This document shows positions 1 through 39,938 of a stretch of DNA of 39,938 nt, piece after piece. Source of the DNA: Chloroflexota bacterium (GTDB lineage: Bacteria > Chloroflexota > Dormibacteria > Dormibacterales > Dormibacteraceae); contig VBHA01000040.1 in the NCBI GenBank assembly GCA_005889495.1, positions 1-39,938 of the forward strand. The letters are read 5' to 3'. Position numbers and translations under genes: made by a program. The first letter of the stretch is position 1. The number at the start of each line of letters is the position of its first letter. The notes under the pieces were generated by a model. It was not told the DNA's origin and made no database searches. It worked only from the letters and a program-made list of their open reading frames with translations.

Positions 1-1100
1 AGGCTTCCGACTCCCTTCATACCGATCGTCTCCGCGGCCACAGTCGTCGCGGACCGGATGCAGTCGATCGGCGTCATGCCGAGATCGCGCATCAGCAAGA
101 ACTCCTCGCCGTTGGAGCCGTGAGGGCCGACGCCGGTGTCGGTGCCGAACGCGATCTTCACGCCCGACTCGATGGCCAGCTTGACGCTCGCCTTGTGGTC
201 GTCGATCACCGCGCGGGCCTTGCCGATCGCGTAAGCCGGCATCTTCCCCGCCTCGGCGTGGCGGATGACCCAGTGCGGCGCCACGAGGGTCGGGATGAGT
301 GCGTTGTGCCCGTCGAGCATCATCTCGATCGCGTCCCCATCCAGCCAGATACCGTGCTCGATGGTGGCAACGCCGGCCTTCAGCGCGTTCTTGATTCCCG
401 CATTTGCCTGCGCGTGCGCCATCACCTTGCGGCCCTGCACGCGGGCCTCCTCGACGGCCGCCTTGATCTCCTCGAGCGTCAGCGCCGAATGGTGCGGCTG
501 GTCGCCAGGCGAAAGCACGCCGCCGGAGGTGCAGAGCTTGATCCAGTCGGCGCCGGCGCGGATGACCTCACGCACGCGCATCCGCATGTTTTCAACGCCG
601 TCGACCACCATGTAGGGTCGGTCGGGCAACGGTATGTCGAGGTCGGCGCCGCACATGAAATGTGAATCGGTATGGCCACCGGTCTGGCTCAGCGCACTGA
701 CCGTGACGAACATGCGAGGTCCGGGGAAGTAGCCGGCGTCGATGGCCATGCGGATGCCGGCGGGAGAGCCGGCCGCGTCGCGCACGGCGGTGAAGCCCGC
801 ATCGAGGGTTCGCCTGGCCGCGCGCACGGCGCGCATCAGCTCCAGGGTCGGAGGCGTGGTCAGCTCGCGCGCGAAGTCGAGGCCCTCGCCGAGGTTGGTC
901 AGGTGGACGTGGCAGTCGATGAGGCCGGGTAGAAGAGTGAGGCCGGAGGCGTCGATCGTCTTGGCGTCGCGGGGAATCTGCGTTCCATCCCGCGCACCCG
1001 CCCTGGTGACGTGTCCATCCTCGATGAGCACGACGGCCTGGCGCGTGGTCTCGCCTGTGGCGGGGTCGAGCAGGGCGTCGCCGAAGACCGCGGTGATCAC
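1..1100 (-). CDS. Metal-dependent amidohydrolase (imidazolonepropionase/prolidase-like), 3' end outside window
   Basis: Probable cytoplasmic hydrolase of the amidohydrolase superfamily that opens cyclic amides or cleaves dipeptides; the substrate cannot be told. Reading from a GTG at 1100, the protein has a short beta-sandwich N-terminus, then the metal-binding motif LPGLIDCHVHL (His64, His66). QTGGHTDSH follows near residue 140, then WIKLCTSGG with the Lys usual for this group, MAHAQA and IEHG with the later metal His residues, and FGTDTGVGPHG with the metal Asp. All metal-site motifs are present, so it looks intact. It runs off the left edge at a point matching the usual C-terminal helix (LMRDLGMTPIDCIRSAT), so only a short tail is missing. 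GTG was chosen because it is the first start downstream of the tRNA remnant and gives a normal N-terminus. Confidence 0.82.
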   Translation of the reverse strand, partial: MITAVFGDALLDPATGETTRQAVVLIEDGHVTRAGARDGTQIPRDAKTIDASGLTLLPGLIDCHVHLTNLGEGLDFARELTTPPTLELMRAVRAARRTLDAGFTAVRDAAGSPAGIRMAIDAGYFPGPRMFVTVSALSQTGGHTDSHFMCGADLDIPLPDRPYMVVDGVENMRMRVREVIRAGADWIKLCTSGGVLSPGDQPHHSALTLEEIKAAVEEARVQGRKVMAHAQANAGIKNALKAGVATIEHGIWLDGDAIEMMLDGHNALIPTLVAPHWVIRHAEAGKMPAYAIGKARAVIDDHKASVKLAIESGVKIAFGTDTGVGPHGSNGEEFLLMRDLGMTPIDCIRSATTVAAETIGMKGVGS

Positions 1101-1111
1101 GACCGGATGTT

Positions 1112-1187
1112 ATGGGTTTCGGCAACACTCGAGCCACCGACCAGCCGATTATGAGTCGGCCGCTCTGACCAACTGAGCTACGGGCCC
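1112..1187 (-). tRNA. tRNA with CAT anticodon (Met or Ile2), 3' part replaced
   Basis: The 5' part is a normal tRNA. It has acceptor strand GGGCCCG starting at 1187, a D arm (GCTC/GAGC), a perfect 5-bp anticodon stem (GCCGA/TCGGC) with loop CTCATAA (anticodon CAT), a 5-nt variable loop, and the 5' T stem GGTGG with loop CTCGAGT. After the T loop, near 1126, the expected CCACC and the returning acceptor strand CGGGCCC are absent. The sequence reads GTTGCCGAAACCC instead, giving only wobble pairs in the T stem and three acceptor pairs. As written it should not fold as a functional tRNA. It is either a truncated remnant, for example left by recombination at the T loop, or a sequence error. CAT could be elongator Met or lysidine-modified Ile2; I cannot separate these. 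Confidence 0.5.
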
Positions 1188-1245
1188 TCGGGGCCTGAGT
1201 CTATCGAGGCCGGGAATATCGCCCCCGCCCCGCGATTCCTTATTT

Positions 1246-1779
1246 GTGAGCATGCTGGCTGCAGGGCTGCTGGTGTTGAGGCTGGTCATCGGCCTGATCG
1301 TTGCCGCGCACGGCGCGCAGAAGCTCTTCGGCTGGTGGAGCGGTCCGGGCATGGCCGGCTGGATCGGCGCCATGCACCGGATGCGGATCCGACCCGCCGT
1401 CCCGTGGGCCTGGATGTCGGCCCTCGCCGAGCTCCTTGGCGGACTCGGACTCGCGGTCGGTTTGCTGACACCGTTTCCCAGCCTCGCCATCGCCGGTGCG
1501 ATGCTGGTCGCGATTGCGCTGGTCCACTGGCCGCGCGGATTCTGGAGCACCAAGGGCGGCTACGAGTTCAACCTGTCGATCCTGGCCGCGATCGGCGCCA
1601 TCGCCCTGACCGGTCCGGGCGCCTACTCGCTCGACGCGGTCCTGCGCATCCGCTTCCTCCCCGAACCCATCACCTTGATCGTCGGCACCGTCCTGGTCCT
1701 GGTCGGCGTGGGCGTCGCCCTCGGCACCCGGGCGCCGGCGCCCGCACCCGCTCCCGAGAGCAAGGCGCAGGCCGCCTAG
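1246..1779 (+). CDS. DoxX-family membrane protein
   Basis: Integral membrane protein of the DoxX/DoxD-like family, which carries four transmembrane helices; function is generally unknown and has been linked to redox and thiol stress in some bacteria. Hydrophobic helices lie near residues 3-22, 50-80, 90-110 and 140-160. The family signature HGAQKLFGWW sits at the end of helix 1. The last 20 residues are a Pro/Ala-rich cytoplasmic tail (RAPAPAPAPESKAQAA). The start can be GTG 1246 or ATG 1252, two codons apart. It is a single gene on the plus strand. Its stop TAG overlaps the stop of the convergent DUF2156 gene on the palindrome CTAG. Confidence 0.85.
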   Translation: MSMLAAGLLVLRLVIGLIVAAHGAQKLFGWWSGPGMAGWIGAMHRMRIRPAVPWAWMSALAELLGGLGLAVGLLTPFPSLAIAGAMLVAIALVHWPRGFWSTKGGYEFNLSILAAIGAIALTGPGAYSLDAVLRIRFLPEPITLIVGTVLVLVGVGVALGTRAPAPAPAPESKAQAA

Positions 1780-3479
1780 GCGACCGCGCGGCGGCCCTTC
1801 GCGGACGGTCTCCGGGACAGCAGCGTCCGGAACCATGCGCTCGTGGCGGGCAACGGCGGCAGGTGGGCACGGACAAGCGCCACCATCACCTCCGGCAGCG
1901 TGGACATGCTGGGAACGACGAGGTAGCGCTCCTCCCACCGAGGCCCGAACTTCTCCTTGTAGTCGTGCAGCATCCGGCTGCGCTGGAATCGGTCCAGTCC
2001 CCAATACACAGCCCGCAGCGCGCGCTCGGGGCCGCGCGGCTCGCCGGACGAGATGACCCTCGGCGTCATCCCAAGGCTGAGCTCGACGATTCCGCGACCT
2101 CGCGCTTCCGCGACCGACCTCACGATAAGTGCTTCGATCACGCCGTAAGTGCTGTCCGGCCGGCGCCGCATCAGGTCCAGCGTCCAGGCCCCGCGCATGG
2201 GCACCGGCAGCCAGCTGACGAACGCCTCGAGGCGTCCGTCCTCCGCGAACGCCAACCCCACCACGATGTCCGCATCTGCCAACGTCGACAACGTCCCCAG
2301 GCTGTAGGCCAGCTCGGGCGAGCGCCGGCTCCGCAACCACGCTCCTGAGACTTCCTCGAGCTGCTCGCCGTGCGCGGCCAGCGCGTCCGGTCCCGCGGCA
2401 AAGGCAAACCGCACCCCCGCCTTCTCGCACCGGTGGAGCGCGTACCTCAGGTCCGCGCGCCTTTTTCCCGCGAGGGTGAAATCCGAAAGCGGCACCACCG
2501 CCTCCGCGCCGACGGCGACGAGCGTCAGGTCGAGCGCTCGGTACGGAGCGTCCTCGTCCACCTGGTAGAAGGCCGGGATCCAGTCGTGGCGGTCGCAGTG
2601 AGCGACGAACTCTCCGGCGGCGTTCCGTACGGACTCGGGCGGACATATGGGGTCGCCCAGGGCAAGCGCCGTCCGTCCGCGCAGCGTATACGCGACGCAT
2701 CCGCCTCCTGGCAGCCATAGGTAGCTGGACGCACCATGCACAGCCAGCCGGGAAATGTAGTTGCGACCCCAGGACTTCAGGACCGTGCGCAGGCGCTCCC
2801 TGTCCGCGGCCGCTGCACGCGGCGCCAGGACTGGCCGGAGCAGCTGCGTCAGCGCGATGAAGACAAGGGCGTAGCTGACGACCGGCAGCGTGCCGAGGAA
2901 CCAGTCCCCCCTCTCGGTCAACGCCCGGTAGGAGGCAGGGCTGCCGGCAAGCGTGGCCGCGAGCGACTCGAGCGTGCGCACCACGCCCACCTCCGGCCGG
3001 AGCTGGGTCTCGAGCAGCAGCGCTCCGGCGACCGCGTAGACCACGGCCGTCATCACGCCGGCGCCGAGGACCGCAAGGCCCCACCGCACGCCCGCCGGGT
3101 CCGAATCGGCGTCGAAGTGATGCCGGAACCACCAGAGTCCGAGCAGGATCCAGGCCAGCAGGCTCGCGCCTTCGAAGTCGAGGTCCTTGAGGAGCGCGAA
3201 GGCGATGCCGGCGGCCAGGACCACCAGGGTCAGGCGGAACGCGACCCGCTTGCCCCGCGCGATGCCGCCCGCCAGCAGGAGCAGCGCGATGCCGGACAGC
3301 ACCACGCCGGTGCGGCCGCCCAGCGTCACGGTCGTGGGCAATAGCGCCTGCAGGACCTCGGTGCGGGTCTGGTGGTGGACGAGCAGGGCGCCGACGATGT
3401 CGAGGACGCCCGCGACCACCAGCAACCCGGCAAAGAACCAGCGCACCCTGCGGCGCTCGAGCCGCCGCTCGTAGACCAT
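1776..3479 (-). CDS. DUF2156 / MprF C-terminal-type membrane protein (putative aminoacyl-phosphatidylglycerol synthase)
   Basis: A protein of 567 residues. The N-terminal ~230 residues contain about six hydrophobic helices (near 13-33, 56-73, 77-95, 103-118, 130-150, 196-215). The rest is a cytoplasmic GNAT-fold domain of the LPG-synthase C-terminal family, which in MprF/LysX transfers an amino acid from aminoacyl-tRNA to phosphatidylglycerol. Typical patches are LGDPICPPE, FYQVDED, SLGMTPR and LHDYKEKFGPRWEERYLV. It is shorter than full MprF because most of the flippase part is missing, like actinobacterial short forms. It probably alters membrane charge, but the amino acid donor cannot be predicted. 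It stands alone, starting at ATG 3479, 12 bp from the VOC gene stop at 3492 on the same strand, so it could be co-transcribed with the VOC/UroD pair. Confidence 0.8.
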   Translation of the reverse strand: MVYERRLERRRVRWFFAGLLVVAGVLDIVGALLVHHQTRTEVLQALLPTTVTLGGRTGVVLSGIALLLLAGGIARGKRVAFRLTLVVLAAGIAFALLKDLDFEGASLLAWILLGLWWFRHHFDADSDPAGVRWGLAVLGAGVMTAVVYAVAGALLLETQLRPEVGVVRTLESLAATLAGSPASYRALTERGDWFLGTLPVVSYALVFIALTQLLRPVLAPRAAAADRERLRTVLKSWGRNYISRLAVHGASSYLWLPGGGCVAYTLRGRTALALGDPICPPESVRNAAGEFVAHCDRHDWIPAFYQVDEDAPYRALDLTLVAVGAEAVVPLSDFTLAGKRRADLRYALHRCEKAGVRFAFAAGPDALAAHGEQLEEVSGAWLRSRRSPELAYSLGTLSTLADADIVVGLAFAEDGRLEAFVSWLPVPMRGAWTLDLMRRRPDSTYGVIEALIVRSVAEARGRGIVELSLGMTPRVISSGEPRGPERALRAVYWGLDRFQRSRMLHDYKEKFGPRWEERYLVVPSMSTLPEVMVALVRAHLPPLPATSAWFRTLLSRRPSAKGRRAVA

Positions 3480-3491
3480 ATGGCTAGAAAG

Positions 3492-3890
3492 CTACGCCGG
3501 GCCGATCACCTCGACCTCGTTCCCGTCCGGATCGTCGACGTAGAAAGTCCGTACTCCCTTCAGCACCGGGTGCACGCCATGCCGCACCTCGACTCCGGCC
3601 TCGATGAACCGGTTCTCGAGCTCGTCGTACTCCCGACGGCCCACCCGGAACGCGAGGTGATGCAGCACACGCTTTTCCTTGTGCCGCGGGAAGTAATCGT
3701 CCGGGTGCGGGTGCGGGATGAGCACGATCATCTCGGGGATCCCGCCAGGCTTCGCCACCATCAAGAACTTGTTCGGCAGCTCCGGCGGCGACATGATCTC
3801 GAGCCCGAACTGGTCGCGATAGAACTGCAGGGCCGCCTCCATGTCCGCGACCCACAGCACGATCTCTGCCAGCCCCTCCACGCGACTCAT
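3492..3890 (-). CDS. VOC-family protein (glyoxalase-like)
   Basis: A 132-residue protein of the vicinal oxygen chelate superfamily, with two beta-alpha-beta-beta-beta modules. The first module starts GLAEIVLWVADMEAALQFY and the second holds HHLAFRVG and ends FYVDDPDGNEVEVIGP, the classic VOC end with the metal-ligand Glu. A His-rich loop (PHPHPDDYFPRHKEK) precedes the second module. Families with this fold include lactoylglutathione lyase, methylmalonyl-CoA epimerase and extradiol dioxygenases; the substrate is unknown. Its ATG at 3890 overlaps the stop of the upstream UroD-like gene (ATGA), so the two are translationally coupled and probably act in the same pathway. Confidence 0.85.
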   Translation of the reverse strand: MSRVEGLAEIVLWVADMEAALQFYRDQFGLEIMSPPELPNKFLMVAKPGGIPEMIVLIPHPHPDDYFPRHKEKRVLHHLAFRVGRREYDELENRFIEAGVEVRHGVHPVLKGVRTFYVDDPDGNEVEVIGPA

Positions 3891-4753
3891 GCCGCCACCG
3901 CCGACATGATCGCCGCCAGGTTCGCTTCCCGCACGCGCGGCGAGACGGAGCAGCCCGGCGCCAGCAGGAGTCCACGCCCGCCCGTGTCCTTGACCGCCGC
4001 GCGGGCCTCAGCCTCGATCTTCGGGCCGGGCCCATACACCAGGGTCAGCGCGAAATTCAGGTTCGAGCCGCACAGGTGGAGGACGTTGAACCACGCCTTC
4101 TCCGGCAGCGCGTCGAGCACCGCGAGGTCGTAGGGCAGCGCGAGGTCGCGGTAGACGGCCTCCTTCATCACCTTGTCACCGGCGTAGCCCGAGACGGCGA
4201 AGAAGATGCCCGCCGCGCCCGCGCGGACAGAGCGGTTGCTGAAATCCAGCAGCGCCTCCGCGATCCTCTCCAGCGCCGGGCCCACGGTCTCCGGGTGCTG
4301 GCGCAGGTCGCGCACCACGCGCGACTGCGACTTGCCGACAAGGTAACCGCCCACCGTGAGCGGGCTGAACACCGTCTGGATCACCGGCACGTCCGGGCCC
4401 AGCTCACGCGCGACGATGCCGATCGACTCGACCTGGTCGTCGAGCGCTTTGGGGTTCGCCAGCTGGACCGACGTCCAGGCATCCAGGTCCGGGACCGCGG
4501 GCCGGATCATGACCGGCGCGCGCAGGCTGTGCCCGGAGGGGTGGTAGACGGAGCCAAACGCCTCCGCGAACGTGCTCGCGCGCGGCTGAAACTTGACGAA
4601 ATCCCAACCGAACCGCCTCGCACGTTCGACGGTGATGGCGGCCAGGTCTCCAGGCGACCATTCCTCGCGGTACGTGTGGCCCCACGCCCCGACCGGCGGG
4701 CGGTCGGCGACATCCATCGCGAGGGCGGCTTCGACTCGCTGCCGGCCGGTCAT
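3887..4753 (-). CDS. Uroporphyrinogen decarboxylase-like protein, possibly with an internal gap
   Basis: Member of the UroD/methyltransferase superfamily, which decarboxylates uroporphyrinogen or transfers methyl groups to corrinoid or CoM. The start is taken at ATG 4753 (MTGRQRVEAAL), matching the family N-terminus; longer readings begin in antisense sequence. Visible blocks are DRPPVGAWGHTYREEW, VIQTVFSPLTVGGYLVG, FFAVSGYAGD, VLHLCGSN and LLLAPGCSV. The protein is 288 residues against about 330-345 usual. The stretch normally lying between the HLCGS block and the TLVYG block (the DYPV...W region) is absent, and the sequence jumps from NLNFAL straight to TLVYGPGP near 4042-4048 without losing frame. 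True heme-pathway HemE is unlikely, since the N-terminal HemE signature is not seen. It is coupled to the VOC gene and divergent from the glycolate oxidase operon by 28 bp. Confidence 0.75.
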   Translation of the reverse strand: MTGRQRVEAALAMDVADRPPVGAWGHTYREEWSPGDLAAITVERARRFGWDFVKFQPRASTFAEAFGSVYHPSGHSLRAPVMIRPAVPDLDAWTSVQLANPKALDDQVESIGIVARELGPDVPVIQTVFSPLTVGGYLVGKSQSRVVRDLRQHPETVGPALERIAEALLDFSNRSVRAGAAGIFFAVSGYAGDKVMKEAVYRDLALPYDLAVLDALPEKAWFNVLHLCGSNLNFALTLVYGPGPKIEAEARAAVKDTGGRGLLLAPGCSVSPRVREANLAAIMSAVAA

Positions 4754-4781
4754 CAAGTTCGAGTTTAAATTGGAGCTGTTC

Positions 4782-5096
4782 ATGGACATCGCGAGCGAAG
4801 CTGCCCGGCTGCGCGCCGCCGCGGAGGCGAAGCCGATGCGGCTCCCGGTCAATCGCAGAGTCGACGAGTCTCATCACGCCGTCACTCCCGACGGCCTGTC
4901 CGTCTGGTACACGATCCAGGTCTCGCCCCGCCGCCGCATCCAGGAGGCGGTGTTCGAGCGTGAGGACCGCATCCCGTCGGACGACGAATGCCGTCCGTGG
5001 CTCGACCAGCTCATCGTCGGCGCCAGGGCGACAGAGGCTCCGAGCTTTCCAGGCTCGACGACCCGTCGTTTCGAGGTCTTCGAGAGTGCTTCCTGA
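4782..5096 (+). CDS. Hypothetical protein, first gene of the glycolate oxidase operon
   Basis: A 104-residue soluble protein with no domain I recognise. It has an amphipathic N-terminus (MDIASEAARLRAAAEAK), then a basic and aromatic stretch (GLSVWYTIQVSPRRR), an acidic patch (FEREDRIPSDDECRPWL), and a C-terminus ending RRFEVFESAS. ATG 4782 has GGAG about eight bases upstream. Its last 11 bases overlap glcD, whose GTG lies inside this gene, so the two are probably translated together. It could be an accessory or assembly factor of the GlcDEF complex. The reading is supported by start, ribosome site and coupling, and not by homology. Confidence 0.55.
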   Translation: MDIASEAARLRAAAEAKPMRLPVNRRVDESHHAVTPDGLSVWYTIQVSPRRRIQEAVFEREDRIPSDDECRPWLDQLIVGARATEAPSFPGSTTRRFEVFESAS

Positions 5097-6525
5097 AGCG
5101 GTCGTCGCGGAGCTGCGTCGAATCGTCGGCCGCGAGTCGGTCATCGATTCCGCGAACGACCTGCGCATCTTCGAGCGCGACGGGTCGATCGAGGGCGCCG
5201 TTCCAGACGCCGTCGTCCTGGCCTCCACCACCGAGCAGGTCGCGCGCGTCATGAAGGTCGCGGCGAAGCACAAGATCCCGGTGGTGCCGCGTGGCGCCGG
5301 CACCGGGCTCTCTGGCGGCGCGGTCACCATCCGCGGCGGCATCGCCCTCCAGGTCACCCGCATGCGTCGCATCCTGGAGATCGACCCCGTCGCGCAGACG
5401 GCTCTCGTCGAGCCGGGAGTCGTCAACCAGGAGCTGTCGCTCGTCGCCGCGCAGCACGGCCTGTTCTACGCCCCCGACCCCTCGAGCCAGAAGGCCTGCA
5501 CCATCGGAGGCAACGCGGCCGAGAACTCGGGCGGACCTCACTGCCTCTACTACGGCGTCACGACGAACCACGTCCTCGGCATGGAGGTGGTGCTGGCCGA
5601 CGGCTCGGTGCACTGGGTCGGCGGCGACGTGCCCGACCGCGTCGGCCTCGACCTCTGCGGCGTGCTCGTCGGCTCTGAGGGGACGCTGTGCGCGATCACC
5701 AAGATCAAGGTCCGGCTGCTGAGCATCCCACCCAGCGTCGCGACCCTGCTGGCCGCATTCCCGAACATCGAGACCGCCAGCCAGGCCGTTTCGGCGGTCA
5801 TCGGCCACGGCATCGTGCCGGCGGCGCTGGAGATGATGGACAGCGTCACGGTGGGCGCGGTCGAAGCTCACTACCACGCCGGCTACCCGACCGACGCCGG
5901 CGCCGTGCTGCTCGTCGAGGTCGACGGAATCGCCGAGTCGACGCGCGAGCTGATGGCCGCGATCGGCAAGATCCTGGCCGAGAACCACGGCTATGGCCTG
6001 CGCGAGGCGCAGACCCCGGCCGAACGTGACCTGCTGTGGCAGGGCCGCAAGGGCGCGATCGGAGCCCTCGGACGGATCAAGCCCAACTACTACCTGCACG
6101 ACGGAGTCGTCCCCCGGTCTCGCCTCCCCCAGGTCCTCTCCGCGGTCGGCGAGATCGGCGAGCACTACAAGCTCCCCGTCGCCAACGTCTTTCATGCAGG
6201 CGACGGCAACCTCCACCCCAACATCCTCTTCGACATGCGCGACCACGAGGTCCTCCACCAGGTCGAGTCGGCCGGCGAGGAGATGCTGCGTGCGGTGGTC
6301 GAGCTGGGCGGCGCCCTCTCCGGCGAGCATGGGATCGGGCTCGAGAAGAGCGCCTTCATGCCGTGGATCTACAGCGAGGACGACCTCGATGCCATGCACC
6401 GCGTGAAAGACGTTTTCGATCCGGCCGGCATGCTCAACCCGGGCAAGATCTTCCCCGACCCGAGCCGCAAGGCGGTCCACCTTGCCGGCCGCACGGGCCT
6501 CGCAGTCGAGGCCAAATGGTGGTGA
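5086..6525 (+). CDS. glcD: Glycolate oxidase subunit GlcD (FAD-linked oxidase)
   Basis: Catalytic FAD subunit of glycolate oxidase (or a close D-lactate/2-hydroxyacid dehydrogenase), oxidising glycolate to glyoxylate at the membrane with GlcE and GlcF. The 479-residue length is normal. The PCMH-type FAD domain shows VVPRGAGTGLSGGAV near residues 65-80, DPSSQKACTIGGNAAENSGG, and GMEVVLADGSV. The C-terminal cap domain shows FHAGDGNLHPNILFD with the catalytic/metal His residues, then GGALSGEHGIGLEKS and FDPAGMLNPGKIF. GTG 5086 is chosen because it directly precedes the family start LPEAVVAEL and lies in the preceding gene. Its end overlaps glcE by 10 bp. Confidence 0.92.
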   Translation: MLPEAVVAELRRIVGRESVIDSANDLRIFERDGSIEGAVPDAVVLASTTEQVARVMKVAAKHKIPVVPRGAGTGLSGGAVTIRGGIALQVTRMRRILEIDPVAQTALVEPGVVNQELSLVAAQHGLFYAPDPSSQKACTIGGNAAENSGGPHCLYYGVTTNHVLGMEVVLADGSVHWVGGDVPDRVGLDLCGVLVGSEGTLCAITKIKVRLLSIPPSVATLLAAFPNIETASQAVSAVIGHGIVPAALEMMDSVTVGAVEAHYHAGYPTDAGAVLLVEVDGIAESTRELMAAIGKILAENHGYGLREAQTPAERDLLWQGRKGAIGALGRIKPNYYLHDGVVPRSRLPQVLSAVGEIGEHYKLPVANVFHAGDGNLHPNILFDMRDHEVLHQVESAGEEMLRAVVELGGALSGEHGIGLEKSAFMPWIYSEDDLDAMHRVKDVFDPAGMLNPGKIFPDPSRKAVHLAGRTGLAVEAKWW

Positions 6526-7586
6526 CAGCCACATCGATCGAGAAACCTGCGAGCGCTGAACAGCTTGCGAAGACGCTGCACGACGCCGCTACCCAGAAGC
6601 TCGCCGTGATCCCGGTCGGCGGCGGCAGGGCGCGCGGCATGGGCGACCCCGCCTCGCGCGCGGACGTCGAGCTCCACACGACGCGCCTCGACCGGGTGAT
6701 CGAGCACTCGCAGGCGGACATGGTCGTCAGCGTGGAGGCCGGGATCACGCTCGAGGCGTTGCAGGCCGAGCTCGCGAAGGCCGGCCAGTTTCTGCCTCTC
6801 GACCCTTTCAACTCACCGGGCCACACGATCGGCGGCCTGCTGGCCAGCGGGTGGACAGGGCCGCTCCGGATGCGCTTCGGCTCTCCGCGAGATTTCCTGA
6901 TCGGCATTCGCGTCGCCCTTCCCGACGGCCGGCTCGCGACCGGCGGAGGCCGCGTGGTCAAGAACGTCAGCGGCTACGACATGATGAAGCTCCACTACGG
7001 GGCGCTGGGAGCGCTCGGCGTCATCGTCGCGGCTTCGTTCAAGGTGTTTCCGCGGCCCATGCACGACGTCACGGTGACGAGCGACGGCGGTTGGGAGGAC
7101 ACGTCGCGTGCCCTCGCGACGCCTGTCGCTCCGTCGGCGCTGGAGCTCTTCTCTGACGGACGGGTGCTCGCGCGTTACACCGGCAGCCCCGACGCGATCA
7201 AGCGCGTCGTGGGCGAGCTCGGTTGGAAGACCGCGGATGGGGCGGTGTGGGAAGAGCACTCCCGGCACGCACACCCGACGTGGGCACGCATCGGCGCACC
7301 GCGCGAAAAGCTGCGCGTGCTTCTCGACGGACTTTCGGACTGGTGGGCATCGCCGGGCGCCGGTGTCGCCCATTGGGCCGCCCCGGCCGACGCCTCGGCC
7401 GTCAGGGCCGTGCGTCAGAAGGCCGAGGCGTCCGGCGGTTCGCTCGTGATGCTCGACGCTCCGGACGATTTCATGCGCGACGTCGGCGCGTGGGGCACGC
7501 CGCCCGAGACGATCGCGATCATGCGCAACCTCAAGCGGGCCTTCGACCCCGACGCAGTCTTGAACCCTGGAAGGTTTGTGGTATGA
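6516..7586 (+). CDS. glcE: Glycolate oxidase subunit GlcE (FAD-binding)
   Basis: Second FAD-binding subunit of glycolate oxidase, 356 residues, close to the usual ~350. Visible are the PCMH N-terminus (KLAVIPVGGGRARGMGDP), DMVVSVEAGITLEALQ, FLPLDPFNSPGHTIGG, then GRVVKNVSGYDMMKLHYGA, which is typical for GlcE, and the end FDPDAVLNPGRFVV. The start ATG 6516 overlaps the glcD stop by 10 bp. Its own stop TGA overlaps the glcF start (ATGA). Stoichiometric translation of the D, E and F subunits is therefore likely. No irregularities are seen. Confidence 0.9.
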   Translation: MVVTATSIEKPASAEQLAKTLHDAATQKLAVIPVGGGRARGMGDPASRADVELHTTRLDRVIEHSQADMVVSVEAGITLEALQAELAKAGQFLPLDPFNSPGHTIGGLLASGWTGPLRMRFGSPRDFLIGIRVALPDGRLATGGGRVVKNVSGYDMMKLHYGALGALGVIVAASFKVFPRPMHDVTVTSDGGWEDTSRALATPVAPSALELFSDGRVLARYTGSPDAIKRVVGELGWKTADGAVWEEHSRHAHPTWARIGAPREKLRVLLDGLSDWWASPGAGVAHWAAPADASAVRAVRQKAEASGGSLVMLDAPDDFMRDVGAWGTPPETIAIMRNLKRAFDPDAVLNPGRFVV

Positions 7587-8869
7587 GCGCTCCTACCCAT
7601 TCACGGGGAGATGGCCTTGTCCTCCCCATTCATGGGGAGGTGGCGCCGCAGGCGCCGGAGGGGCAGGCGCCGGAGGGGCAGGGCCGGAGGGACTTCGCGA
7701 GGCTATCCGATGACGACCTAGCGACCTGCGTGCACTGCGGCTTGTGCCTCGACGCCTGTCCCACATTTCGCGTGACCGGGCTAGAGACCGAATCGCCCCG
7801 CGGCCGCATCTACCTGATGACCCAGTGGAAGCGAGGCACGCTTCCATTCGACGAGGAGCAGGTCAAGCACATAGACCTCTGCCTCGGATGCCGCACCTGC
7901 GAGGGCGTCTGTCCCTCGGGCGTCCCATACGGCCGCATCATCGAGGCCGGGCGCGCCGACGTCGAGGACCGGCGGCGACCTTCGCCCAAGCGCGCGGCGA
8001 GCCGCATCGCGCTGCGCCAGCTCGTCGGTCATCCAGGCCGGCTGCGCGCCGCCGGTATGGCCACGCGCGCGGCCCAGCGGCTCGGCCTCACCTCGGTCTT
8101 CAGGTCCGGGCGCATGCTGCCGAAGCTCCGCCGGCCGTTTCGCCGGCCGGGCGACGACGTGGCGCCGGCGCCCGGCAGGGCGAGATACCGCGTCGCGTTC
8201 CTGACCGGCTGCGTCATGCCGATCCTGTACCCGGAGTCCCACGTGGCCGCCGTGCGGCTGCTGCAGCTCGCCGGTTGCGATGTCTGGTTTCCGGCCGGCG
8301 AGCGATGCTGCGGCGCCCTCTTCGCCCACAACGGCGACCTCGCCGGGGCGGAACGGCTGCGCGAGGCGAACATGCGCGTGTACGACGCGGGTACGTTCGA
8401 CGCGCTGGTGGTCGACTCGGCGGGTTGCGGCGCTCACCTGAAGGACTTCTACCCGGGGCTCAAAGGCCGGGTCAAGGACCTCACCGAGTGGCTCGCCGAG
8501 GTGGGCTTGCCGAAGGCCGAGAGTGAGCTCAACCTTCGCGTCACCTACCAGGACGCATGCCACCTCGCCCACGCGCAGCGAATCAAAAAGCAGCCGCGCG
8601 ACCTCATCCGCTCGATCGGCGGGGTCGAGCTCAAGGAGATGCGCCACCCCGACATCTGCTGCGGCGCCGCCGGTCTGTACAGCACGCTCGAGCCGCGGAT
8701 GTCGAACCGAATCCTGCAGGAGAAGCTCGACGACGTCATCGCCACCGGGGCCGACGTCGTGACGGTCGCCAACCCTGGCTGCCAGATGCAGCTCGAGGCC
8801 GGCCTTCGCGCGCGTGGCTCGAGCATGAGGGTCGAGCACATCGCGGAGACGTTGCTCCGCGCGTACTAG
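7583..8869 (+). CDS. glcF: Glycolate oxidase iron-sulfur subunit GlcF
   Basis: Iron-sulfur subunit that passes electrons from GlcDE to the quinone pool; 428 residues. Two [4Fe-4S] ferredoxin motifs occur (CVHCGLCLDACP and CLGCRTCEGVCP). Two CCG-type domains follow (GERCCGALF and DSAGCGAH in the first; DACHLAHAQ, ICCGAAGLY and NPGCQMQLE in the second). Residues about 10-35, between the start and the first Cys cluster, are translated from a palindromic repeat (VLPIHGEVAPQAPEGQAPEG) and are not expected in the family. The insertion keeps the reading frame and all clusters are intact. ATG 7583 overlaps the glcE stop. Its stop TAG lies on a CTAG palindrome shared with the convergent phosphatase gene. 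Confidence 0.9.
   Translation: MSAPTHSRGDGLVLPIHGEVAPQAPEGQAPEGQGRRDFARLSDDDLATCVHCGLCLDACPTFRVTGLETESPRGRIYLMTQWKRGTLPFDEEQVKHIDLCLGCRTCEGVCPSGVPYGRIIEAGRADVEDRRRPSPKRAASRIALRQLVGHPGRLRAAGMATRAAQRLGLTSVFRSGRMLPKLRRPFRRPGDDVAPAPGRARYRVAFLTGCVMPILYPESHVAAVRLLQLAGCDVWFPAGERCCGALFAHNGDLAGAERLREANMRVYDAGTFDALVVDSAGCGAHLKDFYPGLKGRVKDLTEWLAEVGLPKAESELNLRVTYQDACHLAHAQRIKKQPRDLIRSIGGVELKEMRHPDICCGAAGLYSTLEPRMSNRILQEKLDDVIATGADVVTVANPGCQMQLEAGLRARGSSMRVEHIAETLLRAY
7596..7680. repeat. Palindromic repeat element inside the 5' end of glcF
   Basis: A compact set of nested repeats lies within codons 5-33 of glcF. Bases 7621-7640 form an almost perfect palindrome with 9-bp arms (CCTCCCCAT and ATGGGGAGG) and a 2-base centre. 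A degenerate half copy (CCCATTCACGGGGAGATGG) lies just before it at about 7597-7614. GGCGCC occurs twice around a 3-base spacer (7642-7656). A 15-bp unit GGCGCCGGAGGGGCA is duplicated exactly in tandem at 7651-7665 and 7666-7680. The layout resembles dispersed intergenic palindromic elements known from several GC-rich genomes, here inserted in frame within a gene. Confidence 0.7.
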
Positions 8870-9582
8870 ATCTTCAGCTTCGGCAGGACGGCCGTCTTCG
8901 TGACGTCGACCTCGACGCGTGCGACCGCCAGCGTGACGTTGTCCGGAGCTCCCAGCTCGCGGCAGCGTTCGATCACCCTTTCCGCGCCGCGGTCCAGGTT
9001 GCCGTCCCGCAGCAGAAGCCGCCCCATCTCCTCCACGCTCACCCCCGCCGTCTCGACTCCATCGCTGCAGAGGACGACCGCGTCGCCTTCCTCGAGCTTC
9101 ATCTTGTCGGCGAACGGCTGGATCTGCTCCCACACGCCGACCGCGCGCGTGAGCCGGTGCTTGAGGGGATGGTTCTCAGCCTCCTCCGGTTTGATCAGGC
9201 CGAGGCGCACCTGCTCCGCCGGCCACGAGTGGTCCTGCGAGATGAGCTTGGGGAAGCCGTTGCGAAAAAGGTAGGCGGGGCTATCGCCGACGTTCAGCAG
9301 CGCACATTCGCCGGCACGGATGGCGGCGATCACCAGGGTGCTCCCCATGCCGGCCCAGTCCGGGTTCTCCTGAGAGGCCTTGAAGACCGCGGTGTTCGCC
9401 TCCTTGCACGCCCGCTTCAAGCGGTCGAGGTCAGGGCCTTCCTGCCCGTCCTCGGACAACACCCTGGTCACCGTCTTGACGGCGATCGAGCTCGCGTGCT
9501 GCCCCGCGGCATGGCCGCCCATCCCGTCGCAGACGACGATGAGCGTGTCCAGCCCGGCCTTGTTGCATGAAGCGAATTCTGG
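8866..9582 (-). pseudogene. PP2C-type protein phosphatase domain, 5' end lost (out of frame with the FHA gene)
   Basis: Serine/threonine phosphatase of the PPM/PP2C family that normally reverses kinase signalling. Readable from about 9582: DTLIVVCDGMGGHAAG (metal Asp), GSTLVIAAI, LLNVGDSPAYLF, ISQDHSW, RLTRAVG, VLCSDGVE and APDNVTLAV. The N-terminal motif (Arg plus a metal Asp in RxxNxD) is missing, and no start codon precedes the domain in this frame. Upstream, the open frame is antisense-like sequence of the FHA gene. The simplest reading is that FHA and PP2C were one protein, and about 25-40 codons plus the frame were lost at 9579, next to a GAATTC. If real, no active phosphatase is made. 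If a sequence error, the gene spans 8866-11117. Confidence 0.7.
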
Positions 9583-11117
9583 CCGACCGTGAGCCGGTCG
9601 CCGTCGTTCAGCTGCTTCTCCTGGACGGACTCGCCGTTGACGAACGTGCCGTTCGTGCTCCCCAGGTCGACGACGTAGAACGCCTCGCCCCGGCGCTCGA
9701 GGCGGGCATGGTGGCCGCTCGTCGCGGGGTCGCGGAGGATCACGTCGTTGTCGGGCGAGCGGCCGAGGCGGAGGGCCTTGTCGGTCGCGCGGTGCGCGTG
9801 GCCGGCGTCCGGACCCGACTCGATCGTGAGCTCGGCCTGCGGGCCGGCGGAGACGCCATCGGGCGGCCGCGTCCGCGTGGGCATGGCCATCGTCTCGGGC
9901 AATGCCGGAGCCGGCGGCGCCGGCGGCGGAGGCTGCCATGCGGGCATAAGCGTCGTCGGCTCGCGGTCATCGCCGGGCCTGGGGCCTCCGTCCATCGGCG
10001 GAGGCGCGACCATCGTCGCGGCGACGTCGCTGCCGCTTCCGGTGGGACCGCGCCACGGCGGGGGAGCAGCCTGTGGAGCCGACGGCGCGACCGGCTCCTC
10101 GGGTGCGAGGTGCGCCCCGGCGGCGAGGTCCGCATCGGTCGATTCAGCGGCGGCCGGCGCCGCTGAGGCGGCGGGGCCCGACCAGACCGGGGGCGGAGGC
10201 GCGTTCCACGGCGGCGGCGCGACCGCGGCCGGCTGCTCCGCGGGCCTCATCGATCCCGACTCGACGGGTGCGGGTGCGGCGGGAGCGCCCCATGAGGGGG
10301 CGGGAGGCGCAGCCGGCTCCTCGGTCCTGGGGATGTCCCAGCCCGCGGAGCCCTGGCTCGCGCCGGGCACGTCCCAGGCCGGCGCCACTGTGGGCGGCGA
10401 CGCAGGGGCGGCGGCGGCCGGTGCGCCCCAGTCGTTCGCCGGAGGCGCGGCCGGAATGTCCCAACCCGGCGCGGCCGGGGGGTTCCAGGAGGGTGCGCTG
10501 GGAATCGCCGGCGCCGCGGCGGCGGCAAGCGGGGCCGCGGGCGCGGCGACGGGCGGTGGCGGGCTCCAGGACGGCGCGGGCGCGGGAGGGGCTCCCCACG
10601 CCGGCCCGGACTCAGCCGCGGCTGGCGCGGGCGCAGCCGGTGCGGGCGAACCCCAGGTCGGGGCAGCGCCCGTCGACGGAGCCGACTCCGGTGAGCCCCA
10701 AGAAGGCGCTGCAGGCGGCGACGGAGGCGGGGCCGCGGGCGGTGGGGCGGGCGGCGGAGCGGCCGGAGGCGGCGCGCCCCACGCGGGCCCCGGCGAAGAG
10801 GTCGGCGAGGCGACCGCGGGCGAGGCAGGCGAGCCCCAGCCACCAGTCCCGGGCCTGGCTGCTGCTGGTGCCGGTGCTGGAGCTCCCCAGCCCGGCTGCG
10901 GCGGCGGCGCCGCGACCATGGTGGGCGCGACGGTCCGCTGGGCGGGCACCGGCGGCGCCCACGTGGCGGCCACCCCGGCGGTCTGGTTGGCCGGTGCGGG
11001 AGGCCGTACGGGCGGAGCCGATTTCTTCCTGTGCCGTCGGCGGGTCCGCAGGTACAGCAAGGCGACGACGATCGCCGCCACCGAGAGCAAAATCAGCAGT
11101 AGGTTCTGGTCTGGCAT
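9468..11117 (-). CDS. Membrane-anchored Pro/Ala-rich FHA-domain protein (reads out of frame into PP2C)
   Basis: Starts at ATG 11117 with AGGGAGG about ten bases upstream. Residues 5-24 are a single transmembrane helix (LLLILLSVAAIVVALLYL), followed by a basic stop (RTRRRHRKK). About 400 residues of Pro/Ala-rich linker follow, carrying repeated Trp motifs (PAWGAPP, PTWGSPA, GWDIPAAP). An FHA domain near 430-515 binds phosphothreonine peptides; its motifs are GRSPDNDVIL, SGHHARL and DLGSTNGTFVNG. After DRLTVGQ the frame leaves the expected path, and the last ~33 residues are an out-of-frame reading of the PP2C domain. In an intact form this would be a membrane FHA-PP2C signalling protein working against Ser/Thr kinases. 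It lies 92 bp downstream of the GH2 gene. Confidence 0.75.
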   Translation of the reverse strand: MPDQNLLLILLSVAAIVVALLYLRTRRRHRKKSAPPVRPPAPANQTAGVAATWAPPVPAQRTVAPTMVAAPPPQPGWGAPAPAPAAARPGTGGWGSPASPAVASPTSSPGPAWGAPPPAAPPPAPPPAAPPPSPPAAPSWGSPESAPSTGAAPTWGSPAPAAPAPAAAESGPAWGAPPAPAPSWSPPPPVAAPAAPLAAAAAPAIPSAPSWNPPAAPGWDIPAAPPANDWGAPAAAAPASPPTVAPAWDVPGASQGSAGWDIPRTEEPAAPPAPSWGAPAAPAPVESGSMRPAEQPAAVAPPPWNAPPPPVWSGPAASAAPAAAESTDADLAAGAHLAPEEPVAPSAPQAAPPPWRGPTGSGSDVAATMVAPPPMDGGPRPGDDREPTTLMPAWQPPPPAPPAPALPETMAMPTRTRPPDGVSAGPQAELTIESGPDAGHAHRATDKALRLGRSPDNDVILRDPATSGHHARLERRGEAFYVVDLGSTNGTFVNGESVQEKQLNDGDRLTVGQNSLHATRPGWTRSSSSATGWAAMPRGSTRARSPSRR

Positions 11118-11209
11118 CCGGTCGGGGGCCTCCCTTCTCGCCTATTCCGGCAAATTCGATCGGTATTCGGTCGCCGTTTGCGTAGTGAGGAAGTATGCCA
11201 CCGTGATCG

Positions 11210-13834
11210 CTATTCGCTACGCGGGTTGGCGCCGTTCTCGATCACGAGCCGCCCAGACGCGACACCCGGCACGGTCACGTCCGCCTCGAGGGAGTGAGCG
11301 CCGGCGCCGAGCGGTTCGCCCGTCAACACATGAAGCACGAGCCGTCGCCCAAGGGGCATGTCGAGGCGCTTGGGCAGCGGGGCCAGGCCAGCGTTCGTCT
11401 CGATCTGCAGCTGGTGCCCGGTGACGAGGATCCCGTCGAGTCGCAAGCCCGTCACGCCGACGAGCACCGCGGGCCGCGTGCGATTCTCGAGCGCGAAGCT
11501 CACGCCCCGCGGCTCCGAGCGCAGGCTGTGCAGGTCCGCGAGCCGTTCGGCGAGATAGCGCGGGATCTCCGGCCGGGGCCGGCTCGGAAGTGACGTCGAG
11601 CTGACAGAGAAGGAGAGCTCGGCGTGGTCGACGGCCTGGCCCGCGACGAGGAGCGTCGCCTCGATTCGATACTCGCCCTCCGCGGCGAGCGGAAGGCTCA
11701 GGGTCGTGGCGCTGACGGCCGGCTCGAACGGAGTCGGCACCTCGACGTCGACCGAGCCCGCGAAAGACTTTTTCTGGACCGCGTCGCGGACCCGGTCGAG
11801 GCCGCGCGCGCCGGCCGCTTTCTCGCGCGTGAGCGACCAGCGGACGACGCCGCGCCCGCCGACGTCCGGGTCATCGTTGACGACCACCAGCCGCGCCGCG
11901 AACGGGACGTGCGGACTCTGCACCACCCCGAACGGCCGCCGCTGCTCGAAGGCGAGCGGCTCGACGATCACGCGCGTCGCCTTGAAAGCGTGGGTCAGGG
12001 CTTCGAGCGCGCGCTTCGGCCGGCGTGCGCCGTCGAGCACGCCGAAGCCGATGGCGGGGAATGGATCCACGAGGTGGTAGGCGAAGGCGCCCCAGCACGG
12101 CTCGAACTTTCGCGTCCGGAGATGCTCCGCGGCGTAGCGCACCACGCCGGCCTGGTACTCCTGCGAGGCGGCGACGTAGTCCTCGAGGCTGCGGTGTGCC
12201 GAGGGAAGGCCGACGCCGCGCTCGGCCCAGTTGACCGGCTGGAAACCGGCATGCCTCCACGCCGGCTCGTCGTCCGCGACCGGCCATCGCGCGCCGATCT
12301 GCTCCCAGGCGGGCGAATCGGCGCTGGGCAGCGATTGCGCGCCGAACGCGCTCACCATCAACGGCTCGACCAGGCCGATGTCGCGCCAGGACGCGTCGGA
12401 CCAGCCGAGCATCAGGTGCAGGTCGACGTCGCCTGACGCGGCCAGCGCGGGGCGAGACCCATCGAGGCGCTCGAAGGTCGCCTTCAGGTCCTGGTCGATC
12501 GAATGGTTCTGGCGCACCGCATGCACGTCGCCGAGGTCGAAGTTCGTCGCCAGCCACGGCGGCTCGTCGTGAGCCGTCCACATCACGATCGACGGGTGGT
12601 TCTGCAGCATCGCGACCATCTCCGCGAGCTGCTCGCGTGCGGCGGTCTCGAAGAACCGGGCTTCGTCGGCACGAGCGTGGTAGACATACGTGCCCGTCAG
12701 CGGCAGGTCCTGGAAGACCATCATCCCCGCCTCATCCGCCTGGCGATAGAAGTCGCGCGGCAGCACGTTCGCGACGACTCGGAGAGCGTCGACGTTGGCC
12801 TGCTTCGCGGTCGCGATGTCGGACGCGAAGACTTCGGCGGTCAGCTCGTCGAGTCGGTACGAGGGTGCATAGCACGCCCCGCGAACGAAGATCGGCCGGC
12901 CGTTGACGCGAAAGCTCCACCGGCGCTGGCCGATGTCCCAGGTCAGCTCGCGAAAAGCAAACCCGTCCTCGACCCGCGACGACTCGACGCCGTCGGCGGT
13001 GCGCGCGACCAGCTCCGCGTGGTAGACCGTCTGGCCCCCGAAGCGCCAGGGCTCCCACCGTTTCGCGCCGGGCAGCGCAAGGCGGATGGCCATCGAGTCC
13101 TCCGCGCCCCCGGCCAGGTGGACCTCGCGCCGGACGCGCAGGGCCTCGCGTCCCGCCACGGGCACGACCAGCTCGACCTCGCCGTCCATGTTTCGTCCGT
13201 CCAGGTTGCGAAGTCGCGCCTCGACCTCGAGCCGGCCGTCTCCACCCTCGAAGGTCGGCCGGATGCGCATCCAGTCGACGGCGATCGGCCCGACGTACTC
13301 GAGCTGCACCGGCTGCCACAGGCCCAGCGGCACCTCGGGCCGGAATGGCTCCGGCAGGCTCCGATAGGCCGAGGCGGGGTAGGGTTTCAGGTCGCCGTCG
13401 TTGAACAGGCCCATGATGTGGCGCTTCGACTCCGGCTGCGTCTCGACCGGAGCCTCGCAGCAGATGACGAGCAGGTTCTCGGGCTTGAGGTATGGCGTGA
13501 GGTCGAACCCGAACGGCGCGAAGTAGCCGTAGTGGGAGCCGAGCAGACGGCCGTTCAGCCAGACGTTGGTGGCGAGGAACGCGCCCCCGACCCGGAGCAC
13601 CACTCGGCCGGCGTGGTCGGGGCGCGGAAACTGGGTCCGGTACCAGATGGCCTGCCGCCCTTCGCGTGCGGCCAGCTGGCGCGGCACCTCGATCGGCTTC
13701 CAGCCGCTGCCGCGCCCTGTTGGCAGGCGCTCAGCCTCGCCTTCGCCGAGCGGCATCCAGATGGCTTCCCAGCCCGTGAGCTCCCTCCTTCCGACGGCGC
13801 GCTGCGCCAGCGGCATGAACAGGGAGTCGCTCAT
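11210..13834 (-). CDS. Glycoside hydrolase family 2 protein (beta-galactosidase/mannosidase-like) lacking the usual nucleophile
   Basis: An 874-residue GH2-type enzyme. The N-terminal jelly-roll sugar-binding domain has NVWLNGRLLGSHYGYFAPF, then an Ig-like domain, then a TIM barrel starting FRVNGRPIFVRGACYAPS. The acid/base region reads MWTAHDEPPWL with Glu424, where NE is usual. The nucleophile region reads LMVSAFGAQSLP: Ala496 (GCG) stands where retaining GH2 enzymes have Glu in SEFGAQ. The 72-residue spacing matches the family, so the alignment is secure. It would be expected to lack normal hydrolysis, though it could still bind sugars. ATG 13834 overlaps the galK stop (ATGA), and it is the last gene of the galactose operon. 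No signal peptide is seen, so it is probably cytoplasmic. Confidence 0.85.
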   Translation of the reverse strand: MSDSLFMPLAQRAVGRRELTGWEAIWMPLGEGEAERLPTGRGSGWKPIEVPRQLAAREGRQAIWYRTQFPRPDHAGRVVLRVGGAFLATNVWLNGRLLGSHYGYFAPFGFDLTPYLKPENLLVICCEAPVETQPESKRHIMGLFNDGDLKPYPASAYRSLPEPFRPEVPLGLWQPVQLEYVGPIAVDWMRIRPTFEGGDGRLEVEARLRNLDGRNMDGEVELVVPVAGREALRVRREVHLAGGAEDSMAIRLALPGAKRWEPWRFGGQTVYHAELVARTADGVESSRVEDGFAFRELTWDIGQRRWSFRVNGRPIFVRGACYAPSYRLDELTAEVFASDIATAKQANVDALRVVANVLPRDFYRQADEAGMMVFQDLPLTGTYVYHARADEARFFETAAREQLAEMVAMLQNHPSIVMWTAHDEPPWLATNFDLGDVHAVRQNHSIDQDLKATFERLDGSRPALAASGDVDLHLMLGWSDASWRDIGLVEPLMVSAFGAQSLPSADSPAWEQIGARWPVADDEPAWRHAGFQPVNWAERGVGLPSAHRSLEDYVAASQEYQAGVVRYAAEHLRTRKFEPCWGAFAYHLVDPFPAIGFGVLDGARRPKRALEALTHAFKATRVIVEPLAFEQRRPFGVVQSPHVPFAARLVVVNDDPDVGGRGVVRWSLTREKAAGARGLDRVRDAVQKKSFAGSVDVEVPTPFEPAVSATTLSLPLAAEGEYRIEATLLVAGQAVDHAELSFSVSSTSLPSRPRPEIPRYLAERLADLHSLRSEPRGVSFALENRTRPAVLVGVTGLRLDGILVTGHQLQIETNAGLAPLPKRLDMPLGRRLVLHVLTGEPLGAGAHSLEADVTVPGVASGRLVIENGANPRSE

Positions 13835-14736
13835 TGCGTGTAGGGCCCATCTGCCGTGGCGCACAGGAGGACTGGCCGTCTGACCGCCCGCTCGAAAGCG
13901 CCGGTCCTGCTCCGGTCCACGAGCGCGAGGATGCTGCCTCCGAAACCGGCTCCCATGATGCGCGCGCCGTAGCAGCCGTCCGCCGACCACGCGCACTCAA
14001 CGAGCGCATCGATCGCCGGCGTCGAGACTTCGAAGTCGTCACGCAGGCTCGCGTGCGACTCCTTGAGCAAAGAGCCCATGAGCCCGAACTCGCGCGCCCT
14101 CAGCGCGGCGACGAAGGCATGGACGCGTGCGATCTCGGAATCGACGTGCCGCATTCGCCGCGCGTCGCCAGCCTCCGCTTCGCGGCGGCGCTGGTTGTAA
14201 GGGGTGTCCGCGAGCGCTCGATGCTCACCGGAGTCGATCACCGCGATCGCGACCTCATCGGGGAAAGGCACCACCTGGTACTCCAGCGTCGCGCAATCGA
14301 GCAATAGCGCGCAGCCCCGCCTCCCGAGCGCGGATGCGAACTGGTCCATGACGCCGACCTGGACGCCTGTCGCCTTCTGCTCCGCGCGCTGGCACGCGAG
14401 CGCCGCCTGCCTTCCCTCCATGTCCGGCCTCAGGCCCGCCGCCACTGCCACGAGCAGCGCGGCCGATGAGCTGATGCCGGCGTTGGGCGGCACCTGCGAG
14501 CTCACGTTCACGGCCTGGGGTTCCAGGCCGAGCTCCTCACCCACGGCGCGCACGTACGCGAGCCCACCCTGCACGTCGCTGGTGATGGACCATCTCTCGG
14601 CGACATGTCCCGAGACTTCGGTGAAGCGGTCCACCGCCGCGGGCAGGACGACACCTCCCAGGTAATCGACGTGCTCGCCGATCAGGTTGACCCGGCCTGG
14701 CGCCCTGCCATGCCATGTGGTGGGATTAGAGGGCAC
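13831..14736 (-). CDS. galK: Galactokinase, short form with probable internal gap
   Basis: GHMP kinase that phosphorylates galactose to galactose-1-phosphate in the Leloir pathway. Motifs present are GRVNLIGEHVDYLGG (galactokinase signature), VPPNAGISSSAALL (ATP loop), VGVMDQFASALG with the catalytic Asp, and GARIMGAGFGGSILAL. The length is 301 residues against 350-390 usual. Part of the deficit is a short N-terminus. The rest comes from the middle, where REAEAGDA runs straight into RRMRHVDSE near 14158-14165. The ~30-residue LRDV-type stretch usual there is absent and the frame is kept. The active site is outside this gap. ATG 14736 overlaps galT by 11 bp, and its stop overlaps the GH2 gene. 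Confidence 0.88.
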   Translation of the reverse strand: MPSNPTTWHGRAPGRVNLIGEHVDYLGGVVLPAAVDRFTEVSGHVAERWSITSDVQGGLAYVRAVGEELGLEPQAVNVSSQVPPNAGISSSAALLVAVAAGLRPDMEGRQAALACQRAEQKATGVQVGVMDQFASALGRRGCALLLDCATLEYQVVPFPDEVAIAVIDSGEHRALADTPYNQRRREAEAGDARRMRHVDSEIARVHAFVAALRAREFGLMGSLLKESHASLRDDFEVSTPAIDALVECAWSADGCYGARIMGAGFGGSILALVDRSRTGAFERAVRRPVLLCATADGPYTQ

Positions 14737-15634
14737 GAAGCTCCGCGGCGGTGTCCTCGGCGCGCGCGTCGAGGATGAACGCGCCGGCCCCGAGCTCGGA
14801 GCCGGCCAGGTACTTCAGCTTGTCCTTGGTCCGGTTGGGCGGATAGAACTCGACGTGGAAGTGATGATGCCGATGGCCTCGCCCGGGCGGGCGCTGGTGC
14901 ATCGCCATCACATAAGGAAGAGGCTTGGCGAAGAGGCGGTCGTACTTCTGCAGGAGGCCTTTGAGGTTCCGCGCAAACGACTCATCGTCCTGCTCGTCGA
15001 GGTCCGACAGGCCGCCGCGATGCGCGATCGGCGCGAGGTGGACCTCATACGGCCAGCGGGCGAACTCGGGCACGAATGCGATCCACCGCTCGTCTTCGAG
15101 GACCCGTCTCACCCCGCCCTTCTCTGTCTGGATCACGTCACAGTAGAGACAGCGCCCGGTCTTGCGCTTGTGCCGCGCCTCCGCGGAGAGCTCGCGCTGC
15201 AGGATTGGCGGCACGAACGGGTACGCGTAGATCTGGCCGTGCGGATGGCTGAGCGTGACCCCGATCTCCTCGCCGCGATTCTCGAAGACGTACACGTACT
15301 TGACGTTTGGAAGGCGGCTCAGCTCATCGGTGCGGTCGCGCCAGACCTCGATCAGGTCGAGGATGTGGTTGACGCTCTGCTGCCCGAGCGAGGAGTCGTG
15401 GTCCGGCGTGTAGCACACGACCTCGGCGCGCCCCTGGTCGCCCGTGTAAGAAGGGAAGCGGTTCTCGAAGACGGCGATGTGATAGTCCGGCTCGGGGATC
15501 TCCGTCTCGGGCATACCCGGCCTCGTGGGGCACAGCGGGCAGTGGTCCGCGGTCGGGTGGTACGTCCGGTCCTGGCGCCAGGGCGCGACTGTGACCCACT
15601 CCTCGAGCAGGGGGTTCCAGCGGAGCTCGGACAA
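14726..15634 (-). CDS. galT: Galactose-1-phosphate uridylyltransferase
   Basis: Leloir enzyme exchanging UMP between UDP-glucose and galactose-1-phosphate. The protein is 302 residues. An N-terminal zinc pair (CPLCP) lies near residue 33. FENRFPSY follows, then GVTLSHPHGQIYAYPF with the uridylylated His, CLYCDVI, and the C-terminal HIT-like half with HRHHHFHVEFYPP. It starts at TTG 15634, the only start at the family N-terminus (SELRWNPLLEEWV). It is somewhat shorter than many homologues: between FENRFPS and GRAEVVCYT about 15-20 residues often seen are absent, but this loop varies. It overlaps galK by 11 bp, and galE is not in the window. Confidence 0.93.
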   Translation of the reverse strand: MSELRWNPLLEEWVTVAPWRQDRTYHPTADHCPLCPTRPGMPETEIPEPDYHIAVFENRFPSYTGDQGRAEVVCYTPDHDSSLGQQSVNHILDLIEVWRDRTDELSRLPNVKYVYVFENRGEEIGVTLSHPHGQIYAYPFVPPILQRELSAEARHKRKTGRCLYCDVIQTEKGGVRRVLEDERWIAFVPEFARWPYEVHLAPIAHRGGLSDLDEQDDESFARNLKGLLQKYDRLFAKPLPYVMAMHQRPPGRGHRHHHFHVEFYPPNRTKDKLKYLAGSELGAGAFILDARAEDTAAELRAL

Positions 15635-15636
15635 GC

Positions 15637-15735
15637 CTAGAAGTCCGCCCTGCGCGAGGCCGGCCCCTTCTTGTCGTAGTAGATGAGGTAGCGGCCGTCC
15701 GGTTTCCGAACGACGCGCTTCTCAGTTCGCTTCAA
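15637..15735 (-). CDS. Possible 32-residue basic microprotein upstream of galT
   Basis: A very small frame from TTG 15735 to TAG 15637 reads MKRTEKRVVRKPDGRYLIYY, then DKKGPASRRADF. It is highly charged, with a hydrophobic/aromatic core RYLIYY. It overlaps the end of the LOG-like gene by 14 bp and stops 3 bp before the galT start. This fills what would otherwise be the only gap in a fully overlapping operon. Its composition looks protein-like: Lys codons are used although the region is GC-rich. No homology can be claimed. It may be a real microprotein or a leader coupling translation to galT. Confidence 0.5.
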   Translation of the reverse strand: MKRTEKRVVRKPDGRYLIYYDKKGPASRRADF

Positions 15736-16171
15736 GGGCACGCTGCACCGCTTCGGCCGGGGTGCTGACGACCTCGAGCCCGTGCACATCCCACGTGTCG
15801 AGTGCGAACACGGGACGGTCGAGCCTGCGCGCCAGGGCGATCTCGCTCAGCGTCCCCCATCCATGTCCGATCGCGATCACGCTGTCGGCCGCGGTCACGA
15901 TCACGGCGTTGCGAGCCTGGCCGAGCCCGGTCGCGATCGCGATGCTGAGGTGCGGGTTAACGTCCGCCCGGTCCGAGTCGGGCAGGATGCCGACCACGGT
16001 GCCGCCTTCGCCCGCGGCGCCTTCGCTGGCTGCGGCCATCACGCCTCCGAAGCCACCGTTGAGGACGACCGCGCCGTTCTTCGCCAGGAGCCTGCCGACC
16101 TCTCGCGCCACCTCGAGCTGTGCGGGGGTCGCATCAGAGGCTCCGCACACGGCTACGTAACGACGGGGCAT
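15722..16171 (-). CDS. TIGR00725-like SLOG/LOG family Rossmann protein
   Basis: A 149-residue single-domain protein of the LOG-related family (TIGR00725 type). The start is YVAVCGASDATPAQLEVA, the nucleotide-binding Gly loops are LNGGFGGVMAAASEGA and VVGILPDSD, and IGHGWGTLSEIALA corresponds to the GGxGTxxE signature of cytokinin-activating LOG enzymes. GTLSE is conserved but the first Gly pair reads GHGWG. Such proteins probably bind nucleotides or nucleotide sugars; the substrate is unknown. A TTG nine bases upstream (16180) is an alternative start, but ATG 16171 fits the fold better. It heads the galactose operon here, so a role in nucleotide-sugar metabolism is plausible but unproven. Confidence 0.8.
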   Translation of the reverse strand: MPRRYVAVCGASDATPAQLEVAREVGRLLAKNGAVVLNGGFGGVMAAASEGAAGEGGTVVGILPDSDRADVNPHLSIAIATGLGQARNAVIVTAADSVIAIGHGWGTLSEIALARRLDRPVFALDTWDVHGLEVVSTPAEAVQRALEAN

Positions 16172-16199
16172 GAGAGGCAAGTCTATTCGGTACTATTTC

Positions 16200-16413
16200 C
16201 TGCGAAGTTCAACGCCCGTGGGGCAAGGAGGTGAGGCGAAGCTTGGATAAACCGAGTCGCGGTGCCAGCCGCCTCGTTTGCCAGCCAGGAGTTCGGGAGG
16301 ACGAAACCCTCTAGGGCTTCTGATCCGCTACTCGACTCCTGGAGTCGGAGGCGGTAGCACTGCGAACGTAGAGACAGCGTGAGGGCCGGTGACGAACCGG
16401 CCCTCAGTTTTTT
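16200..16413 (+). ncRNA. Candidate structured RNA (rod-like) ending in an intrinsic terminator
   Basis: The space between the divergent LOG-like and thioesterase genes holds no credible ORF but folds strongly on the plus strand. Three nested helices form a rod: 16258-16264 with 16358-16364 (CGCGGTG/CACTGCG, 7 bp), 16268-16275 with 16348-16355 (CCGCCTC/GAGGCGG plus a wobble), and 16285-16292 with 16335-16342 (CCAGGAGT/ACTCCTGG, 8 bp). A terminal loop of 42 bases follows. A smaller hairpin precedes the rod (about 16236-16260), and a perfect terminator follows. A weak -10-like TACTAT lies at 16191. It could be a free small RNA such as a 6S-like rod, or an attenuating leader of the thioesterase gene. 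I matched no known riboswitch. Confidence 0.5.
16381..16413 (+). terminator. Rho-independent terminator
   Basis: Perfect 10-bp stem GAGGGCCGGT/ACCGGCCCTC (16381-16390 and 16396-16405) with a 5-base loop, followed after AG by six T (16408-16413). No T-run exists on the other strand, so it acts on plus-strand transcripts. It lies 22 bases before the GTG of the thioesterase gene, so it ends either the small RNA or a regulated leader. Confidence 0.88.
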
Positions 16414-16435
16414 CTCCTCACTAGGATTCACATTC

Positions 16436-16900
16436 GTGGCCGAGGACTTCTCCGCGCGGCTCAACGAGATGCCCGAAGGCTGGCTGCAGGCGATGGGCGT
16501 CACCATCACCCACGCGACGAAGGACGAGGTGCGCGCGGAGCTGGTCACCGGCCCCGAGCACATGCAGGGTTACGGCATCGTCCACGGCGGCGTGCACTGC
16601 GGGCTCATCGAATCGCTCGCTTCGATCGGCGCCGCGCTGTTCGCTCTGCCCCAAGGCAGGCACGTGGTCGGACTGGAGAACAACACGAGCTTCATCCGCG
16701 CGGTCCGGATTGGCGTGAAGCTTCGCGCGATCTCGACGCCGATCACGCGCGGCCAGCGCACGCAGGTGTGGGAGGCGCGCGTGATCGATGAGGAGGACCG
16801 GGTCGTCGCCACCGGCCGCGTCCGCCTGCTCTGCCTGGAGCCCGAGCAAGCCCTAGCCGGCGAGCAGGTGAAGGGCGTTCTCCACCCGCGGCAGACCTAG
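16436..16900 (+). CDS. PaaI-type hotdog thioesterase
   Basis: A 154-residue single hotdog-domain acyl-CoA thioesterase of the 4HBT/PaaI family that hydrolyses acyl- or aryl-CoA in the cytoplasm. The signature HMQGYGIVHGGVHCGLIES (around residues 42-60) carries the HGG loop, followed by GLENNTSFIRAVRIG and the strand WEARVIDEEDRVVATGRVRL. GTG 16436 is used because the frame before it runs through the terminator hairpin; AGGA lies about nine bases upstream. The substrate is unknown; two acyl-CoA ligases occur later in the window but are not linked to it. Confidence 0.85.
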   Translation: MAEDFSARLNEMPEGWLQAMGVTITHATKDEVRAELVTGPEHMQGYGIVHGGVHCGLIESLASIGAALFALPQGRHVVGLENNTSFIRAVRIGVKLRAISTPITRGQRTQVWEARVIDEEDRVVATGRVRLLCLEPEQALAGEQVKGVLHPRQT

Positions 16901-16918
16901 CCTAGACTGTCCGCCAAC

Positions 16919-17725
16919 GTGGCTCGATCAGGGGCAGCGCTGCAGGCGACGCCTGATGAAGTCACCTCCGCTTTTGCCGAGGACGGACGGATCCTGGCGG
17001 CCGCGCTCGGCGCGCGGGCCATGACCAGGACCTTGGGCCACGCGTCCCTCATGATCACAGGCGTTCCCATCCCAACCCTGAACGGGGTGGTCACGTTGCG
17101 GCCCTCGGTCAAGGCGGCCGACGCCGGCAAGCTCCTCGAGGTCATGGAGCGCAAGCACATCCCGCACTCGATCCAGATCCGGCCGGGGTGCGGAAGCGAG
17201 CTGGTCGAGCTGGCCGCGAGCCGGGGCCTGGTCGAGGACGAGCCTGTGCCGCTGATGGTGATGCAGCCGGCCGCCGACCGGCTCGGCGAGGTGGCCCGGC
17301 ATCCCGACCTCTCGATCCGGGTGCTGGCTCCCGATGAAGCATCTGTCCATGTCGCGATCGGCGCCGAGGGTTTTGGGGCGCCTGTCGAGCTGTTCGAGGC
17401 GCTGGTCACACCGCGCGTGCTCGCCCATCCCGCCTTCCGCGCCTACGTCGGCACGGTCGACGGCGAGCCGGTGACGACCGCGCTGGCGCTCGCGCACGGC
17501 GACCACGTCGGCATCTTCGATGTCGCGACCCCGCCGCGACACCGGGGTCGCGGCTACGGCGCCGCCGTCACCGCGCGGGCGGCCCTCGACGGTTTCGAAG
17601 CGGGTGCATCCTTCGCCTATCTGCAGTCTTCGCCCGCGGGGTTTGGCATCTACGAGCGGCTCGGTTTTCGGACGCTGGAGACGTGGACGGTGTGGGTCAC
17701 CCCGGGCGCCCCGTCACATAGCTGA
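16919..17725 (+). CDS. GNAT-family acetyltransferase with an N-terminal extension
   Basis: 268 residues. The C-terminal ~130 residues form a GNAT domain with the acetyl-CoA loop DVATPPRHRGRGYGAAVTARA and the end PAGFGIYERLGFRTLETW. The N-terminal half (LGHASLMITGVPIPTLNGVV, then a block around PHSIQIRPGCGSELVELAA) resembles a degenerate first GNAT-like domain, as in proteins with tandem GNAT folds. The acceptor substrate is unknown. GTG 16919 is the first start after the thioesterase gene, 18 bp away, and probably in the same transcript. Its last 29 bases overlap the convergent spermidine-synthase-like gene. Confidence 0.83.
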   Translation: MARSGAALQATPDEVTSAFAEDGRILAAALGARAMTRTLGHASLMITGVPIPTLNGVVTLRPSVKAADAGKLLEVMERKHIPHSIQIRPGCGSELVELAASRGLVEDEPVPLMVMQPAADRLGEVARHPDLSIRVLAPDEASVHVAIGAEGFGAPVELFEALVTPRVLAHPAFRAYVGTVDGEPVTTALALAHGDHVGIFDVATPPRHRGRGYGAAVTARAALDGFEAGASFAYLQSSPAGFGIYERLGFRTLETWTVWVTPGAPSHS

Positions 17726-19262
17726 AGATGATCTCGTCGATGAGGCGCTCCACCGGCGCCAGGTCGTCGGTGAAGACCTGGTCGTGGTAAGGCGAGACAC
17801 GTAGCCGGCCCTCGCTGAGAACGCTCACAGCCACGTCCTGCGCGACCGGCTCGCTCACAAGGCGGAGGTTGTGCTCCACGTCCTGGAGCGTGACTGGCTC
17901 GGTCGTGCCGTAAATGAGCGTGTTGTTGAAAGCCGGCACGTCGACCAGGAAGACGGTCGAATAGACCGCGGCCATCGTGCTCGCGATCGCGTCGACGAGC
18001 CTGTAGTCGCTCGCCGTCCGTCCCGCGTTCACGACGGCGACTCCGCCGGGACGCAGGTGGTCACGGACCTCGCTGAAAAATTCGCGGGTGGTGAGGTGAA
18101 ACGGGATGTACGGCTGCCGGTAGGCGTCCATGACGACCACGTCATACCGGGCGGCCTGCGTGTCGACCCAGTAGCGCGCGTCGGCCACGACCGCGTGCAC
18201 GTTGGGCTCGTCCAGGTGAAAGTACCGATGGGCCACGTCGACGATGTCCGGGTCGATCTCGACGCCCGTGATCTGAACCCCCGTGCCGTAAGCGGCCGTG
18301 TACTGGCGCGCCGCCGTCCCGCCGGCGAGGCCGAGGATCGCGACGTCCGCTGGCCGTGGCTCGGACGCCTGCGCGGGGCGAAACGAGTCCGCGATCAGCA
18401 TGTAGTCCCACGGCCCGCCGGTGAGCAGGCTGCTCGTGTCGTAGATCGAGTGGATCGCCTCGCCCTCGTTGAGGATCAGCTCCGTCCTGGTGCCGTCCTG
18501 CACGACCTGGATGTACCCGTAAGCGGATTCCTTCTCGTACACGAGCCGGCCGACCTGTGGGGGCTTGATGCCTGAGGGCAGGAAGATCCACGCGAGGATG
18601 ACGGCCGCGGCGAAAGCCGCGTAGAAGCGGCGCCTGGGCCACGGCCACAGGCCCAGCACCGAAACCGCGACTAGCACGAGCCCGAATCCCTCGAGCGTCG
18701 GCCGCGTGCCGAACGTCGGGATGAACCAGAAGACAGGGAGGAAGGTGCCCAGGATGCTGCCCGCGGTCGACAGCGCGTAGACGCGGCCCGCGGTGTTGCC
18801 GCCGGTCTCCACGTCGCGAAGCAGCAGCCTGATCGCGAACGGGCTGACACAGCCCAGGAGCACGACCGGTGCGGCGAACAGGATCACGACCGCGAACAAG
18901 GTGCCTGCGACCAGGCCCACGCTCAGCTCCTTGAACCCCTGCTGGGAGATGAGCAGGATCGGGTAGCTGACCAGCGGGATGATGCCGATCCACAGCCCCG
19001 CCCACGCCGTGATCTGATACAGGACCTCCTCGCGCGGATGGCGGTCGGCAAGGCGGCCGCCGATCACGTAGCCGGCCGAGAGGTAGATCAGGATCAGGCC
19101 GATCAGCACGCCCCACACGTAGAGGCTGGTGCCGAAGTAAGGGGCGAGCAGGCGAGACGCGCCGAACTCGACACCAAGCGACGCCATGCCCGAGATGAAG
19201 ACGAGCGGCAGGAGGAGGCGCCGGCTCGCGAGCGTGGTCAGCTGGGTTGCTCCGCCGCCCAC
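17697..19262 (-). CDS. Membrane-fused spermidine synthase-like protein
   Basis: 521 residues. The N-terminal ~230 residues are a membrane domain with about seven to eight hydrophobic helices (from LLLPLVFISGMASLGVEFGA onward). The rest is a spermidine-synthase-type Rossmann methyltransferase fold: YIQVVQDGTRTELILNEGE, VAILGLAGGTAARQYTAAYG, GVEIDPDIVDVAHRYF, VVMDAYRQPYIPFHLTTREF. Enzymes of this fusion type are widespread and their products are mostly unproven, so a polyamine role is only an inference. GTG 19262 lies inside the end of the dnaJ-like gene (25-bp overlap), so the two are probably co-transcribed. Confidence 0.85.
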   Translation of the reverse strand: MGGGATQLTTLASRRLLLPLVFISGMASLGVEFGASRLLAPYFGTSLYVWGVLIGLILIYLSAGYVIGGRLADRHPREEVLYQITAWAGLWIGIIPLVSYPILLISQQGFKELSVGLVAGTLFAVVILFAAPVVLLGCVSPFAIRLLLRDVETGGNTAGRVYALSTAGSILGTFLPVFWFIPTFGTRPTLEGFGLVLVAVSVLGLWPWPRRRFYAAFAAAVILAWIFLPSGIKPPQVGRLVYEKESAYGYIQVVQDGTRTELILNEGEAIHSIYDTSSLLTGGPWDYMLIADSFRPAQASEPRPADVAILGLAGGTAARQYTAAYGTGVQITGVEIDPDIVDVAHRYFHLDEPNVHAVVADARYWVDTQAARYDVVVMDAYRQPYIPFHLTTREFFSEVRDHLRPGGVAVVNAGRTASDYRLVDAIASTMAAVYSTVFLVDVPAFNNTLIYGTTEPVTLQDVEHNLRLVSEPVAQDVAVSVLSEGRLRVSPYHDQVFTDDLAPVERLIDEIIFSYVTGRPG

Positions 19263-20024
19263 TTGCGTGTCCGTTCGTCCATCGGGACGGGGAGCTGGAC
19301 GCGCACCTCCGCGTACATGTCTCCGGGCGGGCCGCCCTTCGGGTCGGGCATACCGAGGCCGCGGAGGCGGATCTTGGTCCCGTTCTGCGTCTCGGCCGGC
19401 ACGTTGAACTTCACCTGGCCGCCCTTCAGAGTCGGCGCCGCGACCTCGCCGCCGCGCAGCGCCACCTGAAGGGGCACGGGCACTGCCACCCTGACGTCCT
19501 GGCCCTCGCGCGTGAACACGGGGTCGGGCGCGAGCTGAACGGTGGCGCGAAGACCTGGCACGCGGAGCACGGTGCCTTCCTTCACGCCTGCGGGGACTTT
19601 GACCTCCACGCGCCGACCGCCCGGGAGCTCCACGGTCCGGCTCGTGCCTCGGTAGGCCTCGGCCAGGCTGACTGTGATGGGCGCCTCCACGTCGATGACT
19701 TGCTGGCGGGCGCGGCCGCGAGTCCCGCCGCCGAAGATCGAGCCGAATATGTCGCCGAAGCCGCCGCCCTCGCCGAAAAGGTCCTCCATGTCCTCGGGCG
19801 TGACGGTCCGGTACTCCACTCGGGGGCCGGCATTCGTGCGGAACCCGCCACCGCGCGGGCCCGCGCCCGGCTGCACCCCGGCGGCCTGGGCCGACGCCCA
19901 GTTGTCGCCGAACTCGTCGTAGAGCTTCCGCTTCTTGGTGTCCGAGAGCACCTCATGGGCCTCGGATCTGGGACGCCGTCCGCGGCACGCCCAGCACTTC
20001 GTAGTAGTCCTTGGTCTTAGGCAC
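19238..20024 (-). pseudogene. DnaJ/CbpA-type co-chaperone, J domain interrupted
   Basis: Hsp40 of the zinc-less CbpA/DnaJ type that stimulates DnaK. From GTG 20024 the J domain begins correctly (TKDYYEVLGVPRTASQ) but meets a stop a few codons later. One base shift at 19967 restores SEAHEVLSDTKKRKLYDEFG, the end of the J domain. Roughly 35-40 residues, including helix II and the HPD motif needed to stimulate DnaK, are missing. After this come the G/F-rich segment (GGGFGDIFGSIFGGGTRGR) and both C-terminal peptide-binding beta domains, intact to the stop at 19238. A gene caller would report only the second part. It starts one base after the tandem GNAT gene stop. Confidence 0.8.
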
Positions 20025-20025
20025 C

Positions 20026-20985
20026 TCAGGTTCTTACCCGTTTGTGGTGCTCGACCCAACCCGGCTGGAGGACGTAGCCGAGGGCCTCGTTGATGTGCAG
20101 CATCGGCGCGTTCTTCGAGTCGTTGTCGGTCCGGACGACCGGGATGCCGAGGTCGGCGGCCTGGGCCAGGCTCTGCAGCTTGACCGCGCGCGCGATCCCG
20201 CGCCCACGATATTCGCGGTCGGCGCACGTGTAGCCGGTCCATACCGTGCCCCGCACGGGAGGGAACCTGAGGAAGCTCATCGCCACGGCGCGATCGCCAT
20301 CGACCGCGATCCACAAACGGTCCAGCCGGCGGTCCGGCGCATGGAATCGCCTCATGAAGTCCTCGAACGTCTGGGGCACGATGGGCAGCGTATGCGGCAC
20401 GTCCTGGACAGTCACCTGATTCAGCCCGAAGAGCTTCTCGTACTTCCGCGGATCGTCCCAATCCGCCGCGGTCATTATTCGGATTCCCGCGCCGTCCATC
20501 TTCTCGCGGGCGGCAGCCGCATCCTCGCGCAGACGGCCGGCGTGCTCGGTAAGGTCGAGCTCCCACACCTTCTCGCCTCGCTCGCGCTGGTAGCCCAGCG
20601 AGCCGAGCGCCTCGAGCATCTCCGGCTCGTCCTCGCCGCAGTAGGCGAGGAGCAGCTGCGAACCCTGGTCAGTGGCCGCGTCCCCGATCCACGACCACAT
20701 GGACGTCAGGCGGTCGAGCTCGAGGTGGGAGCGGTCGAGCCATACCTCGACCTCGCAGTGGCGTACCGGGAGCTTGTTCCACGGCGCATGGATCCACGCC
20801 AGGAACGCGACGGGCGTGCCGCCGATCTCCGCGATGAAGCGTCCTACCTCGTAACCCTTTCGCGGGGTCTCCCAGAGGAAGCGGGTCATCACCGGGTCGT
20901 GAGGCATGGCCGGATAGGAAGCGGTCATGAGGTCCGCCGCGAGAGGCGCGTCGTCGAGCGTCGCCGGCCGGTAGGTCATGGCCAT
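20026..20985 (-). CDS. Tandem GNAT-domain acetyltransferase
   Basis: 319 residues with two GNAT folds. The first runs from TYRPATLDDAPLAADLM to about 150 and lacks a clear acetyl-CoA loop. The second contains VWTGYTCADREYRGRGIARA, a good Q/RxxGxG acetyl-CoA loop, followed by TDNDSKNAPMLHINEALGY, typical of mycothiol-synthase-like and related tandem GNATs. The substrate is unknown. Two ATG codons (20985, 20979) could serve as start. It lies 12 bp downstream of the phosphoesterase gene and one base upstream of the dnaJ-like gene, as part of a four-gene minus-strand run. Confidence 0.85.
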   Translation of the reverse strand: MAMTYRPATLDDAPLAADLMTASYPAMPHDPVMTRFLWETPRKGYEVGRFIAEIGGTPVAFLAWIHAPWNKLPVRHCEVEVWLDRSHLELDRLTSMWSWIGDAATDQGSQLLLAYCGEDEPEMLEALGSLGYQRERGEKVWELDLTEHAGRLREDAAAAREKMDGAGIRIMTAADWDDPRKYEKLFGLNQVTVQDVPHTLPIVPQTFEDFMRRFHAPDRRLDRLWIAVDGDRAVAMSFLRFPPVRGTVWTGYTCADREYRGRGIARAVKLQSLAQAADLGIPVVRTDNDSKNAPMLHINEALGYVLQPGWVEHHKRVRT

Positions 20986-20996
20986 GAATGGAGAAT

Positions 20997-21620
20997 CTAC
21001 AGCCCGATGATTCGAGGCATGATGCCGTCCGCGTCGATCACGAGGACGCCGACCGTCGGGGCTTCATAGCGGACCAGGTGCCTGGCGACCTGGAGCCAGC
21101 ACCACTCGAACCATCCGGGCTTTTGCTTCAGCCGCCGCCTGGCGCTTACCGGGTTCCACTGGTGCACGCCGCCCGGGTTGAACAGCAGCGCACCGTCGAC
21201 CCTCTGGATGTCGGGGCGGTGGGTGTGCCCGTAGACGATCACGTCGGCGTCCGGAAACCTGCGCCGGAGGCTGCGAGGCAAGCCACCGTGCGGACGGAAG
21301 AAACCCAGGCTCAGCGTCCACAACAGCGTCTGCGGCTCCTCGATCCAGCGTGAGCGGTTGCCGTGCACCAGCACGATGCGCACGCCTTCGACCGTGAGCT
21401 CGCGCGTGGCTGCCAGGTCTCCGAGGTCGCGGTCGTGGTCTCCCCGGACGGCGTGGACCGGCGCGATCTGCGACAGCTCCTCCAGCGTCGAGCGGCCGTC
21501 CACGTCCCCGGCGTGAAGGATGAGCTGGGCGTTTCTGAAGGCCACGGGGACGCGGGCCGGGAGCCGCTCCAGGAACTCGGGGCAGTGCGTGTCGGCGATG
21601 ACTCCGACCGTGGTGGTCAC
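20997..21620 (-). CDS. Calcineurin-like metallophosphoesterase (YfcE/MJ0936 type)
   Basis: 207-residue phosphodiesterase with the full dinuclear metal signature: VIADTHCPEF (DxH), LHAGDVDG (GDxxx), VRGDHDRDL (GDHD in place of GNHD), VLVHGNR, and VIVYGHTHRPD (GHTH) ending in FNPGGV. It is slightly longer than typical YfcE (about 160-185) because of a Trp/Arg-rich insertion (SRWIEEPQTLLWTL) and a C-terminal extension. Proteins of this group cleave phosphodiesters and cyclic nucleotides in vitro; the natural substrate is unknown. First gene of its run, divergent from the DUF4097 operon with 86 bp between. Confidence 0.87.
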   Translation of the reverse strand: MTTTVGVIADTHCPEFLERLPARVPVAFRNAQLILHAGDVDGRSTLEELSQIAPVHAVRGDHDRDLGDLAATRELTVEGVRIVLVHGNRSRWIEEPQTLLWTLSLGFFRPHGGLPRSLRRRFPDADVIVYGHTHRPDIQRVDGALLFNPGGVHQWNPVSARRRLKQKPGWFEWCWLQVARHLVRYEAPTVGVLVIDADGIMPRIIGL

Positions 21621-21669
21621 CGCCGGCTAGCTTATCCCGAGTTCAGAGCTTACGTTTTTGGTCGCCGAC

Positions 21670-21699
21670 TTGACAAATTAGCAAGGCATGGCTTCTAAT
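21670..21699 (+). promoter_or_regulatory. Sigma70-type promoter for the DUF4097/DUF2089 operon, probably giving a leaderless mRNA
   Basis: Perfect -35 TTGACA (21670-21675), an 18-base spacer, and -10 TCTAAT (21694-21699, five of six to TATAAT). Transcription should start about seven bases later, at 21706-21707, which coincides with the GTG start codon at 21707. There is no room for a Shine-Dalgarno site. This is the clearest promoter in the window. Confidence 0.8.
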
Positions 21700-21706
21700 T
21701 AGTGGC

Positions 21707-22456
21707 GTGAGAGACCCACGGCGCGAAATCTTGAGCCAGGTGGCCGCCGGGACGATCTCGGCCGAGGAAGGAGCCGCCCGCCTGGAAGCCCTCGAATCGG
21801 CCCCCCCAGCGCCGGCCCTGCCCGCGGAGGCGCCCACGCCCTCGCCGGCCAACGCGGTCACGCGGGTCAGGGTCACCTCGCGCTTTGGGAACGCAGAGAT
21901 AATCGGCGACCCAACGATCGCCACGGCAGTTGCCGACGGGCCCCACAAGGCCCGCCAGGAAGGGGACACGATGGTCATCGACCAGTCCCTGCTAGGCGAT
22001 GACAGCACCTTCGAGTTCAACCGGCCTTACGCCCGCGTGAGCATCCCTGGGTTCGACTTCCACCGCAAACTCGTCGTCCGCATGAACCCGGCCCTGGCGC
22101 TCCACAGCTCGGTGCAGGCAGGAAACGTCCGCATCCAGGGGGTCAAGGGCCCGATCACCAGCGACGTGCAGGCCGGCAACTCGCTGGTCGACGGCTTCGC
22201 CGGCCCGCTGAACCTCTCCGTGGCCGCCGGAAACCTCGAAGCGAGAGGCCGGCTCGATGGAGGTGTGAGCTCGATCAAATGCCAGATGGGCGAGGTCAAG
22301 GTGCAGCTGGACAGGACCTCGAACGTTCGCATCACGGCCCGCACGACCATGGGCGACGTCAGGGTCGAGGGGGTCGAGGACCAGGTCGTCGGCAGTGGCT
22401 CCGGCAGCCTGGAGATCAACTGCACGATGGGCGACGTGAAGGTGAGCGTCGCGTGA
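21707..22456 (+). CDS. DUF4097/YvlB-like protein with N-terminal helical motif
   Basis: 249 residues, soluble by sequence with no transmembrane segment. The N-terminus (REILSQVAAGTISAEEGAARLEAL) is the short helical motif found in YvlB/LiaX-type envelope-stress proteins. A Pro/Ala linker follows. The remainder is a repetitive right-handed beta structure typical of DUF4097 (VQAGNVRIQGVKG, VQAGNSLVDGFAG, VAAGNLEARGRLDG, TTMGDVRVEGVED, CTMGDVKVSVA), with G-[ND]-[VL] turns about every 16-20 residues. The GTG start sits at the predicted transcription start. Its stop overlaps the DUF2089 start (TGATG). The family is linked to cell-envelope stress in Firmicutes; here that is inference. Confidence 0.8.
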   Translation: MRDPRREILSQVAAGTISAEEGAARLEALESAPPAPALPAEAPTPSPANAVTRVRVTSRFGNAEIIGDPTIATAVADGPHKARQEGDTMVIDQSLLGDDSTFEFNRPYARVSIPGFDFHRKLVVRMNPALALHSSVQAGNVRIQGVKGPITSDVQAGNSLVDGFAGPLNLSVAAGNLEARGRLDGGVSSIKCQMGEVKVQLDRTSNVRITARTTMGDVRVEGVEDQVVGSGSGSLEINCTMGDVKVSVA

Positions 22457-22836
22457 TGGCGCGCACCATGACGCGGCGCCCGCCATCGAACTGCCCGGTG
22501 TGCAATCACCGCCTCGCGACCACTCGCCTCTCGTGCCCCGAATGCAGCACCGAGCTGTCGGGCGCTTTCACGCAGTGCGAGTTCTGCGTCCTCACCGACG
22601 AGGACCGCGACGTGCTTCGTGTGTTCCTCGCCTCGCGCGGAAACATGAAAGACCTGGAGCGACACCTCGGGGTCAGCTACCCCACCGCCCGCGCTCGCTT
22701 CGACGCGTTGCTCGGCAAGCTCGGCATCGAACGCCCAGCCTCCCCCGCCCCGTCGCGGATCGAGCTGATGGAGCAGGTGGCCCGTGGAGAGATCGACATC
22801 GACGAGGCGCTCAAGCGCCTCAACTCAAATGGCTGA
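22456..22836 (+). CDS. DUF2089 zinc-ribbon/HTH protein (putative regulator)
   Basis: 126 residues. An N-terminal zinc ribbon (NCPVCNHRL, then LSCPECSTEL) is followed by FTQCEFCVL. Next comes a helix-turn-helix (FLASRGNMKDLERHLGVSYP, then TARARFDALL), characteristic of DUF2089. The C-terminus (RIELMEQVARGEIDIDEALKRL) repeats the helical motif at the start of the DUF4097 protein, suggesting the two interact or share a partner. It probably binds DNA and may regulate its own operon. ATG 22456 overlaps the previous stop. Confidence 0.85.
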   Translation: MARTMTRRPPSNCPVCNHRLATTRLSCPECSTELSGAFTQCEFCVLTDEDRDVLRVFLASRGNMKDLERHLGVSYPTARARFDALLGKLGIERPASPAPSRIELMEQVARGEIDIDEALKRLNSNG

Positions 22837-22848
22837 GGAGGTCTGCAG

Positions 22849-23034
22849 ATGATTCCCATGGAGCCCGGCCCGGAAGACTTCGCGAGGATGCTCGCTGAGC
22901 AGCGCGCCCGCATGGACGAGGCGCGGGCCATCGCGCACTACGCGCACTCGCGCAGCGGTCTGCTGACGAGATACCTGCGCCGCCTGGCGGACCGCGTCGA
23001 CCCCACCGGACGGCGGCGCCGCGAGCTTCGATGA
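22849..23034 (+). CDS. Small hypothetical protein between DUF2089 and the MFS gene
   Basis: 61 residues, very basic and helical. A Met-rich start (MIPMEPGPEDFARML) is followed by an amphipathic helix and an Arg-rich tail (RYLRRLADRVDPTGRRRREL). It has its own GGAGG about eight bases before ATG 22849, and its stop overlaps the MFS start (ATGA), so it is very likely translated. No homologue is recognised. The charge could suit nucleic-acid or membrane-surface binding. Confidence 0.7.
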   Translation: MIPMEPGPEDFARMLAEQRARMDEARAIAHYAHSRSGLLTRYLRRLADRVDPTGRRRRELR

Positions 23035-24299
23035 CGGTCCAGACCCTGGAGGAAACGGCTCCGTCCCCGGCCGCGGCGGCCGTGCGACTGCGTCCCTGGT
23101 CCGTCCTCGCGTCGGGACCGTTCCGCAAGCTGTGGGTGGCCACGACGCTGTCGCTGTTCGGCGACTTCTTCAGCTACATCGCCATGGCCTGGTTGGTCCT
23201 CCAGCTCACCGGCTCCAGCCTCGCGCTCGGCACCGTGCTTGTCGTGCAGGCCCTGCCCAGGGCCGTCCTGATGGTCGTCGGTGGTGCGCTTGCCGACCGG
23301 CTCTCGGCCCGGCTGACGATGCTCGGATCGATGGGGCTGCGCGCCGTCTTCGTGGCGCCCCTCGCGCTGCTGGTGCTCACCGGTCGTGTCCAGATGTGGG
23401 AGGTCTATGCGATCGCCGTGGTCTTCGGCATCGTCGACGCGTTCTTCATGCCCGCTCGCTCATCGATCCTCCCGCAGGTCGTCGGCGACCGAGAGCTCGA
23501 GCCCGGGAACGCGGTCCTCAACGTCACCGCGCAGGCGTCGGTCATCCTGGGGCCGATCCTGGGCGGCGTCATCGTGGCGGTGCTCGGCATCGGTTGGGCG
23601 TTCGGCGCCGACGCCTTGTGCTTCGTCACCGGATTCCTGTTCATCCTGTGGCTGCCTTCGGCGACGTCGACCGAGACCGCGAAGCGGCGTTCCAACGGCG
23701 GCTTTGGCGGGCAGATCGTCGCCGGGTTTCGGTACGCCTGGTCTGACGTCGGCATCCGGGCGCTGTTGATCGTGATCGCCGTCGTCGACTTCGCCGCCAA
23801 CGGCGCGCTCGGCGTCGGGATTCCGACCCTCGCCCACGGGCGCTTCGGCGCCGGGGCGGCGGGCCTGGGCGTCCTGTTCGGAGCGTGGGGCGTGGGAGCG
23901 ACCGCGGGCGCGCTCGGAGCGGGCCTCCTGCCGCCGCCCCGACGCATGGGCTGGCTGATCGTGTTCCTCTGTGCGTGGCTGGGAACGGGGATGTTCGCGG
24001 TCGGACTCCTACCTTCGCTGGCACCGGCCGCAGTGGTGATGGGACTGTCCGGCATCGGCACCGGCATCGTGAACACGTACGGTGTCAGCTGGCTTCAGCG
24101 CCGCACGGACCCGGCGATGCAGGGACGCGTCATGTCACTGGTCATGCTCGCGTCGATGGGCCTGACACCGATCGCGTACGCGGCATCCGGCGTCCTCGCC
24201 CAGCTCAACCCCACGCTGCTCTTCGCCATTGCCGGCGCGATGACGCTGGCATGCGCGGTCGGTGCGGCCGCCAACCGGCAGGTCAGACAGCTGACCTAG
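23031..24299 (+). CDS. MFS transporter (DHA3-type drug/siderophore exporter)
   Basis: 422 residues with about 10-12 transmembrane helices. The first half contains GPFRKLWVATTLSLFGDFFS and the loop ADRLSARLTM, the A-like motif between helices 2 and 3. FFMPARSSILPQVVG and AQASVILGPILGG are typical of the EntS/macrolide-efflux DHA3 group. A short basic loop (ETAKRRSNGG) separates the two halves. It exports an unknown small molecule. ATG 23031 overlaps the stop of the small protein. Last gene of the operon, 7 bp from the convergent Pro-rich gene. Confidence 0.87.
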   Translation: MTVQTLEETAPSPAAAAVRLRPWSVLASGPFRKLWVATTLSLFGDFFSYIAMAWLVLQLTGSSLALGTVLVVQALPRAVLMVVGGALADRLSARLTMLGSMGLRAVFVAPLALLVLTGRVQMWEVYAIAVVFGIVDAFFMPARSSILPQVVGDRELEPGNAVLNVTAQASVILGPILGGVIVAVLGIGWAFGADALCFVTGFLFILWLPSATSTETAKRRSNGGFGGQIVAGFRYAWSDVGIRALLIVIAVVDFAANGALGVGIPTLAHGRFGAGAAGLGVLFGAWGVGATAGALGAGLLPPPRRMGWLIVFLCAWLGTGMFAVGLLPSLAPAAVVMGLSGIGTGIVNTYGVSWLQRRTDPAMQGRVMSLVMLASMGLTPIAYAASGVLAQLNPTLLFAIAGAMTLACAVGAAANRQVRQLT

Positions 24300-24306
24300 T
24301 CGGTCC

Positions 24307-26028
24307 CTACCTGACGCCCGCGGCGGCCAGCCCGGCCGCGTGCGCGGCCGAGGCATCCATGCCCGCGTCCAGCGCCAGGACCGCCGCTCCGGCGAAGGCG
24401 TGCGAGCGGTGCTGGTCCATGTTGAGGTCGATGTTCGCCAGCGCAAACCAGGCGCAGTACGTCTGCCGGGCGTAGGCAACGTTCTCCGGAGGACGGCTCA
24501 TGGCCGCGGTGGCCCACTGCACGGCCGTGGTCACATCCTTGCCTGACGAAAGCGCCTTGAACGCGCCCTGGGCTGCGGCGTGGCAGGCGCTCGCCGGCGC
24601 GCCGCCCCTTTTCGCCCAGGCGAACCATTCCGCGTATGAGCGGTCCTCGGCGGTCGGACCAGAGGGACCTCTGGCGGCCCTCGCCTGCTCCACCACCTGC
24701 CAGGCCTGCTTGCCGGGTTGCGCCGGAGCGCCGGCCGGCGTCGCTGGAGCCGCCGGGACCGGGGCCACCGGCAGGTGGCCGCCCGAGACCGGAGCGGGAG
24801 GCACCGGCGGCGGTTCCGGCCTGGCCGTCTGCGCCGCCGGCTGCGCGGTCGCGTGCGGGATCTGCTCTTTCGGCGAGAACCAGGTGGGCGTGCCCGGCTC
24901 GGACGCCAGCGGCACACGAGGCGCCCACGCCGGGACCTGCAGCGAGGGCGCCTGCTCCTTGTGCGCGGTGGATGGACTCTCGGTGCCCACCGCGGCGGGA
25001 GCGCCCGGTGCCCACGCGGGACGGGACGGCGGTCCGGACTGGGCCGGGTTCACCGGCTGCGGAGGCTGCGGTTCCGGCTTGCTCGCGGCCGGGGCCGCGG
25101 GCGCTGGCGGCGGCGGTGGCGGGACGGGCTGGGTCACCCGCGCGGCGGGCATCGGCGGAGGAGGCTGCTCCTGCCTCGGCTCGGGCGCGGGCGTGATGGT
25201 CGGGGGGATTGGCGGCTGGGACGGGGTCGACGGCGTTGACGGTGTCGAGGCCGCAGGCGCCGGCTCCGCGGAAGCGGCCGCCGCGACGTCGAACGAATCG
25301 GGCCAGCTCGGGATCGCCTGCGCGGGCGTCGCCGGCTCCTCCTCCGGAGATGGACCCTGCCCGCGCCCGGCGAGCTGCGAGGACGGCGGCCATGCCGGCA
25401 TTGCGTGCTCGGTCGGCGGCTCGGGCGGCCAGATGTCGGTCTCCTGGGGTGGCGCTGGGGCGCTTTCAGACCGCGGCGGCCAGGTCGATTTCAGCGCGTC
25501 GGCGGCGACCGCCCTGGGCGGGGCGGTCAGCGGGGCCTCGGTCACCTCGCTCGCGGGAATCGGCTGAGCCGGCTCGGCCGGCTCGGCGGGCTCGGCCGGC
25601 TCAACAGGCTCGGCGGGCTCGGCACGCTCGGCGGCCTCTACCGGCTCGGCGGGCTGGGGCGGCGCCGAAGCGACCGCTTCCGACCACCTTGCTCCCTTCG
25701 CCTCAGGCTCGGCCACCTCTCCCTCGAGCGCCCCGCCCGGCGAGGTCGGCACTGTCTGCGCCCATTCCGGGGTCTTCTTCGCGTTTCCGTTGGTCGAGCC
25801 CTCGGAAGCCGTCCAGTCGGGGTCGCCTTTCTCCATTGAGATCGGCGGCGGCATGGCCTCGTCCGCCGTGTCGTGAGCCTCCGAGTCCACGGCGTCATCG
25901 GCCGGGGCGACAGGCTTCGTGTGTGCCCAGACGGGCGTCGTCTCCCCCGTCGGGACGGCGTCCACCGGCTCTTCGGGCGCGACCGGAGGCGGCGTCGAAT
26001 CGTGTGGAGTGGAGGGCTCGGTCTCCAA
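24307..26028 (-). CDS. Pro/Ala-rich protein with an unrecognised, internally duplicated C-terminal domain
   Basis: 573 residues from TTG 26028; a stop lies just upstream, so TTG is the only early start. About 460 residues are disordered linker: Glu-Pro-Ala repeats (EPAEPAEPAEP), Pro runs, and Trp motifs spaced through it (TPVWAHTKP, TPEWAQTVP, PAWAPGAP, PAWAPRVP). The C-terminal ~115 residues are ordered and helical and look like two copies of one unit. SYAEWFAWAKRGG leads to HAAAQGAFKALSSGKDV, and TYCAWFALANIDLN leads to HAFAGAAVLALDAGMD. I recognise no family. No signal peptide or membrane helix is seen. The Trp-Pro linker resembles that of the FHA protein at 9468-11117. Confidence 0.75.
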   Translation of the reverse strand: METEPSTPHDSTPPPVAPEEPVDAVPTGETTPVWAHTKPVAPADDAVDSEAHDTADEAMPPPISMEKGDPDWTASEGSTNGNAKKTPEWAQTVPTSPGGALEGEVAEPEAKGARWSEAVASAPPQPAEPVEAAERAEPAEPVEPAEPAEPAEPAQPIPASEVTEAPLTAPPRAVAADALKSTWPPRSESAPAPPQETDIWPPEPPTEHAMPAWPPSSQLAGRGQGPSPEEEPATPAQAIPSWPDSFDVAAAASAEPAPAASTPSTPSTPSQPPIPPTITPAPEPRQEQPPPPMPAARVTQPVPPPPPPAPAAPAASKPEPQPPQPVNPAQSGPPSRPAWAPGAPAAVGTESPSTAHKEQAPSLQVPAWAPRVPLASEPGTPTWFSPKEQIPHATAQPAAQTARPEPPPVPPAPVSGGHLPVAPVPAAPATPAGAPAQPGKQAWQVVEQARAARGPSGPTAEDRSYAEWFAWAKRGGAPASACHAAAQGAFKALSSGKDVTTAVQWATAAMSRPPENVAYARQTYCAWFALANIDLNMDQHRSHAFAGAAVLALDAGMDASAAHAAGLAAAGVR

Positions 26029-26072
26029 ATCGCCGTCAGTCTAGCGATGAGTTGTTGATCTTGTTACCAAGT

Positions 26073-27059
26073 TCAGGCGAAGAGGTTTTTCAGGGCGTCC
26101 TCCGGCACCGGGTCGGGTTGCTGCTCGGCCCAGTCCGCGGCCTCCGAGGCTTCCTTGTCGCAGGCCGCCTGGACCTCCGCGGCGCCCTCGGCCGTGATCC
26201 ACCGCCGCTGGAGGAGCCAGCTCACGAAACTGGCGATCGGATCGTGCCGCGCGGCCTCCTCCATCTCCTCCTGGGTTCGGTACTTGAGCTGGTTGTCCTC
26301 CGAGGTATGAGAGTTGATGCGCCAGATCTTGGCGTCGATCAGCGTAGGTCCCTCGCCTCGCCGTGCCCGAGCCACCGCCTCCCGGCAGACGTCGTAGCAG
26401 GCGGGCACGTCCGTCCCGTCCACGGTCACGCCGGCGATGCCGTACCCCGCCGCGCGGTCGGCGACGTCCGGGTTGGCCATCTGCAGACGGATGGGCACTG
26501 AGATCGCGTAGCTGTTGTTCTCACACACGAAAACCACGGGCAAGCGGTGCACGGCCGCGAAGTTGACGCCTTCGTGGAACTCGCCCTGGCTCGTCGCGCC
26601 ATCGCCGAAAGTGCAGAGCGTGACGGTGCCCTCTCCCCTCAGCTTCGCCGCATAGGCGATGCCGGCCGCCTTCGGGATCCAGCTGGCGACCACCTGCGAG
26701 ACAGGCGCGATTTTCAGCTTGCGGTAGCTGTAGCAGCCGCCCGGGATGTTCCGTCCGGCGGACAGGGGATCGCCAGCCTTGGCGAAGACCGCCAGCATCC
26801 ATTCCTTCATCGTCAGGCCGCGCACGATCGCATTCGCGAGCCCGCGGTAGTGCGGCACAAGCCAGTCGTCCTTGGTCAGCGCCGCGGTCGAGGCGACCTG
26901 GATCCCCTCATGGCCACGGCTCGAGCCGACGAAGGGCGCGCGCCCCTGCTTGACCAGGATGTGCATTCGGTCGTCCAGCGCCTTGGCCATGCACATCCAT
27001 CTGTGTAGGTCCAGGTACTCCTCGCGCGTGGCGCTGCGCGCCTTGGTCGTGGTCGCCAT
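26073..27059 (-). CDS. 2-oxoacid dehydrogenase E1 component, alpha subunit (orphan)
   Basis: 328-residue thiamine-diphosphate enzyme subunit of the pyruvate or branched-chain 2-oxoacid dehydrogenase complex. The TPP motif is clear: LCTFGDGATSQGEFHEG to VFVCENNSYAIS (GDG...NN). The phosphorylation-loop region (INSHTSEDNQLKYRTQEEM) and GSSRGHEGIQVAS are also seen. The N-terminus is normal from ATG 27059. No beta subunit or E2 is adjacent, although alpha and beta usually sit together. It is the last gene of the leu-like operon, its start overlapping the synthase stop (ATGA). It would decarboxylate a 2-oxoacid to acyl-dihydrolipoamide if a beta subunit is supplied from elsewhere. Confidence 0.88.
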   Translation of the reverse strand: MATTTKARSATREEYLDLHRWMCMAKALDDRMHILVKQGRAPFVGSSRGHEGIQVASTAALTKDDWLVPHYRGLANAIVRGLTMKEWMLAVFAKAGDPLSAGRNIPGGCYSYRKLKIAPVSQVVASWIPKAAGIAYAAKLRGEGTVTLCTFGDGATSQGEFHEGVNFAAVHRLPVVFVCENNSYAISVPIRLQMANPDVADRAAGYGIAGVTVDGTDVPACYDVCREAVARARRGEGPTLIDAKIWRINSHTSEDNQLKYRTQEEMEEAARHDPIASFVSWLLQRRWITAEGAAEVQAACDKEASEAADWAEQQPDPVPEDALKNLFA

Positions 27060-28447
27060 CACGCGCTCGCTTTGGGAAGAAACGCGGTTGCGATGTCCAC
27101 GACTTCTTCGGCGGTCAGTCCCATGCGGTTCAGGTGATCGTAGTACCGGCGGTGGAAGTCCGAGAAATCGTTGCGCTCGGCGCGCTCCTCGCGGATGCGC
27201 TTGACCTCGGTCAGGACTCTGGCCACCAGCTCCGGCTCGGGCTTGATCCCCGCGTGGCGCAGCGCGTGCTCGATCACGAGCGTGCCCGAATGCTTGCCGT
27301 ACACGTAGGAGATCTCGGCGCCGAGGTCGGCCGGCGGGATGAACTGATAGATCGCCGGATGGATGAGCATGCCCGCGGTGTGGATGCCGGATTCGTGGCT
27401 GAACACGTTGAGGCCGATGCCGGGCTCGGTCGGCTGCACGGGCACGCCGCTCATCTTCTCGAGGCTGCGCGCCAGGTTTCTCAGCCGGTCGTACTTGAAG
27501 TTCGGGATTTCGATGCCAAACAGGTAGCGCAGCTGCAGCAGCACCTGGTGCATCGGCGCGTTGCCGGTCCGCTCGCCGATCCCGTTGACGCTGGTCGTGA
27601 AAACCTCGGCGCCTGAGCCGAGGGCCATCACGGTGTTCCACGCGCCGAGGCCGAGGTCGTTGTGGAAATGCACGACAAGTGGTGCGTCGGGAGCGGCCGC
27701 TTTGATCGCCGGGATGTACTCGCGCACCGCGAACGGCGAGTAGCAGCCGACGGTGTCAGGGGTCGAGGGACGCGTGCCGCCCGCCTTCAGCCCTTCCCGG
27801 TGGATCTGGGCGATGTAGTCGACGTCCGCGCGGCTTCCGTCCTCGCCGCCGAACTCGATCGAGGTCGCTCCTTGAGCGCGCGCGTAGGCGATCGCCTCGC
27901 ACATCATCCGCAGGTTGGCCTCGCGGTAGTACGACACCGGGAGCTCGAGCCACTCCGACTCGGGAATGCCGTCGCGGTGGAGGAGCGTCTTGCCGAGCTT
28001 GTACTTCACGTGCAGGTCGGAGGCCGACGTGAAGATGAAGTAGGTCACGTCGTCGCGCTTGTGGCCGAGCTTGTCGATCACCTGCATGGTGGCGTCGATG
28101 TCGCCCTTCGTCGACCGCATCATGCACACGACCTCGAGGTCTTGCTTCAGCTCGCCGCGCTTGCGGCCTTCGAGTACCAGGCGAAGCGTCTCCCGCTCGC
28201 CTTCGCTTACATATGGAAAGCCGACGTCCATCACGTGGACGCCGATGTCGGACAGCATGCGCGCGAGCTCGTACTTGTTCTGTGGGGTGATGGCGACGCC
28301 CGGCATCTGCTCCCCGTCGCGCAGGGTGTCGTCGTAGATGCGGATCTTGTCGGGTGGAGGGAACTTGAGGTCGTGGGCGAATCGAGTCGGGTCGCGGGCG
28401 AGCTCTTCGAGCGGCTCCTGAAGCTCTACCGGCTCGATGTCATCCAC
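27059..28447 (-). CDS. Isopropylmalate/homocitrate synthase-like enzyme (DRE-TIM metallolyase)
   Basis: 462 residues that condense acetyl-CoA with a 2-oxoacid. The DRE-TIM signature DDTLRDGEQMPGVAITP is near residue 40, followed by EFGGEDGSRAD, VVHFHNDLGLGAWN (metal HxH), VNGIGERTGNAP and HESGIHTAGML. The usual LeuA C-terminal allosteric domain is absent: after KHSGTLVIEHAL only about 60 helical residues remain, as in homocitrate synthases or NifV. Leucine feedback of the normal kind is therefore not expected. The 2-oxoacid used (2-oxoisovalerate, 2-oxoglutarate or another) cannot be read from the sequence. It overlaps leuD by 8 bp and the E1 alpha gene by 3 bp. Confidence 0.85.
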   Translation of the reverse strand: MDDIEPVELQEPLEELARDPTRFAHDLKFPPPDKIRIYDDTLRDGEQMPGVAITPQNKYELARMLSDIGVHVMDVGFPYVSEGERETLRLVLEGRKRGELKQDLEVVCMMRSTKGDIDATMQVIDKLGHKRDDVTYFIFTSASDLHVKYKLGKTLLHRDGIPESEWLELPVSYYREANLRMMCEAIAYARAQGATSIEFGGEDGSRADVDYIAQIHREGLKAGGTRPSTPDTVGCYSPFAVREYIPAIKAAAPDAPLVVHFHNDLGLGAWNTVMALGSGAEVFTTSVNGIGERTGNAPMHQVLLQLRYLFGIEIPNFKYDRLRNLARSLEKMSGVPVQPTEPGIGLNVFSHESGIHTAGMLIHPAIYQFIPPADLGAEISYVYGKHSGTLVIEHALRHAGIKPEPELVARVLTEVKRIREERAERNDFSDFHRRYYDHLNRMGLTAEEVVDIATAFLPKASA

Positions 28448-28985
28448 TGGTCGCCGACGACTTGCGGCGTCGCTCTTCGAGTCGTTTGCGGACCCAGGGC
28501 ACGAGCCCGCCCATCTTCAGCAGGTCGGTCATGAACTGTGGAAAGGCTTCCGCCCTGTATTCGTCACCCTTCGTGAAATTGCGGATGATTCCCTGCTCGA
28601 GATCGATTTCGAGCTCGTCGCCCTCCTCCACGGCCTCCGCGGCCTGCGGCGACTGCATGATCGGGTAGCCCATGTTGATCGCGTTGCGGAAGAAGATCCT
28701 CGCAAACGAGTCCGCGATCACAAGCGAGATGCCCGCTCCCCGGATGGCGACCGGCGCGATCTCGCGCGACGAGCCGCATCCGAAGTTGGAGCCACCTACC
28801 AGGATGTCGCCCTCCGTGACCCCCTGCGCCCACGTGTCGCGGCCGGGCACCCCTTCCATCGCGTGCTTGCCAAGCTCCTTCTCGTCGAGGGAGTAGATCG
28901 CGTACTTGGCCGGGATGATCTGGTCGGTGTCGATGTTGTCGGCGAACTTCCAGGCTCTGCCGCGCACGACCTTCGGAAGAGTCAT
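28440..28985 (-). CDS. leuD: 3-isopropylmalate/homoaconitate dehydratase small subunit
   Basis: 181-residue swivel-domain subunit that completes the active site of the LeuC-type large subunit. Diagnostic features are GRAWKFADNIDTDQIIPAKY at the N-terminus, NFGCGSSREIAPVAIR, and SFARIFFRNAINMGYPI. The C-terminal 15 residues are Arg-rich (RKRLEERRRKSS), longer than many homologues. Its ATG 28985 overlaps the stop of the exported protein gene, which separates it from leuC. Substrate (isopropylmalate or a homologue) depends on the synthase. Confidence 0.9.
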   Translation of the reverse strand: MTLPKVVRGRAWKFADNIDTDQIIPAKYAIYSLDEKELGKHAMEGVPGRDTWAQGVTEGDILVGGSNFGCGSSREIAPVAIRGAGISLVIADSFARIFFRNAINMGYPIMQSPQAAEAVEEGDELEIDLEQGIIRNFTKGDEYRAEAFPQFMTDLLKMGGLVPWVRKRLEERRRKSSATSG

Positions 28986-29752
28986 GGCCTGGCCGGAAAG
29001 TCCGCCGCGGCGGCCTGGGGCCGCGGGCGAACGAGCGTCACGATCACCGCGATGACCAGCGCCGCTGCGATGAGGAGCGCCCCCACGGCAAAGGTGATCA
29101 TCACCGGGACCATGTACCTCGAAAGCATCGACTGCTGCGCGGCCTGAGGCCCCAGCGCGGTGCCGTTCGGCGCGATGGTGTACATCTCGCGCGCCTGGGC
29201 CAGGGCGGCTGTCGTCCGGTAATCCACGTCCGACCCCCTGTAAAGAGTGAAGGCGTCGTTGGCCTTGGTGAAGCCGGCGGCCGTCCAGTGGAAACCATTC
29301 ACGATCTCCTCCCCGGCCCAGGACGTGTCGTCCAGATTGATAGGCACGGGGCCTTTGTAGCTGTCGGCGGCGATGAATCCACTCTTGACCGAGCTCAGCA
29401 TCGACTCGGCGTCACCTGGGGCACGGAAGACGAAGACGGTCTCGAAAAGCACCTCCCGGTTGCTGGACCAGATGCGCTGGTACCCGGTCACGAAGCCGCG
29501 AGAGGTCAGCATGTCCCGAAACGCCTGCCGGGAGCGGGCGTCCGTTCCTGCCCACTGGGCAAAGGCACCCGCGTCGAAGTAGCCGACGAGGTCACCCGAC
29601 CGGTTCGAGGTGGTCTCGACGAAGTCAGGCTCGACCGGGTTGGCGAGAGCCTGGGGCAGGTCGGTCGTCCCGGGCGACGCCGCCATGGCCCCGGACATGG
29701 GAAAGATGGCCAGGCCGGCGATGGCGGCCAGGGCGAGCCGCCGCAGCCTCAT
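28982..29752 (-). CDS. Exported, membrane-anchored protein of unknown function between leuC and leuD
   Basis: 256 residues. The N-terminal signal peptide (MRLRRLALAAIAGLAIFP, with cleavage likely after GAMA) leads into an extracytoplasmic domain of about 180 residues (SNRSGDLVGYFDAGAFAQWA, DMLTSRGFVTGYQRIWSS, FETVFVFRAPGDAESM). One C-terminal membrane helix (MITFAVGALLIAAALVIAV) is followed by a short basic tail. I recognise no domain; the middle recalls lipoprotein-like substrate-binding folds, but this is a guess. Both ends are ATGA overlaps, with leuC upstream and leuD downstream, so it is locked into the operon. Its presence between the two subunits of one cytoplasmic enzyme is odd. Confidence 0.8.
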   Translation of the reverse strand: MRLRRLALAAIAGLAIFPMSGAMAASPGTTDLPQALANPVEPDFVETTSNRSGDLVGYFDAGAFAQWAGTDARSRQAFRDMLTSRGFVTGYQRIWSSNREVLFETVFVFRAPGDAESMLSSVKSGFIAADSYKGPVPINLDDTSWAGEEIVNGFHWTAAGFTKANDAFTLYRGSDVDYRTTAALAQAREMYTIAPNGTALGPQAAQQSMLSRYMVPVMITFAVGALLIAAALVIAVIVTLVRPRPQAAAADFPARP

Positions 29753-31038
29753 GCCAGACCCGCGGGCATCCTGGCGAGGACCTCGCTCGGGTGCGTGATC
29801 ACACCCGCGACCGCGCTGGCGGCGGCGACGGCGGGGTTCGACAGGTAAACCAGCGCCTTCGGGTGCCCCATGCGCCCGGGGAAGTTGCGGTTCGTGGTGC
29901 TCAGGCACACCTCGCCCTCGCCGAGCACACCCATGTGGCCGCCGAGGCAGGCGCCGCACGTCGCCGTCGTCCACGCCGCCCCGGCGGCGAGAAAGGTGCG
30001 GATCAGGCCTTCCCTCTCCGCCTGGATCGCGACCTGGTGCGAGGACGGGGTGATGATCAGCCGCACACCAGGCGCCACCTTGTGGTTCTCCAGCACCGCG
30101 GCCGCACGTCGCAGGTCGGTGATGCGCGAGTTGGTGCACGAGCCGATGAAGACCTGGTCGAGCTTCGTCCCCGCCACCTCCGACAGCGGCGCGTAGTTGT
30201 CGGGCGACATGGGCTTGGCGACGCCGAGCTCGACCTTCTCCGCGTCGAACTCGAAAACCTTCTCGTACTCCGCGTCGGCGTCCGAAGAGACCGGCGTGTA
30301 GGGGCGCTTCGCGCGACCGTCGAGGTACTCCCGGGTGATGTCGTCGAACTCCATGATTCCGTTCTTGGCGCCGGCCTCGATCGCCATGTTGGTCATGGTC
30401 AGGCGCGCCTCCATGTCGATGTGGCGCAGCGCCTCGCCGGTGTGCTCCATCGCCTTGGACCGGGCGCCGTCGACTCCGATCTGGCCGATGACGTAGAGGA
30501 TCAAATCCTTCGCCTCGACCCATTCCTTGAGCCTGTTGCGGTAGACGAACTTCAAGGTCTCGGGGACGCGAAACCAGAGCTCGCCCAGGGCGAGCACGCA
30601 CGCCAGGTCGGTCGAGCCGATGCCGGTGGCGAAGTTGTTGAGCGCCCCGTAGGTGCAGGAGTGCGAGTCGGCGCCGACGACGAGCTCGCCCGGGAGCACG
30701 AGCCCGTGCTCGGGCAGCACCGTGTGGCAGATGCCGCCCTGCCCCACCTCGAAGTACCACTTGATGCCCATGTCGTGCGAGAACTCGCGCGTGAGCCGGC
30801 CGAGGGTTGCGCTCGCGGCGTCCTTGGCCGGCTGGAAGTGGTCCTGCGTCACCGCCACCCGGTCGGGATCCCAGATCTTCTCCGCGCCCATCTGCTCGCG
30901 CATGATCTTTCCGGCCGGCGGGATGGTCAGGTCGTGGCCCATGGCAAAGTCGACCTTCGCCAGCACCAGGTCGCCGGGCCGCACGCTCTCGCGGCCGGCG
31001 CCCCGCGCCAGGATCTTCTCGGTCATCGTCATGCCCAT
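29749..31038 (-). CDS. leuC: 3-isopropylmalate/homoaconitate dehydratase large subunit
   Basis: 429-residue aconitase-family [4Fe-4S] enzyme of the archaeal/short LeuC type. The start ATG 31038 gives MGMTMTEKILARGAGRESV. Motifs: VTQDHFQPAKDAAS, VVGADSHSCTYGALNNFATG, FIGSCTNSRITDLRRAA (first cluster Cys), and TCGACLGGHMGVLGEGEVCL with the Cys-x-x-Cys cluster pair. Ends with VYLSNPAVAAASAVAGVITHP. It isomerises isopropylmalate or, with a homocitrate-like synthase, homocitrate/homoisocitrate. It lies 11 bp after the broken dehydrogenase gene, and its stop overlaps the exported-protein gene. No internal gap is seen. Confidence 0.92.
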   Translation of the reverse strand: MGMTMTEKILARGAGRESVRPGDLVLAKVDFAMGHDLTIPPAGKIMREQMGAEKIWDPDRVAVTQDHFQPAKDAASATLGRLTREFSHDMGIKWYFEVGQGGICHTVLPEHGLVLPGELVVGADSHSCTYGALNNFATGIGSTDLACVLALGELWFRVPETLKFVYRNRLKEWVEAKDLILYVIGQIGVDGARSKAMEHTGEALRHIDMEARLTMTNMAIEAGAKNGIMEFDDITREYLDGRAKRPYTPVSSDADAEYEKVFEFDAEKVELGVAKPMSPDNYAPLSEVAGTKLDQVFIGSCTNSRITDLRRAAAVLENHKVAPGVRLIITPSSHQVAIQAEREGLIRTFLAAGAAWTTATCGACLGGHMGVLGEGEVCLSTTNRNFPGRMGHPKALVYLSNPAVAAASAVAGVITHPSEVLARMPAGLA

Positions 31039-31049
31039 CGCGGTCTTCT

Positions 31050-31974
31050 CTAGTCCCTCAGCCTCTTCGCCACCGCGTCTCCAACCTCTCGCGTCGACAG
31101 GCTGCCGCCAAGGTCGCGCGTGCACTCGCCGGCGCGCAGAGCCGACTCGACCGCACCCTCGATCGCACTCGCCATCTCTTTTTGACCCAGGTGTCTCACC
31201 ATCATAGAGGCGCTCAAAATCGCCCCGATCGGGTTCACGATCCCCTTTCCGGCAATGTCAGGGGCCGTCCCGTGCACTGGCTCGAAGAGGCCTCGCTTCA
31301 TCTCGGGATTGATGTTTCCCGAGGGCGCGATGCCCATGCCCCCGATCAGCTCGGCGGTGAGGTCGGACCGGGTACCTCCTGGCGACCGCCTTCCACTGCT
31401 GCTGCCACAGGGCGCCGGCGTGTGTCATCGCGTTCGACTTGTCGACCATGACGACCTCGCGCTTTGCCGCGCCGAATGCGTAGTCGATGATCCGCGTCAC
31501 GCCGAGGTACGTGTTGAGGTCCTCCTGGACCGCGACCTCGTCCTCGGTGCCCTGCTTGAAGCGGCCTCCCATGCCCACGTACAGGCCTTCGGTGTTCTCG
31601 CGCACGATGAGCAGGTCGATCTTTCGTCGCTCTTCGTTTCGCAATGGGCTGAGGCGGTCGTCGTAGAGCCTGGCCGGGCGAAGGTTCACATACAGGTCGA
31701 GCTCGAAGCGGAGCCTGAGCAGGACCCCGGCGAGGTAGGCGGCGTCGTTCACGCGCGGGTCGCCGACGGCGCCGAAGAGGATCGAGTCGGCCTTCTGCAG
31801 GTCGCTCCAGGTGGCGTCGGGGATCGCCTGGCCGGTGCGCATGTACTGGTCGGCGTTGACGTCGTACTCCTCGAAGTCGAAGTCCGCGCCCGCGGCTTTG
31901 AGGACCTTGATCGCCTCCGGGACGACCTCCTTGCCCGCGCCGTCGCAGGGCAGGACGGCGATGTGCTTACGCAG
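31050..31974 (-). pseudogene. Isopropylmalate/homoisocitrate dehydrogenase-like gene, frameshifted with a missing segment
   Basis: NAD-dependent beta-decarboxylating dehydrogenase of the LeuB/ICDH family. The first frame reads HIAVLPCDGAGKEVVPEAIK, SILFGAVGDPRV, LRFELDLYVNLRPARLYDD, IVRENTEGLYVGMGG, and VMVDKSNAMTHAGALWQQQW up to ARRYP. At 31368 the frame changes and resumes at SDLTAELIGGMGIAPSGNIN, then GLFEPVHGTAPDIAGKG. About 45-50 residues are missing, including the stretch with catalytic Lys/Asp residues (VDA...NLFGD). No ATG, GTG or TTG exists in frame before HIAVLP. The only candidate is CTG 31974, which overlaps the ligase stop. As sequenced, no working enzyme can be made. Confidence 0.8.
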
Positions 31975-33472
31975 GTGCGACTTCCTTCTCGCGCAGCTTG
32001 TAGCGCTGGATCTTGCCGGTCACGGTCTTCGGCAGCTCGGGCACGAACTCGATCATGTGCGGATACTGAAACCGCTGGAGGCGTGACTTGCAGTGCTCCT
32101 GCAGCTCGGTGGTGAGCGCGTCGCCCGGGACGGCGCTCGGCCTGGCGATCACGAACGCCTTGATCTTCGTGAAACCCTCGACGCCGATCCCGACGACCGC
32201 GCTCTCGGCCACCGCCGGGTGCTCGAGCAGCGCGGACTCGATCTCGATCGGCGAGACCCACAGGCCACTCACCTTGATCATGTCGTCCGAGCGCCCCTCG
32301 TACCAGTAGAAGCCGTCCGGGTCGACCCGGTAGCGGTCGCCCGTGAAGAACCAATCGCCGAGGATCGAGCGTTTCGAGCGCTCGTGCTGGGCCCAGTAAA
32401 GCGCGAGCGCACTGTCGCCCTTGACGTAGAGGTCGCCGGCCTCGCCCTGCTTCACGGGCTTGCCGTCCTCGTCGAGGATCTTCAGCTCGTAGCCCGGCAC
32501 GGGCTTGCCGCTGGACCCCGGCCTGAGGTCGTCGAGCCGGTTCGAGCAGTAGATGTGCAGCATCTCCGTCGAGCCCACACCGTCGAGGATCGTCAGCCCG
32601 AAGGCGTCCTTCCACCGCCGCCACACCTCCGCGGGCAGCGCTTCGGCGGCCGCCACGCAGTGGCGGATGCTCGACAGGTTCCTGCTCTTGGCGCCGTCGA
32701 AGTTGAGGATGGCGTTGTAGAGAGTCGGTGCGGAGAAAAAGAGCGTCGGCTCTTGCTTCTCGATGGTGTCGAGGACGGTTTGCGGCGTGTGCCTCCCGGC
32801 ATGGAGCACCGTCGAAGCGCCGACCCAGTACGGAAAGGTGAGGTTGTTGCCGAAGCCATAGGCGTGGAAGAGCCCGGTGGTGGAGAAGGTGGTATCGCTT
32901 TCCCTGATGCCGAGGACCTGCGTCGCGTAGGTCACGCACGTGTAGGGGATGTCGTGCTGGAGGTGGACGACGGCCTTGGGCTTGCCGGTGGAGCCGGAGC
33001 TGTAGAGCCAGAAGGCCATGTCGTCCCTTCGGGTGGGCGCCGAAGGAACATCGGAGTCGGGTTCGAGCTGGTCGGCCCGCATGGTCGCCAGCCGGCCGGT
33101 CGCGGGCTTCAGCTTCTCCTCGGTGTTCGCGTCGACGACCACGACGCGCGCCAGCGAGTCCTCGATGTAGTGGGTGTAGTCCTCGCTTCTCTGGAGGAGG
33201 GGGTTGACGGGGACAGGGACGGCGCCGATGCGGACCGCGCCCAGGAACGACGCGACCCAACCCGGCGAGTCGTAGCCGACGAGGAGGACGCGTTCTTCGC
33301 GGCGGACGCCCAGGTCGAGGAGGCGCCGGGCGGCGCCGTTGGCGAGCTTGAAGAGGTTGCCGTAGGTGAGGTCGCCGGCGGCGGAGTGGATGGCGACCTT
33401 GGCGGAGCGGTGGGACAGGTTGCGTTCGAGGAGGTCGGCGCCGACGTTGTAGCGCTCGGGGAGATCCACCAA
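31967..33472 (-). CDS. Benzoate-CoA ligase family AMP-binding enzyme
   Basis: 501-residue ANL-superfamily ligase that activates a carboxylic acid with ATP and CoA. Motifs: MAFWLYSSGSTGKPKAVVHL (P-loop), FHAYGFGNNLTFPYWVG, ILDGVGSTEMLHIYCSN, DWFFTGDRYRVDPDGFYWY, and the C-terminal PKTVTGKIQRYKLRE with the adenylation Lys. The FHAYGFGN and GSTEMLHI blocks are characteristic of the benzoate-CoA ligase family, whose members use aromatic and also some aliphatic acids. The start is TTG 33472 or GTG 33469; there is no clear ribosome site. First gene of the leu-like operon, so its acid may be processed by that pathway. The 140-bp gap upstream is comparatively AT-rich and probably holds divergent promoters. 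Confidence 0.85.
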   Translation of the reverse strand: MVDLPERYNVGADLLERNLSHRSAKVAIHSAAGDLTYGNLFKLANGAARRLLDLGVRREERVLLVGYDSPGWVASFLGAVRIGAVPVPVNPLLQRSEDYTHYIEDSLARVVVVDANTEEKLKPATGRLATMRADQLEPDSDVPSAPTRRDDMAFWLYSSGSTGKPKAVVHLQHDIPYTCVTYATQVLGIRESDTTFSTTGLFHAYGFGNNLTFPYWVGASTVLHAGRHTPQTVLDTIEKQEPTLFFSAPTLYNAILNFDGAKSRNLSSIRHCVAAAEALPAEVWRRWKDAFGLTILDGVGSTEMLHIYCSNRLDDLRPGSSGKPVPGYELKILDEDGKPVKQGEAGDLYVKGDSALALYWAQHERSKRSILGDWFFTGDRYRVDPDGFYWYEGRSDDMIKVSGLWVSPIEIESALLEHPAVAESAVVGIGVEGFTKIKAFVIARPSAVPGDALTTELQEHCKSRLQRFQYPHMIEFVPELPKTVTGKIQRYKLREKEVAPA

Positions 33473-33612
33473 GCGAATCTTGGCACGCTTTGGGGAGGGA
33501 CGGTGAAGGGGGCGTTGGGATAGGGTTTGGTGGCCGGGAGCTACGCGGATTTGAATATAAATTTACTGGTTTGGCGCTTGCGCTTTCGAACATTTTTTCG
33601 TAAGCTTTCCAT

Positions 33613-34716
33613 ATGGTTCAGCCGGAGCCGGAAGCCGTCGACCTGGGCGTTCTCCTGACCTGCCTGCGCGGCACCATCGACCGCCTGGAGCTTGAGTTCG
33701 CCCAGTACGCGGCTGAGTTCGAGAAGGACGAAGGCTACTCGTACGAGGGGTATGACACCGCCGCCGACTGGATTCGCTTCAACTGCCACATGAACTCGCA
33801 CGCGGTCTGGAACTCGCTGGCCGTGGGGGCACAGCTGGCCAGGCTCCCCCAGAGCGTGGAGGCGATGCGGGCGCAGGAGATCGGCTACGCCCACCTGGCC
33901 ACCCTGGGCCGGACCGCCGAGGCGGTGGGCAAGGTCTTCGACGAGACCCAGCTCCTGCCCCTGGCCAAGAAGTTCTCCCCGGGAAAGTTCCACCACAAGG
34001 TCCAGCACTACCGGCACTCGCTCGATGCCAAGGCCTACAACGATGGTCAGGAACGGCTGGCGGAGGAACGCTCGCTCCGGATCGGCACGGCCCAGGACGG
34101 CTGTCTTTTGATCAGCGGCGTTCTCGATCCGGTCGGTGGCGCCACGGTGCGCAATGCCCTGGAGCCGCTGGCCAGGCCGTCGGGCGCCCATGACCACCGG
34201 TCGCGAGAGCAGCGTCTGGCCGACGCCCTGGTCGAGTTCTTCTCGGCCGGCAAGCCGGCCAACCTCCAGGTCACGGCCACGATCGAGACCTTGAAGGGCC
34301 TGGCCGGTTCAGCGGCGGGAGAGATGGAGTTCTCGCTTCCGCTTTCATCAGCCAGCGTCCAGCGTGTGGCCTGCGACTGCAGCGTCACCCGGGTCCTCCT
34401 CAACCAGGACTCGCTGACCATCGACGTCGGCCGGGCCACGCCCAAGATCCACTCTTCGTTGCGCAAAGCCCTGAATCTGCGCGACCGGTACTGCCAGTGG
34501 CCGAGATGTGAGCGGTCAGCTCATTACTGCGACGGCCATCACCTCCAACACTGGATCCGCGGCGGACCGACCGACCTGGACAACCTGGTCCTCCTCTGCA
34601 AGCGACACCACCGCATGGTCCACGAGGGTGGGTGGCAGCTGATCAGGACGGACGAACGCGAGGTCATCGTCATCGCGCCCACCATCACGTTCGGGTTGCC
34701 GCGAGGGCCAGACTAA
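33613..34716 (+). CDS. DUF222 / HNH endonuclease domain protein (13E12 type)
   Basis: 367 residues. The N-terminal ~250 residues match the DUF222 type (GYDTAADWIRFNCHMNSHAV, GYAHLATLGRTAE, LISGVLDPVGGATVRNAL). The C-terminal HNH nuclease has two Cys pairs and the catalytic His residues: RDRYCQWPRCERSAHYCDGH, then HHLQHW, LDNLVLLCKRHHRMVHEGGW. These genes occur in many dispersed copies in Actinomycetota and relatives; their role is unknown and some behave as mobile or defence-linked elements. It stands alone, after a relatively AT-rich 140-bp intergenic region (GAATATAAATTTAC). There is no evident ribosome site before ATG 33613. Confidence 0.88.
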   Translation: MVQPEPEAVDLGVLLTCLRGTIDRLELEFAQYAAEFEKDEGYSYEGYDTAADWIRFNCHMNSHAVWNSLAVGAQLARLPQSVEAMRAQEIGYAHLATLGRTAEAVGKVFDETQLLPLAKKFSPGKFHHKVQHYRHSLDAKAYNDGQERLAEERSLRIGTAQDGCLLISGVLDPVGGATVRNALEPLARPSGAHDHRSREQRLADALVEFFSAGKPANLQVTATIETLKGLAGSAAGEMEFSLPLSSASVQRVACDCSVTRVLLNQDSLTIDVGRATPKIHSSLRKALNLRDRYCQWPRCERSAHYCDGHHLQHWIRGGPTDLDNLVLLCKRHHRMVHEGGWQLIRTDEREVIVIAPTITFGLPRGPD

Positions 34717-34722
34717 GACTCG

Positions 34723-35226
34723 ATGACCGTCGAGAGAAGGGCGCGTCGGTTCTCGTCGGAACGGCTCGAGCGTGTGGCGCGCCGGTTGATCAATACCTCT
34801 CCCCTCTGCTCCCTTGCGACGGTCACGCCCGGCGGCCGCGCGCACATCAACCACATGTACTTCGCGTGGAACGACGCCTTCGAAGTGTTCTGGATCTCCG
34901 ACCCTGGCTCGGTCCACTCGCGCAACCTCATCCGGAACCGGTCGGCGGCGGTGACCATCTACGCCTCCAACCAGGTCTGGGGTAGGCCCGACCGCGGCAT
35001 CCAGCTCTTCGGCACGGCAGGAGTGGCGAAGGCCGCCGAGGCCGCGCGTGCGTATGGCCGGCGCTTCCGCGATTTCGACCCTGAGGCCAACGAGCTTCCT
35101 TATTACCGGTTCCGGCCGCGCAACCTGAAGCTCTTCGACGAGCGAGCGCTCGCCGCCGGCACGCTCGTCACCGCGCGAGTGACGCGCGGCGGGCTCTCCT
35201 GGCTGAAGACCGAAGTCTGGGCTTAG
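34723..35226 (+). CDS. PPOX-class (pyridoxamine oxidase-like) flavin/F420-dependent protein
   Basis: 167 residues of the split-barrel PNPOx-like fold that binds FMN, F420 or heme. The start region INTSPLCSLATVTPGGRAHI and YFAWNDAFEVFWISD form the usual first strands, followed by NRSAAVTIYASN, LFGTAGVAKA, and YRFRPRNLKLFDE. Substrate is unknown; members reduce quinones, biliverdin or small toxic compounds. ATG 34723 is seven bases after the DUF222 stop, so the two may be co-transcribed, though the functions need not be related. Confidence 0.82.
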   Translation: MTVERRARRFSSERLERVARRLINTSPLCSLATVTPGGRAHINHMYFAWNDAFEVFWISDPGSVHSRNLIRNRSAAVTIYASNQVWGRPDRGIQLFGTAGVAKAAEAARAYGRRFRDFDPEANELPYYRFRPRNLKLFDERALAAGTLVTARVTRGGLSWLKTEVWA

Positions 35227-35270
35227 GCCAGGGAGCCGATGACGACGCAACGAGCGACTCCCGGTCGCGG

Positions 35271-36848
35271 TTACTGCCTGGAGACCGCGGCCGCGCCTTT
35301 CCTCAGCACGAACTTCTGGATCTTCCCGGTGGCGGTCTTCGGAAGCTCCGGCACGAACGTCACTCCATGCGGCGCTTTGAAGTGGGCCAGCCGGTCGCGT
35401 GTGAAGGCGATCAGCTCCGCCTCGGTCGCCGAGGCGCCCGGCTTCAGCACCACGTAGGCGAACGGAGCCTCGCCCCACTTCTCGTGCGGCAGCCCCACGA
35501 TCGCCGCCTCCTGCACCGCCTGGTGGCGCAGCAAGACCCCCTCGACCTCCAGGCTCGAGATGTTCTCACCGCCGCTGATGATCACGTCCTTGATCCGGTC
35601 GCGGATCTCGACGTAGCCGTCAGGGTGGATGACCGCGGCGTCTCCGGTGTGGAACCACCCGTCGCCCATCACCTTCTTGGTCGCCTCGGGGTCGTTGTAG
35701 TAGCCCTTCATGATCACGTTGCCTCGGGCGATGATCTCGCCGAGCGTCGCCCCGTCAGCGGGCACGTCCTTTCCGCGTTCGTCGACCACGCGCAGCTCCC
35801 CTGACGTGATCAGCTCGACTCCGGTGCGCGCCTTGATGACCCCCAGCTCGGTCGTACCGAGGTTCCTGTGCTCGGGCCGCGGCTCGCAGATCGTGATGAA
35901 AGGCGCTGTCTCCGTCAGGCCGTAGACCTGCGTCACCTCCCAGCCCAGCTCGCCCTCCAGCCGCTCGATGGTTGCGGCCGCCGGGGCGGCACCCGCCGTG
36001 ATCACGTGCACTCCTTTCGGCACGTCGCCGCGCACGTCGGCCGGAGCGTTGGCGAGGGCGATCAGCACGGTCGGAGCGGCGCACAGCCATCCGACTTCTT
36101 CCCGGCGTACCAGGTCGAACACACGCGCCGGCTCGACCTTGGGCAGGCAGATGTGCGTTCCACCGGCGGCCGAGATGATCCACACGAACGTCCATCCGTT
36201 GGCGTGGAACATCGGCAGGGTCCACAGGTACCGGTCGCCGACCGTGATGTGGAAATGCACGAGCGTACCGACGATGTTGGCCCACGCATTGCGGTGCGTG
36301 ATCATCACGCCCTTCGGCTTGGCCGTCGTGCCGCTCGTGTAGTTGATGGTGAGGAGATCGCTCTCGTCGATCTCGGGCCGCGTGAAACCCGGCCTGGCTG
36401 CTTCCAGCGCCGACTCGTACTCGGTCCAACCCTTCCTGCCGCCCGCGCTGCCCAGGCTTACGAAGTGATCGACCCCGCGCAGTTGGTCGCGGACGCCGTC
36501 GACGGCGTCGAGATACTCCGGGTGGACGCACAGCACCTTGGCGCCCGAATGGGAGGTGATGTACACGAAGTCGTCCGCGGTGAGCCGGTAGTTGATGGGC
36601 ACGAGCACGGCGCCGATCTGCGGCACCGCGTAGAACGACTCGAGCTGCTCGTGGGTGTTGGGCGCGATGTAGGCGACGCGGTCGCCCTTGCCCACCCCCA
36701 GCGCCTGCAGCGCCGAGGACCACTGGTCGCAGCGCGCGAAGAGCTGCTCGTACGTCATGCGCAGGTCACCGTCGACGACGCCCAGGCGGTCGCCGTACAG
36801 CTTTCGGGTACGCCTTGCGAAGTCCAGAGGCGTCAGTGGCGTCTCCAT
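35271..36848 (-). CDS. Long/medium-chain fatty-acyl-CoA ligase-like AMP-binding enzyme
   Basis: 525-residue ANL-superfamily ligase. Motifs: LLTINYTSGTTAKPKGVMIT (P-loop), PMFHANGWTFVWIISAAGG, VTQVYGLTETAPFITICEP, DGWFHTGDAAVIHPDGYVEI, and PKTATGKIQKFVLRK with the C-terminal Lys. The FHANGW and YGLTET forms resemble FadD-type and acyl-activating enzymes for short to medium chains (AMP-dependent ligases of beta-oxidation). It differs clearly from the benzoate-ligase-like enzyme at 31967. Starts at ATG 36848, 13 bp after the coiled-coil gene; hppA is 22 bp upstream of that. Confidence 0.87.
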   Translation of the reverse strand: METPLTPLDFARRTRKLYGDRLGVVDGDLRMTYEQLFARCDQWSSALQALGVGKGDRVAYIAPNTHEQLESFYAVPQIGAVLVPINYRLTADDFVYITSHSGAKVLCVHPEYLDAVDGVRDQLRGVDHFVSLGSAGGRKGWTEYESALEAARPGFTRPEIDESDLLTINYTSGTTAKPKGVMITHRNAWANIVGTLVHFHITVGDRYLWTLPMFHANGWTFVWIISAAGGTHICLPKVEPARVFDLVRREEVGWLCAAPTVLIALANAPADVRGDVPKGVHVITAGAAPAAATIERLEGELGWEVTQVYGLTETAPFITICEPRPEHRNLGTTELGVIKARTGVELITSGELRVVDERGKDVPADGATLGEIIARGNVIMKGYYNDPEATKKVMGDGWFHTGDAAVIHPDGYVEIRDRIKDVIISGGENISSLEVEGVLLRHQAVQEAAIVGLPHEKWGEAPFAYVVLKPGASATEAELIAFTRDRLAHFKAPHGVTFVPELPKTATGKIQKFVLRKGAAAVSRQ

Positions 36849-36861
36849 CTCGGTCTGCCTC

Positions 36862-37191
36862 CTAAGGATTCAGCATGAGCGCGAAGTCGGTGGTCTTGAT
36901 GCCGCCGACGAACGCGGTGTGCGCTTTGGGCTCGAGCTCGACGGAGCGCTCGTAGACGAACGCGTACACGTTATCCAGGGTCCAGTCGCCATAGCCCTGG
37001 ATGCGCAGTCCGTAGCGGAGGTCTTCGTCCCTCATGCCCCGCTGGAACAGGTCGCCGGCGCGGGTGTAGATCGCCTTCAGGATGTCCAGCTGCATGCTCA
37101 GCTCGGCGATCGTCTTGGCGTCGCCCTCCGCCTCAACCAGCTGCTCGACCTGGGTTTCGAGGTCGGCGATCTCCTTCTGGTAATCGTCCAC
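36862..37191 (-). CDS. Hypothetical protein with N-terminal coiled coil
   Basis: 109 residues. The N-terminal ~40 residues form a charged heptad-like coiled coil (KEIADLETQVEQLVEAEGDA). The C-terminal part is compact and mixed (IYTRAGDLFQRGMRDEDLRY, GYGDWTLDNVYAFVYERSVE, FVGGIKTTDFALMLNP). No family is recognised. It sits between hppA (22 bp upstream) and the acyl-CoA ligase (13 bp downstream), all on the minus strand, so it is probably co-transcribed and translated. There is no signal peptide or membrane segment. Confidence 0.65.
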   Translation of the reverse strand: MDDYQKEIADLETQVEQLVEAEGDAKTIAELSMQLDILKAIYTRAGDLFQRGMRDEDLRYGLRIQGYGDWTLDNVYAFVYERSVELEPKAHTAFVGGIKTTDFALMLNP

Positions 37192-37213
37192 CTCACGGTC
37201 GAGTTTAAGCCCG

Positions 37214-39247
<2,034 letters not shown>

Positions 39248-39315
39248 CTACCTCCCCTCTAAGCGCGAAGACAGTTCCGATTCCGCGGAGCGAAAGATTA
39301 AAGGAACCGCGAAAT

Positions 39316-39588
39316 TCACCACGCGAGGTCGAAGCCCTGGAGGTTCCCCGACGCCTGCGACCACCGCGCGTCCACGCTGTCCACCCGGGCCATCCGCGGG
39401 CCCGCCCGGACCGCTCGCTCGAGGTCTTCCAGCTTGCCGCGCTCGCCTTCGGCGACGAGCTCGACGGTGCCGTCGTCGTTGTTGCGCACCCATCCCCGGA
39501 GGCCGAGCCGCTGGGCGGTGCGCTGGACGAAGTAGCGAAACCCCACGCCCTGGACGTCGCCGCGGATGACGGCGTGCAGCCGCTCCAT
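39316..39588 (-). CDS. acyP: Acylphosphatase
   Basis: 90-residue enzyme that hydrolyses acyl phosphates such as carbamoyl or 1,3-bisphosphoglyceryl phosphate. The N-terminal signature RGDVQGVGFRYFVQRTAQRL holds the phosphate loop with its Arg, and GWVRNNDDGTVELVAEG supplies the catalytic Asn. The start is taken at ATG 39588 (MERLHAVIRG). An upstream TTG would add eight residues with no match and would intrude into the divergent cinA promoter region. Its ATG is 17 bp from the divergent cinA ATG. Confidence 0.9.
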   Translation of the reverse strand: MERLHAVIRGDVQGVGFRYFVQRTAQRLGLRGWVRNNDDGTVELVAEGERGKLEDLERAVRAGPRMARVDSVDARWSQASGNLQGFDLAW

Positions 39589-39605
39589 GCGTATATCGTC
39601 CTCGC

Positions 39606-39938
39606 ATGCCAACCTCCGCCATCGTCGCGATCGGCGACGAGCTGGTCGGCGGCTTCACGCTCGACACCAACTCGCACTGGATGACCGAGAGGCTGCGCCT
39701 GCTGGGTTACCCGGTGAAGCGGGTGACCCAGATCAGAGACAAGCCGCACGAGATCATCGAACAGGTCGGGCGAGAGCTGGACGATCCCGACGTCACCGAC
39801 GTCTTCCTGACGGGTGGGCTGGGCCCGACCCCCGACGACCGCACCTTCGCCGCGCTCGCCGAGGCGCTTGGCAAGGAGCTGACCGTCTGGGAGGAGACGC
39901 GGGCGCGGATCGAGCGCCGTGTGCAGCGGATGCACTCG
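39606..39938 (+). CDS. cinA: CinA-family protein (MoaB/MogA-like N-terminal domain), 3' end outside window
   Basis: The first 111 residues of a competence/damage-inducible CinA-type protein are present, cut off by the right edge. The start SAIVAIGDELVGGFTLDTNS matches the MoCF-fold N-terminus (family form GDELLxGxxxDTN). It is followed by GYPVKRVTQIRDKPHEI and DVFLTGGLGPTPDDRTFAAL, the GGLGPTxDD signature. In full-length CinA this domain is an ADP-ribose/NAD-related pyrophosphatase fused to a nicotinamide-mononucleotide deamidase domain. Whether the C-terminal domain follows cannot be seen. Confidence 0.9.
   Translation, partial: MPTSAIVAIGDELVGGFTLDTNSHWMTERLRLLGYPVKRVTQIRDKPHEIIEQVGRELDDPDVTDVFLTGGLGPTPDDRTFAALAEALGKELTVWEETRARIERRVQRMHS

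Follow-up and report, generated by a model that had tools for sequence, protein, structure and literature searches.

A duplicated three-helix domain and a conserved Trp/Pro motif array in a protein of the Dormibacteria

On the minus strand of a 39,938-nt contig of the Dormibacteraceae (VBHA01000040.1; here the window, i.e., the whole stretch of DNA that was analysed), positions 24307..26028 encode a 573-aa protein in which a disordered Pro/Ala/Glu-rich tail with Trp motifs is followed by a C-terminal twin helical domain. The domain is undescribed and absent from every public library tested, it is set apart from solved structures and viral fold models, and its family appears, as far as searched, to be restricted to the class Dormibacteria. 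The protein is tentatively taken for a cytosolic multivalent adaptor acting near the membrane, a reading to which we would give a chance somewhat short of even.

The gene and its twin helical domain

The open reading frame starts with a TTG codon, and its product has no transmembrane (TM) segment and no evident signal peptide. In its orthologs the start (TTG, once GTG) and the frame are kept, and when the window was compared with five of them, dN/dS was about 0.3 in the tail (0.26–0.35) and 0.05 in the C-terminal domain (0.05–0.06). Because of the conserved start and these ratios, the 573-aa minus-strand ORF is, on comparative grounds, a real gene. The idea of a spurious or decaying ORF within high-GC sequence, which the overlap of several ORFs in other frames and a 9-nt tandem repeat in the low-complexity tail might have encouraged, is hardly tenable: start and frame are conserved in the orthologs read, internal stops are absent, and the substitution pattern, with its third-position divergence and a dN/dS far below 1, already refutes it. 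A TAGACT box lies on the minus strand at 26038..26043, 9 nt upstream of the start codon, and TAGACTG is found 9–11 nt upstream of the start in 14 of the 14 orthologs read. The box could serve as the −10 element for a (near-)leaderless transcript, and given its conservation the gene may be transcribed from a promoter of its own, although 44 nt separate it from the gene for E1-alpha, which precedes it on the same strand.

The C-terminal domain (residues 457–573; 24310..24660, minus strand) comprises six helices (2 × 3) in the AlphaFold2 model. The initial annotation had proposed that two homologous units form a two-repeat helical domain here, and the halves, on whose structural likeness the proposal hung, proved alike both in profile and in predicted structure. 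A unit profile, which includes the sequence itself, matched unit 1 (RSYAEWFAWAKRGGAPASACHAAAQGAFKALSSGKDVTTAVQWATAAM) at 24499..24642 with an E-value of 4e-16 and unit 2 (RQTYCAWFALANIDLNMDQHRSHAFAGAAVLALDAGMDASAAHAAGLAAAG) at 24319..24468 with an E-value of 1.3e-15, both on the minus strand and both in the places where the units had been annotated. Self-alignment of the two halves of the single sequence with BLOSUM62 gave a score of 48 versus 25.6 ± 5.1 in shuffles, a value that was reached by 10 of 5000, and hhalign of unit 1 versus unit 2, using 17 diverse proteins, gave a probability of 98.8% and a score of 78.6, the maximum score in 100 column-shuffled controls being 14.2.

Each repeat unit is about 50 residues long and consists of a YxxWxxWA helix, an HAxAxxAxxAL helix and an AxxxAxxAA helix. 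With a 32-row alignment of the window and related loci as input, AlphaFold2 modelled residues 457–573 at pLDDT 96.7 and pTM 0.90, and the three-helix unit is present twice in the model with a period of about 60 residues (helices 4–18, 23–38 and 43–53, then 63–78, 83–98 and 103–113 in the numbering of the domain model). The twin unit is predicted to fold independently, and the conserved Tyr, Trp and Phe residues that are abundant in the globular domain (YAEWFAWAK, YCAWF) may be its buried core. In a tree of the units, most first units cluster separately from most second units, which suggests that one duplication preceded the spread of the domain, 50 residues being few for a firm tree and too few for reliance on it.

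The domain had been thought to belong to no known family, and this was borne out by the absence of a confident match in Pfam, NCBIfam, PHROGs, PDB sequences, PDB folds and viral folds. Pfam held no credible match to the protein, the domain, eight carriers of the domain or 32 single units, NCBIfam held none to the protein, PHROGs and PADLOC held none, and PDB sequences gave none with either a single sequence or a profile. Foldseek against 350,542 PDB chains returned nothing at E ≤ 0.001 (best E 0.43, TM about 0.26), and nothing credible was found in a library of viral predicted folds (best E 0.30), where the matches with a high “prob” value extend over no more than roughly one unit or two paired helices at E > 0.3 and were put down to simple helix packing. 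The sub-threshold Pfam matches, i.e., XPB_DRD (E 0.007–0.022 in one member), CDPS, HrpJ and others, were dismissed as chance, each being confined to one sequence, and a UBA-like likeness of the helix 2–helix 3 segment was considered and dropped, as it had neither a Pfam nor a fold match. Viral contigs (queried with the single protein and with alignments) and plasmids (tblastn) contained no relatives.

The disordered tail and its Trp/Pro motifs

The tail (residues 1–456; 24661..26028, minus strand) had been described as a disordered tether, of which the disorder stood and the tether did not. In the full-length AlphaFold2 model only the six domain helices fold, and in the tail of about 455 residues the pLDDT stays mostly under 55 and no helix reaches 4 residues. 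Its composition in the window, counted over 464 residues, is 25% Pro and 19% Ala with 12 Trp, which stand at residues 34, 72, 89, 115, 183, 200, 213, 242, 339, 368, 383 and 443. Among the motifs around them are PVWAHT, DPDW, PEWAQT, STWPP, DIWPPEPPTEHAMPAWPP, IPSWPDSF, RPAWAP, VPAWAPRVPLA, TPTWFSPKE and WQVVEQ.

Across 14 orthologs the Trp is invariant at 10 of the 12 positions, versus 107 of the 458 tail columns overall; mean identity is 0.93 for Trp versus 0.52 for the tail, and of the other invariant columns 56% are no more than 5 residues away from a Trp, versus 27% of all columns. In more distant genera the number of motifs is mostly kept though the tail aligns poorly: most of the full-length proteins there have 10–13 Trp, three shorter or partial ones have 3–5, and the motif kinds PxWAxT, DxWPPEPPTE, (M/I)PxWP, VPxWAP and WxVVEQ recur. 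Between the conserved blocks, a nine-base tandem repeat (25561–25663) encodes AEP/EPA repeats, and this region, in which the orthologs differ strongly in length, therefore looks like a fast-changing spacer. Judged by its pattern of conservation, the tail is an array of Trp/Pro motifs on which selection acts, and not a plain spacer. Such a disordered array is most naturally understood as a series of binding sites; the conserved Trp could also serve other ends. Outside the orthologs the motif block turned up in no more than four matches, all of them weak (E-values of 0.001 or worse), and stops interrupt three of them.

The main rival to the adaptor model is self-association, in which the aromatic helical domain would bind the Trp/Pro motifs of other copies and a homotypic network or condensate would result, much as with polar scaffold proteins. 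An aromatic-rich globular domain and about a dozen such motifs do share one chain, and several other carriers also have Pro-rich linkers beside the domain. However, the motif block is absent from those carriers, the full-length model contains no confident tail–domain contact and docks none of the motifs confidently on the domain, and the conserved aromatic residues may be occupied in the core, so self-assembly is considered unlikely.

Distribution, carriers and chromosomal site

The domain was searched for in the window's genome and in 60 related ones, and 34 of these 61 gave a match. All 34 belong to the family of the window; in this set no match came from the three other families sampled from the class, and the sole genome of the same genus without the domain is the least complete one (63%). 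When 400 genomes of the phylum were searched, the two-unit profile gave 24 matches, all in the same class, and the single-unit profile gave 26. The only single-unit match outside the class (G197) was discounted for its internal stop and E-value of 2e-4. Within the class, units are present in 46 of 110 genomes and across two families. The single-unit search covered the genomes of the phylum, and the wider scan, of 84,980 GTDB species genomes, depended on a single pattern drawn from the alignment, [YF]A[ED]W[FY][VAT]WA; it brought up 32 relatives, nearly all of them named Chloroflexi or Dormiibacterota MAGs. Two of the 32 are labelled Bacillota and “unidentified” and were taken to be the genomes G036 and G027 of the window's own family.

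Sought in other proteins, the domain turned out to be mobile, with one or two units found on RDD, zinc-ribbon-like, other TM and TPR proteins. Divergent two-unit copies precede RDD TM domains in L028, L032 and L038 (Pfam, E 1e-23 to 1e-25), a region assigned to the RDD type by resemblance in L031, and other multi-TM regions in seven further proteins (L026, L029, L030, L033, L034, L035 and L036); another is carried by a TPR protein (L037), and one by a Pro-rich protein with an additional C-terminal part (L027). In the window's own genome, a CxxC/zinc-ribbon-like two-TM protein is preceded by a single unit (L119 = G000:C28:10786-10929). The same arrangement is found in L110/L112, L111/L113 and L123, and a single unit also accompanies a protein of this kind in the second family of the class (L117/L118); two representatives of these proteins had no Pfam match. 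Further single units lie inside other TM proteins (L114, L115, L120, L122 and L160).

By hydropathy, TM segments are predicted in 11 of the 13 two-unit carriers that do not belong to the Pro/Trp group, in all 13 single-unit entries listed, and in no member of the Pro/Trp group itself. The unit therefore appears to be mainly an appendage of membrane proteins, presumably on their cytosolic side, with the 573-aa protein as the soluble exception. The genomes of the window's genus contain no other two-unit protein, and some of them contain a single-unit membrane protein, so the supposed membrane partners would differ across genera.

Upstream of the gene, the minus strand of the window carries one block (26073–30760) with E1-alpha (PF00676), an isopropylmalate/homocitrate-type synthase, LeuD/homoaconitase-type genes and a LeuC-like match. 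On the other side of the gene, a Toastrack/LiaG-like gene (NCBIfam LiaG, E 5e-7, below the cut-off) is followed by a DUF2089 zinc-ribbon/HTH gene on the plus strand (21707–22836). Most ortholog loci keep a leuC-like gene, leuD, the synthase, E1-alpha and the 573-aa gene, and beyond it the convergent DUF2089 and Toastrack/LiaG-like genes, often with an MFS gene between. The site is empty in L125 (G029) and L127 (G027), where E1-alpha is followed by DUF2089 within about 50–80 nt, and in L133, from another family, DUF2089 also comes after E1-alpha with no gene between. In L126, L128 and L132, from sister genera, a different membrane protein occupies the site after E1-alpha. As the site is empty in some sister genera, the gene does not belong obligately to either neighbouring set, and obligate operon membership with E1-alpha is rejected. 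By this comparison of loci, the gene was gained (or lost) at one constant position and has been passed on by descent. In L126 and L128 the N-terminus of the membrane protein at the site carries a further Trp-rich module, with the stretch SPDGQFMWDGATWRP..RWEPTDW, for which Pfam had no match.

The conserved order and the short distance to E1-alpha on the same strand raise the idea that the protein is a subunit of the 2-oxoacid dehydrogenase of that E1-alpha, in which, as in E2, a Pro/Ala-rich linker would carry a small helical subunit-binding domain. The linker and the adjoining E1-alpha gene are indeed points of likeness to the E2 subunits of these enzymes. Unlike them, the protein is without a lipoyl, subunit-binding or catalytic domain (the lipoyl, E3-binding and 2-oxoacid dehydrogenase acyltransferase models of Pfam and NCBIfam gave no match up to E = 10), and the site is empty in relatives that keep E1-alpha, i.e., E1-alpha and leu-type genes occur without the 573-aa gene in sister genera and another family (L125–L133). 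As the TAGACT box suggests a promoter of its own and the other carriers of the domain are unrelated to E1, a dehydrogenase subunit is very improbable. A partnership with the genes on the other side is somewhat less so, though still quite unlikely: the domain would help to assemble sub-membrane signalling complexes in an envelope stress response. DUF2089–Toastrack neighbourhoods have been described as candidate PSP-like membrane stress systems (PMC11237479), the pair adjoins the 573-aa gene in most ortholog loci, and the unit is mostly found on membrane proteins. Against this, the pair is convergent to the gene and not co-transcribed with it, it is also found where the gene is missing (L125, L127, L133), and in L052, L061, L062 and L071 the gene is present and the pair was not found nearby.

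Proposed role and comparison with known systems

The unit is probably an intracellular protein-docking module, because its relatives were found in only one class and mostly as side-domains of membrane proteins; when a small, all-helical, strongly conserved module is re-used on many membrane proteins, docking is the most natural function to assign to it. The analysis shows that the gene is real, that the unit is duplicated, that a fold and a disordered tail are predicted, that the Trp motifs are under selection and that the other carriers are biased towards membrane proteins; docking by the domain, partner binding by the motifs and a membrane-proximal location are what we infer. In the adaptor model, the three-helix unit of about 50 residues, duplicated once, would be a lineage-specific helical adaptor module, and the twin-helix domain would dock on membrane proteins that carry the unit or on a partner common to them. 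Each Trp/Pro motif of the soluble disordered tail would hold a further partner, and about a dozen short linear motifs of the Pro-x-Trp type would gather several molecules beside the membrane. A wider proposal, which we regard as possible and rather doubtful, is a class-specific intracellular scaffolding system of the Dormibacteria, with the three-helix unit as the docking plug shared by many membrane proteins, joined in some members of one family by a soluble Trp/Pro hub that is encoded at a single chromosomal site and gathers partners around it. If true, this system would have no counterpart described elsewhere. The conserved Trp/Pro array would be a clear and testable case of a bacterial disordered scaffold. 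In this soil lineage, which is mostly known from metagenomes, the domain is spread over many membrane and soluble proteins, and with a profile of it a whole group of nameless proteins could be annotated together.

PopZ-type polar scaffolds combine a long Pro-rich disordered part with a compact helical oligomerising end. The 573-aa protein resembles them in the overall layout of a disordered Pro-rich part and a compact helical part; no sequence relation was found, however, and its disordered part bears an array of conserved Trp motifs. In proteins with DUF2510 or GYF_2-type N-terminal domains, an accessory domain is joined by a Pro-rich linker to an RDD or other membrane part. Among the carriers described here the same order recurs, with an RDD-type membrane part after the linker, whereas the present domain is an all-helical twin unit without a Pfam match that is also found on a soluble Trp-motif protein.

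SHOCT domains have about 30 residues and two helices (PMC3581485), and a part in membrane anchoring has been suggested for SHOCT and SHOCT-like domains, small modules that occur on many proteins (PMC3581485, PMC11237479). The present unit differs from them in its size of about 50 residues, its three helices, its usual duplication and its occurrence in one class, while SHOCT is widespread in bacteria, and the SHOCT model of Pfam (PF09851) matched neither the protein, the domain, the eight carriers nor the 32 single units. Membership is excluded because of size, fold and the lack of a model match. The likeness, which is one of behaviour only, lies in a short, all-helical, mobile module that stands at the ends of proteins, is fused to many unrelated partner domains and is often linked to the membrane, and by this analogy SHOCT-type domains would be its nearest precedent.
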